A program made the translations under genes and the position numbers. A DNA stretch of 64,000 bases, from the NCBI RefSeq assembly GCF_001280425.1, contig NZ_LIUF01000001.1, forward strand, positions 848,945 to 912,944, in the 5' to 3' direction. The stretch's first letter is position 1. Each line of letters starts with the position of its first letter. Positions 1 to 64,000 of this stretch are shown piece after piece. The notes beneath the pieces are model-generated. The model was not told the DNA's origin and made no database searches. It saw only the letters and a list, made by a program, of their open reading frames with translations. This DNA comes from Haloarcula rubripromontorii (lineage in GTDB: Archaea > Halobacteriota > Halobacteria > Halobacteriales > Haloarculaceae).

Positions 1-1394
1 TCGTCGGCGAACGCTGCGACCTCGCTGACGGTGGCTTCGAGGCCATCGAGCATTGCGTTGAACTCCACCGCGACCTCTCGCATCGCCGTCTCCTCCGCGT
101 CCTCGTCGAGTCGCTTCGTGAGGTCTCCGTCGGCGATGTCCTGCATCACCGCGCTGTACTCGGCAGCGCGCTCTTGGAGGCGCTGACTGGCTTCCTCTGC
201 CTCTGCCCGTGCGTCCTCCGCTTCCGTCCGCAGTTCTTCGGCTTCCGCCCGCGCCGTCTTCGCTTCCTCGACTGCGTCCTCCGCTTCTTGAATACGGTTC
301 TGCAGTGAGATCCGCATATCGTCGAAGGTGCCGTAGAGGCGACCGATTTCGTCGGCGCGGTTCGTTTCGAGGTCGACATCGAAGTCGCCGGCCTCGATGC
401 GCTCGGCACGGTCCCGCAACTGCTTCAGGGGGTCGACCGTCCGTTTCCCGAGTACGAGGCCGACAGCCGACAGCGAAACGAGCGCCAGCAGGACAAGCAG
501 TCCGACCGTCTGCCCGACCGTATCACGGACACTGAACGCCTGCGCCGTGTCTAGACTCGTCACCGTGACCCAGTTCGTCGTCGGGACGGGCGCGAACGCG
601 TACACGCGACCATCCGAAACCGCTGTCACCGGTGCCGCAGTACCGTTTGCGTCGCGGATCGCCGCGAGGCTCTCACTGTGGGAGTCGGCATCGAACTCGC
701 GGTCGATATTCAGTACTGTCTCGTCGTTGGTGTTCAGAATCGTGGTTTCTTTCGTGGAATTCGTATTGCTGAGGCGGTCGACCTGGCTCTGGATGCGCGT
801 GACGACGACGAGATGCGAGCCGTCACGCTTCGGGACCGAGCTAGCGAACGCCATCACGGGCTCGTCGTTGAGGACCGGTGAGCGGTACGACCGGCTACTC
901 GACCACACCTGACTGTTGTTCCCAGGCCCCTCCGGCACTTCGGCGTTCGTCCACGGCGCGTCAAGGTCTGACAGCGACCGCCCCTCCAGCGGGAGTTCCG
1001 TGCTGGCGACCACCTCGCCACGTGTGTCGTTTACGAGGTGCATACTGACAACATCATCAGGCAGTAGCTGGTCCTGCAGAAGGATGTACGCCGCGGCGCG
1101 CCGGTCGCTCCGGAGCGGCTCGCCCTGCGAAACGGAGCGCGTGTGCGTGCGCTGTTGCTCGACCCACGAGCCGATAGCGTCTCCTTCCAGTTGGCTGGTC
1201 TCGGCGAGCTGTTCGGTCGTCTGGCGCTCGACTGCTGTGGATGTCGCCTGGAAGGTGAACGCGCCAGCGCCCGCGATGACGAGCAACACGGCGAGGAACG
1301 CGACAGCGAACTTCGCAGCGAACCGCTGCCGGACGAACTCGGGGGCGACCCGATCAAGCGCGCTCGCCAACTCATCGAGTGGACCGCCCGCCAT
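1..1394 (-). CDS. Methyl-accepting chemotaxis-type transducer (partial, C-terminus outside window)
   Basis: Membrane receptor of the haloarchaeal transducer (Htr) class; 464 residues are visible. Reading the minus strand from the ATG at 1394 gives a first membrane helix (about residues 18-40), a large extracytoplasmic sensor region of the Cache type (about 43-290), a second helix (about 292-312), a HAMP domain (about 312-365), a Glu/Ala-rich coiled coil and a second HAMP-like segment at the window edge. The methylation and CheA/CheW-binding signalling domain must lie beyond base 1, so calling it a chemotaxis transducer is an inference from architecture. Its ATG shares one base with the stop of the upstream lipoprotein gene (TGATG), so the two are translationally coupled. 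By analogy with haloarchaeal BasB/BasT and CosB/CosT pairs, the lipoprotein probably presents ligand to this receptor. Confidence 0.85.
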   Translation of the reverse strand, partial: MAGGPLDELASALDRVAPEFVRQRFAAKFAVAFLAVLLVIAGAGAFTFQATSTAVERQTTEQLAETSQLEGDAIGSWVEQQRTHTRSVSQGEPLRSDRRAAAYILLQDQLLPDDVVSMHLVNDTRGEVVASTELPLEGRSLSDLDAPWTNAEVPEGPGNNSQVWSSSRSYRSPVLNDEPVMAFASSVPKRDGSHLVVVTRIQSQVDRLSNTNSTKETTILNTNDETVLNIDREFDADSHSESLAAIRDANGTAAPVTAVSDGRVYAFAPVPTTNWVTVTSLDTAQAFSVRDTVGQTVGLLVLLALVSLSAVGLVLGKRTVDPLKQLRDRAERIEAGDFDVDLETNRADEIGRLYGTFDDMRISLQNRIQEAEDAVEEAKTARAEAEELRTEAEDARAEAEEASQRLQERAAEYSAVMQDIADGDLTKRLDEDAEETAMREVAVEFNAMLDGLEATVSEVAAFAD

Positions 1395-2545
1395 CAGGCA
1401 CCACCCGTGCTGGAGCGCTCAGTGGGGACGACGATGTCGCCGCTGGCGATCTGCTCCCGCGATGTCGACAGCGCGGCCCTGACGTCATCGGGAATTGCCG
1501 GCTCGAGGGAGGTGCCATAGACAATGCCGACGCCGTCACTATCTAGCCCGAGGGAAACGACCTCACCAGCGGGGAGGCTGTCAGCGACTGTCGCCGTCGC
1601 CGCGTCGTAGACTGCGACGTTCACCCGCTTGACCATGCTCGCGAGCACGACATCCGCGTACCGGGGATTGCTGCGGGACTGGTCTGAGTCCACGCCGATT
1701 GCGTACCGGCCGTGGGCCTGTGCGGCCTGGAAGATGCCAACACCTGCGCCACCTGCTGCGTGATAGACGATGTCCGCTCCGTCGTCGTACATCCCGGCTG
1801 CGATGTCGCGGGCACCCTGCACGTCGTCGAAGTTCCCGAGGTACTCAGTGAGGACATCGACGTCCGCGTTCGCGTGCGCAACCCCGGCTTTGAAACCGGC
1901 TTCGAACTTGTGGATGAGCGGCTGGTCGAGGCCGCCGATAAACCCGACGGTCGTCTTCTCCGGGTTCGTCGCACCCGCACCGAGGTCGACATCTCTAGTC
2001 GTGAGCAGTCCAGCGAGGTTCCCGGCCTGAAACGACCCCTCGTGTTCGCGGAATACGTAACTCGCCACGTTGTCGGCATCCACGACAGAATCGACGATCA
2101 TGAACTGCTGGTCGGTGTGTTCCGGTGCGACCTCAGACAGCCCCTCAGCCTGCAGGAATCCGATACAACAGATCAGGTCGTATGACGGGCTTGTCGAACC
2201 CGCTAGCTCGGCCTGTACTTCGGCGAATCCGTCGACACTGCTTGGCTCGTGGTTCGTGTACTCGACTCCGTCATCGAGACGTGCGCGCTGAATGCCGCGG
2301 TTCGCCGCATCGTTGAACGAGCGGTCATCGAGCCCGCCCAGCGCGTACACCATTCCGACAGTCGCCGCCGCATCGCTCTCGTCGATACCACTGGCGGTCG
2401 CTTGCTGGCTGTCGCTGGGTCCTGCGTCTGCCTCTCCGCTCCCCCCGAAATTCTCGAAGCGGCTCCCACAGCCAGCGAACGCTGCGGTTGCAGCCGCGCT
2501 ACCGCTGGCGAGAAGCCGCCGTCTTGTGATTTTTTGTTTACGCAC
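1394..2545 (-). CDS. BMP family (PnrA-like) substrate-binding lipoprotein
   Basis: Extracellular solute-binding protein of the basic membrane protein/PnrA family (383 aa), which in characterised members binds purine nucleosides. The N-terminus has a twin-arginine motif (RRR at residues 8-10), a hydrophobic stretch and a lipobox ending in Cys26, so it is predicted to be exported folded by Tat and anchored by lipid. Family features include VGMVYALGGLDDRSFND near residue 62 and a GVDSDQS segment near residue 290. It starts with GTG. No ABC permease or ATPase follows; instead the stop overlaps the start of a chemotaxis-type transducer, which argues for a sensing rather than a transport role. Ligand identity is not visible; a nucleoside is the family-based guess. 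Confidence 0.88.
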   Translation of the reverse strand: MRKQKITRRRLLASGSAAATAAFAGCGSRFENFGGSGEADAGPSDSQQATASGIDESDAAATVGMVYALGGLDDRSFNDAANRGIQRARLDDGVEYTNHEPSSVDGFAEVQAELAGSTSPSYDLICCIGFLQAEGLSEVAPEHTDQQFMIVDSVVDADNVASYVFREHEGSFQAGNLAGLLTTRDVDLGAGATNPEKTTVGFIGGLDQPLIHKFEAGFKAGVAHANADVDVLTEYLGNFDDVQGARDIAAGMYDDGADIVYHAAGGAGVGIFQAAQAHGRYAIGVDSDQSRSNPRYADVVLASMVKRVNVAVYDAATATVADSLPAGEVVSLGLDSDGVGIVYGTSLEPAIPDDVRAALSTSREQIASGDIVVPTERSSTGGA

Positions 2546-2567
2546 GGTGATTCTATTCTGAGTGAAT

Positions 2568-2579
2568 CAGGTATACCTG
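2568..2579 (-). promoter_or_regulatory. Promoter of the BMP lipoprotein gene inside a 12-bp palindrome
   Basis: The perfect palindrome CAGGTATACCTG lies 23-34 bases upstream of the GTG start at 2545, with a TATA-like core at its centre. This spacing fits a leaderless haloarchaeal promoter. A repressor could bind the palindrome, but that is inferred from symmetry alone. Confidence 0.45.
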
Positions 2580-2701
2580 CAAAAAATACTGGTCCCAATT
2601 CTCGACACTGATACTAATGGCACGCCTGCACAGCCTCGGTTCAGTTCCACCCCGGTTTGCGAACCTTCTTAGGCCAGTGGGCATAACCACTGTCCACTCA
2701 G

Positions 2702-5700
2702 ATGGCGACCGCCGAGAACACCGAACTCATCGACCGCTTCGAGGAGTTCTACCGCAACTACTACCGCAACGAAATCGGTGAGCTCGCCCAGAAATACCCC
2801 AACGACCAGAAGTCGCTGTACATCGACTGGGACGACCTCTATCGCTTCGACCCGGACCTGGCCGACGACTACCGCACAAAGCCCGAGCAGATTCAGGAGT
2901 ACGCTGAGGAGGCCCTGCGGCTGTACGACCTCCCGGTCGACGTCTCGCTCGGGCAGGCTCACGTCCGCGTCCGGAACCTCCCCGAATCCGAGGACATCCG
3001 GGACCTGCGCCACGAACACCACGGCAACCTCGTCGCCGTCCAGGGCATCATTCGGAAGGCGACCGACGTGCGGCCGAAGGTTATCGAGGCCGCATTCGAG
3101 TGCCAGCGCTGTGGCACACTCACGCGCATCCCACAGGCTGCCGGTGACTTCCAGGAGCCCCACGAGTGTCAGGGCTGTGAGCGACAGGGGCCGTTCCGGC
3201 TCAACACCGACCAGTCCCAGTTCATCGACGCCCAGAAGCTCCGCGTCCAGGAATCTCCCGAGGGACTGCGCGGCGGGGAGACGCCCCAGTCTATCGACGT
3301 CAACATCGAGGACGACATCACGGGCCACGTCACCGCGGGCGACCACGTCCGCGTGACCGGGGTCCTCAAACTCGACCAGCGGGGGTCGGACAACGAGAAG
3401 TCCCCCATGTTCGACATCTACATGGAGGGCGTCAGCGTCGAAATCGAGGATGAGCAGTTCGAGGACATGGAGATTACCGACGCCGACAAGAAGGAAATCG
3501 TCGAGCTCTCCAACGAATCCGACATCTACGACAAGATGGTCGGCGCTATCGCTCCCTCCATCTACGGCTACGAGAAGGAGAAGCTCGCGATGATGCTCCA
3601 GCTCTTCTCCGGCGTGACCAAAGAGCTTCCTGACGGATCTCGCATACGTGGCGACCTCCATATGTTGCTGATAGGGGACCCTGGTACGGGGAAGTGTGTC
3701 CACGGCGATACCCGCGTAACGCTTGCGGACGGCCGTGACGTTCCGATTCGTGACCTCGTTGAGTCCAACCTTGATGACCCGAAACCGATAGACGACGGGG
3801 TCTGGGACAGCGTCGATTTCGAGGTCCCATCGCTATTGGACGACGGGACGATAGCGCCCCGACGAGCGACAAAGGTCTGGAAGCGCGAGGCACCCGACGT
3901 ACTGTACCGGATTCGGACCGCGACCGGTCGCGAACTCGAAGTCACACCGTCCCATCCGCTGTTCGTCCAGACCGACGGCCGATTCCGGGCGAAACAGGCC
4001 GAAAATCTCGACGAGGGGACGTTCATCGGAGTGCCGCGGTCCGTCCCGACTGCGGGTGACAACGAAATAGATGTAGCGTTCCGAACGTCTGACGCACACA
4101 ACCGAATCGACCTCCAGCTCCCGTCGACGTGGACGACGGACCTCGCCCGTCTCCTCGGATACATCGTCGCAGAGGGATACGTCGAACAGCGAGCGGACAA
4201 CACCGGATTCGTCTCTATCACGAACAACGACGACGAAGTTCTTGACGACGCAACGACGATTCTGGAGTCGCTCAATCTCAACGCGACGATACGTAATCCA
4301 CACGAGGGGAAAGACGCCCGCGAGCTGATGTGTTCCGCTGGCGAATTTGTAAGTTTCCTGGGTTCTCTCGAGGAGTCACTGTTGTCTTCCTCGGAGAGCC
4401 AACGCGTTCCGCGGGAGTTGATGGGTACAAACGACGACGTTACGGCCGCTTTCCTCAAGGGGTACATCGAGGGCGAGGGTCACGTCTCCTCGTCTCAGCG
4501 CGAGATTACGGTGGCTTCGATGAGCGAGCAGTTACTCGCGGACGTTCGAACGATGCTGCTCTCGCTCGGTATTTCGTCACAGATTCAGTCACGACAAAAC
4601 GGAAGCTACCGATTGCGGATTTCGGGGCAGGCGTTCAGCACATACGTCGACCGTGTCGGTTTCGTCACGGAGCGAAAGACGGCGGCCTCCGCCAAGTTCG
4701 ACGGGACAGACGGGAATCCGAATCTCGATGTCGTCCCGGATGTCGGCCACGAGCTTCGCCGCATTCGCGAATCACTCGAACTCACGCAGTCGGACTGCGG
4801 GCTTCCCCGTTCGACGTACCAGCATTACGAACGCGGATCTCGAAACCCAAGCCGTGACAGCCTCGAAACCGTCCTTGACGCATTCGAGGCTCGCCTTTCG
4901 GAACTGAGCGAGTCGGCATCTGACACCGCAGGTGCCATCACAGACGGCGGGGGCCTCGACAGTGTTGCAAACGACGTCGATGCGCTTCGCTCCCTCGTCG
5001 ACGGCGATATCGCCTGGGACAGGGTCGAACGTATCGAGACCGTCGAGTCGGACGAGGAGTGGGTCTACGACCTGGAAATCGAGGGGACGCACAATTACCT
5101 CACCAACGGCGTCGTTTCGCACAACTCCCAGATGCTATCATATATCGAGAACATCGCGCCCCGCTCCGTCTACACCTCCGGCAAGGGGTCGTCGAGCGCG
5201 GGGCTGACCGCCGCGGCCGTGCGCGACGACTTCGGTGACGGCCAGCAGTGGACGCTCGAAGCCGGCGCGCTCGTGCTCGCAGACCAGGGCATCGCCGCCA
5301 TCGACGAACTCGACAAGATGACGCCGGAAGACCGGTCGGCGATGCACGAGGCGCTGGAACAGCAGCGCATCAGCGTCTCCAAGGCCGGAATTAACGCGAC
5401 GCTCAAATCGCGCTGTTCCCTGCTGGGCGCGGCCAACCCGAAGTACGGGCGGTTCGACCAGTACGAGCCCATCGGCGAGCAGATAGACCTCGAACCGGCG
5501 CTCATCTCCCGCTTCGACCTCATCTTCACGGTCACCGACAAGCCCGACGAGGAAGCCGACCGGAACCTCGCCGAGCACATCATCCAGACCAACTACGCCG
5601 GCGAACTCAACACGCATCGGACGCAGAACCCGACCTCGAACTTCAGCGAGGAGGAGGTCGACACGGTCACCGAGGAGGTCGCGCCGACCATCGAACCGGA

Positions 5701-6229
5701 CCTGCTCCGGAAGTACGTCGCCTACGCGAAGCGCAACTGCTTCCCGACGATGACCGAGGATGCGAAATCGCGCATCGAGGACTTCTACGTCGACTTGCGG
5801 CTCAAGGGACAGGACGAAGACGCGCCGGTCCCGGTCACTGCCCGGAAACTGGAGGCGCTGGTCCGACTGGCCGAGGCGTCCGCCCGGATTCGGCTGTCGG
5901 ACACCGTCGACGAGGCCGACGCCGACCGGGCGGTCGACATCGCTCACTACTGCCTGAAAGAAATCGGGGTCGACCCCGAAACCGGCGAGTTCGACGCCGA
6001 TGTGGTCGAGACGGGCCAGTCCAAGACCCAGCGCGACCGCATCCAGAACATCAAGGGCATCATCTCCGACATCGAGGACGAGTACGACGAAGGCGCACCC
6101 GCTGACGTGGTCATCGAGCGTGCGGAGGAGGTCGGCATCGACGAGTCCAAAGCCGAACACGAGATTGACAAACTGAAACAGAAGGGCGAGGTGTACGAGC
6201 CCCGGACGGATCACCTCCGGACGACCTGA
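2702..6229 (+). CDS. mcm: Replicative DNA helicase MCM with an intein in Walker A
   Basis: ATP-driven hexameric 3'-5' helicase of the replication fork. The precursor is 1175 aa; removing the 477-residue intein leaves 698 aa, the usual size of archaeal MCM. The N-terminal domain has an OB fold with a zinc site (CQRC and CQGC, about residues 134-160). The AAA+ core has Walker A GDPGTGK-S interrupted after Lys331, Walker B IDELDK (about 867), a sensor 1 segment GAANPKYG and an arginine-finger motif SRFD. A winged-helix domain is expected at the end (about 1090-1175). Without splicing the P-loop is split, so helicase activity depends on intein removal. It is divergent from the lipoprotein gene and is followed after 2 bases by a small unknown gene. 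Confidence 0.97.
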   Translation: MATAENTELIDRFEEFYRNYYRNEIGELAQKYPNDQKSLYIDWDDLYRFDPDLADDYRTKPEQIQEYAEEALRLYDLPVDVSLGQAHVRVRNLPESEDIRDLRHEHHGNLVAVQGIIRKATDVRPKVIEAAFECQRCGTLTRIPQAAGDFQEPHECQGCERQGPFRLNTDQSQFIDAQKLRVQESPEGLRGGETPQSIDVNIEDDITGHVTAGDHVRVTGVLKLDQRGSDNEKSPMFDIYMEGVSVEIEDEQFEDMEITDADKKEIVELSNESDIYDKMVGAIAPSIYGYEKEKLAMMLQLFSGVTKELPDGSRIRGDLHMLLIGDPGTGKCVHGDTRVTLADGRDVPIRDLVESNLDDPKPIDDGVWDSVDFEVPSLLDDGTIAPRRATKVWKREAPDVLYRIRTATGRELEVTPSHPLFVQTDGRFRAKQAENLDEGTFIGVPRSVPTAGDNEIDVAFRTSDAHNRIDLQLPSTWTTDLARLLGYIVAEGYVEQRADNTGFVSITNNDDEVLDDATTILESLNLNATIRNPHEGKDARELMCSAGEFVSFLGSLEESLLSSSESQRVPRELMGTNDDVTAAFLKGYIEGEGHVSSSQREITVASMSEQLLADVRTMLLSLGISSQIQSRQNGSYRLRISGQAFSTYVDRVGFVTERKTAASAKFDGTDGNPNLDVVPDVGHELRRIRESLELTQSDCGLPRSTYQHYERGSRNPSRDSLETVLDAFEARLSELSESASDTAGAITDGGGLDSVANDVDALRSLVDGDIAWDRVERIETVESDEEWVYDLEIEGTHNYLTNGVVSHNSQMLSYIENIAPRSVYTSGKGSSSAGLTAAAVRDDFGDGQQWTLEAGALVLADQGIAAIDELDKMTPEDRSAMHEALEQQRISVSKAGINATLKSRCSLLGAANPKYGRFDQYEPIGEQIDLEPALISRFDLIFTVTDKPDEEADRNLAEHIIQTNYAGELNTHRTQNPTSNFSEEEVDTVTEEVAPTIEPDLLRKYVAYAKRNCFPTMTEDAKSRIEDFYVDLRLKGQDEDAPVPVTARKLEALVRLAEASARIRLSDTVDEADADRAVDIAHYCLKEIGVDPETGEFDADVVETGQSKTQRDRIQNIKGIISDIEDEYDEGAPADVVIERAEEVGIDESKAEHEIDKLKQKGEVYEPRTDHLRTT
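3695..5125 (+). other. Intein in MCM (self-splicing protein with LAGLIDADG endonuclease and HTH)
   Basis: In-frame insertion of 477 aa, residues 332-808 of the precursor. It begins with Cys332 (block A, CVHGDTRVTLADG) and ends with His807-Asn808, followed by Ser809 as the +1 nucleophile. Block B has TPSH with His418. Two LAGLIDADG dodecapeptides are visible, LLGYIVAEG (484-492) and FLKGYIEGEG (584-593), each ending in an acidic residue, so the homing endonuclease may be active. Between the second motif and the C-terminal splicing block (WVYDLEIEG, from 787) is a helix-turn-helix segment (about 685-735: LRRIRESLELTQSDCGL through STYQHYERGSRNPS) resembling XRE/Cro domains. The site, GDPGTGK^S in the P-loop, is a conserved ATPase position where inteins are known to insert. 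All residues needed for class 1 splicing are present. Confidence 0.95.
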
Positions 6230-6231
6230 CT

Positions 6232-6504
6232 ATGGACCGCATCTCCGCACTCCGCAACATCGAGGAAGCGCTGGCCGAGTTCGAGGCCGGGTCCCGGTCG
6301 CTGGCCGACCTCGAACGGGACGTTCGCGGGACGCTCCGGACCTACGCGACCGAGTTCGAGGGCGACCTGCAGGCCTACCGGGCGAGCGGCGGGGCCGCCG
6401 TTGACGGACTGGTTGTCCTTGCACCGTCCGAGACAGCAGCCCGCGAACGCGTTCAGGACCTCGTCTCGGACGCCGGCGAGTTCACCGTCACGGCCGTCGA
6501 ATAA
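6232..6504 (+). CDS. Conserved small protein of unknown function downstream of mcm
   Basis: Unrecognised acidic 90-aa protein. Its first ATG lies 2 bases after the mcm stop, so it is probably co-transcribed and co-translated with the helicase. The sequence reads as helix-rich in the first half (ISALRNIEEALAEFE, then LADLERDVRGTLRTYATEF) and ends with a short alpha/beta segment. There are no cysteines, membrane segments or nucleotide-binding motifs. Position suggests an accessory link to MCM; that is context only. From memory, genes of this kind also follow mcm in Haloferax. Confidence 0.75.
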   Translation: MDRISALRNIEEALAEFEAGSRSLADLERDVRGTLRTYATEFEGDLQAYRASGGAAVDGLVVLAPSETAARERVQDLVSDAGEFTVTAVE

Positions 6505-6643
6505 GGCGTTTTCTGGGGCCGTAGTTGCTGTCGGTGTCTCCCACAGACCGTGCGCAGTGCTGACTCTCGACTCCAACTGCTCCGCTATCTTTCTCGCCGA
6601 GTTTAATATATATTCACTCTAAAGCACGTTCAATTCAGTAAAA

Positions 6644-6650
6644 TTTTATA
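6644..6650 (+). promoter_or_regulatory. TATA-like box for the unknown-gene/MinD cluster
   Basis: TTTTATA lies 24-30 bases before the GTG at 6674, in an AT-rich stretch (about 6601-6660) that stands out from the GC-rich surroundings. It supports a leaderless transcript beginning at that GTG and sets the cluster apart from mcm as its own transcription unit. Confidence 0.6.
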
Positions 6651-6673
6651 GCAATAATAGCAATGTCTACCCA

Positions 6674-7009
6674 GTGCTACTCGTCGTCACGTACTCCCGG
6701 CCGGCACGCAGAGACTTACGGAACGTCTGTCGTGCCCACGAAGCGTGTGTCGTTCGGCAGTTCGGGAGAGCAGCGTTGTTCTCCGGGACCGAGTTCGGGG
6801 CGTTTCAGGCGCTTCGTCTGCACGAGAAACACGGGCTTGACGTTCAGATCGAGCACGTCGAGCCGTTCGAACCGACGGACGTCCCGAAACACGTTCGGAA
6901 GGCGGCCAAGCGGTACGAGGCACGCGAGGAACCGGCGACGCCCTACGAGCGGTTCGCATCGGGACGTGATCTCCCGGACCCGGACCAACTCCGAGGCGTC
7001 GACCTGTGA
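6674..7009 (+). CDS. Unknown protein, first gene of the MinD cluster
   Basis: 111-aa protein I do not recognise. The GTG start was chosen because a TATA-like box lies 26 bases upstream. The N-terminal half looks like a compact alpha/beta fold (VLLVVTYSRPARRDLRNVC, then RQFGRAALFSGTEFGAF). The middle carries a helix with KHVRKAAKRYEA and the end is rich in Pro and Asp. No catalytic or membrane motif is visible. The stop overlaps the GTG of the next gene (GTGA), so the two are translationally coupled. The locus order mcm - unknown genes - minD - tfb matches my recollection of the minD1 (HVO_0225) region in Haloferax volcanii. Confidence 0.8.
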   Translation: MLLVVTYSRPARRDLRNVCRAHEACVVRQFGRAALFSGTEFGAFQALRLHEKHGLDVQIEHVEPFEPTDVPKHVRKAAKRYEAREEPATPYERFASGRDLPDPDQLRGVDL

Positions 7010-7815
7010 GGCTCCGCGTCGCTGGAACTACTTACACGGGCGCTGTCGTCGACCTCCGAGCCCGAAACGTCGACGGTCAGACCGTCGCCGCAAGCATCCG
7101 CGGCCGGCGGTGCCTTCCCGCTGTGTCCTGTCCGGAACCGCCGGCCGTGTACGCGTACACCGGACACGTCCACCCGTCGATGGGACTCCGAACGCGAACT
7201 GCACTTGCGGCTGCCGCCCGGTCACGGGGATACGAGACGCCACAGGACGACGCTATCGCGGACCGCCGCGCAAAGCTGGCCGAGCTTGAGTGCTCGCCGC
7301 CGGAGCTGCCGGACCCTGTCGATCCGGTCTCGGAGTCGACAATCGACGGCCTGCAGGAAGCGGTCGCTACCCACCGCGGGCGTCTCACCGCTCGGCAGGC
7401 GGTCGGTGCGGACGACGAAGCGGCACAGGCCGCTCTCCGCGACGCGGCAACGGAACTGAGCGAACTGGAGACGCAGCGGGCTGCCGTCAGCGAAACTCGC
7501 GAACTCCGCCGGAGCCGGGCACGCGCCTACCGGGACACACTGGAGGAACAGCGTCGGCTTGCCGACGAACTGGCCAACCTCCGGCGGAGCGCTCGGGCAA
7601 CGCTCGTCGACCGATGTGCCGAGACGTTCGCTCGGGCCATCGACGCCGTTCCGGGGCCAGTTCCGGACAGCCCGTTCGACGCCGACCCAGTAACGGCCGC
7701 TCTGGGCGTACTCCGGTTCGCGAAGACGCCCGCACCGGTCGTCCTCGAAACGGATCGGTTCAGATCGCCGACAGCTGCATCGGACTGTCTCGACGCCCCT
7801 GTCGTTCGTTGCTGA
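7006..7815 (+). CDS. Unknown coiled-coil protein of the MinD cluster
   Basis: 269-aa protein, GTG start overlapping the previous stop by 4 bases. The first 80 residues look globular (AGTTYTGAVVDLRARNVDG, and GHVHPSMGLRTRTALAAAA). Residues about 81-205 are predicted coiled coil (heptad-like runs ADRRAKLAELE and ELSELETQRAAVSETREL). The C-terminal 60 residues are again globular. A long coiled coil beside a ParA/MinD ATPase would suit a partner or scaffold that stimulates or localises the ATPase, but this is inferred from shape and position only. I cannot name the family with certainty. Confidence 0.8.
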   Translation: MRLRVAGTTYTGAVVDLRARNVDGQTVAASIRGRRCLPAVSCPEPPAVYAYTGHVHPSMGLRTRTALAAAARSRGYETPQDDAIADRRAKLAELECSPPELPDPVDPVSESTIDGLQEAVATHRGRLTARQAVGADDEAAQAALRDAATELSELETQRAAVSETRELRRSRARAYRDTLEEQRRLADELANLRRSARATLVDRCAETFARAIDAVPGPVPDSPFDADPVTAALGVLRFAKTPAPVVLETDRFRSPTAASDCLDAPVVRC

Positions 7816-7847
7816 CTTTTAAATCAGAAGGCCAGACCACCGCCCCT

Positions 7848-8615
7848 ATGGTTACCTTCGACTGTCGCGCTGAGCGAGTCGACGGCGTGACGCTCGTCAC
7901 GGCCACTGTCGGCGACATCCCCGAACCGACTCGAATTACTGTTCGGAACCGTCTCGATGGTCCGCTCTGGCCGCCGAGGACGCAAGGCGTTCCTGAGGCC
8001 GGCTGGTCGGAAGATGGGTTCGAGGGAGTCGTGAGGCCGGGAACACACGCGCTCGGGTACGCGACGCCGGCCCTGCCGGCTGACCAGCCGGCGGAACTGG
8101 TGCGTGCTGAGCCGGCACCTGATACTGCGACCGCCGACGAGCGACTCGACTCCGCAGCTGCCGTACTCAGAGAACTGGGCGACCCGTCGCCGCCTGCTGA
8201 CGCTGTGCCAACAGCCGAGCCGGTACACGTACCCCAAACTGCGAGTGCTGGGCCGCCCGACCTCACACCCGAGCAGGACATCGAACCACAGCCAGAGGGA
8301 AGTCATCAGCCAGCCGAATCAGGGACTGCGTCCGGGCACCGTCCGGATCAGCAACTCCCTGACGCGGTCTCGCAGTGGCTCGAAACCGTTGCTCGACGGG
8401 TAGACTGTGCCGAGCGGCTGGCTGAGGCGGAGTCGCTGTCGGCGGCGACAGCTGCGGTTCGTGCGGTAGACGACCTCTCCGGCGTCCGGACGGTCGCGGC
8501 ACGCGGCGATACTGACGAGCAAATGCTCCGGGCGCTGGCCCGGCGGGCCGAACGGCTCGCCGACCGACGAGCGGCCGCCACGGTACCGACCGAAACGCTG
8601 GCCCGGCTGGCATGA
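7848..8615 (+). CDS. Unknown protein with Pro/Glu-rich linker, MinD cluster
   Basis: 255-aa protein I do not recognise. It starts at ATG 7848; its final bases overlap the MinD start by 4 (ATGA). The N-terminal 95 residues look beta-rich (VTFDCRAERVDGVTLVTATV, then PTRITVRNRLDGPLWPP). A low-complexity Pro/Ala/Glu/Gln linker (about 95-170) joins this to a helical C-terminal domain (about 175-255: QQLPDAVSQWLETVARRVDC and later Arg/Ala helices). This two-domain layout with a flexible linker fits an adaptor. The 32-base gap before it could hold its own promoter, but continuous coupling to minD suggests one operon. Confidence 0.8.
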   Translation: MVTFDCRAERVDGVTLVTATVGDIPEPTRITVRNRLDGPLWPPRTQGVPEAGWSEDGFEGVVRPGTHALGYATPALPADQPAELVRAEPAPDTATADERLDSAAAVLRELGDPSPPADAVPTAEPVHVPQTASAGPPDLTPEQDIEPQPEGSHQPAESGTASGHRPDQQLPDAVSQWLETVARRVDCAERLAEAESLSAATAAVRAVDDLSGVRTVAARGDTDEQMLRALARRAERLADRRAAATVPTETLARLA

Positions 8616-9322
8616 TCCTGGCAGTCACCGGCGGCAAGGGCGGCGTCGGCAAGTCGACTGTCGCGTACAATCTCGCGGCGGAACTCGACGAACTTGAACG
8701 GGCCGACAGCAGGGACTCGCTCTCGAACGCGGGGAGCGTCGTCGTTGACGGCGATCTCGGGATGGCGGACCTCCCGTCCAGCCACGGGCCCGACCTGCAC
8801 GACGTTCTCGCCGACCGCGCCGACCCACACGAGGCTGTCCGCGAGGACGGTCCCGTGACTCTCGTCCCGTGCGGACGAACGCTGGCCGGCGCTCGAAGCG
8901 CCGACTTGCAGCCCCTCACAGACGTATTCGCCGCACTGGAGCGGGCCTATCGCTGGGTTATCGTGGATTCGCCAGCCGGCCTGCACGCCGACGTGGGGCT
9001 GCCCCTTGCAGCCGCCGACGCCGCGGTACTCGTTACGACGCCGGAAGGTGCGGCCCTCGCCGACGCGCTCCGGGTTCGGGCGCTGGCCCGCGAACTCGAC
9101 GCCGGACTCTGTCGGGTCGTCCTCAACCGTGCAGGCACAAATCCTGCGACCGAGGCCGTCGCGGACCGGTTCGGTGCGCCGGCCGTCGGTATCCCGGAAA
9201 GTGAACCACTGGCGACGGCACAGGCGCACGGACAGCCGCTTCGAGACACAGCCCCGGACACACCGGCCAAACACTCGCTCGAAGCGCTCGCTGACGCCGT
9301 TTACTCTTGTAGCTCGGTGTAG
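8612..9322 (+). CDS. minD: MinD/ParA-family P-loop ATPase
   Basis: 236-aa cytoplasmic ATPase of the deviant Walker A class. GGKGGVGKS (residues 7-15) is the signature P-loop with the extra Lys; DGDLGMADL is the switch I/A' segment and VIVDSPAGLH the Walker B region. Such proteins dimerise with ATP and position cargo (cell poles, motors, DNA). It lacks an obvious C-terminal amphipathic targeting helix of bacterial MinD, ending in LADAVYSCSSV. The start overlaps the preceding unknown gene, so it belongs to that operon. Its last 22 bases overlap the 3' end of the convergent TFB gene. From memory, H. volcanii has four MinD homologues and the one near mcm/tfb (minD1) has no assigned role. Confidence 0.92.
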   Translation: MILAVTGGKGGVGKSTVAYNLAAELDELERADSRDSLSNAGSVVVDGDLGMADLPSSHGPDLHDVLADRADPHEAVREDGPVTLVPCGRTLAGARSADLQPLTDVFAALERAYRWVIVDSPAGLHADVGLPLAAADAAVLVTTPEGAALADALRVRALARELDAGLCRVVLNRAGTNPATEAVADRFGAPAVGIPESEPLATAQAHGQPLRDTAPDTPAKHSLEALADAVYSCSSV

Positions 9323-10161
9323 GTCCCTCGTAACGTGACCGGCGTTACGTCTGCTGTCTCTGCCGCTTCGGCCTGCGTGAGCGCCACGTCCTGCTCCTGG
9401 GCCGCGGTGTAGAGACACGCCGCCGCGACGCCGGCTGGATTGCGCCCACTGACCAGGCCACGGTCCTGTGCCACGTCGACGAGCTGTTCCGCACGCTGCC
9501 GGACTGCCGTCGGCAACTCAAGCGTCGTTGCAAACCGGGGGACGTACTCGCGTGGGTCAATCGGACCGGTCGGTAACCCGAGTTCTCTGTTTAGGGCGTC
9601 GTAGGCCGCGCGAAGCTCCGCCTGGGTCGCTTTGGCGACAGTACAGAGTTCGTCGACGGTCCGGGCAACGCCCTCGGTCCGGCAGGTGGCGTAGATGGCC
9701 GCGGCTGCGAACCCTTCCAGCGTTCGCCCCTGTAGCAGGGCCTCCTTCTGTGCCGACTCGAACAGCACGCACGCCCGGTCTCTGATTGCGTCTGAGAGCG
9801 CCATCGAACTGATGATACGCCGGATCTCGGTGAAGGCGTATACCTTGTTTCGCTCGCGCTTCGAGCTGATCTGGGCGCGGTTGTGTTCGCGGCGGAGGCG
9901 AGCGAACTGACGGCGTTTGCGCCCTTTCAGCCGAGTCGACCGGCCGATTTTCGTCGAAAGGCCGCGGTCGTGACGGGACCGCGTCAACGGTGCGCCCGTG
10001 CGTGCCCGGTCCGTGTCGTCATCGTCGAACGACCGCCACTCCGGGCCGGGGTCGATGGCGTCCTCGCTGACGACCAGCCCGCAGCTGCCACACACCGATT
10101 CGACGCCCTGCTGTTTGACTGACCCGTTACACTCCGGACATTGTGTTACCGTCGTACTCAT
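9301..10161 (-). CDS. tfb: Transcription initiation factor IIB (TFB)
   Basis: 286-aa general transcription factor that bridges TBP-DNA and RNA polymerase. The N-terminal zinc ribbon is visible (CPEC at 8-11 and CGSC near 26), followed by the B-reader region (LTRSRHDRGLSTKIG) and two cyclin-like repeats (about 100-185 and 195-286). It is shorter than many TFBs because the ribbon and linker are compact. Haloarchaea carry several TFB copies used for different promoter sets; this copy is convergent with the MinD cluster, overlapping by 22 bases. Its promoter is the AT-rich block at 10185-10197. Confidence 0.95.
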   Translation of the reverse strand: MSTTVTQCPECNGSVKQQGVESVCGSCGLVVSEDAIDPGPEWRSFDDDDTDRARTGAPLTRSRHDRGLSTKIGRSTRLKGRKRRQFARLRREHNRAQISSKRERNKVYAFTEIRRIISSMALSDAIRDRACVLFESAQKEALLQGRTLEGFAAAAIYATCRTEGVARTVDELCTVAKATQAELRAAYDALNRELGLPTGPIDPREYVPRFATTLELPTAVRQRAEQLVDVAQDRGLVSGRNPAGVAAACLYTAAQEQDVALTQAEAAETADVTPVTLRGTYTELQE

Positions 10162-10184
10162 GTTTCCACCTACGGTTGGATGGT

Positions 10185-10197
10185 GGGTTAAAAAACC
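10185..10197 (-). promoter_or_regulatory. TATA-like box of tfb
   Basis: On the minus strand GGTTTTTTAACCC is centred about 30 bases before the tfb ATG at 10161, the normal distance for a leaderless haloarchaeal transcript. The block is nearly self-complementary (GGTT...AACC). Confidence 0.55.
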
Positions 10198-10332
10198 GAT
10201 GCAAAGCCGGGTTTCCGGGCGGTTTTCGTCGGATCTGCCAACCGGTAACCGGTAGGTAAACGCCGAGAGTGGTGCCAGTGCCTATCTGGATACCGACAGT
10301 ATTAAATTCCAAAGATAGAAACAAAATTTTTA

Positions 10333-10827
10333 ATGACGTTGTCGGATATCGCTGCTGGTGTCGAGGTCACGACCCACCAGCGTGACCACGGTGTCGCGGC
10401 TGTCGACGAGACGGGCGCGCCGCTCCCGGAGCGGCTGGCTCCCGTAGCCGACGACCTCCCGTGTTCGGCGACGACAGCGGCGACCGTCGTCGAGACCTAC
10501 GCAGCCGGGCGGAGCGTTGGCGATGCGGGCCGCGCCGCCGGTGTTGCGCCCGTGGTGGCCGCCAAGACGCTTCACCTCGTCGGCGAGCAAGTGTCGCCGG
10601 TCGGCCCACAGGGCCGCGAGATAATCGCCGATTGGCTTGCCGGGGACATCTCCCGCAGCGATGCTATTGCACTCGCTGGCGTGACTGAACAGGAGTTTGC
10701 CCTAGCTGTGTACATCGAGACCCACGAACCGTTGCCCGCGGCCCGCGATGCGGTTGAGGGCGCACTGACGACTGCGGAACGGGACCCGTTAGGAGAGACG
10801 ATGAGCGACATCGGCGAGCTGTTGTGA
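10333..10827 (+). CDS. Haloarchaeal protein of unknown function with HTH-like repeats
   Basis: 164-aa protein, leaderless ATG with a TATA-like ATTAAAT near 10301. Two helix-turn-helix-like stretches can be read: TVVETYAAGRSVGDAGRAAG (about 57-76) and DWLAGDISRSDAIALAGVTE (about 100-120), the second like the start of a DNA-binding repeat, so nucleic acid binding is possible but unproven. The last eight codons (MSDIGELL and stop) form the first unit of a 61-bp tandem repeat that continues downstream. The gene is divergent from tfb, sharing its upstream region. Confidence 0.8.
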   Translation: MTLSDIAAGVEVTTHQRDHGVAAVDETGAPLPERLAPVADDLPCSATTAATVVETYAAGRSVGDAGRAAGVAPVVAAKTLHLVGEQVSPVGPQGREIIADWLAGDISRSDAIALAGVTEQEFALAVYIETHEPLPAARDAVEGALTTAERDPLGETMSDIGELL

Positions 10828-10955
10828 GGATGTGTGAAGTATTCTCTCGGCGAGGTCGGGAGTGAGTGACATCGGCGAGCTGTTGTGAGGGTGTGTGAAG
10901 TGCTTTCTCGGCGAGGTCGGGAGTGAGCGACATCGGCGAGCTGTTGTGCGGGTGT
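10803..10955 (+). repeat. 61-bp tandem repeat, about 2.5 copies, starting inside the 3' end of a gene
   Basis: Units begin at 10803, 10864 and 10925 with GAGCGACATCGGCGAGCTGT or a one-base variant. Copies 1 and 2 differ at only a few positions over the full 61 bases; copy 3 stops matching after about 30 bases. Copy 1 contains the end of the preceding coding region including its stop codon, so each further copy reproduces the codons for the last residues and the stop. The array ends about 70 bases before the next gene. Confidence 0.93.
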
Positions 10956-11026
10956 CGAAACCGCTGTCTCGCTCCTCGCGACCTGTCTGGGGCATGCTTA
11001 ACACCTATGGCTGCAAACCCGGAGTT

Positions 11027-12547
11027 ATGTCGGCTTCGGAACTGGCAGACCGGGTGGCCGAGGTGCTTGCGGCGGATAGCGAGTCGTTCAACGAACAGGC
11101 GCGCGAGGAGGCCGAAGCGCTCAAATCCGCCGTTCGTGACGGGACGTTCGACAACACGGAAGCGATCGTCGGTATGGAACTGGAGCTGTACGCCGTTGAC
11201 GAGCAGACCGACGCGCTCCAGCGGGTCCCCCGCCAGTTGCTCGAACTCATCGGGTTCGAGAAGGAACTCGGCCTGCACAACGCGGAGATGCAGACGAGTC
11301 CGCAGCCGCTGAACACCCACGGGTTGGCGGCACAGCGAAACGAACTGAAGGCGTCGCTGATGCCGGCCCAGCAACGGGTACGCAACGAGGGTATCCGGCT
11401 CGTCTCCGACGGTATGTGGACCGTTCCACCCGCCGGTGAGACGGCCCGGGAGTACCTCTGTGACTGTGTCGAACAGAACGGCGTCCGCATCGGGACGAAC
11501 ATGTCCGACTCTGTCCGCTATCACACGATGGCCAACACGGACTACCCCTCGGCGTTCGAAATCGACGCGCCACACGTCTCGCTACAGGCCGAGACGGTGA
11601 TGCCGGAGTCGCTCATCACCTCGATTCAACCCCACTACCAGATTCCACACGCCCCGGACCTGCCGGAGTATTTCAGCTACGCGCTCCGCATCGCCGCGCC
11701 GCTGCTGGCGCTTGGCGTCAACTCGCCGTTTTTCCCGCCGGACCTCTACGACGACGCGCCCGATCTGGAGATTGTCGCCGGGGCGAACATGGAGAACCGT
11801 ATCGGCGTCTTCGAGTCAGTGCTCAATCCGCCTGACGGCGACTCGACGCCACCGAAAGTGTGTTTTCCGCCGGATTTCAACTCAGTCGAGGACGCCATCG
11901 ACGATATCGTCGAGGACGACACCATCGTCCCGGTCGAACTGCAGTCGGGGACCCGCTTCGACGACGATTTCGTTCACTTCCGACACAAGCACGGCACGTA
12001 CTGGCGGTGGGTCAGGCCGGTGTTCGAGGGGCCGACCCGGTCGGCGGCCAACGCTCGCATCGAGTTCCGCCCGCTGGCCGCACAGCCGACCGTCGACGAT
12101 GCAATCGGATTCGCCGCTGTCTTTGCCGGCCTGATGGAGAGCCTGCCACAGCTCGAACACCCTATCCGGTCGCTGGACTGGGAAACGGCAAAGCGGAACT
12201 TCTACACCGCCGCTCGGAACGGTCTCCGGGCGAAAATCGAGTGGATCACCGCTGACGGAGCGACGACGACCAGCACCGAGGAGATATACGGTGAACTGTT
12301 CGAGCACGCACGCGAGGGCCTCGAACAGCGCGGTCTCTCGGCTGAGGAGGCCCACAGTTACATCCGGCCGCTACGCGAGCGTGTCGACCGCCGGCTCACG
12401 CCCGCACGGTGGAAACACGACTACGTTCGCCGCCGCGTCGAGGAGAACGTCCCGCTTGCTGAGGCAATCTGGGGGATGCAGGCCACCTACATCCGTCATC
12501 AGGAGGAGAATCTGCTCGAGGGGAGTTTCGTCGACTGGTTCGAGTAA
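11027..12547 (+). CDS. Glutamate-cysteine ligase (GCS2) family protein
   Basis: 506-aa enzyme of the carboxylate-amine/glutamate-cysteine ligase superfamily. Haloarchaea use gamma-glutamylcysteine as their main thiol, and GshA of Halobacterium belongs to this superfamily. Visible features are GMELELYAVDE (about 50-60), HNAEMQTSPQPLNTHG (about 84-100), a central substrate region with YHTMANTDYPSAFEIDAPHVS, and RIEFRPLAAQPT near 350. It is longer than the roughly 360-residue haloarchaeal GshA, so it may act on another acceptor. The ATG at 11027 was preferred to 10994 because a TATA-like GCTTAAC at 10996-11002 lies about 26-31 bases upstream and inside the longer frame. Confidence 0.8.
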   Translation: MSASELADRVAEVLAADSESFNEQAREEAEALKSAVRDGTFDNTEAIVGMELELYAVDEQTDALQRVPRQLLELIGFEKELGLHNAEMQTSPQPLNTHGLAAQRNELKASLMPAQQRVRNEGIRLVSDGMWTVPPAGETAREYLCDCVEQNGVRIGTNMSDSVRYHTMANTDYPSAFEIDAPHVSLQAETVMPESLITSIQPHYQIPHAPDLPEYFSYALRIAAPLLALGVNSPFFPPDLYDDAPDLEIVAGANMENRIGVFESVLNPPDGDSTPPKVCFPPDFNSVEDAIDDIVEDDTIVPVELQSGTRFDDDFVHFRHKHGTYWRWVRPVFEGPTRSAANARIEFRPLAAQPTVDDAIGFAAVFAGLMESLPQLEHPIRSLDWETAKRNFYTAARNGLRAKIEWITADGATTTSTEEIYGELFEHAREGLEQRGLSAEEAHSYIRPLRERVDRRLTPARWKHDYVRRRVEENVPLAEAIWGMQATYIRHQEENLLEGSFVDWFE

Positions 12548-12549
12548 CC

Positions 12550-13149
12550 TCAGTCACCGGTCGCCAGTTCCGACTGCTCCGTCTCCCCGTGTCGGTCCGC
12601 AATCCCTGCGTACGCGACGACGTCTGCCCCGAGTTTCTCGACGCGCTCGGCGATGTCTCCGTCGGCGATGTAACCGTCCTCGAAGGCAGCCCACGAGTCG
12701 GGGATGGCAACGGCTTGCGGGAGCGGCCAGCCGTTCAGTTCGAGGACAGAGGCGCGGAGATGCTGGAGCGTCGGCGTGGGGAACCCGCCGCCAGCCACTG
12801 CCAGCATGCCGACAGTCGTTCCTTCGACATCATCGATACCGCAGTAGTCAAGCGCCGTCTTCAGCGGTGAGGCGATTGTGCCGTGGTACACAGGCGTTCC
12901 AAGGACCATCGCGTCGGCCTCGCGGATACGGGCAGCGAGTTCCGGGCCGTCACCAGATTCAGCCGCACCCGTGTCGGGGTCGAACAGCGGGAGGTCCCAC
13001 TCCCGCAGGTCGATGTGCTCAATCGTTGCGCCAGCCTCCGCCGCCGCGTCGAGGGTGCGCTGAACAGCGATTCTGGTTCCGCTGTCGTCTCGAAGGCTGC
13101 CGCTGATCGCGATAACGTCTGGCGTGTCGTGCATCGTATGCCTGTTCAT
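12550..13149 (-). CDS. NAD(P)H-dependent FMN reductase family protein
   Basis: 199-aa flavodoxin-fold enzyme. The FMN phosphate loop reads SGSLRDDSGTR (about residues 17-27), and GTPVYHGTIASPLKTALDY (about 84-102) is the family's second flavin contact. Such enzymes reduce FMN or quinone-like substrates with NAD(P)H in the cytoplasm. The start is uncertain between ATG 13149 and ATG 13134 (five residues shorter, MHDTPDVIAISG); no clear TATA spacing decides. It is convergent with the preceding ligase-like gene, the stops being 2 bases apart. Confidence 0.88.
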   Translation of the reverse strand: MNRHTMHDTPDVIAISGSLRDDSGTRIAVQRTLDAAAEAGATIEHIDLREWDLPLFDPDTGAAESGDGPELAARIREADAMVLGTPVYHGTIASPLKTALDYCGIDDVEGTTVGMLAVAGGGFPTPTLQHLRASVLELNGWPLPQAVAIPDSWAAFEDGYIADGDIAERVEKLGADVVAYAGIADRHGETEQSELATGD

Positions 13150-13400
13150 AGCCGGTGCCTACTAGTAAGTATTCTGAGAACTCAGTTTCAGTACTCATTC
13201 TGACAGGTAGCCGCACGGCTAGACGGTCTGTAGTGACTTTACGCATCAGTCGCCACGGCCGCCGATACTGACCAGTGACTGGCCCATCTCAATCACAGCG
13301 CTGGAGAGCCACCGGCCGCGGCCGGTACACACTCATGATTGTGAAAACTGTTTCACCTACGTGAACGACGGCCCCCCATCGCCGCTGTTGCTATCTGTGA
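13150..13400. other. Intergenic region with two inverted repeats
   Basis: No gene was found in these 251 bases. A perfect 16-bp palindrome, ACCGGCCGCGGCCGGT, lies at 13311-13326. An inverted repeat GTGAAA-actg-TTTCAC lies at 13341-13356 and is followed at 13361 by another GTGAA. They lie downstream of the acidic-protein gene and upstream of the FMN reductase gene, so they could be a terminator or a regulator site; the sequence does not decide. Confidence 0.5.
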
Positions 13401-13673
13401 CTACTCTTGATCTTCGTCGCCGTCCGTTGTCTCGTCCATCTCGTCGTCGCCTTCTGCCTCCGCCGTCTCTCCCACTTCCTCGTCCTCGTCGCTCTCGGCG
13501 AACTCGACTTCGGCTTCCAGTTCGATTTCGATGCCTTTGCCTTCCAGTTCCGCCTCGAACTCGGCCATATCTTCGACTTCCGTCTCCAGTTCCGCTGTGT
13601 CTACCTCGACCTCAACTTCCACTTCCACGGAAACGTCGTCTCGGTCCATACTCACGTTCCGGGGGGCTGACAT
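13401..13673 (-). CDS. Extremely acidic small protein of unknown function
   Basis: 90-aa protein dominated by Glu and Asp. After MSAPRNVSMDRDD it alternates Val and Glu (VSVEVEVEVEVD), then runs through acidic amphipathic stretches to a Glu/Asp/Gly-rich tail ending GDEDQE. No Cys, no membrane helix and no known motif. The alternating pattern would form a beta strand with one fully charged face. A second start at Met9 is possible. The divergent Rieske-protein gene begins 74 bases away. The composition is extreme even for a haloarchaeon, and I am not certain it is expressed. Confidence 0.55.
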   Translation of the reverse strand: MSAPRNVSMDRDDVSVEVEVEVEVDTAELETEVEDMAEFEAELEGKGIEIELEAEVEFAESDEDEEVGETAEAEGDDEMDETTDGDEDQE

Positions 13674-13746
13674 AATTCCGTTTTGCAACCGGCATGCTGC
13701 GGACAACTTCGACATCGCTATGTGCGTCAACCGCTGACAACTCGCT

Positions 13747-14289
13747 ATGAGTGATCCCGTGGACGTGACCGTCGACACCGACGACGAGTCGGAATCGGTC
13801 CGCATCCACGACGACGGGGGCGAGGTCGAAGCCGGTGACGCGACCGTCCGGTTCAGCTTTTCGGGGACTGGCGACACTGACCAGTCTGGCAGTGACGACG
13901 AGCAGTCACCCAACGGCGACGACGACGGTGCGGACCCGCGCCGCATCGCCGCGCTCGATTCGGTGCCCACCGACAGCACGCTCGTGTTCGAAGCGCGCGA
14001 CGGCCGGCGCGGCGTCAACTGCATCCTCCACCGCTCCGGCGACGCCGTCGTTGCCTGGCGGAACTCCTGTCCGCACCAGCCCGAGGTCCCGCTGGACCCG
14101 GGTCGGGGCGCGATTGTCCGCGGTGACCAACTCGTGTGTCACAAGCATGGCGCGCAGTTCGAACCCAAGGACGGCGTCTGTACACACGGTCCATGTGCCG
14201 GTGACGCTCTGGACGGTATCGAGGTCGCAGTACAGGACGGCGACGTGTACCTCACGGACGAGCGCTTCGAGCGGGCTGCCCGGCGCTGA
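13747..14289 (+). CDS. Rieske [2Fe-2S] domain protein
   Basis: 180-aa protein with a ferredoxin-like Rieske fold. The cluster ligands are visible as CPHQPEVPLD (near residue 103) and CHKHGAQFEPKDGVC (near residue 132), giving the Cys-x-His plus Cys-x2-His set. The first 65 residues are acidic and low-complexity. There is no membrane anchor, oxygenase alpha domain or signal peptide, so a soluble electron carrier is likely. No partner oxygenase is adjacent; it stands between two minus-strand genes as a single-gene unit. Confidence 0.9.
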   Translation: MSDPVDVTVDTDDESESVRIHDDGGEVEAGDATVRFSFSGTGDTDQSGSDDEQSPNGDDDGADPRRIAALDSVPTDSTLVFEARDGRRGVNCILHRSGDAVVAWRNSCPHQPEVPLDPGRGAIVRGDQLVCHKHGAQFEPKDGVCTHGPCAGDALDGIEVAVQDGDVYLTDERFERAARR

Positions 14290-14337
14290 CACACGCTGTC
14301 AGAATGTTTTGTGGCAATCATTCAGCGGCCAGCGCCG

Positions 14338-15825
14338 TCAGTCGTCAGCGACGGCTGGTTCGCTGCCGGCCCGTGCGTCGGCGTCGCGCCACGTCCCCCG
14401 AAGGAACCAGGCCGCTGCGAGGCCGGCCGCGAGGACGTTCGAGACAGCGAAGGCCAGCCAGATACCCTGTTCAGCCAGTGAGTACGCGAAGAGGTCGACG
14501 ACCTGCGGGCCGAGCCACCCCGGGACCGTGACCGGGCGAGAGGCGACCCAGGCGACTGGGAGTCGAATGATACCCAGCATGGTAATCGCCAGCGCCGCCG
14601 CGGTGAGGGTCTTGCCGGCCCCGCGGAACCCGCCGGAGTAGGCCCGGACGATGCCGATGAAGCCGAAGGTCGGTGCGACCCACTGGAGGAACTCGGCTCC
14701 GATACGGACGACCTCGGGGTCGTCGCTGAACACGCTGACGACGGCCGGTGCGGCGAAGATAGTGACCACGCCCAGGACGGTGAGGATGGCGAACGACACC
14801 TTCGCGGCGAAATGGTTGGCCGTCGCCGCGCGGTCGGGCCGCTCGGCACCGAGGTTCTGGCCGGTCATCGTCTCGACGCCGCGGTCCATCGCGATGGCCG
14901 GCATGAACACCAGCGAGAACACGCGGATGCCGACGCCGAAGGCCGCGACCACGGTCACGGAGAACGTCCCGACGATGAACAGCATGGCGTTGACCGACAC
15001 GGCGCGCCCGGTGCCTTCAACCGAGGCCGGGATGCCCAGCCTGAGCAGTTTTCGGAGGTACTCCAGATCGGGTGCCATGTCACCGAGATGGATCCGCACG
15101 CCGCGCCGGCCCGACAGCAGGATACCGATGCCGACGACCAGCGCGACGCCACGCGAGAAGATGGTCGCGACGGCCGCGCCGACGACGCCCATCTCGGGGA
15201 ACACCCACCAGCCGAAGATGAGGAACGGGTCGATGACGATGTTCAGGACGACTGTGCCAAACATCACCAGCATCGGCGTGATGGTGTCGCCGGCTCCGCG
15301 CATCAGCGAGATGAATACGAAGAAGCCAAACATCGCCGTCAGCCCGAGTGAGACGACCTGTAGATAGCCTGTCGCGCCCGGGAGTACCTCGCTGGAGGCA
15401 CCCAACAGTGACAGGAAGTCCTCGACGAAAAAGTACCCTGTCGCGCCGAGCAACACGGAGGCCAGCAGCGCGAACGTCACCGTCTGGGAGGCGGCGTACT
15501 CGGCCTCTCGGTGCTCCTCGGCCCCGGTGTGCTGGGCGACCAGTACACTGCCCGCCACCGACAGTCCCATGCCGAGCGAGATGAGCAGGAAGATCATCGG
15601 GAAGGCAAAGGAGATGGCCGCAAGCGCCGTCGTGGAGTACTGGCCCAGCCAGAACGTGTCCGCGAGGTTATACGCCACCTGTAGCAGGTTCGTGATGACG
15701 ATGGGGAAGGAGAGAAACAGTAGCGGCTTGCCGATGTCGCCACTGGTCAGGTCCAACTCATCCTGTCCCCTGAACAGGTTCCCGAGTCGCGCACCCAGCC
15801 GAGCCAGTTTCTGCCGGACGCTCAC
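14338..15825 (-). CDS. MATE family multidrug efflux transporter (TetR operon)
   Basis: 495-aa integral membrane protein with about 12 hydrophobic segments in two pseudo-repeats (FPIVITNLLQVAYNLADTFW in the first; a second half beginning near LRLGIPASVEG). MATE proteins export drugs or metabolites using Na+ or H+ gradients. The GTG start at 15825 overlaps the stop of the upstream TetR gene by 4 bases (GTGA), which identifies the start and shows translational coupling; a longer frame exists but would run deep into the regulator. The TetR protein very likely controls it. Confidence 0.92.
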   Translation of the reverse strand: MSVRQKLARLGARLGNLFRGQDELDLTSGDIGKPLLFLSFPIVITNLLQVAYNLADTFWLGQYSTTALAAISFAFPMIFLLISLGMGLSVAGSVLVAQHTGAEEHREAEYAASQTVTFALLASVLLGATGYFFVEDFLSLLGASSEVLPGATGYLQVVSLGLTAMFGFFVFISLMRGAGDTITPMLVMFGTVVLNIVIDPFLIFGWWVFPEMGVVGAAVATIFSRGVALVVGIGILLSGRRGVRIHLGDMAPDLEYLRKLLRLGIPASVEGTGRAVSVNAMLFIVGTFSVTVVAAFGVGIRVFSLVFMPAIAMDRGVETMTGQNLGAERPDRAATANHFAAKVSFAILTVLGVVTIFAAPAVVSVFSDDPEVVRIGAEFLQWVAPTFGFIGIVRAYSGGFRGAGKTLTAAALAITMLGIIRLPVAWVASRPVTVPGWLGPQVVDLFAYSLAEQGIWLAFAVSNVLAAGLAAAWFLRGTWRDADARAGSEPAVADD

Positions 15826-16418
15826 GCTGTGACCCCCTGCTGGCCGTCCAGAAGATGCGTCTCGACATACTCGGTGAGCATCCGTCTGGTACACTCGACC
15901 GGGCGACCGGTCGTGATGCGCTCGGTCGCTGCTCCGGTCAGCACGGTGACGATGAATCGGGCAGTTTCCTCGGCGTCGAGGTCTGATTTGAACGTCCCGT
16001 CATCGATGCCGTCTTCGAGAATCGCTTCGAGTTCATCGATAAGGTACTCGTCGAATTTTGTCAGCCGCTCACGAAAGCCGGGTTCGTATGGTGCGTGGGC
16101 ACGGATTTCGAGAATCGCCGTCCCGAACTCCTCGCTCCCGTCGTCCGGCTTATCAAGCACAGAGTCAATGAGCGAAAGCAGGCGTGCGTGTGGGGTTTCG
16201 CCCTCCGGGTCTTCGATCCGGTCGACAAACCCCTCATAGAGGTATTCGAGAAACGCACAGAGGAGGTCGTGCTTGCTGTCGTAGTGGTAGTGGAGGGCGG
16301 CCTTGCTCTTGTCCGACTCGTCGGCGATATCCTGCATCGTCAGATCCGCATAGCCGTGCGTACACAGCGCACGGTAGGTCGCATCCATAATATCGTCGGC
16401 CGTGTCGCCGTCGTTCAT
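15822..16418 (-). CDS. TetR/AcrR family transcriptional regulator
   Basis: 198-aa repressor. The N-terminal HTH reads MDATYRALCTHGYADLTMQDIAD followed by KAALHYHYDSKHDLL (about residues 11-52), a typical TetR signature; the remaining helices form the ligand pocket and dimer interface. It is the first gene of an operon with a MATE exporter. A 14-bp inverted repeat at 16433-16446, 15 bases before its ATG, is the likely operator, so it should repress itself and the pump until a substrate binds. Confidence 0.95.
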   Translation of the reverse strand: MNDGDTADDIMDATYRALCTHGYADLTMQDIADESDKSKAALHYHYDSKHDLLCAFLEYLYEGFVDRIEDPEGETPHARLLSLIDSVLDKPDDGSEEFGTAILEIRAHAPYEPGFRERLTKFDEYLIDELEAILEDGIDDGTFKSDLDAEETARFIVTVLTGAATERITTGRPVECTRRMLTEYVETHLLDGQQGVTA

Positions 16419-16432
16419 TACGTGAAACTAAC

Positions 16433-16446
16433 TGACTGGTCAGTCA
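16433..16446. promoter_or_regulatory. Probable TetR operator
   Basis: TGACTG-GT-CAGTCA: two perfect 6-base arms around a 2-base centre, placed 15-28 bases upstream of the TetR start, over the expected TATA box. The TGAC...GTCA outer bases are like many TetR/QacR-type operators. Binding is inferred. Confidence 0.75.
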
Positions 16447-16558
16447 AGTATTCGTCGGTACCATTCGGGAGTGGGTTCGCGTGCCACGCTACCCAGAGAT
16501 CAGACTCGCGGGAGCCGTCGCTCCGGGAGCGCTCAGAACGACTGCAGAACGGCGCTCG

Positions 16559-17017
16559 TTACTCTTTCAGATCGAGGTCGAACTGCTCGTGTTCACTGGC
16601 GGCGTTGAGCACGACGGAGGTGTTCGACTCCCTGATGTCCGGGTCGGTGAGCAGCTCCTTTATCTGGGCGTTCATGCCGTCGGTATCGGTGAACTTCCCG
16701 ACCGCAATGATGTCGTAGTCGCCGGTGACCTCGTACACCGAGATCATCTGCTTGTGCTCCTTGAGGTCCTCGGTGACTGCCGGGAGTGACGACCCCTCAA
16801 CCTTGAGTTGGATGATGGCCGTCACGTCGTAGCCGAGCTTGTCGTAATCAACCTTGGGCGTGTATCCGTTGATGATCCCCTCGTCCTCAAGATCGGAGAG
16901 GTGGTTTGAGACGGTCGTTACCGACACGTCGAGGTCTTCTCCGAGGCTTCGGAGGCTGGCACGGCCGTCACCCAGAAGTGCATTCACTAACTCACGGTCG
17001 AGATTTTCGTACGTCAT
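16559..17017 (-). CDS. lrp: Lrp/AsnC family transcriptional regulator next to glnA
   Basis: 152-aa DNA-binding protein with an N-terminal HTH ([20 protein letters not shown] then [17 protein letters not shown], about residues 11-48) and a C-terminal RAM ligand-binding domain (about 65-145, with [16 protein letters not shown]). The family senses amino acids and regulates metabolism. It is divergent from glutamine synthetase, with 126 bases between the starts. From memory, this lrp-glnA arrangement recurs in haloarchaea, so a role in nitrogen control is likely. Confidence 0.93.
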
Positions 17018-17025
17018 TACATTGG

Positions 17026-17039
17026 GGGACGCCCCCCAG
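17026..17039. promoter_or_regulatory. GC inverted repeat at the lrp transcription start
   Basis: GGGGGACGCCCCCC can pair over five bases on each side of a short centre. It lies 9-22 bases before the lrp ATG, between its TATA-like TTCTAATC (about 17041-17048) and the start codon, where a bound regulator would block initiation. Autoregulation by Lrp is a guess from position. Confidence 0.4.
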
Positions 17040-17143
17040 GGATTAGAATTTTACGAATGTCCAAATGTAAGCGAAAGCGTCGAAACCTTTGCGCAAATCA
17101 GCAGGGTTTTAGTAGTAGCACCGCTCCTATCGGGTGTCCAAAG

Positions 17144-18499
17144 ATGACAAGCGAACTTTCAGAGGCGGCGGAGGAGGTACTCGACGAGATCGAAGAGAAG
17201 AACGTCGACTTCCTTCGACTCCAGTTTACCGACATCCTCGGCACGATCAAGAACGTCTCGATCACAGCCGACCAGGCAGAGAAAGCGTTCACAGAGGGAA
17301 TCTACTTCGACGGGTCCTCGATCAACGGCTTCGTCCGGATTCAGGAGTCCGACATGCGCCTGGACCCGGACCCGTCGACGTTCTCCGTGCTCCCGTGGAG
17401 AGAGAACGTCGAAGGCGGTTCCAGTGCCCGCCTCATTTGTGATGTCATCGACACCTCGACCGGCAAGCCGTTCTCCGGCGACCCGCGTGGCGTCCTGAAG
17501 CGTGCCATCGAGCGCGCTAACGACATGGGCTATACGGTCAACGCCGCACCCGAGCCCGAGTTCTTCCTGTTCGAGGAAGACGAAGAGGGTCGCGCGACCA
17601 CCAAGACCAACGACGCCGGTGGCTACTTCGACCTCGCGCCGAAGGACCTCGCGTCCGACGTGCGCCGTGACATCATCTACGGCCTCGAAGACATGGGCTT
17701 CGACATCGAAGCCTCCCACCACGAGGTCGCACAGGGTCAGCACGAGATCAACTTCACCTACGACGACGCCCTGACAACGGCCGACAACGTCGCTACCTTC
17801 CGTTCTGTCGTCCGCGCCATCGCGGCCGAACACGACCTGCACGCGACGTTCATGCCAAAGCCCATCCCGAAGATCAACGGCTCCGGCATGCACACGCACA
17901 TCTCGCTGTTCACCGAGGACGGCGAGAACGCGTTCCACGACGAGGACGACGAGTTCAACCTCTCCGAGACGGCAAAGAGCTTCACCGCCGGTATCCTCGA
18001 ACACGCGCCGGCCATCACCGCGGTCACTAACCCGACGGTGAACTCCTACAAGCGTCTGGTCCCGGGCTACGAAGCCCCGGTCTACGTCGCCTGGTCGGAC
18101 CGCAACCGCTCGGCGCTCATCCGCAAGCCGGCCGCCCGCACGCCGGCCGCCAGCCGTATCGAGGCTCGCTTCCCCGACCCGTCGTGTAACCCGTACCTCG
18201 CCTTCGCGGCGCTCATTCACGCCGGGCTCGACGGCATCGAGCGAGATCTCGAGTGTGAGGACCCGGTTCGCGAGAACATCTACGACTTCGACGAAGAGAA
18301 ACGCGAGGAGTACGGCATCACCACGCTGCCGGAGAACCTCGGCGAAGCCGTCGACGAACTCGAAAAGGACGAGGTCATCAGCGACGCGCTCGGCGAGCAC
18401 GTCTTCGAGAACTTCGTCGAGGCCAAGCGTCAGGAACACAAGGAGTACCTGGTCGACGTCTCCGACTGGGAACTCGACCGCTACCTCGAGAAGTTCTAA
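17144..18499 (+). CDS. glnA: Glutamine synthetase, type I
   Basis: ATP-dependent ligase making glutamine from glutamate and ammonium; 451 aa, forming a cytoplasmic dodecamer. The beta-grasp N-domain begins near [18 protein letters not shown]; catalytic-domain motifs include [30 protein letters not shown] and [20 protein letters not shown]. No NRYP-type adenylylation tyrosine signature is seen near the C-terminus, consistent with the GlnA type not controlled by adenylylation. A TATA-like TTTTAG near 17107 lies about 35 bases upstream of the ATG, which fits a short leader. A longer open frame from 17057 crosses that box and is rejected. Confidence 0.97.
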
Positions 18500-18511
18500 A
18501 CGGCCGCCGCT

Positions 18512-19405
18512 TCAGTATTTTTTCGCGAGTCGCTCACCGGCCAGCGGTAGCGTCAGCAGGGCCCCGGTCCCGAGCGCCGCAAGCAGCGTGACGGCGACCG
18601 GTGACGGGTCTAATCCGAACGTCACGCCGAGGAACGTTCCGACTGAGACAACGCCCAGCAACGCCGTGATACCGACACCGTGCCGGGTCGGCTCCGGAAT
18701 CGTATCACCAAGTCGCGACCAGACCACAGCGCCCGCGACAGCAACGCCCAGCGCACCGGCCGAATTACGAGAGACGCCGCTGACGAGCAGCCCTATGACG
18801 GCGATGACAGCTGCGAGTCCGAACACCCGCTCGGGCGTTTTGAGCGTCCCGAGGGCGAGTGCGAGCGCTGTCCCGGCGATGATAAAGCCCGCGAGGATGT
18901 CGGCGAGGTAGTGGACGCCCAGTACTAGCCGGGAGAGCCCGATGAGGGCAACGATTGTCCCGGCGACAGCGGTGCGCTGTCGGCGCGTCCCGACCCGGAG
19001 TGCCCACGCGATACCGCCCCAGACGAGCAGGGAGAGGGTGGCGTGGCCGCTGGGGAAGCCGAATCCCTCTCCGGTCGCCATCGACTCGTAGACGCCCCGC
19101 AGCGCCGCTGGAAGTAGTTCGGCGTGAGTGGCCGTGCCAGCGCCGGGCGGTCGCGGTAGCGCGAACACGCCCTTCAGTGACACGACGAGCGCGACGCCGA
19201 CTGCGAGCAGCGCCACCAGCATCGCCGTCCGGTCGCGAGTGAGGTCCCGACCGAGTTTCGGCGTCCACGGGCCGAGCCAGTACAGCAGGCCACAGGCCAG
19301 AAAGGTGAACCAGAAGTCCCCAAGCTGGGTGAGCAGCGCGAACAGCACGACGACTGCACCGGGCAGCGCCGACAGCACCTCGGTGACGCCGACAGCCCGT
19401 ATCAC
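18512..19405 (-). CDS. PAP2-family membrane phosphatase
   Basis: 297-aa polytopic membrane protein. The phosphatidic acid phosphatase type 2 motifs are all visible: KGVFALPRPP (K-x6-RP, about residue 84), PSGHATLS (about 123) and SRLVLGVHYLAD (SR-x5-H-x3-D, about 160). These residues catalyse removal of phosphate from lipid or isoprenoid phosphates. The GTG start at 19405 overlaps the stop of the upstream YihY-type gene (GTGA), placing both in one operon. The C-terminal third has four further hydrophobic segments of unknown purpose. Confidence 0.92.
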   Translation of the reverse strand: MIRAVGVTEVLSALPGAVVVLFALLTQLGDFWFTFLACGLLYWLGPWTPKLGRDLTRDRTAMLVALLAVGVALVVSLKGVFALPRPPGAGTATHAELLPAALRGVYESMATGEGFGFPSGHATLSLLVWGGIAWALRVGTRRQRTAVAGTIVALIGLSRLVLGVHYLADILAGFIIAGTALALALGTLKTPERVFGLAAVIAVIGLLVSGVSRNSAGALGVAVAGAVVWSRLGDTIPEPTRHGVGITALLGVVSVGTFLGVTFGLDPSPVAVTLLAALGTGALLTLPLAGERLAKKY

Positions 19406-20628
19406 TGTCGCCAGTCGCGCACGCGGTCGACGAGTCGCCCGGGGAGGCCGGTGGCAGTCAGTGTCACGCCGACCGCAATCATGATAATGTAAAGGCCAAG
19501 CACCGACAGCCAGATGACCAGCATCGCCAGCACGGCCCACATGCCCTGCAGGTAGTAGAACGCACCGAGGGTCATGATCGTGCCGTACAGCAAGACGATG
19601 TAGGGGCCCCACTGCCGGGCGTGGCCGCGGCGCATCCGGCGGCGGACGTACTGCTTGAGGTCCGACCGCACCTCGTCACGGTGGAGCGTTCGGTCCTCGA
19701 CGTCTTCGCGGAACGATTCGAACTCCTCGCGGAGTTCCTGTAGTTCCTCGTCTGTCAGCGCGTCGGCGTCTCGTCCGGTTCCGACCGGCGGGGGCGTGTC
19801 GGTCTCGTCAGCGTCCTCACTCATCGCTTTGCCGGACCGTCGGCGCGATACCTGTTGTAGTTGCCGGTCCGCGAGCGCCGCGTTGACCGCTGCGCCCACG
19901 AGCAGCACCTGCCCGGCGAAGTAAAACCACGTCACGAGCAGCAGGACCCCGCCGATGACGCCATACACCTGATATGAATCGGCCTGTGCCGCGTAGACGT
20001 TGAATCCCGTCCCGAGCAGCGTCCACCCGACACCGGCAAACACCGCGCCGGGGACGGCCTCTCGGATGGTCGTCTCCTGATCGGGGAACAGGTAGTACAG
20101 CGGAAGGAAGGCGACCGCCAGCACGGGCACGAGCGCGAGCCCGCCGAGCGCGACCTGCACACCGAGTACCGTCCCGAACGCGCCGATGATACCGAGCCCG
20201 ACCAGTGCGATACCGATGCCGCCCAGCGCGGCCAGCCCGTCGACGAGTTCGCCGACGATGGAGTCGGGGCCGTCCGTCCCGTAGACGCGACTGAAAGCCG
20301 TATCCAGCCCGCGGAACACCTTGAGTGCGCTCCAGAGTGTAATGCCAACACCGAGCACAGTTGCGCCCCCGCGGCCGGCCCCGCTTGTCAGCGCGTCTTC
20401 GAGCAGCGTCGACGCCGCCGGCGTAAGCACGTCACCGGCGGCGCTGACGACTCGCTCGGCGAAGGCCTCCCCGCCTGCCAGCGTACCGACGACCAGCGTC
20501 AGCAACAACAGCGGCAGCAGGGAGACGAACATGTAGTAGGCGATGCCGGCCGCGAGAAAGGAGACCTCTTCCTCCCGTACCGTGCGGACGACCTCACGAC
20601 CGACGGAGACAGCGCGTGTGCGGTCCAC
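19402..20628 (-). CDS. YihY/UPF0761 (BrkB-like) inner membrane protein
   Basis: 408-aa membrane protein. The family core has about six hydrophobic segments (FLAAGIAYYMFVSLLPLLLL at the start; VYGVIGGVLLLVTWFYFAGQ near the end of the core). It is followed by an acidic charged region (about 265-345) and two more helices, an extension seen in haloarchaeal versions. The function of the family is unsettled; the old label ribonuclease BN is wrong. Translation is placed at GTG 20628 because a TATA-like GTATATTT lies 25-32 bases upstream, inside the longer open frame. It is coupled to the PAP2 phosphatase downstream, hinting at envelope lipid metabolism. Confidence 0.85.
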   Translation of the reverse strand: MDRTRAVSVGREVVRTVREEEVSFLAAGIAYYMFVSLLPLLLLTLVVGTLAGGEAFAERVVSAAGDVLTPAASTLLEDALTSGAGRGGATVLGVGITLWSALKVFRGLDTAFSRVYGTDGPDSIVGELVDGLAALGGIGIALVGLGIIGAFGTVLGVQVALGGLALVPVLAVAFLPLYYLFPDQETTIREAVPGAVFAGVGWTLLGTGFNVYAAQADSYQVYGVIGGVLLLVTWFYFAGQVLLVGAAVNAALADRQLQQVSRRRSGKAMSEDADETDTPPPVGTGRDADALTDEELQELREEFESFREDVEDRTLHRDEVRSDLKQYVRRRMRRGHARQWGPYIVLLYGTIMTLGAFYYLQGMWAVLAMLVIWLSVLGLYIIMIAVGVTLTATGLPGRLVDRVRDWRQ

Positions 20629-20652
20629 GCGAGCATGTCGGGGTGGACCCAC

Positions 20653-20660
20653 AAATATAC
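20653..20660 (-). promoter_or_regulatory. TATA box deciding the YihY-type start
   Basis: GTATATTT on the minus strand, 25-32 bases before GTG 20628. A start at GTG 20652 would lie within a base of the box, so that start cannot be on the transcript. Confidence 0.65.
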
Positions 20661-20676
20661 TGTCGACTGATTGATG

Positions 20677-22113
20677 TCAGTCGTCGAGCGCCGCGTCGGG
20701 CCGGTAGGACCGGCTCACGGCCCGCCACGTCCCCGAGTGGAACCGATAGTAGGTCACCGCCGCGGGAACCGCGGTTTCGACCACCAGCGAGGCGTACAGC
20801 GCAAGCGTGCCCAGCGGCGTGACGTAGCCGAGATACGCCAGGGGGAGGGCAAACAGGTACATCCCGGCCAGCTGTGAGTAAAACGGCCAGCGCGTGTCGC
20901 CGCTGGCACGGAGCGGCCCCACGGAACCGCCGTCGACGCCCCGGAATACGACACTGCCACACGCCACGGCGACGAACACCGTCACCAGCGGGAGCACCGT
21001 GGGGTCGGAGACGAACAGGCGGGCGATACCTCGTGAGAACGGGAGCAGCGTCGCTGCGACGACGATGTACACCCCGATACTCAGCCGGAGCACCGTCTGT
21101 GCCCAGACGGTCGCCTCGGCCTCGTTGCCGTCGCCCAGCGCCTGCCCGACCAGGCTGCTGGACGCGAGGCTCAGCCCCCAGTTCGGTGTGTCAAGCAGCG
21201 CCCGGACGCGGAGTGCAACGACGTAGGCCGACACCACGCCCGGCCCGAACAGGCCGACGATGAACAGCCGCGGGAACTGCGCCCCGGTCCGCGCGAGGTT
21301 GGCCCCGACCAGCGGCGCGCCGGTCTCCGCGAGGTCACGCCCCAGTTTCCGGTCGAGGAACGGCCGCGACACCGGAATCCGGACCGGAAACGCGCCGATG
21401 ATCGGCAGGCCACCGCGGGCCAGCCCGACGGCGAACCCGGCCGTGACCAGCACGTTCGCAATGACTGTGCCCAGCGCCGCACCGACGACGCCGAGGCCGA
21501 ACCCGAAGATGAAGACGGCGTTCAACGCGATGTTGACGACCCCGCCGCCGGCCCGCAACAGCATCGGGGTCCAGGCGTCGTCGGCCCCGACCAGCGTCCG
21601 GCTGCCGATAAGATTCAGTGCGGCGAAGGGGACGCCGAGCGCGACGACCCGCAGGTATCGGCTCCCGTACCCGACGGCCGTGGACCCCGTTCCCACGAGG
21701 TCGACGAGCAGTCCGGGCAGGACCCAGTACGCCGCCGCGAGCGGCACTGTCAGCCCCAGCACGACGGCCGCGCTGGTCGTGACGGTGACCGCAAGTTCCC
21801 CCTCGGCGTCGGCCCCGTAGCGCTGTGACACCATGCCGATTGTCCCGCCGGCGACGCCGCCGCCCAGCGCGAACACCAGTTCCCAGAACGGGGCGGCGAA
21901 GCCGACGCCGGCGATGGCGGTCGGTCCGAGCGCTAGCCCCACCATCGCCACGTCGACTGTCGACTTCGACATCCGTGCGAGCCCGGTGACGATTCGGGGC
22001 CAGGACAGGTCCGTCGCCCGGCGGACCCGCTCGCGCTCGACGAGGTCGAACCGCGCGAGCAGACTGCCGACGAGCAGCAGGACGCCACGGACCGGATTGT
22101 ACGTGGAGGGCAC
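20677..22113 (-). CDS. MATE family transporter
   Basis: 478-aa polytopic protein of the MATE/DinF group, with about 12 hydrophobic segments and two halves (MSKSTVDVAMVGLALGPTAI in the first; AETGAPLVGANLARTGAQF starting the second). It probably exports small molecules by cation antiport. It begins with GTG at 22113, with a TATA-like TTCTTAACACC about 35 bases upstream. No regulator is coupled to it. It is clearly diverged from the MATE protein at 14338. Confidence 0.9.
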   Translation of the reverse strand: MPSTYNPVRGVLLLVGSLLARFDLVERERVRRATDLSWPRIVTGLARMSKSTVDVAMVGLALGPTAIAGVGFAAPFWELVFALGGGVAGGTIGMVSQRYGADAEGELAVTVTTSAAVVLGLTVPLAAAYWVLPGLLVDLVGTGSTAVGYGSRYLRVVALGVPFAALNLIGSRTLVGADDAWTPMLLRAGGGVVNIALNAVFIFGFGLGVVGAALGTVIANVLVTAGFAVGLARGGLPIIGAFPVRIPVSRPFLDRKLGRDLAETGAPLVGANLARTGAQFPRLFIVGLFGPGVVSAYVVALRVRALLDTPNWGLSLASSSLVGQALGDGNEAEATVWAQTVLRLSIGVYIVVAATLLPFSRGIARLFVSDPTVLPLVTVFVAVACGSVVFRGVDGGSVGPLRASGDTRWPFYSQLAGMYLFALPLAYLGYVTPLGTLALYASLVVETAVPAAVTYYRFHSGTWRAVSRSYRPDAALDD

Positions 22114-22206
22114 GTTTCGCCACTGCTTTGCGGTCGAACCCGAAAGGTGTTAAGAAACGGACGCCGCCCTCACAGGGTTTATACAGCGCCGCTGCAACGA
22201 CCGGAT

Positions 22207-22626
22207 ATGGATACGGAAGCGGCCATCCGGCACGGGACGATGCAGGTAACCGTCCTGTTGCTCGTCGCGGCCGCGCTGGCTATCGGCTTCGGCGTCGCCG
22301 GTATCGGCGCGTCCCTGCCGATTGTTGTGGGGTTGCTGGTACTGACGGCTGTTCTGTTTGTTGCCCGTCCGGACGAGGACCGACTCGGTCCCGTCGCCGG
22401 TGTCGATCTGGACGGCGTCGTCCGGTCGCTGTGGCTGGCGCCACTTGTTACCGCGCTGGCGCTGCTCGTCCGTCTGTCGGCCACGCCCGGCGAGGTACAG
22501 GCTATCGGCGGGCTGCTCGGTCTCGCCGGGATGGCGAACTACTTCTTGCGCCCAGTGTACCTGCTTGCCTACGACCTCGTCGCCGCGGTTCGAGAGAGCG
22601 TCGGCCGGGCGAACGGCCGGCGCTGA
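22207..22626 (+). CDS. Small membrane protein of unknown function
   Basis: 139-aa protein with four predicted membrane helices (roughly residues 13-33, 35-52, 75-95 and 100-120) and a basic C-terminus. No family recognised. The leaderless ATG 22207 is supported by TTTATA at 22178-22183. It is divergent from the MATE transporter and precedes a Bat-type regulator. Confidence 0.8.
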   Translation: MDTEAAIRHGTMQVTVLLLVAAALAIGFGVAGIGASLPIVVGLLVLTAVLFVARPDEDRLGPVAGVDLDGVVRSLWLAPLVTALALLVRLSATPGEVQAIGGLLGLAGMANYFLRPVYLLAYDLVAAVRESVGRANGRR

Positions 22627-22690
22627 CAAACGAACTCCGGCGCGGGATTTACAGGCTCGCGATATGTGATATCACTCGTCACACTATGCT

Positions 22691-23386
22691 GTGGCCACAC
22701 CCCCTACGCCGTTGGAGGCGGTCGGTGTGATCGCTGCCCGGCTCCGGATTCGCCTTCCAGACGATGTCTGGATCGCCGATGTCTCACAGGCGAACCCGAA
22801 GGCCACGTTCAGGCTGCTCTCCGGGATTCGGGCAGGCGCGACGGCGGTCGAACTCGGCGAGGTAACGACGGACGACCCCGCGACCGTCGGGGACGCTATC
22901 GCGACGCATCCGTCAGTCACCGCATACGAGGAGTTGGAACGCACTACCGACCGCGTGCTCGCGAAATACGAGACGACAGATACGGCCCTGTACGAGTTCG
23001 TCGCCGAGTCGGGGCTCCCGATCGAGTACCCGGTCACCGCCGAGAACGGCTGGTACGAGTTCGACCTCACCGGGTCACGCGCGGAGTTCGACCGCTTCCA
23101 GGCGGCCATTGAGGACGCGGGCAGACAGTACGAACTGCTGTCGCTCGTCCACAGTACCGACCCGGCCGGGCTCCTGACAGACCGTCAGCGGGACGTCCTC
23201 ACGGCCGCGCTCCGAGCGGGCTACTTCGAGTTACCGCGCGACTGCACGCTCGCCGACGTGGCGGCCGCGCTCGACATCGACAAATCGACCGCGAGCCGCG
23301 TTCTCAGACGCGGTCAGACACGAATCGTCAAGTGGTTTCTCACGACGGCGACCGCACAGCCACCGCGGTCGACGGACCGCCAGTAA
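22691..23386 (+). CDS. Bacterio-opsin activator-type HTH regulator
   Basis: 231-aa DNA-binding protein with the C-terminal HTH_10 domain typical of haloarchaeal Bat proteins: LTDRQRDVLTAALRAGYFE, then CTLADVAAALDIDKSTASRV (about residues 155-205). The N-terminal 150 residues form the Bat-associated ligand or protein-interaction domain; there is no PAS or GAF signature. It starts with GTG at 22691. A 10-bp palindrome GTGATATCAC (22666-22675) sits 16-25 bases upstream, a position suited to autoregulation. The targets are not visible. Confidence 0.88.
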   Translation: MATPPTPLEAVGVIAARLRIRLPDDVWIADVSQANPKATFRLLSGIRAGATAVELGEVTTDDPATVGDAIATHPSVTAYEELERTTDRVLAKYETTDTALYEFVAESGLPIEYPVTAENGWYEFDLTGSRAEFDRFQAAIEDAGRQYELLSLVHSTDPAGLLTDRQRDVLTAALRAGYFELPRDCTLADVAAALDIDKSTASRVLRRGQTRIVKWFLTTATAQPPRSTDRQ

Positions 23387-23399
23387 TCCCGAGCCGCGA

Positions 23400-23819
23400 T
23401 CACTCGCCACCTGTGGGAGACGGCACCTCACCGCGCATTTTTTCGGCCCGGTGGCCCGTTTCATGCCTTGACTCCACCGACACAGCCGTCGTTTCCAGAA
23501 GCCGTTCGAGCCGCCGCTCGAACTCGACGTCAGAGAGCTCTCCCCGGGCGTACCGCTGGCGGAGCGTGGCCAGTGCGGCTTCGGTCTCGCCGTCCCGGTC
23601 GGTGGTCGCCGGGCGACTGTCGCTTCGCCGGTCGTACTCTACCAGACCCACCGCCGCCGGGAGCACCACGCCGAAGCCGACGACGAACGCCAGCCAGAAC
23701 CAGTCCACGTCAAGCGCCAGCAGCCCGAACGCGACGCCCAGCGTGACCGCCGTTACGACTGCTGAGACGACTGCACTCAGGGGGTCAGGACGGACCGGGT
23801 TTGACAGGGTCCGGCTCAT
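23400..23819 (-). CDS. SHOCT-domain membrane protein
   Basis: 139-aa protein with two N-terminal membrane helices (about residues 15-35 and 39-60) and a cytoplasmic SHOCT motif (ALATLRQRYARGELSDVEFE, about 84-103), a short helical pair often found at the ends of membrane-linked oligomers. Its ATG overlaps the stop of the upstream membrane-protein gene (ATGA), so the two are co-translated. It is convergent with the Bat-type gene. No enzymatic motif. Confidence 0.85.
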   Translation of the reverse strand: MSRTLSNPVRPDPLSAVVSAVVTAVTLGVAFGLLALDVDWFWLAFVVGFGVVLPAAVGLVEYDRRSDSRPATTDRDGETEAALATLRQRYARGELSDVEFERRLERLLETTAVSVESRHETGHRAEKMRGEVPSPTGGE

Positions 23820-24274
23820 TGTCCACCTCGAACGGTGAGGAATGCGGTGTACGCCGCTCCAATGAAGACAGCGCCGATGAACGCGAGTAGCAGTCCGAAG
23901 GCCCCGTAGCCGACCAGTGGCTCGCTGTACGGTGTGATGATGTCCGACGGCGGTTCGATAGCCCAGGGGCCGAGGTGGACGGCCGTAAGCAGCACGCTGT
24001 TTGCCGTCAGAAACCCGAGCCAGTACCGCAGGCCCACCCGTCCGGTTACCGTGAGGACGAGACCGAACGCCAGCAGTGGGTAGACGGCGAGACTGAACGT
24101 GAACGCGTTCACCTCTGGCGTCAGCGGCCAGCCCACGTGGTTGCCCCGGACAATGTGGTCGACGTGATGTGCCATTCCGAACAGCGCCGGCACGAGCACG
24201 ACGAGATACACCTGTCTCGGAACGCTACTCATACGTGCTACGCTACTGTTCGAACGGTGGTCGGTCCGTTCCAT
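23816..24274 (-). CDS. Four-helix membrane protein of unknown function
   Basis: About 152 aa with four hydrophobic segments and a His-rich first loop (MAHHVDHIVRGNHVGW). The His cluster at the membrane edge could bind metal, but no family is recognised. The start is uncertain: ATG 24274 (MERTDHRS) is used; ATG 24232 (MSSVPRQV) would begin just before the first helix, and an ATG at 24325 overlaps the likely TATA region. It is coupled by ATGA to the SHOCT protein. Confidence 0.75.
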   Translation of the reverse strand: MERTDHRSNSSVARMSSVPRQVYLVVLVPALFGMAHHVDHIVRGNHVGWPLTPEVNAFTFSLAVYPLLAFGLVLTVTGRVGLRYWLGFLTANSVLLTAVHLGPWAIEPPSDIITPYSEPLVGYGAFGLLLAFIGAVFIGAAYTAFLTVRGGQ

Positions 24275-24370
24275 GTGTAGACAGAACGGATGCAGTACAC
24301 TGACGCTTACAGCAATATGTTGCATTCACAGCGGTACGGGCACGCTGCTGTTCGCGAGCAATCGGCTCCC

Positions 24371-25474
24371 TCAGTCCGCCGTCGCCTCGCGAATTTCCAC
24401 CACGTCGGCGTCCGTCTTGAACGTCGTGCCACCGTAGTGCGTGCGCGAGGCCTCGTAGCCGGCGTCACGGAGCTTCCCGATGAACTCGTCCATGGCTTCC
24501 GCGCCGCGCCCCCAGCGCTTGCAGAGGCGGTGCTGGTCGTAGTGGGTCGGCGTGTCGATCTCCGCGCCGAGCGTCGCCAGCAGCGCTTTCGCCTCCTCGG
24601 CGGTGCCCATCTCTTCGGTGATCTGGTCGGCGACGGCGTCGGCGAACTCGGTGTCGCAGGTCTGACCCAGCCAGATGGGGCCGGCAGTCTGGAGGTGCTT
24701 CTCACAGACTGGACAGGCGTCGGGCGCGTCGGCGATGAGGCCGTAGTCGTGGTCGCGCCAGAGGCAGTGCTGGCAGTGGTGGACGTAGCCAAGTTCGTCG
24801 ATGCAGTCGTTGGCAACCTTCGCCCCGTGGTCGAACTCCAGATAGGTCCGGGCGTAGTGTTTCGTCGCGTGGCTGAGAATCGGCCGGGCGGCGATGTCGT
24901 AGCGGGCGGCGGTGCGGACCATCGCCGAGAGGAGGACGCGCATCCCCATCTCGGCGTGGAACTCCGTGTTGCGCGGGACCGCGCCGTAGGAGCGGACGCC
25001 GCTCTCGAAGTGGGCCCCACACAGCGGGGCCGTGTCGGTAGCCGTCACACAGAGGAGGTGTTTGGTCCCCTGAACGGCCGCGTCGGCGAAGGGAATCGGC
25101 GTGCCGAACGGGTCCACGTCCACCACGTCGAACGCCTCGGAGTGCATCAACACGTTCGCGTCCGCCCGCCGGACGGAGGCGGCGAGGTCGTTGCGTTCGA
25201 GGTTCTGCTCACACAGCGCCGTCGCGTCGTCGTCGATGTCACACAGCGTCGTCTCCCAGTCGTTGGCCGCGGCGCGGACCCCCCGGATGCCGCTGGCGGC
25301 GGTGGCGTCCAGGTACGTCGACACGCGTGGGGTTCGCTCTCGGTAGGCCCGCAGCGCCGCCACGGTGATGTCGCGGTTCAGCTCCTGGACGGGGTTGAAG
25401 AACACGTCCGCGCCCTTCCCCGCGTCGGGCTGTTCCGGCACCGTGACGCTCACTCGGCCCTCACTGACGCGCAT
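24371..25474 (-). CDS. trm1: tRNA (guanine26-N2)-dimethyltransferase
   Basis: 367-aa SAM-dependent enzyme that dimethylates G26 of tRNA. The Rossmann methyltransferase half contains [16 protein letters not shown] (about residue 54) and the catalytic [11 protein letters not shown] (about 117). The C-terminal half carries a zinc-ribbon-like set of cysteines (HHCQHC and CPVCEKH) and the family's terminal domain. Length and motif order match archaeal Trm1. A TATA-like ACTTAACGG at about 25496-25504 gives the normal leaderless spacing to the ATG. Confidence 0.96.
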
Positions 25475-25533
25475 ACTCCCCGATCTGTGCGTGCGCCGTT
25501 AAGTCGTTCGAACCTGCCTGTTGGGTCTGCTGT

Positions 25534-25562
25534 CTTTCAGGCTGTTGTGAACAGCCAGAAAG
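25534..25562. other. Hairpin overlapping structured element A
   Basis: CTTTC-a-GGCTGTT-gtg-AACAGCC-a-GAAAG: 12 paired bases with one A/A mismatch and a three-base loop. Its 3' GAAAG (25558-25562) is also the first part of the left arm of element A, so the two structures are mutually exclusive. Confidence 0.7.
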
Positions 25563-25678
25563 CCCCGAGGCGCTGGCATCGGGGGGCTCGCTGTGCGCTT
25601 CCTCGCTCCTTGCAGTCGCTCGTCCAGTGCTTGCGTCGCCCGCCGTCCGCCAGCGCCTCGCCCCTTTCAGTCCCACCC
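25558..25678 (-). repeat. Structured intergenic element A
   Basis: About 120 bases bounded by inverted arms: left 25558-25576 (GAAAGCCCCGAGGCGCTGG) and right 25650-25668, which match in 16 of 19 positions. The interior contains GGCTCGCTGTGCGCTTC (25585-25601) and CAGTGCTT, and the right end reads CTTTCAGTCCCACC. Element B at 61202 has the same layout with different but still paired arm sequences. It lies in the 295-base gap between trm1 and the sensor kinase gene; no coding frame is evident there. Confidence 0.7.
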
Positions 25679-25769
25679 GTGTCGGCAGTGTAATCGCATT
25701 GCGTTTGGTCGGCTGTACAATCGCAGGCGTCTCGGTCAGATGTCTCGGCTGTCTACGCCGACGCCAAGT

Positions 25770-27452
25770 TCACGCCGCTTCGGCGGCCGTCCGCTCCCTG
25801 GGCAGTCGAACGGTCGCCGTCGTCCCGTCGCTCGTGTCGAAGTCGAGGTCCCCCTCCAGCGTCGTTGCGGTCCAGCGGACGAGCCAGAGGCCGATGCCGC
25901 TGCCGTGATTCAGGTCCGTCTCGCGGCCCCGTTCCAGCACACCGAGTTCGTGTTCGGGGACCCCGGGACCGTTGTCGCTGACGGTCAGCACGACATCGTC
26001 GCCATCGACCGCGGCGCTGACGGTGACGGCGGCGTCCGGGACGTGCTGGAGGGCGTTCTCGACGAGGTTGGCGAGCAGAATCTCCAGCAGGGCCGACTGG
26101 GTCGTCAGCCGGAGGTCGTCGGGTATCTCCACCGCGACCTCGCCGCCGTGCTCCTCGCGGGCGGCCGCCACGACCTCGGCGGCGAGGTCGGCCAGCACGA
26201 CGGGTTCAGGGGCCGCGTCGCCGGTCCCCGCTTCGGCGAGGGTGCGGGCCTTCTCGCCGGACTCGACCAGCCGGGTGACCGACCGCTCGATGGTCGCCGC
26301 GTGGTCGGCCTGCTCGCCGTCGAGTTCCGACGCCAGCAGCTCCGCCCGGGCCTGGATGACGACGCTCTCGTTGCGGACGTTGTGCCTGAGAAAGCGGTTG
26401 AGCACCTCCAGCCGGCGCTCGCGGCGGATCTCGTCGGTGATGTCCTGAAAGACGATCGTGTATCCCAACTGGGTGCCCGACTCGTCCCGCAGCGCCGTCT
26501 GCCGGACCTTGTACTCGCGGCGTCGGCCGCCGGTCTCGGTGGAGACCCGCGACCCCCCGCCGTCGGTTTCGATGGTATCGCCCGCAAGAAAGCCGTTCAT
26601 CGGCTCCGTCAGCGCCTCGTGCTTGTCGACGGCGAACATCTCCTCGGCGGCGGGATTGAGGTTCACCACGCGGCCCTGTTTGTCGACGATGGCGACCGGC
26701 GTGGCGATGTCGTGGATGGCCGCCCGTTCGCCGGCCCGTCGGGTCGCCGGGTGGAACTCGAACATGTCGCTGCGGACGAACGCGTACAGGTCCAGTGCGA
26801 CGTGGGGGAGAAACAGCAGCGTCGTCAGGTTCACCGCCGGAACCGGTCCCACGCCGCCGGCCCACAGCAACACCGCAGCGCCGGGCGGTATCGGGCTCAG
26901 GCCGACCGCAAGCGCCTCGCGCCGGTACAGCGGGCCGTAGCTGACGACCGTATCGAACACCAGCAGCGTCCCGAAACTGACGAACAGCATCGCGACGATA
27001 ATCGTGAGCAGGCCGGCCGGCAGGACGGCGTACTCCGCCCCGGCGCTGCCGGCGGCCGGCACGACCCGGAACCCCTGCCAGACTGCGGTGTGGAGCGGGT
27101 TCGTGACGACCAGGGCCGTCCCGGCAAGCGGCACCACCGCCACGGCCCGGTACCACCAGCTCTCCAGAACGTTCGTCCGGCCGGTGTATCCCAGCGCGAA
27201 GGAGAGGAAACAGAAGCCGATCCAGATGATGCCCAGCCAGGTGACCATCTCCAGCGCGAGCCGAACGGTCGGGTCGAACACGAGCAGCGCCGCCCCGTAA
27301 GCGAAACACCAGACTGTCTGCGTAACGATGGTCGCGACGAACCACCGCGCGCCGGGCTTGTCCCAGTGCGCCCGGAGCTGTGCCAGCAGATACAGCGACC
27401 CGAGTCCCGAGGCAAACGAGCCCAGCGCCAGCCACGGGAGGTCGAGGTTCAT
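25770..27452 (-). CDS. Sensor histidine kinase with 7TM N-terminus and PAS domain
   Basis: 560-aa membrane sensor kinase. Residues 1-220 hold seven hydrophobic segments of the histidine-kinase 7TM type. A PAS domain follows (about 230-345, with TPVAIVDKQGRVVNLNPAAE), then a dimerisation/phosphoacceptor segment FLRHNVRNES with His near 356, and a HATPase with NLVENALQHV (N box), DNGPGVP (G1) and GSGIGLWLV (G2). It should autophosphorylate on His and pass phosphate to a response regulator, none of which is nearby. The start at ATG 27452 is supported by GGATAAACACGG about 26 bases upstream; longer frames run through that promoter. A transposon has inserted about 100 bases upstream. Confidence 0.92.
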   Translation of the reverse strand: MNLDLPWLALGSFASGLGSLYLLAQLRAHWDKPGARWFVATIVTQTVWCFAYGAALLVFDPTVRLALEMVTWLGIIWIGFCFLSFALGYTGRTNVLESWWYRAVAVVPLAGTALVVTNPLHTAVWQGFRVVPAAGSAGAEYAVLPAGLLTIIVAMLFVSFGTLLVFDTVVSYGPLYRREALAVGLSPIPPGAAVLLWAGGVGPVPAVNLTTLLFLPHVALDLYAFVRSDMFEFHPATRRAGERAAIHDIATPVAIVDKQGRVVNLNPAAEEMFAVDKHEALTEPMNGFLAGDTIETDGGGSRVSTETGGRRREYKVRQTALRDESGTQLGYTIVFQDITDEIRRERRLEVLNRFLRHNVRNESVVIQARAELLASELDGEQADHAATIERSVTRLVESGEKARTLAEAGTGDAAPEPVVLADLAAEVVAAAREEHGGEVAVEIPDDLRLTTQSALLEILLANLVENALQHVPDAAVTVSAAVDGDDVVLTVSDNGPGVPEHELGVLERGRETDLNHGSGIGLWLVRWTATTLEGDLDFDTSDGTTATVRLPRERTAAEAA

Positions 27453-27566
27453 GTCGGAACAAATCTGTACTCCGTGTTTATCCTTCTGGGCACAGTACAA
27501 GCATTGATAACTCCCCAGTGGCCTGCCAGACAGCCGGGCCGTGGCTATCTTAAACAGCGAGAGAAT

Positions 27567-27584
27567 CCCGCCGTTCACGGCGGG
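27567..27584. other. Left-end hairpin of the tnpB element
   Basis: Perfect 7-bp stem with a TTCA loop. Its similarity to the right-end hairpin (GCCG-TT-A-CGGC core) fits the paired subterminal hairpins recognised by IS200/IS605 transposases. Confidence 0.75.
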
Positions 27585-27678
27585 CGTGAATCGCGTCACT
27601 TGACTACGCAATCCACAGTCTACAGCAGTCCGAATACCGAACGAAAGCCATTAGTACCAAAATAACGTACAAAGAATT

Positions 27679-27822
27679 GTGCGAACTGAAATCGATATAG
27701 AGCGAGGTAGCGACCTCCATGAACGGGTGAAAGAGTACGCCCGCGATAATGGCATCCGCCATCCTCGCGCCTACGCTGAACTAATCGAGGAAGGATTAGA
27801 CGCTAGTGACAACGATAGCTAA
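27679..27822 (+). CDS. Small RHH-like protein coupled to tnpB
   Basis: 47-aa protein, GTG start. It reads VRTEIDIERGSDLHERVKEY then an ARDNGIRHPRAYAELIEEGL helix and a polar end. The pattern of one short strand followed by two helices suggests a ribbon-helix-helix (CopG/Arc-like) DNA-binding fold, though this is only a resemblance. It overlaps the tnpB start by 17 bases in another frame, so translation of the two is probably coupled. From memory, similar small frames precede tnpB in other haloarchaeal elements; I know of no assigned function. Confidence 0.75.
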   Translation: MRTEIDIERGSDLHERVKEYARDNGIRHPRAYAELIEEGLDASDNDS

Positions 27823-29062
27823 GACTCTTCAAGCGACGTTCGCCGCACCGACAGCCCACAAGCAGTCGAAACTCAACGACCTGCTCGACACGTACCGTGA
27901 CGGGCTGCAAGAGGCGTTCGACTCCAGAGCGAGTACCATGTCGGCGGTGAGCGACATCGTGACGCCCTACGACCTGCCGTATCAGGCCAAAGCAGCACTC
28001 TGCAACTACGTCCCAAAACTCCGTGAGACGTACAACGCGCGGGATTTGGGCGACGAACACCCAATACGGCTCACGAATCAGGCTGCGACGTTCGACCACT
28101 CCGAAGACCGCGACTACGAGTTTACGTGGTGGGTTCCGCGCCCCGGTCGGGGGACAAACTTCTGGATACCGCTTCGTATTAATCCCGAACAGGAAGACCT
28201 CTGGCACGACCTCGTATCGGAGGACGCAAAGGCAGGTGAGATACGGCTTCAGAAGCACCGAAAGAACTGGGTACTGCACGTCACCGTCGAGTACCCGGTC
28301 AAAGAACCAGAGACAGACGATGACGCCACACACATCGGCTTAGACATCGGAGAAACCGCCCTCATCACGGGCTGTGCCCTCAAGGATGGTTCTCCGACTG
28401 ACCCGTTCGTGTGTAGCGGAAGCAGAGCGAAGCATCTCCGCAAAGAGATGCACACGACCCTGAAACGACTCCAAGACCGTGAGGCATCCGAATGGCGCAT
28501 CGAAGACCGCTTCTCGCACTACCAAAACGCGCTTACCGACATCGTGGAGAAAGCGTCTCGACAGGTCGTCGAGTACGCTAAACAGTTCGAGAATCCGGTG
28601 TTGGTGATGGAGGACTTGACGGACATCCGTGAGCGTCTCGACTACGGGAAGTACATGAACCGTCGCCTTCACTCGTGGGCGTTCGCCCGACTTCAAGGGC
28701 GCATCGAGGACAAGGCGACGGAAGCAGGAATCCCGGTCGAGTACGTGAATCCAGCATACACGTCTCAAACGTGCCACTCGTGCCACCGTATCGGTCGGCG
28801 GGACTCGCAGGCCGAGTTCCGGTGTCCGAACGACGACTGCCACGTTTCGACGTTTCAGGCTGACATCAACGCTTCCGCGAATATCGCACGACGGGTTGAC
28901 CCGTGGGGAGAGAGCGTCCCGCTTGACAAGGCGGAACGCGATGACTCGCCTCAGGATGGGAGCGGTTGTGACACCGCCACGACTCACCGCGAGGAGAGCG
29001 TACCAACGCAGATGACGCTCACGGACTACGAAGAGTCAGAACCCTCTGCCAGCGACGACTGA
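27806..29062 (+). CDS. tnpB: TnpB RNA-guided nuclease (transposon-encoded)
   Basis: 418-aa protein, ancestor-type relative of Cas12. The RuvC-like catalytic residues are intact: D180 in HIGLDIGE, E269 in VLVMEDLTD and D353 in ADINASANIARR. A zinc finger is inserted before the last one (CHSC at 323-326, then CPNDDC). The N-terminal region with FTWWVPRPGRG and HVTVEYPV matches the OrfB domain. TnpB uses an RNA transcribed from the element's right end to cut DNA at the donor site and promote element retention. The GTG start lies inside the upstream small gene. About 50 acidic residues at the C-terminus look disordered. No frameshift or stop, so it may be active. Confidence 0.95.
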   Translation: MTTIAKTLQATFAAPTAHKQSKLNDLLDTYRDGLQEAFDSRASTMSAVSDIVTPYDLPYQAKAALCNYVPKLRETYNARDLGDEHPIRLTNQAATFDHSEDRDYEFTWWVPRPGRGTNFWIPLRINPEQEDLWHDLVSEDAKAGEIRLQKHRKNWVLHVTVEYPVKEPETDDDATHIGLDIGETALITGCALKDGSPTDPFVCSGSRAKHLRKEMHTTLKRLQDREASEWRIEDRFSHYQNALTDIVEKASRQVVEYAKQFENPVLVMEDLTDIRERLDYGKYMNRRLHSWAFARLQGRIEDKATEAGIPVEYVNPAYTSQTCHSCHRIGRRDSQAEFRCPNDDCHVSTFQADINASANIARRVDPWGESVPLDKAERDDSPQDGSGCDTATTHREESVPTQMTLTDYEESEPSASDD

Positions 29063-29112
29063 CTGGTATTCCCCATGCGTGGGAAGCCTCGCCGTTTACG
29101 GCGAGGAGGATG
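29000..29112 (+). ncRNA. Putative omega RNA (right-end guide RNA scaffold) of the tnpB element
   Basis: In this family the guide RNA covers the 3' end of tnpB and the right end, and its last 15-20 bases come from flanking DNA. Here two hairpins follow the tnpB stop: CCCA-tgcg-TGGG at 29072-29083 and CCTCGCCG-TTTA-CGGCGAGG at 29087-29106. A guide would then start near 29112. The extent is inferred from the family; no transcript evidence is available. Confidence 0.5.
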
Positions 29113-29158
29113 TCACTGAAGCCGACGCCGTTTTGTCACCCCTTTCCGTAGCATAGCT

Positions 29159-29506
29159 GTGACCGGAGTCGAGGAGTGGGTGGCCGACCTCGAAGCCGCC
29201 GGGGAGCTGACCCCCGATGCAGTGTCGGCTATCGTCAGCGTTCACGGCGACCGCGGCCACCAGGCCATCGAGGCCGTCGGCGAGAGCCGGGTCAAGCAGT
29301 ACCGCGATTTTACCGTCGTTGTGGGCCATGATGACGAGTATATCGTTGAAGACGGCGGCTGTACCTGCGCCGACAGCGAGTACAATCTCGACGCTGACGA
29401 CCCCGACCAGCTCTGCTGGCACGCTATCGCCGTCCGCGTCGCCGAGGCCATCGACGCCGTCGACGACCACGATATGTGGTACTCGGAGGTCCGCGAGTTT
29501 CTGTAG
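29159..29506 (+). CDS. SWIM zinc-finger protein
   Basis: 115-aa protein with a SWIM motif, Cys-x-Cys ... Cys-x-His: CTCADSEYNLDADDPDQLCWH (about residues 70-90, first three and last three residues being the ligands). SWIM domains bind DNA or proteins and occur in recombination and ubiquitin-related factors. The first 50 residues have a helix pattern with VHGDRGHQAIEAVGESRVKQ. The GTG start is supported by a TATA-like CGTTTTGTC near 29128. It lies just downstream of the tnpB element. The role is unknown. Confidence 0.85.
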   Translation: MTGVEEWVADLEAAGELTPDAVSAIVSVHGDRGHQAIEAVGESRVKQYRDFTVVVGHDDEYIVEDGGCTCADSEYNLDADDPDQLCWHAIAVRVAEAIDAVDDHDMWYSEVREFL

Positions 29507-29527
29507 ACCCACCTTTTTCCCGCTCGG

Positions 29528-29627
29528 GTGAGCGCGGAGCGCTCACCGCTCGCGGCAAAAACGTGGGCGAAAAAGGCCGGACTCGCCGCCGAGCGGCGAG
29601 TCCGGGGAAACCGCGCCTCCGGCGCGG
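29528..29627. repeat. Structured intergenic element C: three perfect hairpins with three-base loops
   Basis: Hairpin 1: GTGAGCGC-gga-GCGCTCAC (29528-29546). Hairpin 2: a 13-bp perfect stem with loop CGA (29577-29605). Hairpin 3: CCGCGCC-tcc-GGCGCGG (29611-29627). Between hairpins 1 and 2 is an A-rich linker CGGCAAAAACGTGGGCGAAA ending in AAGG. It lies between two convergent genes (SWIM and ADC-like) and may terminate both, but three near-ideal stems are more than a terminator needs. Confidence 0.75.
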
Positions 29628-29678
29628 TATGCTGGGACTGCCACCGCTCCGCTACTGTGACTGCACTTTACCGCCCCG

Positions 29679-30416
29679 CTACCGCTCCACCGGCCGGCCA
29701 GCGCCGTAGGCAATCCGCCCGTCCAGTGAGAACCGGAGCACCGAGCGGGAGCCGAGGTCGAGCGCGCGGAGCGTGTCGGCCCGCTCGTGGTCGTCGGGGT
29801 CCACGGTGACGCGACCGCTCAGCGGTGCGACCCCCAGTTTCCCCTGGAACTCGACCGGCGTCCGTTCGAGCCGTCCCTCTCGAACCGCATAGCTCCCTAT
29901 CCGCTCCCGGCGCTCCCAGGCTCGGGGCCAGTCGATGCTGACCGTCGCCACGCGGTCGCCGTCCTCGACGACCGTCGTCTCGCGCCGGGTCGCGTCGTCG
30001 CGGTGGGTGATGTCCGCGACCGTCTTCGGGTAGCCCCAGATTTCGTCGCCGAGGGCGCGCGCGGGCTCGGTCGTTACCGGGAGCGACCAGACGTAGGCCC
30101 CGGCCGCGCGGGTCAGCAAGGGAAGCAGCGGCGGCCGCCGCCGCCCGTCCGGCGTCACCACAATCGCCACCGCGAACTCGTCGTAGGGGGCCATCGCGTC
30201 GTCGCCGATGCGGTGGTACTCGACACAGAGGAGCACGACTGCCGCCCGCCGCGCCGTCGTACGGACCGGCGTCAGCCCCTCGGGCAACAGCGACTCGGCG
30301 ACGCTGTACTGGGCCGGGAGTACCGCGCCGGCGACTGTTGCTTCGGTGACTAGCGGGAGCCTCACCTCGTGGCCCGTCGACAGGCGAACCCGGTCGCCGT
30401 CGGTCAGTCGGGTCAC
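29679..30416 (-). CDS. Acetoacetate decarboxylase family protein
   Basis: 245-aa protein of the ADC-like fold. The segment LGDEIWGYPKTVADI (about residues 120-134) matches the family's active-site region with its Schiff-base lysine. The true substrate is unknown, and many members are not acetoacetate decarboxylases. The GTG start at 30416 overlaps the stop of the upstream SDR gene (GTGA), so it is the last gene of a hisH-SDR-ADC operon. A related pairing of SDR and ADC-like enzymes suggests a small metabolic pathway on keto compounds. Confidence 0.85.
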   Translation of the reverse strand: MTRLTDGDRVRLSTGHEVRLPLVTEATVAGAVLPAQYSVAESLLPEGLTPVRTTARRAAVVLLCVEYHRIGDDAMAPYDEFAVAIVVTPDGRRRPPLLPLLTRAAGAYVWSLPVTTEPARALGDEIWGYPKTVADITHRDDATRRETTVVEDGDRVATVSIDWPRAWERRERIGSYAVREGRLERTPVEFQGKLGVAPLSGRVTVDPDDHERADTLRALDLGSRSVLRFSLDGRIAYGAGRPVER

Positions 30417-31258
30417 AGCCACCGCCCCAGAAACGCGCTCGCTCGACCGAACCCGCGGTGAATCGGGTCTTGTAGTCGCGCTGGAAGCCAGTGGGTCCAG
30501 CGGACGAACGTGGCGAAGGCTCCGACGGGGTAGCGGGCCTTCGGCTGGTCGGCGGTCGCTGCGGCCAGCACCGTTTCGGCGACGGTCTCCGGCGTCGTCG
30601 CCAGCGGCCCGCCGGTGAGTACCCAGCCGTCCTCCAGCGCGTCGTAGGTCCGGTCGTAGGTCGGCGTCCGGTCCGCCTCGCTCAGACTCCCCAGCGCGCC
30701 CGCGGCGAAGCCGGTCTCGACCCACGCCGGTTCGACGAGCGAGACGTGGATATCGTCCGCTCCGGCGACCTCTATCCGTAGCGCGTCGGTCAGCGACTCG
30801 ACGGCGGCCTTCCCGGCCGAATACGCGCCGAGTCCCGGTGATGCGGTGTGGCCCAGCACGCTAGAGACGGTGACGATGCGCCCGCCGTGTTTGCGCATCT
30901 CGGGTAGCACTGCCTGTGCGAGCCGGTGTGGGCCGTGGACCAGCACGTCGAACTGCTCGCGAACGTCGTCGCTGGCAATGTCCTCGACCGGGCCGGCGAC
31001 CCCGTACCCGGCGTTGTTCACCAGACAGTCGAGTCGGCCGGTCTCCGTGATGATTTGGCCAACAACAGTCGATATTTGTCCGCTATCTGTCACGTCGAGT
31101 TCGAGACAGCGACAGCGCTCACGGATATCTGCCGGAAACTCGCTTTCGATGTCTGTCGCGTAGACCGTCCAGCCGTCGTCGGCGAAGGCCCGCGCCGTCG
31201 CCGCCCCGATACCCGACGCTGCGCCGGTGAGCAGCACGACAGCCTTTCCTGTAGACAT
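30413..31258 (-). CDS. Short-chain dehydrogenase/reductase
   Basis: 281-aa NAD(P)-dependent oxidoreductase. The classical SDR signatures are the dinucleotide loop TGAASGIG (residues 11-18), NNAGYGVAG (about 87), catalytic Ser in VTVSSVLGH (about 137) and YSAGKAAVE (Tyr-x3-Lys, about 151). It starts 23 bases after the hisH stop without a separate TATA-like box, and its end overlaps the ADC-like gene. The substrate is not predictable. Confidence 0.94.
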   Translation of the reverse strand: MSTGKAVVLLTGAASGIGAATARAFADDGWTVYATDIESEFPADIRERCRCLELDVTDSGQISTVVGQIITETGRLDCLVNNAGYGVAGPVEDIASDDVREQFDVLVHGPHRLAQAVLPEMRKHGGRIVTVSSVLGHTASPGLGAYSAGKAAVESLTDALRIEVAGADDIHVSLVEPAWVETGFAAGALGSLSEADRTPTYDRTYDALEDGWVLTGGPLATTPETVAETVLAAATADQPKARYPVGAFATFVRWTHWLPARLQDPIHRGFGRASAFLGRWL

Positions 31259-31281
31259 GCGAAGAAATCGACTTCCCGGAC

Positions 31282-31929
31282 TCAGTGGTCGAGACAGTAG
31301 TCGACGTAGTTTCGGAGGATGCGCAGCCCCGTCTCGCCAGACTTCTCCGGGTGGAACTGCGTCCCGAAGACGTTGCCGGCGTCGTTGGCGACAATCGAGG
31401 CGAAGTCCGTCCCGTAGTCCGTCGTCGCCACCGTCGCGCCCTCGTCGTCGGGGACGGCGTAGTAGGAGTGGACGAAGTAGGCGTGTTCGCCGTCGACCCC
31501 CTCGACGAGCGGGTGGTCCCGCGTCACGTCGAGTTCGTTCCAGCCCATGTGTGGCACGGTCTGGTCGCGGCTAAACCGGACGTTTTTCCCCGGAATGAGG
31601 TCGAGTCCCTCGGCGTCGCCCTGCCCTTCGTGGTCTGCCTCCTCGCTCGTCGTCAGGAGCATCTGCATCCCGAGACAGATTCCGAACAGGGGCTTGCCGG
31701 CCTCGGCCTGTTCGACCAGCGCCTCGCGGAACGGGCCGGCGTTGTCCATCCCTTCGGAGAAGGCCCCGACGCCGGGCAGGACGATGCCGTCGGCCGCGTC
31801 GAACTCCGCTGGGTCCTCCGAGAGGGTCACGTCCGCGCCGGCGCGTTCGAGGCCGCGCGTGACGCTCCGGAGGTTCCCCAGCCCGTAATCGACGACGACC
31901 ACGTCCGCGGTCGTCTGTCTGACACTCAT
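31282..31929 (-). CDS. hisH: Imidazole glycerol phosphate synthase, glutaminase subunit
   Basis: 215-aa class I glutamine amidotransferase that supplies ammonia to HisF in histidine biosynthesis. It has the nucleophile motif GICLGMQ (Cys near residue 86) and the His-Glu pair in FGTQFHPEKSGETG. The ATG 31929 was chosen because the longer frame crosses a TATA-like CACTTAGCC (about 31950). hisF is not adjacent; hisG lies 30 kb away in this window, so the pathway is scattered as in other haloarchaea. Confidence 0.96.
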   Translation of the reverse strand: MSVRQTTADVVVVDYGLGNLRSVTRGLERAGADVTLSEDPAEFDAADGIVLPGVGAFSEGMDNAGPFREALVEQAEAGKPLFGICLGMQMLLTTSEEADHEGQGDAEGLDLIPGKNVRFSRDQTVPHMGWNELDVTRDHPLVEGVDGEHAYFVHSYYAVPDDEGATVATTDYGTDFASIVANDAGNVFGTQFHPEKSGETGLRILRNYVDYCLDH

Positions 31930-32100
31930 ACGTTGCCGTAGGCGAACAGGGGCTAAGTGACTTCCTGTTCGAACAAGCTTTCGGCACACCCACTGTCCGG
32001 TGGATGGTGCTGCTGCCAGTCAGACACTCGGGCCCGACGAGACTATCAACTATGAAAATAAGGTCGCCCAGTTTTATTCACCTACTGCATACGGCCGTTG

Positions 32101-32466
32101 ATGGTTGATCTTACAGATGTGCTGTACGTCGACGGAAACGTTCTCATCGCTGAATTCCCCGAAGGGATGGAGATGACGGACGAGACGTTCGCGAAAGTCA
32201 ATGAACGGTTCGAAGAACTCGCCTCGCAACCGGCAGTCGATACGCATATCTCGAACCTTCAGATGGAAGCCTCGCTGAACGACGACGTGTTCACACGGGC
32301 ACAAGAGGCGGCCGAAGCAGGCAAGCAGTTTGGCATCACAGACTGGATCATTGTCTCCGGGGGGATCAAGAAGATGGCACTCAAGAGCAAGGTCGGCGAG
32401 ATTTCGGGTGTCGACATTTCGCTGGTCGACACGAAAGCAGAGGCGATGGAACTGGTGACGGCGTAG
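32101..32466 (+). CDS. Conserved protein of unknown function, possibly STAS-like
   Basis: 121-aa soluble protein. The alternation of strands and helices (VLYVDGNVLIAEFP, DETFAKVNERFEELAS, then ITDWIIVSGGIKKMAL and VDISLVDTKAEAMEL) resembles a STAS/SpoIIAA-like fold, but no diagnostic motif is present. Leaderless ATG 32101, with TTTTAT at 32072-32077. A monocistronic unit. Confidence 0.75.
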   Translation: MVDLTDVLYVDGNVLIAEFPEGMEMTDETFAKVNERFEELASQPAVDTHISNLQMEASLNDDVFTRAQEAAEAGKQFGITDWIIVSGGIKKMALKSKVGEISGVDISLVDTKAEAMELVTA

Positions 32467-32494
32467 TCCGTCTGCCGGACACGTCTGGGAACAG

Positions 32495-33082
32495 TTAAAA
32501 TTCGCCGAGCCGTGACTGTCCGCTTTGCGCGTCAGTGAACTCCGCGGCGGTCGAAAGCGCCGCCTCGAACGTCTCCGTCTGGCTCGGGTCGTACAGCGTC
32601 GCCGCCGGGTGGACGGAGACGAGGACGCGTCGTGGCTGACCGGCAATAGCCACGTCGAACACGTCGCCCGCTTCGCCGGTGACGGCCACGTCGCGCTCCA
32701 GCAGGTGTTCGGCCGGGACTTTCCCGAGCGTGACCACGACCTCCGGGTCGACGCGGTCGATTTCCGTCTTCAGGTACTCCCGGCAGTTCGCCAGTTCGCC
32801 CGTCCGGGGGTCGCGGTTGTCCGGCGGGCGACACCGCACGCAGTTCGTGATGCGAACGTCGTCACGGTCGAGGCCGGCATCGCGTAGCCCATCGTCGAGC
32901 ACGTCGCCGCTGCGACCGACGAACGGCTCGCCCTGTTCGTCCTCGTTCGCGCCGGGAGCCTCCCCGACGAACAACAGATCCGCATCCGCGGGGCCGACGC
33001 CGTTGACGATGCGCGAGCGCGAGTGACAGAGGTCATCACAGCGCTCACAGCCGACGACGTCGAGGCCGTCCATCTGCTCCAT
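32495..33082 (-). CDS. Uracil-DNA glycosylase, family 4-like
   Basis: 195-aa base-excision repair enzyme that removes uracil arising by cytosine deamination. Four iron-sulphur cysteines are expected; CERCDDLC near residues 12-19 and CVRCRPP near 82 are visible. The catalytic GEAPGANEDEQGEPFVG motif (about 40-56) and the C-terminal HPAATLYDP complete the family 4 signature. Translation may start at Met4 instead of Met1. It is followed by nothing coupled. Confidence 0.92.
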   Translation of the reverse strand: MEQMDGLDVVGCERCDDLCHSRSRIVNGVGPADADLLFVGEAPGANEDEQGEPFVGRSGDVLDDGLRDAGLDRDDVRITNCVRCRPPDNRDPRTGELANCREYLKTEIDRVDPEVVVTLGKVPAEHLLERDVAVTGEAGDVFDVAIAGQPRRVLVSVHPAATLYDPSQTETFEAALSTAAEFTDAQSGQSRLGEF

Positions 33083-33171
33083 GCCCCGTCGTTTGCGCTG
33101 GGGGCTCTCAAACGCAGCGGTCTGCCGGGCGGTCGACGACCGAGACCGCCGGCAGAAAGCGCTGACAGCAA

Positions 33172-33615
33172 CTACCGTTTCACACCCGTTGCTTCGATCT
33201 GTACCGCCGCGTCGTTCGGCAGGCGTGAAACGCCGACGACGGTCCGTGACGGTCGCTGCCCGTCGAAGAACGCCGCATATGCTTGCTTGACCGCAGTCAG
33301 CTGGTCCATCTCCGTGAGATACACCGTCGTCTGCATCAGGTCACGCGGTTCGAGACCGGATTCGGCAGCCATCGCACGAATCTGGTCGAGCGCGGCGAGC
33401 GTCTGTGCCTGCACATCGCCGCTGCGAATTGTCTCCGTATCGGGGAACTGTCCGTCAAAGAACACGAGCTGGCTGTCCTGCTGGCGCGTGCCGTACACGC
33501 TGTGTTCTGTCGGCTGGTCGCCCTCGTAGCGGGTCACGCTACTGTTGATGTTCGTCTGTTCATTCGTTTCTGCGGGCTCTACAGCCGTCCTCGCCTGTGT
33601 TTTGCTTTCTGCCAT
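33172..33615 (-). CDS. RidA/YjgF-family protein
   Basis: 147-aa protein; family members are trimeric enamine/imine deaminases. The C-terminal SRTVVGVSRLPNDAAVQIEATG carries the Arg and Glu used by RidA, and QTLAALDQIRAMAAESGL is the typical middle helix. It has a 40-residue polar N-terminal extension (Thr, Ala, Glu, Asn) absent from bacterial RidA, probably disordered. The ATG 33615 is preferred because upstream sequence is AT-rich promoter-like DNA. Confidence 0.88.
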   Translation of the reverse strand: MAESKTQARTAVEPAETNEQTNINSSVTRYEGDQPTEHSVYGTRQQDSQLVFFDGQFPDTETIRSGDVQAQTLAALDQIRAMAAESGLEPRDLMQTTVYLTEMDQLTAVKQAYAAFFDGQRPSRTVVGVSRLPNDAAVQIEATGVKR

Positions 33616-33837
33616 CGTGTTTCTACATACACGGTGTCGGACAATCAGCCTATCTTTAGCTATTACTAAAACCTCCACAGAATAAAATACAGACACCTGC
33701 AGACCTCCCCTTGTCCGCTGTGTTATACTTAGCAATAGATAAGACTCTGTCGTGGTAACTGATATGAAGCCGCCCTATGCCATCGTCTCGGCGGCCGGTG
33801 TCACATCGTCTCCGGTCGGGCGGTACTGCTATTCCGG

Positions 33838-34389
33838 TCACTCCACCTCGACTAGACCCCGCGCCGCCAGTCGGGCGACACGGAGCGGTTCCGGACGCCC
33901 GCCTTCAGGCGTGAACGCACGGACGACGTCCGCGGCGGTGCCGTCGTCGAGGCCGACGCTCCGGACGTACACCGTCTCGCCGTTCACCGGTACTGGCCGG
34001 CGCTCCGGCTGGGCGCGGTAGGTCGTCAGCCGGTCCTGTACGACATCGGGGTCGTCGAACGCCTCGCGGATGGCCTCTTCGAGCCCCGGCGAGGACTCGA
34101 AGGTGACGGAGACGACTGGCAGGTCGGTGTGGTCGTGAATCCGCCGGAGGTCGAGGATGTTGAACCACGCCGGCGCGATACCCGCCACCAGCAGGTACCG
34201 GATGTCCTCTCGGGCCAGTCGGTCGACCATCTCACACACCGTCTCGGTCGCGTCGCGCCCACCGACCGTGGCAGTGCCGAAAACAAAACCGTCAGTCACT
34301 CGACTGGCGCGGACGACAGTGCCAGCGAACTGACTGGTTTCCGCTCGGTACGACTCCGCAACGCCGAGGGCCCGTGCCCCTGATTTCAC
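33838..34389 (-). CDS. DUF99 (endonuclease dU-like) protein
   Basis: 183-aa protein of the archaeal DUF99/UPF0215 family, whose studied member (endonuclease dU) is a distant relative of endonuclease V acting near deoxyuridine. Recognisable segments are LGVAESYR at the start, LLVAGIAPAWFNILDLRRIH (about 70-90) and LPVVSVTFESSPGLEEAI. The GTG start at 34389 overlaps the stop of the preceding small gene by 4 bases, so the two form an operon. A uracil-DNA glycosylase gene lies 0.8 kb away. Confidence 0.85.
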   Translation of the reverse strand: MKSGARALGVAESYRAETSQFAGTVVRASRVTDGFVFGTATVGGRDATETVCEMVDRLAREDIRYLLVAGIAPAWFNILDLRRIHDHTDLPVVSVTFESSPGLEEAIREAFDDPDVVQDRLTTYRAQPERRPVPVNGETVYVRSVGLDDGTAADVVRAFTPEGGRPEPLRVARLAARGLVEVE

Positions 34390-34571
34390 GTGTTCTGGTT
34401 GTCTTTGATGTCTTCCAGTCTGTCGAGTAGTTCGTCGTTCGACGCGGTGAACTCGTATTCGATGTCGCCCTCGTGGGCGTTTTCTTCAGCATCGAGGCCG
34501 TCCTCGTCCTCGAAGTCTGTGTCGTACTCCTGATTGTCTTGTTCCGATTCGTCGTAGCTCCCGAACCCCAT
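34386..34571 (-). CDS. DUF5786 family small acidic protein
   Basis: 61-aa haloarchaeal protein beginning MGFGSYDESEQ, the hallmark of DUF5786. It is strongly acidic, with one short helix near the end (DELLDRLEDIKD). No function is known. Promoter TTTTTTAC lies about 26-33 bases upstream of the ATG. It is translationally coupled to the endonuclease dU-like gene. Confidence 0.88.
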   Translation of the reverse strand: MGFGSYDESEQDNQEYDTDFEDEDGLDAEENAHEGDIEYEFTASNDELLDRLEDIKDNQNT

Positions 34572-34723
34572 GGTACGTGTACAACTATGACGTTCACAGT
34601 AAAAAATCACTCGCCGACTCAAGCGTGTTAGCGTATTAATACGACGGCCGTCGCTCTCGCTCTCGGAAGCGCTGTGGCGACCGGGACAGTACACTCAAGC
34701 GGGCCGCGCCACAGGGTTCGTGT

Positions 34724-35335
34724 ATGAACGTTCACAACGTCACCGCCGAGGCCGAGACGTTCACCTGCAACGCCTATCTCGTGACCGGCGAACAGACGAC
34801 GCTGGTCGACGCCGGTGCGATGCGTGGCGTCGTCGACGTCATCCGCGAGCACGCCGACGCGCTCGATGCCGTCGTGTTGACCCACCAGCACGGCGACCAC
34901 GTCCAGCAACTCGACGCCGTCCTCGACGCCTTCGACGCGCCGCTGTACGCCTACGGCTCCCATCCGCGCCGGGACCACGCACTCGACGACGGCGACACCC
35001 TGCCGGTCGGCGACACAGAGTGCGAGGTCGTGTACACGCCGGGCCACGCCGACGACCACGTCTCGCTCGTCTCCGAGTCATCCCTGTTCTCCGGCGACGT
35101 GGTCGTTCACGACGACGGGGCGTTCGACGACGGCTCCTTCGGCCGCACGGACCGCCCCGGCCAGTCCCGCGAGCGCCTCATCGAGAGCATCGAGACCCTC
35201 CTCGACCGCATGCCCGCCGGCATCGAACACATGTACTCGGGTCACGGCGGCGTCTTCCACGGCGATGTCCGCGAGGTCGTCCAGCGCGCCCTCGAACGGG
35301 CCGAGCGCCGCGAGCCAAAGTATCCCGACGAGTAA
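34724..35335 (+). CDS. Metallo-beta-lactamase fold hydrolase (glyoxalase II-like)
   Basis: 203-aa enzyme with the metal site THQHGDHV (about residues 53-60), a distal His in YTPGHADDHVS (about 104), Asp in FSGDVVVHD and a final HGG near 168. The small size and motif order match short archaeal glyoxalase II-like hydrolases, which split thioesters; the substrate is unproven. It is monocistronic and starts at ATG 34724. Confidence 0.9.
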   Translation: MNVHNVTAEAETFTCNAYLVTGEQTTLVDAGAMRGVVDVIREHADALDAVVLTHQHGDHVQQLDAVLDAFDAPLYAYGSHPRRDHALDDGDTLPVGDTECEVVYTPGHADDHVSLVSESSLFSGDVVVHDDGAFDDGSFGRTDRPGQSRERLIESIETLLDRMPAGIEHMYSGHGGVFHGDVREVVQRALERAERREPKYPDE

Positions 35336-35385
35336 CCACCCGAAACCGGCACAACGCTCTAGTGGGCGGGCCGATATTCGACGGC

Positions 35386-36291
35386 ATGAACCAGCGACTT
35401 CTGACGGGGGCGGCTCTGGCGCTTTCCGGCGTCGTCCTGGCCGCCATACAGGTACTCCACGGAATCCAGCAGACCCGGATTCCAGTGGCAGTCGCGGTCG
35501 ATGCGCTCCCCTTTGCGGCGATGGGGCTGGCGATAGCGTACGCCGGCGTCTGGCTCGCTCGCGACACAACGTTCGAGGGGGCAACGCCCCGGGTGGCCGC
35601 GTGGGCCGCCGGCGGAACCGTGACGTTCGCCGCTGTGGCGGCGCTACTGTTGTTCAGCCAGCGCGTGACCTCCGGCTCACTCGCCCGGGCGTCGTACGTA
35701 ACGGTCGATCTCGTTACCGTTGGTGCGCTGGCGGGTGTTCTTGTCGGGCTGTACGACGCCCGGAGCCGCAGTCGGCTCCGCGAACTGGTGGCCGAGCGCG
35801 ACCGAATCGAGGCGTTCGCCGGGAAGGCGGCCGACGTGAACAACTACGGACGCGCCATCGCCAGCGCCCCCAGCGTCGACGGCGTCGCTGCCTTCGTCGT
35901 CGAGGCCTTCGGCACGATGACCGGCATGGAGGAGACCGCCGTCATCCGGCTCAGGGACGGCGACGCGGTGGCGCTTGCGAACACGATTCGAACCGTGCCG
36001 GTCGATGTCGTCGGCTCGCTCGCACGGGAACTCCGGGCACAGAAACAGGGCGAGGTCATCGTTCACGACCGGCCGTTCGCCGTCGACCTCCCCGAGTCAG
36101 TCACCGATTGTGTGTCTGCGGTGGTTCTGGACGACGCGGACACGACGACAGTCGTTCTCTCAGTGACGACGGACGAGACGACTGTCGGCGAAGAAGATCA
36201 AAAACTGCTGGAACTCATTGTCTCACACGCGTCGGTTCGCATGGCGACGCTCGACCGGCAGGCAACGGACAAAGAACCCACTGACCGGTAG
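35386..36291 (+). CDS. Membrane sensor-like protein (4TM plus GAF-like), no kinase domain
   Basis: 301 aa. Four membrane helices in residues 1-125 resemble the archaeal histidine-kinase 4TM region. They are followed by a short coiled coil (SRLRELVAERDRIEAFAGKA, about 128-147) and a GAF-like domain (about 150-290). A phosphoacceptor and HATPase are missing and the gene ends normally, so it is a sensor without output domain or a degenerate kinase. The ATG at 35386 was chosen; a longer frame to the left is the shadow of the hydrolase gene. Confidence 0.8.
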   Translation: MNQRLLTGAALALSGVVLAAIQVLHGIQQTRIPVAVAVDALPFAAMGLAIAYAGVWLARDTTFEGATPRVAAWAAGGTVTFAAVAALLLFSQRVTSGSLARASYVTVDLVTVGALAGVLVGLYDARSRSRLRELVAERDRIEAFAGKAADVNNYGRAIASAPSVDGVAAFVVEAFGTMTGMEETAVIRLRDGDAVALANTIRTVPVDVVGSLARELRAQKQGEVIVHDRPFAVDLPESVTDCVSAVVLDDADTTTVVLSVTTDETTVGEEDQKLLELIVSHASVRMATLDRQATDKEPTDR

Positions 36292-36341
36292 CGGGCTGGC
36301 GACGAACTGCCACCGGATGCCGGCGGCAACTGACCCGAGAA

Positions 36342-37697
<1,356 letters not shown>

Positions 37698-37752
37698 GCA
37701 CCCTGAGACGTGAAGCCGAAGCTACATTATTGTACGGATACTAACTATTGTT

Positions 37753-37866
37753 ATGCGGTGTCAAGTCTGTGGAGAACGCATCGACGACGTGCTGGAGGCA
37801 CACGCACGGCAGGCCTGTCCACACTGTGATGCGCCGCTCCTCGAAAAGCCAGCAACGCCACAGTAA
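37753..37866 (+). CDS. Small zinc-ribbon protein (37 aa)
   Basis: Short gene found by reading the gap. MRCQVCGERIDDVLEAHARQ, then ACPHCDAPLLEKPATPQ and stop: two Cys-x2-Cys pairs (residues 3-6 and 22-25) form a zinc ribbon. An AT-rich ATTATTGTAC lies about 26 bases upstream. The stop directly abuts the convergent tsr3 stop with no base between. Function unknown. Confidence 0.75.
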   Translation: MRCQVCGERIDDVLEAHARQACPHCDAPLLEKPATPQ

Positions 37867-38382
37867 CTACTCCTCGGCGAGGTAGTCGTCCTGTACGTCG
37901 ATGACGTCGCTCGAATCCTCGCAGTTCGCGTACCGCTCCAGCGGCTCCTCGTTCAGTTCCAGAAACGTGTGGCCCCAGGAGAACGTCGACAGAATTCGCT
38001 CGGCGTGGTCGCGCTCCCCGAGAATGACGAGCGCGCCGGCGAAGGCCTCGACGGTGTTAAGCTGGAATGCCGTCCCGTAGTTGACCGGGTTGCCAGCGAC
38101 GAGAAAGGGGAGCGAGCGGTGAATCCCTTCGAGGTCGAACGCTTCCCGTTCGGCGGTCTCCCAGGAGCAGTCGAGCGCGACCAGTCGGCTGTGGCGAGCG
38201 CCGTCGCCGACGGCTGGCCGGTCCGCCGGAGACAGCGCCTGCTCGGCGAAGGGATTGAGCACGATGCCGGGCGGCGTCGACCGCGTCGCGCGGTGGAGTT
38301 CGGCCTCGTCCATCCGGGCCAACTTCCGCGCGCTACATTTGTCGGGGTCGTCGTCACCCTCGTACCGGACGTGCAGTTCCAC
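37867..38382 (-). CDS. tsr3: rRNA aminocarboxypropyltransferase Tsr3 (DUF367)
   Basis: 171-aa SAM-dependent enzyme that transfers the aminocarboxypropyl group to a pseudouridine derivative in small-subunit rRNA. Motifs include [13 protein letters not shown] (about 13-25), [10 protein letters not shown] (about 92), [22 protein letters not shown] (first 20 residues decisive, about 113) and [10 protein letters not shown] near the end. GTG 38382 was chosen because a TATA-like CTTTTATC lies 22-29 bases upstream; the open frame to 38436 crosses it. Confidence 0.93.
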
Positions 38383-38403
38383 ACGAGCCCTACCACCGTG
38401 GCC

Positions 38404-38411
38404 GATAAAAG
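38404..38411 (-). promoter_or_regulatory. TATA box deciding the tsr3 start
   Basis: CTTTTATC on the minus strand, 22-29 bases before GTG 38382, inside the longer open frame. It indicates a leaderless message. Confidence 0.6.
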
Positions 38412-38441
38412 CGCCTCGCTCCGTGATAGTGTGCAAACACT

Positions 38442-38448
38442 GTTATAG
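38442..38448 (+). promoter_or_regulatory. TATA box deciding the peroxiredoxin-like start
   Basis: GTTATAG lies 22-28 bases before GTG 38470; the TTG at 38455 would be too close to the box to be transcribed. Confidence 0.6.
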
Positions 38449-38469
38449 CCGGCCTTGGTTGTACAACGT

Positions 38470-40134
38470 GTGCTTTCAGAGGGGACGACGGCACCACTGT
38501 TCGAACTACCGGCGCTCGTTGATGGCGACTGCCAGCGAGTCGGACTGGGAGACTATCTCGGCGAGGATGTCGTCATCCTCGCGTTCTATCCGGCGGATTT
38601 CAATCCGGCCTGTGACGAGACGTCCTGTGATCTGGACGAACTCGACCTCTTTACGATGCAGAAAGACGTGACTATTCTGGGGGTCAGCCCGGACTCGGTG
38701 TACAGCCACCGGGCTTTTGCCGACCGCTACGGCCTGAAAATCCCGCTGCTGTCCGACACTGACCACGATGTCGCCCGCGAGTACGGACTCGACTTTATCG
38801 ACGATATCGGCCAGCAGCTCATCGAGCGCGCCGTCGTCGTCATCGACCACGACGGCGACGTGCAGTACGCGTGGAGTACTGACGACCTCCAGCAGCTCCC
38901 TCGCGTCGGAGAAATCAAGGATGCTATCGCCGAGACCGGCGGCGACGACACCGCGTTCGCCCGCTACCGCGTCGGCCACGCCCATTACACAGAGGGGCGG
39001 CGCGCGTTCACGTCGGCGATGAATGCCTTTCGCGAGTCGGAGTGGATGGTCGCACAGGGTGACTTCCAGCAGGCACGCGACGAATTCGCCGACGCCGAAG
39101 ACCACTTCGACACCGCCGTCCGGTTCGTTGATGACGAGTCTCTGAGACCGATTTACGAGGACACGAAGACGAAGGCGAACTCGCTGTGGCAGGCCAGCGA
39201 CTGGCTCATGCAGGCAGCCCGCGAGTACTCCAGCGGGGACGGAGCCGAGGGCCAGCAGCTCCGGGACGACGCCGAGCGGCCGCTAGAAACGGCCCGCGGC
39301 TACGAGGAGCCACCGGACCCCGACGGTCCATGGCCGCCGGACCTCGTGACCTTGGAACAGGACGATGACGACGACCGACCGGCGTTCCTCATGCAGGACG
39401 AGACGGCTGTGGATACCTCGCTCGACGTGGACATCGACGAGGAAGTCGAACAGACAGACAGTGACCTATCGGAGGCAGCGTCGTCGGCTCCCGAGTCAGC
39501 GCCGTCGCCTGACGACGCCGATGCGGCCGACGAAACGCGAGATGGGGCCGATGGACCGACGATAGAAGCGGCCGAGGAGACGACGGCGGGGACAGCTGAC
39601 CAGCCAACACCTTCGGCGGAGACTTCGAACGAAGCGACCGGCCTCGCGGACCAGTCGACAGCGGGGGAACCTGATGCGTCGTCGGCCGACGACGCTCCGC
39701 CGGAGTCGGTGTCGCCCCCGGACGGGGACGGTGAGCTGTCGGACGTTGACGACACTGATATCGAGGAGATACAGGCCGAACTGGCCGCCAGCGAAGCCGA
39801 GAACGAGCCGACGGAGCCGCTGGACGAAGCCCCGACTGCGATGGTCGAAGCGCCCCCCGACACAGTCGGCGGAACGGACGACGCTTCCACACAGGACGCG
39901 CCGGACGGCGAGCGGTCGACTGCCGGCTCGTCGGCGGACGCCGCCACCACCTCAGCGACGGAGACCGACGACGCAGTTGAGCTGGACCTGGCCGACCCGA
40001 CGGGCGACGACGGCGACACGGGAGAAGCAGCCGAACCGGGGGATGCTGACGGTGCTGTCCCGGACGCAGCTGACGAGCCGTCCGATGCGGAGAGCGATAG
40101 AGACACGTCTGACGACCCCGAATCAGACCTGTGA
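38470..40134 (+). CDS. Peroxiredoxin-like (AhpC/TSA) protein with helical domain and long acidic tail
   Basis: 554 aa in three parts. Residues 1-150 are a thioredoxin-fold peroxiredoxin of the PrxQ/BCP type: FYPADFNPACDETSCDLDEL gives the peroxidatic Cys48 and a second Cys53. The usual Thr of the P-x3-T-x2-C motif is Asn45, which should change peroxide reactivity. Residues about 155-270 are helical (RVGHAHYTEGRRAFTSAMNA, then DFQQARDEFADAEDHFDTAV), like a four-helix or TPR-type unit. The last 240 or so residues are a disordered Ser/Asp/Glu/Thr/Pro-rich tail. Its stop overlaps the next gene. An intact frame with the same composition suggests a real fusion rather than a frameshift. Confidence 0.85.
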   Translation: MLSEGTTAPLFELPALVDGDCQRVGLGDYLGEDVVILAFYPADFNPACDETSCDLDELDLFTMQKDVTILGVSPDSVYSHRAFADRYGLKIPLLSDTDHDVAREYGLDFIDDIGQQLIERAVVVIDHDGDVQYAWSTDDLQQLPRVGEIKDAIAETGGDDTAFARYRVGHAHYTEGRRAFTSAMNAFRESEWMVAQGDFQQARDEFADAEDHFDTAVRFVDDESLRPIYEDTKTKANSLWQASDWLMQAAREYSSGDGAEGQQLRDDAERPLETARGYEEPPDPDGPWPPDLVTLEQDDDDDRPAFLMQDETAVDTSLDVDIDEEVEQTDSDLSEAASSAPESAPSPDDADAADETRDGADGPTIEAAEETTAGTADQPTPSAETSNEATGLADQSTAGEPDASSADDAPPESVSPPDGDGELSDVDDTDIEEIQAELAASEAENEPTEPLDEAPTAMVEAPPDTVGGTDDASTQDAPDGERSTAGSSADAATTSATETDDAVELDLADPTGDDGDTGEAAEPGDADGAVPDAADEPSDAESDRDTSDDPESDL

Positions 40135-40511
40135 TGCGACCCGCGCTTCTTCGGCGGACACGGGCCTACTACGACGCTATCGACGGCGACGACTACGACC
40201 AGTTGGCGTCGCTGCTCACCCCGTCGTTCGTCCACGACCGCCCTGACCGGACCATCGACGGCCGGGACCAGTTCGTACGGTTCATGCGTGAGGAACGGCC
40301 CCAGACGGACACCACCCATCCGCTCGACGGCCTCTACTGTCGGCAGAACGACAGCGCGGCCGAGTCGACAGACGGCGACGACACGGCGACGGCGGACGTC
40401 ATCGCTCGCGGCCGCCTACTCGATGCCGACGGCGAGCGTATCGTCGGGTTCGTCGACGTGTTCACGTTCGCCGGGGACGACATCGAGCGCATCGAGACGT
40501 ACACACGTTGA
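40134..40511 (+). CDS. NTF2/SnoaL-like protein
   Basis: 125-aa protein with the cone-shaped NTF2-like fold pattern: LRRTRAYYDAIDGDDYDQLA, VHDRPDRTIDGRDQFVRFM and a terminal strand IVGFVDVFTFAGDDIERIET. Members are enzymes or binding proteins of varied role. The ATG overlaps the stop of the peroxiredoxin-like gene (TGATG), so they are co-translated; GTG 40131 is an alternative. Confidence 0.85.
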   Translation: MRPALLRRTRAYYDAIDGDDYDQLASLLTPSFVHDRPDRTIDGRDQFVRFMREERPQTDTTHPLDGLYCRQNDSAAESTDGDDTATADVIARGRLLDADGERIVGFVDVFTFAGDDIERIETYTR

Positions 40512-40538
40512 GGCCTGCCCGCTCGCGGCGTTGTTCGT

Positions 40539-41249
40539 TCACTGTTCCGGTAGCGACAGCCGAACGCCGTACATCGACCCGTCGGTTTCGGTCCCGACGA
40601 GCGCGTCCACGGTCCACGGGGTCTCACTGACCGCGTCGCGGAAGCCCGACGGCGTGACCAGCAACAGGTCGGTCCACGGGCCGGCCAGCCCGTCGTACTC
40701 GACGCGGAAGGTCCGGTAGGCGACACCGGGCTGGGTCCGGTGGGCCGCGTCAGTCTCCGGGTCTGCTCGGTCGAGCGTATCCATGTCGGCGACGAGACGA
40801 CCACCGGGCTGTGTCACCGCTGCCAGTTCTGTAAGCGTCGTCCGGAGGGCGGCCAGCGAACTGCCGAGGCCGAGCTGCTTGCCCAGTGCAACGACCGTCT
40901 CGAACCCGTCCCCCGGCGGCTGTCGGAGGTCGCCGATCACGGGATGGGTGACGCCGCGCTCGCGGGCGACCGCGACGGCCCCCGGACTCCGGTCGACGGA
41001 CAGCACGCTGTGGCCGCGCTCCTGCAGCGGGAGTGTGTGTCGGCCGACGCCACAGCCGGCATCGAGGACACGCCCTGTCACCGCCGGGAACAGGCGTTCC
41101 TCGATGGGATGCCACGCCGACCGTGGCTCGAAATAGCCCGCCAGATGCGCCTCGGTCACGTCGCCGTCATCGCGCCGATACCGCGGCCGCTCGGTGAGGT
41201 CGTCGCGATGAAAGTCCAGTGCCATCCGGCCGAAGGCGTCGTCCGGCAT
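40539..41249 (-). CDS. SAM-dependent class I methyltransferase
   Basis: 236-aa cytoplasmic methyltransferase. Motif I is VLDAGCGVGRHTLPL (about residues 61-75), followed by VLSVDRSPGAVAVA (acidic residue contacting ribose) and VVALGKQLGLG (motif IV region). The substrate is unknown; the N-terminal HRDDLTERPRYRRDDGD is typical of methyltransferases acting on small molecules. The ATG 41249 is used because no promoter or homology supports the much longer frame. Confidence 0.9.
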   Translation of the reverse strand: MPDDAFGRMALDFHRDDLTERPRYRRDDGDVTEAHLAGYFEPRSAWHPIEERLFPAVTGRVLDAGCGVGRHTLPLQERGHSVLSVDRSPGAVAVARERGVTHPVIGDLRQPPGDGFETVVALGKQLGLGSSLAALRTTLTELAAVTQPGGRLVADMDTLDRADPETDAAHRTQPGVAYRTFRVEYDGLAGPWTDLLLVTPSGFRDAVSETPWTVDALVGTETDGSMYGVRLSLPEQ

Positions 41250-41353
41250 AGCTCGACGGTGCCGCCGGAGAAACGTAATAGTGTATTGAAATGTGGTGTC
41301 GTGTAACGCGCCACAAAGGGGGCGAGGGACCGGCCGCGTCCGACAGACGCGAC

Positions 41354-42736
41354 TTACTCCTTCTCGCCCGCGCCGACGGCGCTCTCGCCGATCTTTTCGG
41401 AGCCTTCGATGAGTTCCTGGCCGCCCATGTACGGGCGGAGGGGTTCGGGCACGGTGATGGTCCCGTCGTCGTTCTGGTAGTACTCCATGATGGCGACGAG
41501 AACCCGCGGGACGGCAAGTCCGGAGCCGTTCAGCGTGTGGAGATAATCGGCGGACTCGTGTCGCTCGGGGCGGTAGCGCAGGCCGGCGCGCCGGGCCTGG
41601 AAGTCCTCGAAGTTCGACACCGAGGAGACTTCGAGCCAGCGGCCGCCGCGGTCGGGACCCTCGTCCATGTCGTCGCCGGGAGCCCACACCTCGACATCGT
41701 ACTTCTTGGCCTGCGTAAAGCCCATGTCGCCGGTACACATGTCGAGCACGCGGTAGGGCAGTTCGAGGCGGTCAAGCACTTCGGCAGCCTCGTCAAGCAG
41801 GCTCTCAAGCCGGTCGTAGCTGTTCTCGGGGCGGACAAAGTTGACGAGTTCGACCTTGTGGAACTGGTGGACGCGGACGTAGCCCCGCGTCTCGGTCCCG
41901 TGCTCGCCGGCCTCGCGCCGGAAGTTCGGCGAGAACGCCTGATGTTTGACCGGGAGGTCGTCGTCCAGCAGAATCTCGCCGCGGTACATGTTGGTGACCG
42001 GCACCTCCGCCGTCGGGAGCAGCCACAGGTCGTCGCTGTCGTAGTCGTCGTCTTGTCTGGCTCCGACGCGGTAGGCGTCCTCGGCAAATTTGGGGAGTTG
42101 GCCGGTCCCTTCCATCGAATCGGAGTTGACGGGAATCGGCGGGAGCACGTCGACGTACTCCTGCTCGCGGTGGACGTCAAGCATGAACTGGACGAGTGCA
42201 TGCTCCAGTCGCGCGCCCTCGCCCTTGACGAACTGGTAGCCGCCGCCGGACACCTTGGCACCGCGTTCGAAGTCGAGCAGGTCCAGATCCTCGCCGAGGT
42301 CGTAATGCGGGACGACCTCGTCGGGCAGGTCACGCAGGTCGTCGAATCCCTCGCGGTAGCGCTCGACGTTGTCTGCCTCGTCCTCGCCGGTCGGGACCGA
42401 CTCGTGAGGGATGTTCGGCAGTTCAAGCAGGGCGTCTTCCAACTGGGCCTCCAGTTCGTCGGCCCGCTCCTCGATATCCTGCAGTTCGTCTTTGAGTTCC
42501 TGCGAGCGGTCGATGGCCTCCTGTGCCTCCTCCTCTTTGCCCTCCTGTTTGAGCTGGCCGATCTTGCTCGACACTTCGTTGCGTTCCTGCCGCAGGCCGT
42601 CGCCTTCGGCTTTCAGTTCCCGCCACTCCTCGTCGATTTCGAGGATTTCGTCGAGGTCGACGCCCGTGACGCCCTTCCGCTCGATGGCGTCACGGACCGT
42701 CTCGGGGTTCTCCCGGACGAACTGTCTCGATAACAT
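41354..42736 (-). CDS. serS: Seryl-tRNA synthetase
   Basis: 460-aa class II synthetase, bacterial/standard type rather than the rare methanogen type. The N-terminal tRNA-binding coiled-coil arm spans about 30-105 (SSKIGQLKQEGKEEEAQEAI). The catalytic core has motif 2 SPNFRREAGEHGTETRGYVR and motif 3 LNGSGLAVPRVLVAIMEYYQ. The TAEVPVTN segment selects serine. It charges tRNA-Ser and the selenocysteine tRNA where present. ATG at 42736; single-gene unit. Confidence 0.98.
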   Translation of the reverse strand: MLSRQFVRENPETVRDAIERKGVTGVDLDEILEIDEEWRELKAEGDGLRQERNEVSSKIGQLKQEGKEEEAQEAIDRSQELKDELQDIEERADELEAQLEDALLELPNIPHESVPTGEDEADNVERYREGFDDLRDLPDEVVPHYDLGEDLDLLDFERGAKVSGGGYQFVKGEGARLEHALVQFMLDVHREQEYVDVLPPIPVNSDSMEGTGQLPKFAEDAYRVGARQDDDYDSDDLWLLPTAEVPVTNMYRGEILLDDDLPVKHQAFSPNFRREAGEHGTETRGYVRVHQFHKVELVNFVRPENSYDRLESLLDEAAEVLDRLELPYRVLDMCTGDMGFTQAKKYDVEVWAPGDDMDEGPDRGGRWLEVSSVSNFEDFQARRAGLRYRPERHESADYLHTLNGSGLAVPRVLVAIMEYYQNDDGTITVPEPLRPYMGGQELIEGSEKIGESAVGAGEKE

Positions 42737-42812
42737 GGCCGACGGTTCTCGACGGCAGAAATTAGTCGTGTCGGTCCCGCGGCAGCGCCACCTCGGCTGT
42801 CGCCCCGTCCCG

Positions 42813-43256
42813 CTACGACTCGCCGCCGACCTTGACTGCGAGCACCGGCACCGGCGAGGCCCGAACGACCGACTCGGTAACGCTGCCGATGAGTTCCCGG
42901 GACGGTCCGGTCCGGCCTTCCGTCGCCATTACGATGATGTCGATATCGTGGCGCTCGACGTACGCCACGACTTCCTCGTGGGGGACGCCCTGTTCAACTG
43001 CTGTCGTCACTGCGTCGATACCGGCGTCGTCGGCCTGTGCACGCAGGTCATCGACGGCCTGCTGCCCAGCGTCGGCGAGGCGGTCGTAGATGCTGCTGTC
43101 CTCGAAATCGGGTATCTGGTCGACTACCTGTTCGGTTTCGAGCACGTGTAGCGCGTGCAGACTCGCGTCGTGGCGCTGTGCGAGGTCGATGGCGTGTTCG
43201 GCCGCGGTGGCAGACCCGTCGGAGCCGTCGGTCGGAACGAGTACGGTATCGTACAT
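42813..43256 (-). CDS. Universal stress protein (UspA family)
   Basis: 147-aa nucleotide-binding protein. MYDTVLVPTDGSDGSATA begins the fold; the ATP site is ATEGRTGPSRELIGSVTESV (G-x2-G-x9-G-S/T, about residues 116-135). Promoter CATTTACCC is about 26 bases before the ATG. Haloarchaea have many copies; this one is divergent from a metallo-beta-lactamase gene. Confidence 0.95.
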   Translation of the reverse strand: MYDTVLVPTDGSDGSATAAEHAIDLAQRHDASLHALHVLETEQVVDQIPDFEDSSIYDRLADAGQQAVDDLRAQADDAGIDAVTTAVEQGVPHEEVVAYVERHDIDIIVMATEGRTGPSRELIGSVTESVVRASPVPVLAVKVGGES

Positions 43257-43363
43257 ACAGTGGTGTTTCTGAGTGCGGGTAAATGGCTTTGCCCTTCCTG
43301 CTGTTCGGCTGTCACGACACCCACAGCACAACGGTTTTGCCCCCACCGGTCACGAGGAAGTGT

Positions 43364-44272
43364 ATGGGAATCGGTGACGTTTACGAGGTGACGGTCGGGG
43401 ACTGCACAGATGTCCACTACGTCGACACCGGGATGTACGACGTAGCCGAGTACGGCTCCGTCTACATCATCGACGCCGAGCGACCGGCACTGGTCGACAC
43501 TGGCATCGGCGCGCGACACGAGAACATCCTCTCGGCGATGGAGTCGGTCGGCATCGCGCCCGAGGACCTGGAAGTCATTGCGGCGACCCACGTCCACCTG
43601 GACCACGCCGGCGGGGCCGGCTACCTCGCCGAGGACTGCCCGAACGCGACGGTGTACGTCCACGAGTCCGGGAAGCGCCACCTCGTCGACCCCCAGCGGC
43701 TCTGGGAAGGGACCAAACACGCCGTCGGCGACCAGATTGAGTTCTACGGGAAGCCGGTCCCGGTCGCCGAAGACCGTATCGAGACGCTAGCCGACGGCGA
43801 CGTGATCGACCTGGGTGACCACTCCCTCGATGTCCTGCACGCACCGGGCCATGCCCCACACCAGGTCGTCTTCTACGACCCCGTCGTCGACGGTGTGTTC
43901 ACCGCCGACGCCGCCGGCATCTACACGCCGTCGACCGACGAGATGCACGTCACGACCCCACCGGTCAACTTCACACTTGAGGGTGCCCTCGACGACGTGG
44001 CGATGTTACAGGACCTCGACCCTGAGATTCTCATGTTCGGCCACTACGGCCCAGCCGAAACCGGTGACAAACTGAAGACCTACGCCGAGATTCTGCCCGA
44101 GTGGGTCGCCGAAGTCGAGCGAAAGCGCGCGGAACTCGACGACGACGAGGCGGTCATCGAGTACTTCGTCGAGCGAGCCGACACCGACACCTGGGGCGAG
44201 CGCAAGGGCCGCGCCGAGATGCGCCTGAACGTCCGCGGCGTCCTCGTGGCGCTCGATAACCGCGAGGAATAG
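43364..44272 (+). CDS. Metallo-beta-lactamase fold hydrolase
   Basis: 302-aa enzyme. The metal site is ATHVHLDHAGG (about residues 72-82), with His in HAPGHAPHQVV (about 160), Asp in FTADAAG and His in MFGHYGPAE. The C-terminal 70 residues are a helical extension (EILPEWVAEVERKRAELDDD). The fold includes hydrolases and oxidoreductases; the exact reaction is unknown. ATG 43364 is supported by an upstream GGTTTTGC. Confidence 0.9.
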   Translation: MGIGDVYEVTVGDCTDVHYVDTGMYDVAEYGSVYIIDAERPALVDTGIGARHENILSAMESVGIAPEDLEVIAATHVHLDHAGGAGYLAEDCPNATVYVHESGKRHLVDPQRLWEGTKHAVGDQIEFYGKPVPVAEDRIETLADGDVIDLGDHSLDVLHAPGHAPHQVVFYDPVVDGVFTADAAGIYTPSTDEMHVTTPPVNFTLEGALDDVAMLQDLDPEILMFGHYGPAETGDKLKTYAEILPEWVAEVERKRAELDDDEAVIEYFVERADTDTWGERKGRAEMRLNVRGVLVALDNREE

Positions 44273-44368
44273 CCAGCGTCACAGCGGGCCTGAGACTGGG
44301 TGATGGAGCCCTCGTCTGCCGGTGAGTGAGTGCGCTTATACGGTGGCGACGCGATAGCCCGGATAGAT

Positions 44369-44373
44369 GGAGG
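44369..44373 (+). promoter_or_regulatory. Shine-Dalgarno-like site deciding the antiporter start
   Basis: GGAGG, six bases before GTG 44380, complementary to the 16S rRNA 3' end. It is one of the few clear leadered starts in the window; a TATA-like CTTATA at about 44335 gives a leader of around 15 bases. The open frame to 44326 crosses that box. Confidence 0.6.
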
Positions 44374-44379
44374 CCAACT

Positions 44380-46284
44380 GTGGCTGGTAGTTCGGGGCTA
44401 CTGATTCCGCTCGTCGCCGGCATCATCGGACTTGGCGTCCTTGCACAGGTCCTCGCCGCACGCCTGCGCGTCCCCAGTATCATCTTCTACCTGCTGGTGG
44501 GTGTCATCATCGGCCAGCCCGGACTGGACATCATCGGTGACGGCACCTTCGGCGGGGCGCTGTCGGCAATCGTCGGCTTAGCAGTCGCAATCATCGTTTT
44601 CGAGGGGGCCTACCACCTCCGATTCGACCGTCTGCGCGAGGCCCCGGCTGCGACGTTCAGACTCGTTACCGTCGGTGCGGCTATCGCACTCGTCGGCACC
44701 GCTATCGCTGTCAAGTTCGCGTTCAGTTCCGCGGCCGTCTCCTGGAACCTCGCGTTCCTTATCGGTGCGTTGCTGGTCGCGACCGGGCCGACGGTTATTA
44801 CGCCAATTCTCGATGTCGTCCCGGTTCGAGACCGTGTCGCCGCCGCGCTGGAGACGGAAGGGATCGTCAACGACGTGACCGCGGCCATCATCGCCGTCGT
44901 CATCTTCGAGACGGTCAATCCGGCTGTCGCCAGTGAGAACCTCCTCCGGGGATTTGCCCTCCGACTGGGGACGGGGCTACTCGTTGGCCTCATCGTCGCT
45001 GGCGTGGTGTACTACCTCCTCCAGTACGTCGACCTCTCGCCCGGTGACGCACCGCGGAATTCCCGACTGCTCGTCCTCGCCGGGGCGCTCATCGCTTACG
45101 CGGGCGCGAACACAATCGCGACCGAGGCCGGCGTCGCCGCCGCCGCCACGGCGGGGATGGCGCTTGGGAACGTCGACCACCCGTACGAGGAAGATATCGA
45201 GGAGTTCAAGGGCGATATCACGCTGTTGGTGCTGTCGTTCGTGTTCATCGCCCTGGCGGCGCAACTGGAACTGGCCTCGCTCATCGATGTCGGGCTAGCG
45301 GGCATCATCGTCGTCCTCGCGGTCGCTCTGCTCATCCGCCCGCTGCTGGTGTTTGTCTCGACCGTTGGTGACCGGTTTACGACCAACGAGAAACTGTTCG
45401 TCAGCTTCGTGGGGCCACGCGGTATTATTCCGGCGTCCGTCGCGACGCTGTTTGCCGTTGAACTGAACGCCGCGGCCGAAGAGGTCACCGGGGCACAGGC
45501 CGAACTGCTGGGGACGCAGGCGGATATCCTGCTGGGTACCGTCTTTCTCGTTATTTTTGCGACCGCCCTGTTTGAGGGCGGACTGGCGCGATACATTGCG
45601 GAAAAACTGGATGTGATACCAATGCGAGTCATCATCGTCGGCGGCGGACAGGTGGGCCGAGCGCTCGCCGCACGCCTCGAAGACCGGGGCGAGAACGTCG
45701 TCATCATCGAGCAGGACGAAGAGACTGTCGAACGAGCCCGCAACGAGGGATACGCCGTCGAGATCGGCGACGGCACCGACACCGACGTGTTGCGGTCGGC
45801 CGGGGCCGAGAACGCCAAGACCGTCGTCGCGGCGACCGGTGACGACGACGCGAATCTGCTGGTGTCACAGCTGGCGAGTTCGAAGTTCAGCGTCGACCGA
45901 GTGATCGCCCGCGCGAACAATCCGGACAACGTCGAAGCCTTCGAGGACCTCGGCGTCCGGACCATCTCCTCTGCAATGGCGACAGCCTGGGCCATCGACA
46001 ACCAGATCGAGCGCCCGGCTATCGCTCACTGGATGACCGATGTCGGTCGGAGCGGCGACGTTCAGGAGGTCGAGGTCAAGAACCGGGAACTCATCGGCAA
46101 GCCGATCCGCGAGATCGGGCCGATGCTGCCCGACGCCTGTCTGGTCGCGCTCGTCAGCGGGGAACTCCACGAGAACGCCGAGGTACCCACGGCCGATTAC
46201 GTCCTCGAAGAAGGCGACATGGTGACGCTGCTGGGCCGTCGAGAATCCGTTCGCGACGGAATGAAGATGGTCAGTGGCGATTAG
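44380..46284 (+). CDS. CPA-family Na+(K+)/H+ antiporter with C-terminal TrkA (RCK) domains
   Basis: 634 aa. Residues 1-410 hold about 12 membrane helices of the NhaP/KefB-like fold (VPSIIFYLLVGVIIGQPGLD; ATGPTVITPILDVVPVRDRV; ETEGIVNDVTAAI contains the ND pair typical of cation sites). Then a TrkA-N NAD-binding domain begins MRVIIVGGGQVGRALAARLE (about 415-535), followed by a TrkA-C domain (about 550-634). The soluble half should gate ion exchange in response to nucleotides. Salt and pH balance in a halophile is the likely role. The last 4 bases overlap the convergent thioesterase gene. Confidence 0.94.
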   Translation: MAGSSGLLIPLVAGIIGLGVLAQVLAARLRVPSIIFYLLVGVIIGQPGLDIIGDGTFGGALSAIVGLAVAIIVFEGAYHLRFDRLREAPAATFRLVTVGAAIALVGTAIAVKFAFSSAAVSWNLAFLIGALLVATGPTVITPILDVVPVRDRVAAALETEGIVNDVTAAIIAVVIFETVNPAVASENLLRGFALRLGTGLLVGLIVAGVVYYLLQYVDLSPGDAPRNSRLLVLAGALIAYAGANTIATEAGVAAAATAGMALGNVDHPYEEDIEEFKGDITLLVLSFVFIALAAQLELASLIDVGLAGIIVVLAVALLIRPLLVFVSTVGDRFTTNEKLFVSFVGPRGIIPASVATLFAVELNAAAEEVTGAQAELLGTQADILLGTVFLVIFATALFEGGLARYIAEKLDVIPMRVIIVGGGQVGRALAARLEDRGENVVIIEQDEETVERARNEGYAVEIGDGTDTDVLRSAGAENAKTVVAATGDDDANLLVSQLASSKFSVDRVIARANNPDNVEAFEDLGVRTISSAMATAWAIDNQIERPAIAHWMTDVGRSGDVQEVEVKNRELIGKPIREIGPMLPDACLVALVSGELHENAEVPTADYVLEEGDMVTLLGRRESVRDGMKMVSGD

Positions 46285-46733
46285 TCGTCGGTCGGATGGG
46301 TGATCTCTGATTCGTCGACGCCTGCTGTCCACGGCGACTCGCCGCGGTCGCCGTCCGTCTTGTACGTCCCACGAGCGCTTGCGATGTGATGCCCGTCGGT
46401 ATCGTACACTTCTGCATCGACGACGGAGACGCTCCCGCCGCTTCGGATGACCTCCGCCTCAGTCCGTAAATCGGCGGTCGCTGGCGCGAGGTAATCGATC
46501 CGCATGTCGACCGTTGGCGAGACGGTGCCGGATTGCGAGACGACGGCCGCCCCACCGACGGTGTCGACGAGCGAGTACGTGACGCCGCCGTGTGCGATTA
46601 TCGATTTGGGATTCGAGGAATGGCCATCCTCCAGCGGGAGTTCGCCTGCCGCATACCCGTCATCGACAGCCGTGATCTCCATCCCTAACTGCTTGACAAA
46701 CGGAATGTCGTTGAACATCGATTTGAGACTCAT
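46281..46733 (-). CDS. PaaI-type hotdog-fold thioesterase
   Basis: 150-aa cytoplasmic thioesterase. The hotdog motif reads NPKSIIAHGGVTYSLVDTVG (about 41-60), with His-Gly-Gly and Asp as the catalytic set, and TVDMRIDYLAPA follows. Members hydrolyse aryl- or acyl-CoA. The ATG 46733 (MSLKSMF) is preferred; ATG 46745 adds four residues. Its end overlaps the antiporter's by 4 bases. Confidence 0.9.
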   Translation of the reverse strand: MSLKSMFNDIPFVKQLGMEITAVDDGYAAGELPLEDGHSSNPKSIIAHGGVTYSLVDTVGGAAVVSQSGTVSPTVDMRIDYLAPATADLRTEAEVIRSGGSVSVVDAEVYDTDGHHIASARGTYKTDGDRGESPWTAGVDESEITHPTDD

Positions 46734-46929
46734 GGCTATTTCCACGGAACCGACTCTGATAAGCCTCCCAGAACGGACAACAACGGGTCAGGTGTGGGCG
46801 TTTTCCGGGATACGCTCTGTGGCAGTCGCTTGCTCCCAAGCACTGTCCCTCTTTGGCCCCTGATGACCTAATATGATTTTAGGCAGATATGTGGGTACTA
46901 CTATATGTTCCCCGTCAGTACCGGTTGGC

Positions 46930-47397
46930 ATGCAACCACAGCGGGCGACGTACGTAAAGAAAGCCTGTGCCTACATCACCAGAAACGGGTCGGAGCTCCT
47001 GGTGTTCGACGGCCCGGGCCACGACGGGCTACAGATACCAAAGGGAACTGTTGAACCGGGCGAGGAGCCGCGAGTCGCCGTACAGCGAGAGGCTGTCGAG
47101 GAGAGCGGTCTCGCTTCATTCGAGCGACTGCGACACATCGCCACCGACGTCTGGACGCGCCGCCGGTCGCCGCCAAAGCGGTACGTGCGGTCGTTCTACC
47201 ACCTCCCCGTCCACGAGTCCCGGGACCACTGGGTCCACACCGTCACCGGGACGGGTGAGGAGCGCGGCGCGGAGTTCGAGTTCTCGTGGGTCGACCTCCC
47301 GACCGACGCCACCTTCGCACTCGACCTCGACGACTACATCCACTCGCTGACGAGTCCCGCCGAGGCGGCGACAGCCGGCGATGTGGCTGCCGATTAG
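46930..47397 (+). CDS. Nudix hydrolase
   Basis: 155-aa pyrophosphohydrolase. The Nudix box G-x5-E-x7-REUxEExGU reads GTVEPGEEPRVAVQREAVEE then SGL (about 39-61), with the central Arg and Glu residues intact. The substrate (NDP-sugar, dinucleotide or other) is not predictable. ATG 46930 has TATA-like ACTATATG about 26 bases upstream; the longer frame crosses it. Confidence 0.92.
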   Translation: MQPQRATYVKKACAYITRNGSELLVFDGPGHDGLQIPKGTVEPGEEPRVAVQREAVEESGLASFERLRHIATDVWTRRRSPPKRYVRSFYHLPVHESRDHWVHTVTGTGEERGAEFEFSWVDLPTDATFALDLDDYIHSLTSPAEAATAGDVAAD

Positions 47398-47503
47398 CGA
47401 CGTCTTCTCTCGACTCTCGTTCGCGCCCCTCGAGGTTCGCAGATAACGCACTCGCAAACGACGGACCGCGGTAGAATACTGAAACCGCGCCGAAAGCGGC
47501 TGG

Positions 47504-48637
47504 TCAGGGCAGTCGGAACTCGATGGCCGCACCCTGGCCGAAGCCGACACACTCCGTCGCCAGGCCGAGCTCCGCGTCGCGGCGGTTCATCTCGTGGACG
47601 AGCGTCACCGGGAGGCGCGCGCCGGAGGCCCCGAGCGGATGGCCGATGGCGATTGCGCCGCCGTTGACGTTGTAGATATCGTCGTCGAAGCCGAGTTCGC
47701 GCTGGCAGTACAGACACTGGGAGGCGAAGGCCTCGTTCAGTTCCACGAGGTCGTAGTCGTCCGTCTCGCGGTCGGTGCGCTCGGTGAGTTTGCGGACAGC
47801 GGGGACCGGACCGATACCCATCACGGTCGGGTCGACACCGGCGACTTCGTGGGAGCCGATTTCGGCCAGGATGTCGAGTCCGCGGTCTTCCGCGAACTCA
47901 CGAGAGGTGACCATCAGCCCCGCCGCGCCGTCGGAGACCTGCGAGGCGTTGCCGGGTGTGACTGTCCCGTCCGACTTGAACACTGTCGGTAGCTGGGACA
48001 GCTTTTCGAGCGTGGTGTCGGGGCGGATACCCTCGTCTGCTTCGAGCTGGCCGTCATCGGTGTCGATGGGGACGATTTCGTCGTCGAAGCGACCGGACTC
48101 CGTCGCGTCGGCGGCGCGCTGGTGGCTTCGGAGCGCGTACTCGTCTTGCTCCTGACGGGAGACCTCCATCTCGCTGGCGACCTTTTCGGCGGTCATTCCC
48201 ATCTGGAGTTCGCCGATGTTGTACTGTTCGGCCAGTCGGGGGTGGACGTTGTGAGTGTTCTCGTCCATCTGCACGCGGGACATCGATTCGACGCCGCCGG
48301 CGATGAGCACGTCGCGCTGGCCGGCCGCGATGGCGTCGGCGGCCCGCATCAGCGCCTCGGCCGAGGACGCACACCAGCGGTTGATCGTCGATGCGGGGAC
48401 GCTCTCGCCGAGGTCTGACAACAGCGCGATGACCCGGGCCATGTTGTTGCCCTGTTCCCCGCGCTGCTGGGCACACCCCCACAGCAGGTCGTCGACGTCC
48501 TCGGCCTCGACGCCGGTCGACGCGAGCAACTGGTTGATGAGCGGCACCGAGAGGTCTTCGCTCCGGACGCCGGCGAGTGCGCCGTCCTCCTTTCCCTGTG
48601 GCGTTCTGACTGCATCCACGATGACAGGTGTGGGCAT
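47504..48637 (-). CDS. Thiolase family acetyl-CoA acetyltransferase
   Basis: 377-aa enzyme. The acyl-accepting Cys lies in [12 protein letters not shown] (about residue 83); the C-terminal half has [17 protein letters not shown] (His active site, about 330-346) and a second active Cys in [13 protein letters not shown] (about 363). It can join two acetyl-CoA units or split acetoacetyl-CoA. The DUF35 partner found with mevalonate-pathway thiolases is not adjacent, so beta-oxidation or polyhydroxyalkanoate metabolism is equally possible. ATG 48637 ([13 protein letters not shown]) is the family start. Confidence 0.95.
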
Positions 48638-48747
48638 GGACAACGGAACGTTTCGGCCTGTGTTAAAACCTGACAAACTCTACACAGTGGGGGAACCGTT
48701 GTCGGCCGACCGGCCCGATCGCTCCCCGTCGCAGTCGGGCGGCGGGG

Positions 48748-49218
48748 TTACTCTGGCTCGAACCCCGGCGGGAGGCCAGCGTGTCTGAGCCCTTCGCGCT
48801 CATCGATATGGAACCGGTAGATTGCGACATCCTCTTTCTCAATCGCGTCCGCGAACACCTCCGGTCGCCACGCTCCGTCGAGCACGTCTGCGAGGTCGTC
48901 CCACTCGGACTCGGGGACGGCCTCGATACTGCCCTGTAGGAGGACGCTCTCCCAGTGGAACATCGATTCGACTTTGTACACGAGTACAGTCGCGTCCGCC
49001 GCCGCCTCGGTCAACTGTTGCTTGCGACTCGCCGACCCACCGACGAAGGTGAAATACAGCGACCGGTCGCCGTCGTAGCCAAAGGACAGGGGAATCATGT
49101 ACGGGCCGGCCTCCGTCGGCAGTCCCAGCACGCCGACCCGCTGGTTCGACAGAAACGCCGCGATGTCGCTGTCGTCCATGCGTCTGAGTCCGGCCGCTTC
49201 GAGATTATCTATTGTCAT
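48748..49218 (-). CDS. Pyridoxamine 5'-phosphate oxidase-like flavin-binding protein
   Basis: 156-aa split-barrel protein. LSNQRVGVLGLPTEAGPYMI then PLSFGYDGDRSLYFTF is the conserved FMN-binding start, and FHWESVLLQGSIEAV continues the barrel. Members bind FMN, F420 or heme and reduce or oxidise small molecules; true PdxH activity is unlikely for this subgroup. ATG 49218. Confidence 0.9.
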   Translation of the reverse strand: MTIDNLEAAGLRRMDDSDIAAFLSNQRVGVLGLPTEAGPYMIPLSFGYDGDRSLYFTFVGGSASRKQQLTEAAADATVLVYKVESMFHWESVLLQGSIEAVPESEWDDLADVLDGAWRPEVFADAIEKEDVAIYRFHIDEREGLRHAGLPPGFEPE

Positions 49219-49306
49219 ATGAGTGTAACTTCGACCGAGACTTGTATAATTAATTCGGCTATTCTCCGTTCTGGGGAACTGCGTGCCGGAGCGTCTCCGG
49301 GCGGCG

Positions 49307-50914
49307 TTACTCCTCCTGTAGTGCACCAGGCGCGTGGCGCTTGACCCGCTCGATGGCGGCGACGGCCTTGTTGCGTTCGGCGTACCCCTCGCCGGAGTCG
49401 GCGATGATCTCGCCGTTGCGGTGGCGGAGTCGCCAGCGCCACTCCGCACCTCGGTCCTCGTACACCTCGAAGGCCGCACTCCCGATCTCAAGCAGGTCGG
49501 CGTCGGCGGCATAGGACTGGACTCGCTCGACGGCATCCATGGTTTTCGACCGGTTCGCGTAGCCCTCGCCGCTGTCGGCGACGAGTTCGCCGTTGTCGGC
49601 CCGCAGCCGCCAGCGCCACTCCTCGCCAGCGTCCTCGTACACCTCGAAGCCGTCGTCGACCGCGGACTCCGGCGCGAGTTCGCCGACGCGACGGGCTGCC
49701 CGCCGGGCGTTCGACCGGGAACTGTACCCCTCGCCGGAGTCGGCGAGGATGTTGCCGTTGCGGTGGAGCAAGCGCCAGCGGAACTCCCCCGCGGCGTCGG
49801 CGTACACCTCGTACGCCACCGGGTCGATCTTGAGGTAGGCCGCGCCGGGGACGTACGCGCGGACGCTTTCGAGCGCCCGGCGGACGTTCGACTTCGAGGC
49901 GTACCCCTCACCGCTGTCGGCGATGATGTTGCCGTTGTCGTGGCGCAAGCGCCACCGGAACTCCCCGGCCGAATCCTCGAACAGTTCGAACGTAGCGTCG
50001 CTTTCGGGGGCCGGCACGACCGGCACGTCCTCGGCGGTGTCGTCCTCGGTCGCGTCCTCGAAGAAGACCACAGCTCCGCCGGCGGCGTTGGACTGGACGC
50101 TGCGAAGGCCCTGCATCGCCTTCTGGCGCGAGGAGTACCCCTGTGCGCTGTCGGCGATGACGTTTGAGTTCCGGTGGCGCAAGCGCCAGCGGTACTTCCC
50201 GGCGGCGTCTTCGTACAGTTCGAACGTCGCCTTGCTGTCCATCGCGGCCGCGATGGTGGCCTGTGCCGCGGCCAGTTCCGCCTCGGTCGCGTCGGCGACG
50301 GTCGCCAGCTCCTCGCGGGCAGCTTCGCTGGTCGCCAACTGCTCGGCCAGCGTGTCCCGCTCGCGGCTCGCTTGCTCGGCCACCTCGGACTGCTCGCTGG
50401 CCGTCCGGGAGGCCTCTTCTGCCTCTCGGGACGATTGCTCGGCCAACTCCGTCGCTTCCTGTGCCGTCCGTATCGCCTCGTCGTACGCCTCTTTCCGGCC
50501 GGTCAGCAGCGGAGAAACGACCGCGCCGACCGCCATCAGGCCGAGGCCGACGATGTACAGCGTCACCGCCGGATTCCCCTCGGGACCGGTCCAGTTCGAC
50601 GGGTAGAACGTGGTGAACCACACGATAGCGACCAGTCCGACCACGCCACCGAGGTAGGTGAGTATCAGGCCCCGACGTGTCAGCGGCAGTCGGATGGTCG
50701 GTCCCGCAAACAGCGAGATGAGGCCAATCGCACCGAGGAGATAGCCGAACTGCCGCGGTGTACTCCGCGACGCTGTCAAATAAAACAGGAGAAGGCCGAC
50801 GATACCGAGTACGATGCCGAAAACGAACAGCCAGTACCCGTAGACCTCGTCGTCGGTCGTCGGGTCACCGATGCGGTTCCGATACACCGAGATTAATGTG
50901 TTATTAGTTTCCAT
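49307..50914 (-). CDS. Membrane protein with coiled coil and five DUF1508 repeats
   Basis: 535 aa. Four hydrophobic segments (about 25-140) are followed by an Ala/Glu coiled coil (about 145-225). Then five DUF1508 (YegP-like) units follow, starting near residues 226, 305, 366, 421 and 479. Each has F-E-(L/V)-(Y/F)-E/A-D, WRWRL or YRWRL or FRWRL, and IADSGEGY or a variant (first unit IADSAQGY). Typical bacterial YegP proteins have two such units, so five on a membrane anchor is unusual. The function of DUF1508 is unknown. It is divergent from an AAA ATPase gene, with 91 bases between starts. Confidence 0.92.
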   Translation of the reverse strand: METNNTLISVYRNRIGDPTTDDEVYGYWLFVFGIVLGIVGLLLFYLTASRSTPRQFGYLLGAIGLISLFAGPTIRLPLTRRGLILTYLGGVVGLVAIVWFTTFYPSNWTGPEGNPAVTLYIVGLGLMAVGAVVSPLLTGRKEAYDEAIRTAQEATELAEQSSREAEEASRTASEQSEVAEQASRERDTLAEQLATSEAAREELATVADATEAELAAAQATIAAAMDSKATFELYEDAAGKYRWRLRHRNSNVIADSAQGYSSRQKAMQGLRSVQSNAAGGAVVFFEDATEDDTAEDVPVVPAPESDATFELFEDSAGEFRWRLRHDNGNIIADSGEGYASKSNVRRALESVRAYVPGAAYLKIDPVAYEVYADAAGEFRWRLLHRNGNILADSGEGYSSRSNARRAARRVGELAPESAVDDGFEVYEDAGEEWRWRLRADNGELVADSGEGYANRSKTMDAVERVQSYAADADLLEIGSAAFEVYEDRGAEWRWRLRHRNGEIIADSGEGYAERNKAVAAIERVKRHAPGALQEE

Positions 50915-51005
50915 GATGGATGTTCACAGGGATGATATATTACCTTGGTGTCGGACACCGGGGCTTCGAGTGACTTATACCGGTCGCGTGGTAACATCAG
51001 TGGGA

Positions 51006-52349
51006 ATGAGCAATCCGGAACTGGATGTCGTTGAGTTTCTGCTGACGGCCACTATCTACAGCGAGCGGCGAGACCTCGAGCCGGACGACTTGCCGGCCTC
51101 GTACCGGTCCGTTTTCTGGACCGACGGCGAGATCGAACGACCGCTGTCGGTCACTAACACAACCGCGAGTGAGGCCACCGGTGTCGACCGGCCCTGGGCA
51201 GCCATCTCTGGCCTGATGTTCACCGACCGCGACGATTTCTCGGGGAGCATTTCCATGACGGACCGCGACCTCGCCGAGGAGTGGTTCCTCGAACGGGTCG
51301 ACGCCTCGGCTCTCGAAGACAACCCGGTTCTGGCGAAAGCCTTCGAGGACCAGGTCGAGGGCGCTGACTACGAGCGGGCCCGCGAGCAGAACCGACCGTC
51401 GCGCGCCGACCGCGCGTTCATCGACGCGAAACTGGAGGAGGCGTTCGACACTGACGACGAGGACGACGAGGAGATGCTGGACCTCGTGGACGTGCGCGCC
51501 CCCGAAGAGGTCGAGATGACGCTGGCCGATCTGGTGTTGACCACCGACCAGGAAGACGAGATACAGAAGATTGTCAAGGCCATCGAACACCGCGACTACC
51601 TCGCCCGGATCGGCCTGCGAGAGATCGGGAAACTGCTGTTCGTCGGCCCGCCGGGGACCGGTAAGACGAGCGTCGCTCGCGCGCTGGCCCACGACCTCGA
51701 CCTCCCCTTTGTCGAGGTGAAGCTCTCGATGATCACCAGCCAGTACCTCGGCGAGACGGCCAAGAACGTCGAGAAGGTCTTCGAGGTCGCAAAGCGGCTC
51801 TCGCCGTGTATCCTCTTTATGGACGAGTTCGACTTCGTCGCCAAGACCCGCTCCTCGGACGAACACGCCGCCATCAAGCGCGCCGTCAACACTCTCCTCA
51901 AGAGCATCGACGAGATTTCGCTCATCCAAGACGAGGTGTTGCTCATCGGCGCGACGAACCACCCCGATCAGCTCGACGCCGCCGCCTGGCGGCGCTTCGA
52001 CGAAATCGTCAATTTCCCCAAGCCGGACCACGGGATGCGCGCGGACATCCTCCGCATCGTCACCCAGCAGATGGAGATCGACGACTTCGACCCCGAGACG
52101 CTGGCGGAGCTGACCGAGGGGCTGACCGGGAGCGACCTCCGGCTCGTACTCCGCGAAGCCGTCCTCAACGCCCTGACTGAGGAGCGGACCACACTGACCC
52201 AGCAGGACCTCGAAGACGCAATTATCGACTTCGAGGAGCGTGACAACCTCAAAAACATGGACATGATGGACGGCGACGCCGACGCGCTGGTCGCCGGGAG
52301 CGGCGGCTTCTCTGGCGACGGCGGCAGCGACCACGATCACGACCACTGA
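51006..52349 (+). CDS. AAA family ATPase
   Basis: 447-aa cytoplasmic ATPase. Residues 1-190 form an acidic N-domain of unknown fold. The AAA core has Walker A VGPPGTGKTS (about 213-222), Walker B CILFMDEFDF (about 268-277), sensor 1 IGATNHPDQLD, and an arginine-rich AAWRRFDEI segment in the arginine-finger region. The lid domain reads LTGSDLRLVLREAVLNAL. A His/Asp/Gly tail ends the protein. It is probably a hexameric remodelling or unfolding machine; no protease domain is attached. ATG 51006 is used; the longer frame crosses the divergent promoter region. Confidence 0.9.
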   Translation: MSNPELDVVEFLLTATIYSERRDLEPDDLPASYRSVFWTDGEIERPLSVTNTTASEATGVDRPWAAISGLMFTDRDDFSGSISMTDRDLAEEWFLERVDASALEDNPVLAKAFEDQVEGADYERAREQNRPSRADRAFIDAKLEEAFDTDDEDDEEMLDLVDVRAPEEVEMTLADLVLTTDQEDEIQKIVKAIEHRDYLARIGLREIGKLLFVGPPGTGKTSVARALAHDLDLPFVEVKLSMITSQYLGETAKNVEKVFEVAKRLSPCILFMDEFDFVAKTRSSDEHAAIKRAVNTLLKSIDEISLIQDEVLLIGATNHPDQLDAAAWRRFDEIVNFPKPDHGMRADILRIVTQQMEIDDFDPETLAELTEGLTGSDLRLVLREAVLNALTEERTTLTQQDLEDAIIDFEERDNLKNMDMMDGDADALVAGSGGFSGDGGSDHDHDH

Positions 52350-52431
52350 GCGGCGACTCACCCGCTCAGCTACCCGTTCTGGTTGTCGGTATGAGCGATT
52401 TACTTATCAGTACGGGAATCATTTGGTAGCC

Positions 52432-52707
52432 ATGGCAGCCAACGACGTGTTCACCGAGACAGACGACTCCGCCGAGTCGTGGGTCGACGTTCGCATGACC
52501 GACCCCGACGAAGGCGAGTGGGACGTGGACGTGGTCATCGCCGAGAAGCAAGTCGAGTACGTCGACCTGCGCATCCGGCCGGAGTTACTCGAAGGATTCT
52601 TCGAGTGCCTGTTCGACGACCTCTCCGACGAGCGTGCCCGGTCCCTGCTCTCGACGACGATGGAGCGACAGGGCATCGACCCGGCGGACTTGGCCGAGAG
52701 CCAGTAA
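52432..52707 (+). CDS. Small conserved acidic protein
   Basis: 91-aa acidic protein with an alpha/beta pattern (WVDVRMTDPDEGEWDVDVVI, then LLEGFFECLFDDLSDERARS). No family recognised. Leaderless ATG 52432 with TTTACTTATC about 26-33 bases upstream. It lies 44 bases before a metallo-beta-lactamase gene in the same direction. Confidence 0.75.
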   Translation: MAANDVFTETDDSAESWVDVRMTDPDEGEWDVDVVIAEKQVEYVDLRIRPELLEGFFECLFDDLSDERARSLLSTTMERQGIDPADLAESQ

Positions 52708-52751
52708 CGAAAGCGAGGGGCTTAGGCGGGTCCCCCTCTGAATGGACGGTA

Positions 52752-53627
52752 ATGGAGGTCACGCTGCTTGGGACCGGCGACACGACGGGGACGCCGACTG
52801 TCCAGTGCGACTGTGACACGTGCGAACGGGCGCGCGACCCCGACGAGGAACTCCGGGCCCGCGTCCGCGAGCGCGGCATCGACCCGACGGGGGGCGTTGA
52901 GCGGTCGCGCTTCTCTGTTGCCGTGGCGAACGACGAAACCGGCGAGTCGCTGCTGATCGACCTCAGTCCGGACTTCCGTCACCAGTTCCTCCGCGAGTCG
53001 GTCCCGCTGCCGGACGCGGCTATCGTCACGCACGTCCACTTCGACCACCTCGACGGTCTCGGCAACGCCTACCGCCTGTTCGACGACCTGCCGGTCCACG
53101 CCGCCGACGAGACGGACCCGGTGACCGACGAGAGCGTCGCCGAGGGCGTCCGGAGCCGCTACGAGTACCTCGATACGGTGTCGGTCCACGCACAGACCCC
53201 CTACGAACCGTTCGCCGTCGCCGGCTTCGAGGTGATGCTGGTCCCCGTCACGCACCCGCCGCTTCTGTGCTACGGCCTGCGCATCGAGGAGCCACAGACC
53301 GGCGCGGTGCTGTCGATATCCGGGGACACCTGCTACGACGTGCCCGACCGCTCGAAAGCCGTGCTGACTGGCGCCGACCTCGCGCTCGTCGAGGGCATCG
53401 TCCACCCGGAGGCCTGCGAATACCACCCGAAAGGCGGCGCTCACCACGACGAGGACGGCGTGCCGCGGACCTTCGGCACGAAACACATGACCCTGCCCGG
53501 CGCGCGGGACTTCGCCGACGACATCGACGCCGACGACTACCGCATCGTCCACACCGCCCACTACGTCCCGGCGGACCGGGCCTTCGCCGACGACATCGGA
53601 CTCGACGGCGAGCAGTTCACGCTCTAA
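52752..53627 (+). CDS. PhnP-like metallo-beta-lactamase fold phosphodiesterase
   Basis: 291-aa enzyme starting MEVTLLGTGDTTGTPTVQCD, with the paired cysteines CDCDTC that bind structural zinc in PhnP-like proteins. The active site is VTHVHFDHLDG (about residues 91-101), with HPPLLCYGL and SGDTCYD later, and HTAHY near the end. PhnP cleaves cyclic ribose phosphates; RNase Z-like activity is less likely. ATG at 52752. Confidence 0.88.
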   Translation: MEVTLLGTGDTTGTPTVQCDCDTCERARDPDEELRARVRERGIDPTGGVERSRFSVAVANDETGESLLIDLSPDFRHQFLRESVPLPDAAIVTHVHFDHLDGLGNAYRLFDDLPVHAADETDPVTDESVAEGVRSRYEYLDTVSVHAQTPYEPFAVAGFEVMLVPVTHPPLLCYGLRIEEPQTGAVLSISGDTCYDVPDRSKAVLTGADLALVEGIVHPEACEYHPKGGAHHDEDGVPRTFGTKHMTLPGARDFADDIDADDYRIVHTAHYVPADRAFADDIGLDGEQFTL

Positions 53628-53689
53628 TGTCCCGCTCGGCTGGGTGAAACAGGCCGTAGCTTATAGGTACTGGCGCATGATCCGGCTGT

Positions 53690-53986
53690 ATGGACAGGCG
53701 TGGCATCGCGGAGATCGGTGGGCTGTCGCTGGCCGGCGGTATCCTCGCGGTCGCCGGTCAGCAGATCATCGCGAACAGCATCGACTGGGTGTTTGTCGTG
53801 GGGCTGGTAGCCTGTGTCGGGATCGCGGCCGCGGCGAACTATCAGGCCAGAACGAAACACGCGGCGCAGGTCGCCACCGAAGCACCGGCGGTGACCGAAG
53901 ACAACTACGAACAGCACGGCCGCCCGACCGCTGGCGACGGCGGCGTCCCGCCCGATGACGCGCCCTCGACGAACAACGACCGGTAG
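53690..53986 (+). CDS. Small two-helix membrane protein
   Basis: 98 aa with two hydrophobic segments (about residues 8-30 and 33-50) and a polar, disordered C-terminal half rich in Asp, Pro and Thr. No family or enzymatic motif. Convergent with the nuclease-like gene that ends 19 bases further on. Confidence 0.75.
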   Translation: MDRRGIAEIGGLSLAGGILAVAGQQIIANSIDWVFVVGLVACVGIAAAANYQARTKHAAQVATEAPAVTEDNYEQHGRPTAGDGGVPPDDAPSTNNDR

Positions 53987-54004
53987 GTTGCCGACTTCTC
54001 GCGG

Positions 54005-54955
54005 CTAGCCGAACCGATCCAGTCCAGACTGGCGACGCCTGCGCCCGTCTGGGTCCGCCCGCCACGGCGTCCGCTCGGCCCGGAGCGACTCGCCGTCGAC
54101 GGCCGGTGGGTCGGCTGCCTCGTACCCGCCGCAGTCCGGTCCGCAATCGTCGCTCTCGCGGACCGCGCGCTCTTTCCACTGACAGTACGGAATCCCGTCG
54201 CTGTCTGGTGAACATCGTTCGCACGACGGGTAGTCGAAGCTCCGCCACCCTTTGCCGTACGCTCGCTCGGCCAACCGCCGGCGCGTGCGAGCCTTCTCGG
54301 CGGCGCTGACTACGCGCACGTCCGTCCGGACCGGACGCTCTTCGAGGAGTTCGACACCGGCCTCGTCTGTCGGTAGCTGTGTCGCCTCCCGACGGACAGT
54401 TATCGTTCCGCTGTCGGCGTCGAACCGCCAGACGCCGACCTCCTCGGGAATCCGGTTGAGGTGTGCTCCGGTAACGTAGGAGGCCGTCGCCAGTACGACG
54501 CGGTCGGCGAGCGCGAGCGAGACATCGGTCCGCAACTGCGATTCCAGATCGCCGGGCCGGCCCAGGTCCGGCTTGTTCTCGATGGCGACGATTTCGCCGA
54601 CCCAGTCGGGGTACCGCGTCGTCTGGCGGACGTACGTTCGGCCGCCGCGGCGCTCGCGTTCGAAGAATCCGCGCTCGACCGCCAGTTCGACGGCCCGCTC
54701 GGCGCGGTCGGGATGGCAGTCGAAGGCGTCCTTCCAGTACCGCGCCCGACCCGGGCCAACGGTGCTTTCGATGGCCGCCGTCGGCAGCCGTTCGGGAGTG
54801 ATGGCCGCTCGCTCGTCGAACTCGGGTCCCGGCTCGACAACGACGGTGTCGAGGACGCGCCGGCCGTGGACAGCGCCGCCGAGCTGGCGGCTCACCAGTC
54901 GGCCCTCGCGTTCGAGGTGGGCACACAGCGCCAGTTCGAAGTCGAACTCCCGCAC
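54005..54955 (-). CDS. DUF5787-like protein: putative PD-(D/E)XK nuclease with C-terminal cysteine cluster
   Basis: 316 aa. A possible restriction-endonuclease core reads RVLDTVVVEPG (about residue 35), then DWVGEIVAIENKPDLG with an E-x-K pair (about 117-132) and a Gln in DLESQLRTDVSLALADRVVL. The C-terminal part has five Cys: CERC, then YCQW, then CGPDC (about 249-282), like the Fe-S or zinc clusters of Cas4/AddB-type nucleases. No experimental function is known to me. The GTG 54955 start is chosen because a weak TATA-like GCTTTTGC lies about 26 bases upstream and homologous-looking sequence starts at VREFDFELAL. Confidence 0.75.
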   Translation of the reverse strand: MREFDFELALCAHLEREGRLVSRQLGGAVHGRRVLDTVVVEPGPEFDERAAITPERLPTAAIESTVGPGRARYWKDAFDCHPDRAERAVELAVERGFFERERRGGRTYVRQTTRYPDWVGEIVAIENKPDLGRPGDLESQLRTDVSLALADRVVLATASYVTGAHLNRIPEEVGVWRFDADSGTITVRREATQLPTDEAGVELLEERPVRTDVRVVSAAEKARTRRRLAERAYGKGWRSFDYPSCERCSPDSDGIPYCQWKERAVRESDDCGPDCGGYEAADPPAVDGESLRAERTPWRADPDGRRRRQSGLDRFG

Positions 54956-54997
54956 GACCGGAGGCAGGGCCGGGACGGGCAAAAGCCCCGCGCCCGG

Positions 54998-55174
54998 TTA
55001 CCGAGTAGCGACGAAGAAACAGGAAAGCGCCGCCAGCCCGAGGATCAGACTCTGTGAGAGTATCGTCAGTAAGCCGAGATATGCGGCCAGCACTCCAAGC
55101 AGGGAACGAACGGTCAGCGATGGATACGTCGGCCGATACAGTTCGGCATCGGCGTAGGGCGCGGGTTGGTACAT
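54998..55174 (-). CDS. Small membrane protein (58 aa)
   Basis: Short gene found by reading the gap. MYQPAPYADAELYRPTYPSL is followed by two probable membrane helices (LGVLAAYLGLLTILSQSL and LGLAALSCFFVATR). TTATACTTATC (about 55205-55215) on the minus strand supplies a TATA box, giving a leader of a few bases. It precedes the nuclease-like gene by 42 bases on the same strand. Function unknown. Confidence 0.7.
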   Translation of the reverse strand: MYQPAPYADAELYRPTYPSLTVRSLLGVLAAYLGLLTILSQSLILGLAALSCFFVATR

Positions 55175-55321
55175 TACAGTGAAACGATGGTCCCGAGTCC
55201 CGATAAGTATAATCTGAATGATATTTATGCAGGAGGCACGTATCGGGGCTTTCCTGAAGACGATTTCAGTCAGCGGGAACCCACCGTCGCCACAGTACCG
55301 ACACTACATCAGCGGGACGGC

Positions 55322-56209
55322 TCAGTGTTCGCAGGCCTGTCGCTCGAACTCGACCGGCTGTAGATCGCCGTCCAGATAGGCGGTCAGTTCCGCCTCGGCC
55401 ATCGGAATCCGGACCGCAAGCCGCCACGGATCGGTGTCTTCGACGGTCGTGTACTGGTCGTCGACACACCAGGGGAGCGTCCAGTAGGGTCGACTCGACA
55501 GGTCGACGCCGTGGTCGTCGTAGAACGCTGCGACGCGGGAGTCGTCCAGTAGTGTCAGCCCGACAGGCGAACAGAGTTCGTGACGACACCGTTCGCAGAC
55601 GAACTCGGCGCGGACCGACACGTCGAGACAGCAGTCGCCGTCGCGAGAGATTTCCGTCGCCATCCGTCCGGCGCAGTCGGGGCAGACGCCGTCGGCGGCC
55701 AGGCAGTGGAGGTGGCGCACCCGCTCGGCGTAGGCCGTCGCGACTTCCGCTGGCGTCCGGTCGACCAGACCGCCCGGCGGGAACGGGTACTTGCCGTGGG
55801 CTTTCCCGCAGTCTCTGCAGTCGATGGCGAACTGCTCGTCGGCGTACTCGGCCAGTAGGCCGCCGCCACACCGTGTGCAGGCTCCGGTCACCGGGAACGG
55901 GTCGATGTCGGGGGTCCGGGTGAACGTTCCTGCCCGCACCGCACGGATGACCTGCGCCCCGGCGTGCCGGAGGTCGTACCCGTCCCCTCCCTGGCTGACG
56001 AACTGGCCGGTGAGTTCCTGAAGGTGATAGTTGAACTGCCCGCTGTCTGCCAGTTCGACATCGTCGAACAACTCTGAGAAGCGAACCGGCCGGTCGTCTG
56101 CGCGCCACAGCGCCTCCAAGATGTCCAGGCGCGTCTCGCTCGCGATGACCGAGAACGCTGTCGCTGGATCGATGTCGGCATCTGTTTCGGGGGACTCATC
56201 GACTCGCAT
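55322..56209 (-). CDS. ArsR-like HTH regulator with zinc-ribbon C-terminus
   Basis: 295 aa. The winged HTH spans about residues 15-85 ([40 protein letters not shown]). It is followed by several cysteine pairs: CTRCGGG, CRDCGK, CPDCAGR and CERCRHELC, i.e. two treble-clef or ribbon zinc sites. The end is a beta-rich domain ([20 protein letters not shown]). Likely a haloarchaeal transcription regulator whose ligand domain is metal-stabilised. A palindrome at 56222-56237 covers its promoter. Confidence 0.88.
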
Positions 56210-56463
56210 CGTACACTAATCTGTTCCCCTGGGAACAAAAGCGTTCACAGAAACACAGTTACGTAACACTTCTGAGAGGAGCGGGCTGTCGCTCGCGCTC
56301 GGCGACAGGGGTCGCGTCGCTATACCACGGGCGAGACCGAGCAATACGGTGCCGTCGCCGCTGTCAGCAAGGGCCGGATCGGCGATTGAACGGGAGTCGT
56401 CGGGGCGCAAACAGTAGGTTTATCAGTTGCACGCGGCGAAACTCCACCAAGATTACTCTCGAA
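56210..56463. other. Divergent intergenic region before the aIF2-gamma operon
   Basis: 254 bases without a gene. The left end holds the 56222 palindrome. On the right, GTTTATC at about 56418-56424 is the TATA-like box for the translation factor operon, giving a leader of about 15-20 bases to ATG 56464. The middle is GC-rich with no evident frame. Confidence 0.5.
56222..56237. promoter_or_regulatory. Probable operator of the zinc-ribbon HTH gene
   Basis: TGTTCCC-CT-GGGAACA: two perfect 7-base arms around a 2-base centre, 13-28 bases before the ATG at 56209, over the expected TATA position. Self-repression is the likely meaning. Confidence 0.65.
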
Positions 56464-57693
56464 ATGACATCGAACAAACAACCGGAGGTGAACATCGGAC
56501 TCGTCGGGCACGTCGACCACGGAAAGACGACACTCGTACAGGCGCTGTCCGGCGAATGGACCGACCAGCACTCCGAGGAGATGAAACGCGGTATCTCTAT
56601 CCGACTCGGCTACGCCGACGCGACGTTCCGTCGCTGCCCGGAGGCCGAGGAGCCGGAGGCCTTTACCGTCGACGAGCACTGCGACGACCACGACGTCGAC
56701 ACCGACCACCTCCGGACGGTGTCGTTCGTGGACGCGCCCGGCCACGAGACGCTCATGGCCACCATGCTGTCCGGTGCGGCCATCATGGACGGGGCCGTAC
56801 TCGTCATCTCGGCGACGGAGCCTGTCCCACAGGCCCAGACCGAGGAGCACCTCTCTGCGCTCGACATCATCGGCATCGACAACATCGTCATCGCCCAGAA
56901 CAAGGTCGACCTCGTCGACGAGGAGCGGGCGATGCAGAACTACGAGCAGATTCAGGACTTTGTCGAAGGCACCGTCGCCGAAGGCGCACCGATTGTCCCC
57001 ATCAGCGCGGGTCAGGAAGCCAACATCGACCTGCTCATTGAGGCCATCCAGTCCGAGATCCCGACGCCGGAACGGGACCCCGACGAGGACGCCCGCATGA
57101 TGGTCGCACGCTCGTTCGACATCAACCGACCCGGAACGACCTGGGACGACCTGATGGGCGGCGTGCTGGGCGGCTCGCTCGTCAGCGGCCAGCTGGACGT
57201 CGATGACGAGATCGAACTCCGCCCCGGCCGCGAGGTCGAGGAAGGCGGCCAGACGGAGTGGCAGCCCGTGACGACGACGGTCCGGTCGCTCCAGTCCGGC
57301 GGCGACTTCGTGGACACGGTCACGCCGGGCGGTCTGCTCGGCGTCGGGACCGGTCTCGACCCCGCAATCACGAAAGGGGACGCGCTCGCCGGCCAGGTCG
57401 CCGGCCCGCCCGGCAGCCTCCCGCCGGTCCACGAGACGTTCACGATGGACGTGGACCTGCTGGAACGAATCGTCGGTGACGACGGCGGCGAGGTCGACGA
57501 GATATCGACCGGCGAACCGCTCATGCTGACTATCGGCACCGCCACGACTGTCGGTTCAGTCACGAGCGCCCGAGACGACGAATGTGAAGTCGCGCTCAAG
57601 CGCCCGGTCTGTGCGGCGTCGGGCTCGAAGATCGCCATCAACCGCCGTGTCGGCGCTCGGTGGCGGCTCATCGGTGTCGGCACGTTGCGGTGA
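56464..57693 (+). CDS. eif2g: Translation initiation factor aIF2, gamma subunit
   Basis: 409-aa GTPase that delivers initiator Met-tRNA to the small ribosomal subunit. G-domain motifs: GHVDHGKTT (residues 14-22), switch I with [19 protein letters not shown] (G3), NKVD (G4). Domains 2 and 3 are beta barrels. The zinc knuckle seen in most archaeal aIF2-gamma is degenerate: only RRC and EHC remain (about residues 58 and 75) instead of two Cys-x2-Cys pairs. It heads a conserved archaeal operon with a PIN protein, rpoE1, spt4 and a CoA-pathway kinase; the stop overlaps the next start (TGATG). Confidence 0.97.
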
Positions 57694-58070
57694 TGATCGT
57701 GCTGGACACGAACGCGCTGATGATGCCGGTCGAATGCAACGTGCGGCTGTTCGAGGAACTCGACAGGGTGTTGCCGGACGCGACGGACTACGTCGCGCCC
57801 GCCGCCGTCCGCGACGAGCTAGCGAAACTGGCCGACGGGGCTGGCGCGGAAGCGACTGCGGCCTCAGTCGGGCAGGACCTGCTGGACCGGTGTACGGTCC
57901 GGGAGACGACGGCCGACTACGCCGACGACGCCGTCCTCGAACTGGCACAGGCAGACGAAGCGACACACGCGGTCACGAACGACAACCCCCTCAAACGACG
58001 CCTGCTGGACGCGGGCGTTCCAGTAATTAGTTTAAGGGGCCGGAACAAACTGGGTATCACTCAACCATAA
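57693..58070 (+). CDS. PIN-domain protein (FCF1/UTP24-like ribonuclease)
   Basis: 125-aa PIN-domain protein: VLDTNALMMPVECN with the first acidic residue at the start, then AAVRDELAKLADG, and AVTNDNPLKRRLL with the later acidic/polar residues. In eukaryotes the related Fcf1/Utp24 cleaves pre-rRNA; the archaeal versions sit next to aIF2-gamma, as here, and are probably rRNA-processing nucleases rather than VapC toxins, since no antitoxin is present. Confidence 0.88.
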   Translation: MIVLDTNALMMPVECNVRLFEELDRVLPDATDYVAPAAVRDELAKLADGAGAEATAASVGQDLLDRCTVRETTADYADDAVLELAQADEATHAVTNDNPLKRRLLDAGVPVISLRGRNKLGITQP

Positions 58071-58073
58071 CAC

Positions 58074-58652
58074 ATGTATAAACGGGTACGCCTACGCGAT
58101 ACGGTCGAAGTCCCGCCACGCTTTCTGGCGGAGGTCAGTCCGGGGCTGGTCAAACGGCTCCTGCAAGAAAAGCTCGAAGGTCGAATGGACGAGGACGTCG
58201 GCAGCGTCGTCTCGGTCATCGAGGTCCACGACATCGGCACCGGTGCCGTGTTGCCGAACAAGCCCGGCGTCTACTACGAGGCCGAGTTCGACGCGCTCAC
58301 GTTCGACCCGCAGATGCAGGAAGTGGTCGACGGGGAGGTCGTCGAGGTCGTCAACTTCGGGGCCTTCATCGGTATCGGGCCGGTCGACGGCCTGCTCCAC
58401 GTCTCCCAGATCTCCGACGAGTATCTGGCCTACGACGAGGAGAACCAACAGCTCGCCTCCCGCGAGTCCAACCGGACGCTCACCGTCGGCGACGCCGTCC
58501 GGGCGCGCATTGTCACCAAGAGCATCGACGAGCGCAACCCCCGCGACTCCAAGATCGGTCTGACCGCGAAACAGGTCGGCCTTGGCAAGCACGGCTGGCT
58601 TCAGGAGGAGCGCGAGCGTCGCGAGGGCACGGCGGAAGCCGGTGATAGCTGA
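58074..58652 (+). CDS. rpoE1: RNA polymerase subunit Rpo7 (RpoE')
   Basis: 192-aa subunit forming the polymerase stalk with Rpo4; it binds emerging RNA. The N-terminal RNP-like domain begins MYKRVRLRDTVEVPPRFLAE; an S1 domain follows (GEVVEVVNFGAFIGIGPVDG, about 86-165). Starts 3 bases after the PIN gene stop. The last 25 residues are an acidic extension typical of halophiles. Confidence 0.97.
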   Translation: MYKRVRLRDTVEVPPRFLAEVSPGLVKRLLQEKLEGRMDEDVGSVVSVIEVHDIGTGAVLPNKPGVYYEAEFDALTFDPQMQEVVDGEVVEVVNFGAFIGIGPVDGLLHVSQISDEYLAYDEENQQLASRESNRTLTVGDAVRARIVTKSIDERNPRDSKIGLTAKQVGLGKHGWLQEERERREGTAEAGDS

Positions 58653-58849
58653 TGGCGGACCGCCTCGTCTGTCGCGACTGTCACCGCGTCCAGAGTGCGG
58701 AGATCGAAAGCCAGTGTGAGGCCTGTGGCGGCACCGCACTGACCGAAGACTGGGCCGGCTATGTGGTCATCGCGCACCCGGAGCGCTCCGACATCGCCGC
58801 CGAGATGGAAGTGACCGAGCCGGGCAAGTACGCGCTGAAAGTCCGCTAA
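58652..58849 (+). CDS. spt4: Transcription elongation factor Spt4 (RpoE'')
   Basis: 65-aa zinc protein that pairs with Spt5 to increase polymerase processivity. CRDCHRV (7-13) and CEACGG (22-27) form the zinc site; WAGYVVIAHPERSDIA is the Spt5 contact strand. ATG overlaps the rpoE1 stop (TGATG). Confidence 0.97.
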   Translation: MADRLVCRDCHRVQSAEIESQCEACGGTALTEDWAGYVVIAHPERSDIAAEMEVTEPGKYALKVR

Positions 58850-58850
58850 C

Positions 58851-59390
58851 GTGTCCGACGTCGTTCTCGAACTCCCGAGTGGCCTGCGGACGGAACTGAA
58901 AGAGCCGCTCGGACGCATCTACACCGATACAGCGGCGCTGCTGGACGACGCCGGCAACCCCATCATCGCGGTCGGTGATATGGTCACGTACCACCTCATC
59001 GAGGCTGGGCGGATACCCAACCTCGCGCTGGTCGACGAACGGACCAAGCGCTCGGCCGTCGACGCGGACGTGGCCGCGGCAATCGATGGCTTCGACCGGA
59101 CGCGCTCGGTCGACAATCCGGCCGCGACGCTCACCGCTGAACTGCTTACTGCACTCAGGGACGGTATCGACAGCGATGGAACGACACTTCTGGATGTTGA
59201 TGGCGAGGAGGACCTCGCTACGCTCCCTGCAGTGCTCGCCGCGCCTGCAGGTGCCAGCGTCGTGTACGGCCAGCCGGATGAGGGGATGGTGCTGGCCGAC
59301 TGCAACGACACAGCCCGTGAGCGGGTCCGGTCGCTGCTGGAGCGGATGGACGGTGACGCTGAGCGAGCGATTGCACTCGTGTCGAGCTAG
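58851..59390 (+). CDS. GTP-dependent dephospho-CoA kinase (DUF359)
   Basis: 179-aa enzyme of the archaeal DUF359 family, which completes coenzyme A synthesis using GTP. Family signatures include GNPIIAVGDMVTYHLIEAGR (about residues 35-54), LALVDERTKR and VDNPAATLTAEL (about 84-95) plus VVYGQPDEGMVL near 145. The GTG start is 2 bases after the spt4 stop, in the same operon. It is the last gene before the operon's probable end. Confidence 0.93.
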   Translation: MSDVVLELPSGLRTELKEPLGRIYTDTAALLDDAGNPIIAVGDMVTYHLIEAGRIPNLALVDERTKRSAVDADVAAAIDGFDRTRSVDNPAATLTAELLTALRDGIDSDGTTLLDVDGEEDLATLPAVLAAPAGASVVYGQPDEGMVLADCNDTARERVRSLLERMDGDAERAIALVSS

Positions 59391-59412
59391 CCGTAAAAAA
59401 CGCGGACGGGTT

Positions 59413-59568
59413 TCACTCCGGCCGTGGAACGCTGAGATTCTGCATTTCTGTCTCACAGCGGCCACAGGAGACCGTTGAGCGCTCGCTACAGAGCCGCTTC
59501 CCGCAGTCCGGGCACTCGAACAACTGTTCATCGTCGTCGCATGGGGCGGGGTCTGACCACGTTGGCAT
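59413..59568 (-). CDS. Small zinc-ribbon protein (51 aa)
   Basis: Short gene found by reading the gap. MPTWSDPAPCDDDEQLFECP continues DCGKRLCSERSTVSC then GRCETEMQNLSVPRPE and stop. Two Cys-x2-Cys pairs (CPDC and CGRC) form a rubredoxin/zinc-ribbon-like knuckle. GTTTATGCC near 59597 supplies a TATA box for the ATG at 59568. It is convergent with the kinase gene. Similar proteins are common in haloarchaea; no function is assigned. Confidence 0.8.
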   Translation of the reverse strand: MPTWSDPAPCDDDEQLFECPDCGKRLCSERSTVSCGRCETEMQNLSVPRPE

Positions 59569-59657
59569 ACTTGTGACTCATTAGCATTTGACATGGCATA
59601 AACTTTACTCATACCGAAATAAAAAACAACAGCTGTCCAGAGAAAGTGGACGTATGT

Positions 59658-60689
59658 TCACTCAAGCACGTGGACGTGCCTGACAAGCGAGCGATGGACG
59701 CGACGGCGGAAGTAGTCGGTGATGGTCCAGCCTGCATTGGTCCCCGCATCGCGCCAGTCGCGGTCGGCGACCAGTACGCACCGTCCTGCGACGCGATTGG
59801 CTTCGCCGAGCGCACCGGAAACGAGGGGAGCCAGCTCCCCTTCGATACGGGACTGGCGGCCGTAAGGCGCATCGAAGACGACGGCGTCGACGGTGGTGTC
59901 GGCCACCGGCAGTGCGGACGCGTCGGACCGGAACACCTCCCACTCGCCCGGCTCGGGATAGGCGTCTCTGTCGGGGTGACCGCCCCCGTCGAGCGCGTAC
60001 CGGAGGTTCTCGGATGCCCCAGAGACCATCTTTTCTTGTGCGTCGCCGCCGACCACGTCGGCCCCGACCAGCCCCGCCTCCAGCAGAAGGCCGCCGGTGC
60101 CACACATCGGGTCCAGTATCGTTGCGTCCGGGCCGGCTCCAGCGATGTTCACCAGTGCCCGGGCTTCGAGCGGGTCCATGCTGCCGGGCTGGAAGAACGG
60201 GCGGTCTGTCGGCTGGCGCTCTCCGAAGTCGCGGACGCTCTCGGCTTCGAGCCAGCCCAGCGCACAGCAGGCCTCGCCCGTCCCGCCCTCCTCGTCGCCG
60301 TCGGGGTCCGAAAAGTAGGCATAGAGAACGTGGTCCGGGTTGTCGAGGTCGACGGCGAAGCCGCGGTCGGTGAGGACGCCACCCAGCGTCCGTTCGGCTT
60401 GCTGTGTATCGATGCCAGTGCTCGCCCGCACGTCGACCGCACGCACGGCGACGCTCCCCTCACGGTCGATGGTCGCGGCCGACAGCAACGCGGCGGCGCT
60501 TTCGATGTCGGGGTCGGTCGTTCCGACTAGGTCGCAGACTCGGTGGGTAAACGCGAGGTGGCGAACGCGGTCGCTGATACCGCGTGCCGTCGCCAGTCCG
60601 GGGGCGAGCACGTCGACGGCGCTCGCAGCGCTTGCGGCTTCCCGCCGTGCGAACGCATCGTCCTGCCCGCCGAGTTCGAGGACGTACAC
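59658..60689 (-). CDS. tRNA (guanine10-N2)-dimethyltransferase Trm-G10
   Basis: 343-aa enzyme methylating G10 of tRNA. An N-terminal THUMP domain (about 1-150) binds tRNA; the methyltransferase domain has MCGTGGLLLEAGLVGADVVG (motif I, about residue 192) and the catalytic FDAPYGRQSRIEGE (about 260). GTG 60689 was chosen because this family begins with VYVLELGG and a TATA-like GCTCATAGCC lies 22-31 bases upstream; the open frame to 60875 runs through the divergent membrane-protein gene. Confidence 0.92.
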   Translation of the reverse strand: MYVLELGGQDDAFARREAASAASAVDVLAPGLATARGISDRVRHLAFTHRVCDLVGTTDPDIESAAALLSAATIDREGSVAVRAVDVRASTGIDTQQAERTLGGVLTDRGFAVDLDNPDHVLYAYFSDPDGDEEGGTGEACCALGWLEAESVRDFGERQPTDRPFFQPGSMDPLEARALVNIAGAGPDATILDPMCGTGGLLLEAGLVGADVVGGDAQEKMVSGASENLRYALDGGGHPDRDAYPEPGEWEVFRSDASALPVADTTVDAVVFDAPYGRQSRIEGELAPLVSGALGEANRVAGRCVLVADRDWRDAGTNAGWTITDYFRRRVHRSLVRHVHVLE

Positions 60690-60710
60690 GCCCGAGCGGT
60701 GTGGGCGAGC

Positions 60711-60720
60711 GGCTATGAGC
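60711..60720 (-). promoter_or_regulatory. TATA-like box deciding the Trm-G10 start
   Basis: GCTCATAGCC on the minus strand, 22-31 bases before GTG 60689 and inside the longer open frame. Weak match, but it agrees with the family start. Confidence 0.45.
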
Positions 60721-60776
60721 GTGCCGGTCGCGTCCGGGAACAAAACGCACAAGCGAACGGCCGCCGAACCCGGAGT

Positions 60777-61166
60777 ATGCTCCAGTCCGGGTTCTCCAGC
60801 CTCACCGGCGGTGGTATCCTCGCGGTTCTCGTGACCGTCCTCGTCACCTGGCTGTTTTATGCTGTCACGCTCCACCTGGCTGCGACGTTTTTCATCGGTG
60901 ACGTGCCGAGCCAGCTCGCCGCGAAAGCGGCTCTCGCGCCGGCGCTCGTCTCCCTGGTCCTCCAGCGCTGGGGCGTCGAGTCTGGCATCGTCTCGGCCGA
61001 CCTCGGCGTTGCCGTCGTCCTGTTTCTCACTCTCGTCGCCGACGGTATCGCCATCAGCGTCTCCTACCGACTATCGACCCGCTCGACGGCTCCGCTTGTG
61101 GCGCTGCATCTGGCGTTCGCGGCGGTACTCGGATTTGCGCTGAACAACATCTTCATGTTCTTCTGA
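60777..61166 (+). CDS. Membrane protein of unknown function
   Basis: 129 aa with four predicted membrane helices (about residues 12-40, 45-62, 75-92, 105-128) and an almost charge-free sequence, ending ALNNIFMFF. No family recognised. ATG 60777; divergent from Trm-G10 with overlapping upstream regions. Confidence 0.78.
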   Translation: MLQSGFSSLTGGGILAVLVTVLVTWLFYAVTLHLAATFFIGDVPSQLAAKAALAPALVSLVLQRWGVESGIVSADLGVAVVLFLTLVADGIAISVSYRLSTRSTAPLVALHLAFAAVLGFALNNIFMFF

Positions 61167-61201
61167 CTCTCGGAACAGGAGCGGAGTGAGAGAGTGAGTG
61201 G

Positions 61202-61317
61202 TGAAAGCCCTCGGCCGGTTCCGGTCCCGCGGCTCGCTGCGCGCTTCGGCCCCGTTGCGGCCTGCAGTGCTTTCTTCGCCGGAGTTCCCGGAACCGACAT
61301 CGCCCTTTCAATCCACC
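61202..61317 (-). repeat. Structured intergenic element B (relative of element A)
   Basis: Arms at 61202-61224 and 61288-61310 pair around CGGTTCCGG/CCGGAACCG and share the ends TGAAAG/CTTTCA with element A. GGCTCGCTGCGCGCTTC (61231-61247) differs from the element A copy at one base, CAGTGCTT is also shared, and the right end reads CTTTCAATCCACC. The arms differ in sequence from A's but keep pairing. Confidence 0.7.
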
Positions 61318-61437
61318 AGGTAGCGGGCGGGTCACTCGGTAGAACCAGTGAGTAACTCCAAATCCCGACTCAAGCTGTGATTCACGGCGGCTGCAGAGCG
61401 GAGTGCGGTTAGCATCCCGTCCGGCGTGGTTTCACTT

Positions 61438-61540
61438 CGAGCGCGGCCGCAGGTCGCGCTCGGAGCCTTTTTAGCGTGGACTTTTGCGGCGGGGTGCCCG
61501 CAGCGCCGGCGGCGCGAGGACACTCTCGCCGTAAAAAGGT
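61438..61540. repeat. Structured intergenic element D (relative of element C)
   Basis: Hairpin CGAGCGCG...CGCGCTCG (61438-61462), hairpin GCGCC-ggc-GGCGC (61503-61515) and an overlapping GCGAG...CTCGC (61514-61529). On the minus strand the linker CGCCGCAAAAGTCCACGCTA, then AAAAGGC, matches the linker of element C (CGCGGCAAAA...AAAAAGGC). It abuts the hisG stop, so it may serve as its terminator. Confidence 0.6.
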
Positions 61541-61541
61541 A

Positions 61542-62390
61542 CTATTCAACCAGCCGCTCTATTTCGGTTACGAGGATGTCGCTCGCGCCCACGTCCTTGA
61601 GCGAGCTAATCGTCTCGAAGACGGCGCGCTCCTCGACGACGGCGTGAACGGCGAGCTGGTCGGAGCCGGCGATGTCCATTACGGTGGGGCCGCCCATGCC
61701 CGGAAGCACGTCTTTCACGTCATCGAGGGCGTCCTCGGGGGCGTTCATCATCAGATAGCGTTTGTTTTCGGCGGCGAGGACCGAGCCGAGCGCAGTGTCG
61801 ACCTGCCGCACCTTCTCGTCGTCGGCGGTGTCCTCGCGGGCGAACAGGCGGACGGAGCTTTCGAGCACCTCGTCGACGACGGCCAGCCGGTTCATCCGGA
61901 GCGTCGTCCCGGTCGAGGTGATGTCGACGATGCCGTCGGCAATGTCGACGTGTGGAGTCAGTTCCGTCGCGCCGGACACCTCGGTCACGTCCACGTCGAC
62001 GTCGACGCGGTCGAAGTACCGGCGGGTGATGGTCGGGAACTCCGTGGCGATGCGGCCTCCCTCGAAGTCGTAGACTGTCTCGACGTGGCTGTCCTCCGGT
62101 GCGGCGAGGACGAGGCGACAGCGGCCGAAATCGAGGTCGCGGAGTTCGACGAGGTCGTCGGCGTCGGACTCCCGGACCTGGTCGAGACCGGTGATGCCCA
62201 CGTCGGCAGCGCCGTCCGCGACGTACTCGGGGATGTCGGCGGCGCGGGCGTACAGGACGGTCACGTCCGGGTCGACGGTGTCGGCGTGCAGTTGGCGGTC
62301 GGCCCCGTCGACCAGATGGAGGCCGGCCCGTTCGAGCAGTTCCTCGCTTGGTTCGTGCAGGCGGCCCTTGTTGGGGACGGCGATTCGCAT
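61542..62390 (-). CDS. hisG: ATP phosphoribosyltransferase, long form
   Basis: 282-aa first enzyme of histidine synthesis. Catalytic domain: [47 protein letters not shown] and the PRPP loop [16 protein letters not shown] (about 150-165). The C-terminal 75 residues ([20 protein letters not shown] onward) form the ACT-like regulatory domain that mediates feedback inhibition by histidine, so HisZ is not needed. No neighbouring his gene except hisH 30 kb away. Confidence 0.97.
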
Positions 62391-62458
62391 ACGCCTACTG
62401 GCAGGCCGTGGGGCAACTGTCTTTCCCCTCAGGCTGGCCGGGCCTGTGGGCGGAGCCG

Positions 62459-63664
62459 CTACAGGCGGTCCCGGCGTGGGAGGGCAACGAAGGTCCCCGC
62501 AGCCAGCAGCGTCAGGGCAGCGAGACCGTAGAATGCGACGGCAAACAGGTTCTGGTCGGCGAGCAGGCCGACAGCCGTCGAGCCCAGTGAACTGATCGCG
62601 AAGAAACCGGTCCGGAGCAGCCCCCAGCCGGTCCCTTCGGCGGCGTCAGGCAGCGTGTCGACGATGTAGGCATTGGCCAGCGGGCCGACGCTCATCCGAA
62701 CCCCGATGAGGCCGGAGACGACGGCCAGCGGCACGACGCCGCGGACGGACGGAATGAGCACGAGCGGAACGGTACTGACGAGTGCGACAGCGGTCAGGAC
62801 GCTGGGCGTTCCGTATCGGTCGGCGAGCCGGCCAGTGGCTGTCTGTGAGAGTGCGCCACCGACGAACAGCACCGAGAGGAGCGCCCCGGCGGTCCCCTGT
62901 GAGATACCCCGGACCGTGACTAGATACGTTGTGAGAAACGCTGTCACAGCCTGAAAGGCGAACAGCATCAGTGTCTTTCCCGAAACCGACAGCACGAGCC
63001 GGCGGTTGTGAAAGCCGGTGAGGACTGTTCGGAGGTCCTGTCGGAGACTCCGCTCGGACTCGTCAGACGGACGGTCCGAGACCGAGAGCCAGAGCGCGCC
63101 GGCGACGAGCATGAACAGCGGAGCGGCGCTGGCAAGCGCGAGCCGCCAGCCGTACCGGGTCGTGACGAACGCGGCGACGGCGGGCAGTACGGCCGCCCCG
63201 AGAGAGCCGGCGGCCATCACGACACCGAAGGCGGTCCCCTCGCGGGCGTCGAACGTCCGTGAGAGCGCGGTCCCGCGCGTCGGGCCGTACAGTCCCGTCC
63301 CGAACCCGAACGCGCCCGTTGCGATGAGAAACAGCGAGAACACCGGCGCGAAAAAGTAGCCCAGTAGTCCGACGCCCGAAAGCAGCGCTGCCGCCACCAG
63401 CAGCGTCCGTTCCCCGATTCGGTCGATGAGCACCCCAGCGGGAAACTGAACTGCCGCGTACGTGAGCCAGAGTACCGTCACCGCGAGCCCCGCCTCCGCG
63501 TTCGAGATGACGAACTCCTCGCGTATCGTCGGGAGAACCGCTGGGACGACAAACCGCATCCCGAGGACGAGGAACCAGCCGGCGGCGACGGCAAGCAGCA
63601 TTCGGACTGGGCTTCCGTGTCGAATCGCGCTGACCCGCTGCCGGAGTTGCTCTGCCGCCGCCAT
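62459..63664 (-). CDS. Major facilitator superfamily transporter
   Basis: 401-aa protein with 12 predicted helices. The A-motif-like loop [19 protein letters not shown] lies after helix 2 (about residue 73) and its weaker repeat [12 protein letters not shown] in the second half. Members move sugars, drugs or metabolites by proton coupling. ATG 63664 ([14 protein letters not shown]). Divergent from the amidohydrolase gene; substrate unknown. Confidence 0.92.
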
Positions 63665-63814
63665 TCTCTTGCCCGCTCGAACGCGCCGGAGCCGAAAGAC
63701 CTCTGCGGAACAGGCACTGCTGTCACCGCTACATTCAACAGGGTCGTGACAACACGCCACACAGCAGCGCTGTCGACCCGGCGAACTAAGACCCGCGGTT
63801 GCGAAGCCATCGGC

Positions 63815-64000
63815 ATGAGTGAACTCCTCGTCACCGGCGGGCAGGTCCTCCGCCCGGACCTGACCGTCGAGCGAGCGGACGTACTGGTATCGCAGGACAG
63901 CGGCGACATCGTAGCGGTCGACGAACCGGGCACACTGGACGGTGACGACGAACTCGACGCCAGCGAGGGACTGGTCATTCCCGGGCTGGTCAACGCTCAT
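63815..64000 (+). CDS. Amidohydrolase family protein (partial, N-terminus)
   Basis: 62 residues are visible. MSELLVTGGQVLRPDLTVER begins the small beta domain of amidohydrolases, and LVIPGLVNAH ends at the window edge on the first metal-binding His of the H-x-H motif. This start is like chlorohydrolase/guanine deaminase or TrzN/AtzB-type enzymes. It is divergent from the MFS transporter, which could import its substrate. The reaction cannot be named from this fragment. Confidence 0.82.
   Translation, partial: MSELLVTGGQVLRPDLTVERADVLVSQDSGDIVAVDEPGTLDGDDELDASEGLVIPGLVNAH

Follow-up and report, generated by a model that had tools for sequence, protein, structure and literature searches.

Two separate two-gene units between mcm and tfb in Haloarcula rubripromontorii, one of which probably serves a type IV pilus-like system

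In the 64,000-nucleotide stretch of Haloarcula rubripromontorii DNA analysed here (the window), four consecutive plus-strand genes, called A, B, C and D below, lie between the pair mcm-DUF7854 and a convergent tfb gene, as read from the sequence and its open reading frames. These genes form two separate two-gene modules, A-B and C-D, not one. We put at about 0.6 the probability that the two units are independent and that C-D is a ParA/MinD module dedicated to one haloarchaeal type IV pilus-like system. Because C-D is inherited, moved and lost with one pilus machine, it probably places or controls that pilus rather than chromosomes. A-B is a separate conserved pair, unexplained, that remains behind mcm.

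The upstream neighbours, given for context only, are an intein-containing mcm (positions 2702..6229, plus strand) and its conserved neighbour, a DUF7854 gene (6232..6504, plus strand; Pfam, 1.6e-35). Module 1 consists of A (6674..7009, plus strand), which encodes a 111-aa DUF7855 protein (PF25253; 8.8e-49, 165 bits against a gathering cut-off of 27), and B (7006..7815, plus strand), which encodes a 269-aa DUF7856 protein (PF25254; 1.9e-64, 218 against 30.2 bits). Module 2 consists of C (7848..8615, plus strand), a 255-aa DUF7857 protein (PF25256; 8.1e-33, 114 against 27 bits), and D (8612..9322, plus strand), a 236-aa MinD1-type ParA/MinD ATPase (PF10609/PF01656). The 3' end of D is overlapped by the convergent tfb gene, which encodes TFIIB (9301..10161, minus strand; PF00382, 8.2e-42; context only). 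The earlier note on this DNA, made from its letters, had called A, B and C unrecognised proteins; in fact all three fall in Pfam families far above the cut-offs. Along with DUF7854 and DUF7858, a further neighbour family at this locus, these are all families of unknown function. The gene arrangement described in that note is borne out by the sequence, including the neighbours mcm and tfb, the 4-nt overlaps between A and B (GTGA) and between C and D (ATGA), and the 32-nt gap between B and C. In named haloarchaeal loci, gathered using A as the query (n = 80), the closest matches are from Haloarcula species, with up to 95% identity in A, and the order from mcm to tfb is unbroken in 55 of the 80, with contig ends interrupting most of the remaining ones. 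The same order around minD1 of Haloferax, which the note had mentioned, is seen in four Haloferax species (L231, L238, L282 and L285).

The junctions and promoters divide this stretch in two. Among the named loci, A and B overlap briefly in 61 of 77, and C and D by 4 nt in 66 of 70; the median spacing of B and C is 33 nt. In the window, an AT-rich promoter with a TATA-like element ~30 nt before A (6630..6673, plus strand; TTTAATATATATTC ... AATTTTATAG) precedes the first unit; across the upstream regions of A compared, the AT fraction is 0.90 at -30..-26. A single AT-rich promoter had been proposed for all four genes; it does stand before A, but a second TATA box, CTTTTAAAT (about 7816..7825, plus strand), located ~27 nt before the ATG of C, had been missed. 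Among distinct upstream regions, 59 of 80 for A and 46 of 56 for C contain a TATA-like element at a distance of 19-36 nt from the gene, and none of the regions upstream of B (0/62) or D (0/68) does. Such a pattern fits two leaderless transcripts, A-B and C-D. The C-D box is also present at C-D loci that have moved and at two copies located in pilus loci.

The two units also differ in their inheritance. Across 391 genomes sampled class-wide, A and B occur together in 237, A alone in 9 and B alone in 1 (phi 0.95), and both are missing from many; the co-occurrence of B with C in this sample is well below that (phi 0.62). In 45 chosen genomes, a direct search for D gave full agreement with C: 30 carry D immediately behind C (two of these C copies score below the Pfam threshold and were recognised by position) and 15 carry neither gene. 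D directly follows C in 333 of the 333 loci in which both were detected, some genomes being counted more than once. Many Natrialbaceae-like genomes carry C-D without A-B, and two other genomes (G302 and G379) have kept A-B while C-D is lost or survives as a MinD1 remnant of 98 aa. A joint move of C-D off the mcm locus is seen in five genomes of a single Halorubrum-like genus (G254, G228, G224, G109 and G137), and A-B is still behind mcm in the two of the genomes with relocated C-D whose mcm locus was examined. The TATA box moved along with C-D in the three upstream regions compared (L175, L176 and L178). When wider regions were compared, mcm-DUF7854-A-B stayed together where C-D was gone or elsewhere. 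The view that all four genes make up one system is thus contradicted by the promoters, losses and locations of A-B and C-D; separation from minD, set beforehand as its refutation, was found for A and B. The accompanying idea of an ATPase with partner genes survives for C, which is co-inherited and co-moved with D, but not for A and B.

Two apparent gene fusions were rejected. In one locus (L021), frameshifts place C and D in a shared frame, but the genuine end of C and the Walker A motif are in other frames; a fusion of B with D in another locus (L102) was judged spurious because C is present between them in another frame. Mean-field direct coupling analysis of 226 C-D pairs (Neff 128, underpowered) gave no clear contacts, and the inter-protein scores were intermixed with the intra-protein ones, as expected of noise.

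The proteins of the first unit offer few functional clues. A is predicted to adopt a ferredoxin-like beta-alpha-beta-beta-alpha-beta fold with extra helices appended (AlphaFold, pLDDT 96), in agreement with the compact alpha/beta shape previously suggested for it. A fold search with this model returned generic ferredoxin-like matches only (best Z 7.4), and no functional relative. B is predicted from its sequence to be a coiled coil. PDB sequence profile searches with A, B and C gave no convincing match.

ParA/MinD ATPases are ATP-driven dimers that are switched by a partner, and D has the hallmarks of this family. Its Walker A motif is GKGGVGKST, with the signature lysine K9 invariant in 56 homologues, and D119, P121, A122 and G123 of its D-x-P-A-G switch II are invariant or nearly so. 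D matches the archaeal MinD model TIGR01969 (6.9e-36) at 123.7 bits, which is under the curated cut-off of 201.75, and the solved structures closest to it are of archaeal MinD (1hyq, 1g3q and 1ion), followed by FlhG/FleN. The protein starts at the Walker A region, and the 221-position profile of the 56 homologues spans the ATPase only; a receiver-like N-terminal domain is absent from both this profile and the structure matches. In eight sequences checked, the last 18 residues differ in both sequence and charge (hydrophobic moment 0.25-0.56, without a reference set), with no clear C-terminal amphipathic helix. No ParB-type DNA-binding partner gene, as would characterise ParABS, adjoins D, whose neighbour C matches DUF7857 only. 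Neither D nor HerA had a match in the plasmid collection searched.

C combines an Ig-like beta sandwich (residues 1-90), a disordered linker and a C-terminal helical domain or bundle (172-255) in the AlphaFold prediction (mean pLDDT 85), much as the earlier note had read from the sequence: a beta domain, a flexible linker and helices. A search of Pfam matched C to DUF7857 and to no other family, ParB and DNA-binding domains included, and a fold search gave only generic Ig-like or CBM-like matches (best Z 6.9) and no assignable relative. Hydropathy indicates no membrane span in C or D, and no mention of DUF7857 was found in the literature searched. The Natrialbaceae-like C consists of the first domain and a short tail, and the C-terminal helices are absent; a two-ended adaptor therefore cannot be universal.

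The pilus system to which we link C-D is encoded by a cluster that includes a HerA-like ATPase, the coiled-coil protein DUF7310, DUF7311, a type II/IV secretion ATPase, a PilC-like protein, a pilin-like DUF7382 protein, DUF7283-7286 proteins and a second ParA-like ATPase with a C-terminal DUF7125; the PilC-like identity and the pilin nature are assigned by position and sequence only. The secretion ATPase (T2SSE, 1.4e-18) lies in one cluster with pilin-like genes, the combination by which a type IV pilus is recognised, and it is TadA/CpaF-like (TIGR03819, 5e-42; CpaF structures, 1e-21). C-D lies within ~10 kb of pilus-cluster genes in six of the wider regions examined, four of them Natrialbaceae-like and two Haloarculaceae-like (G387, G153, G057, G093, G032 and G121). 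Most genomes, among them that of the window, have C-D beside mcm and tfb and far from pilus genes. Elsewhere, as in the window's genome, the cluster itself is split, with HerA-DUF7382 at one site and DUF7310-ATPase-PilC at another, the latter accompanied by DUF7311 and DUF7283 in several genomes. Adjacency to the pilus cluster was rejected as a general rule, the HerA gene being usually far from C-D. Given this usual distance, we examined the link through presence and absence.

Among the 391 genomes, 277 have both C and DUF7311 and 90 have neither, while 11 have C alone and 13 have DUF7311 alone (phi 0.84). All 23 tested genomes that carry C have the TadA-type secretion ATPase, as do 3 of the 31 that lack C. 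D and HerA were compared in 200 genomes partly chosen by C status, with D status established by direct search in ~75 genomes and deduced from that of C for the rest: 118 have both, 67 neither, 6 only D and 9 only HerA, so that 15 of the 200 are discordant (phi 0.84). This association is also found within genera (Cochran-Mantel-Haenszel p = 8e-10, 12 informative genera), and the observed agreement was reached in 0 of 20000 within-genus shuffles. The same genus-stratified test on the control, B against HerA, gave phi 0.23 and p = 0.19. HerA and DUF7311, both genes of the pilus system, have a phi of 0.81; D thus tracks the pilus system as closely as the parts of this system track each other, and B does not. 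The agreement of C with HerA is lower (phi 0.69), and Natronomonas-like genomes keep C without D: there MinD1 and HerA are jointly absent, and DUF7311 is kept in most. From the two phi values and the Natronomonas pattern, the tie between MinD1 and HerA is tighter than that between C and HerA, and C either has a D-independent role in Natronomonas or is decaying there. In one genome (G338), C is present, D is absent and the HerA match is broken by stops.

Could these patterns arise in other ways? C-D and the pilus system might be accessory genes that are co-lost for ecological reasons with no direct link between them, which we consider unlikely. The losses cluster in particular lineages, C-D and the pilus genes having both been lost wholesale in some genera, and the partial choice of the 200 genomes by status would also suit such an explanation. 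However, the association persists inside the 12 informative genera, B is an equally accessory neighbour and does not have it, some Natrialbaceae-like and Haloarculaceae-like genomes have C-D next to the pilus cluster, and D and HerA are jointly missing from otherwise kept systems in Natronomonas. It is quite unlikely, in our estimation, that D acts as a regulator of the FleN/FlhG type, controlling pilus expression or assembly together with the neighbouring tfb rather than positioning the pilus. FlhG/FleN structures do come next after archaeal MinD among the relatives of D, and tfb adjoins D; Makarova et al. 2016 named TFIIB homologues as the regulators most often encoded in archaeal pilus loci (PMC4858521). 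Yet tfb has stayed at the locus in the two genomes (G302 and G379) that lost both C-D and the pilus genes, and C has no DNA-binding domain match in Pfam.

The order mcm-DUF7854-A-B-C-D-tfb is widely conserved and D is a ParA/MinD ATPase, both in favour of the earlier note's idea of one four-gene system for positioning or segregating DNA or replication complexes, in which mcm and tfb would be functional neighbours. We hold this to be very improbable and already mostly refuted by the two promoters and two coupled pairs, by C-D lying outside the mcm locus in some genomes and having disappeared from others that keep A-B, by the absence of both A and B from many genomes, and by the pilus system being tracked far better by D than by B; in addition, deletion of all four minD genes in Haloferax had no reported effect on growth or division (PMC11588486). 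Since C-D is not bound to the mcm locus and instead follows a type IV pilus-like system, a role in replication or segregation is not supported, and the pilus link cautions against inferring function from the mcm-tfb neighbourhood.

Our best reading is that D is a MinD ATPase dedicated to the pilus and that C, coupled to it in translation, is its partner, D acting in the manner of TadZ/CpaE though without the receiver domain. ATP-bound D would form a dimer; C, encoded on the same transcript and translated in a coupled fashion, would bind D through one domain and, across its flexible linker, bind the pilus base or the HerA/TadA-type motors through the other. The D switch would thereby place the pilus base or license its assembly. 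We also speculate, as a long shot, that MinD1 and the HerA-like ATPase form a sub-module and that the pilus is a chromosomal machine for DNA uptake or exchange, its motor being recruited or gated by MinD1 via DUF7857. HerA-like enzymes pump DNA, so the pilus could serve such a purpose, and a sub-module is suggested by Natronomonas, where both ATPases are missing while DUF7857 stays and DUF7311 is mostly kept.

Among known systems, FlhG/FleN resembles D in being a MinD-type ATPase for a surface appendage. FlhG acts with FlhF on bacterial flagella; it differs from D in that the C-D locus has no FlhF-type partner. TadZ/CpaE likewise shares with the pilus-dedicated D proposed here a ParA/MinD ATPase linked to a pilus with a TadA/CpaF-type ATPase; however, D is without the receiver-like N-terminal domain, is usually encoded away from pilus genes and is coupled to DUF7857, and C-D is near a TadA/CpaF-type cluster in a minority of the genomes examined, being distant and co-inherited elsewhere. 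CpaE/TadZ is a MinD-like, ubiquitous Tad pilus component that localises the secretin CpaC and has been modelled around the CpaF motor (PMC13170226). What would be new here is a pilus ATPase of the MinD type whose partner belongs to a new family, recognised through co-inheritance.

The nearest solved structures to D come from archaeal MinD of Archaeoglobus and Pyrococcus, and by position D corresponds to MinD1 (HVO_0225) of Haloferax. MinD1 has no described function in Haloferax, where MinD4 oscillates and assists in placing the motility machinery and MinD2 has effects on both shape and motility (PMC11588486, PMC11621097); MinD1 would differ from these two in belonging to a pilus system. In the papers examined, the mutant lacking all four minD genes was assessed for growth, shape and swimming, not for pili, and the archaellum microscopy in the MinD2 paper used strains without pilB3 (PMC11588486, PMC11621097). 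Our literature search turned up no study that had assayed pili in a minD1 mutant. If the pilus link is true, this orphan ATPase and DUF7857 become a testable pair in Haloferax volcanii, and archaeal MinD paralogues would be switches for different surface machines, with MinD4 serving the motility machinery and MinD1 a pilus.

The passages of Makarova et al. 2016 consulted do not name MinD1 or DUF7857, and they state the expectation that stand-alone FleN/MinD ATPases serve euryarchaeal clade 2 pili (PMC4858521). The paper also describes a subclade 4F in which the secretion ATPase often has an extra Cys-rich N-terminal domain and which has a coiled-coil cytoplasmic protein, and a Halobacteria-specific PilB4 with extra N- and C-terminal domains (PMC4858521). 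These haloarchaeal pili, of the PilB4 type or subclade 4F, are among the closest known candidates for the system linked to C-D.

The pair DUF7855-DUF7856 (window 6674-7815) is tightly co-inherited, with a presence/absence correlation (phi) of 0.95 across the class-wide set of 391 genomes, and it remains downstream of mcm-DUF7854. DUF7855 also shows the highest conservation among the four proteins encoded between mcm and tfb (mean column identity 69%). The mcm gene itself (window 2702-6229, + strand) carries an intein at approximately residues 339-808 of the protein, in which a domain search identified LAGLIDADG domains together with a helix-turn-helix domain as an insertion at residues 685-735.

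The pairing of DUF7857 with the MinD1-type ATPase has exceptions, as MinD1 is absent and DUF7857 retained at loci L257, L284 and L275 (Natronomonas) and in genomes G085, G086, G322, G331, G370 and G405. HerA was likewise not found in those of these genomes that were searched. In one Haloarcula-type genome (G002, locus L021), frameshifts disrupt both genes and imitate a fusion, reflecting either sequencing error or decay. In the window, minD1 and the convergent tfb share 22 bp at their 3' ends (9301-9322). Further along, a tandem repeat of 2.5 copies of a 61-bp unit (window 10802-10955) covers the end of DUF7858 and extends into the region where the next gene downstream, which is glutamate-cysteine ligase-like, starts.

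A second ParA/MinD-like ATPase, with the Walker A motif GGCGKT and a C-terminal fusion to a DUF7125 (KaiC-like) region, is encoded near the type IV pilus-like cluster in L180 (10690-11982, - strand), L181, L184, L186, L188 and L312. We suggest that this fused ATPase may be a further pilus regulator. Other genes also adjoin the pilus ATPase cluster, namely mre11-rad50-like genes in the window's own genome (L311, ~13746-17691), their likeness judged from the start of the sequence only, and cetZ in G091 (L313, 11923-13053).
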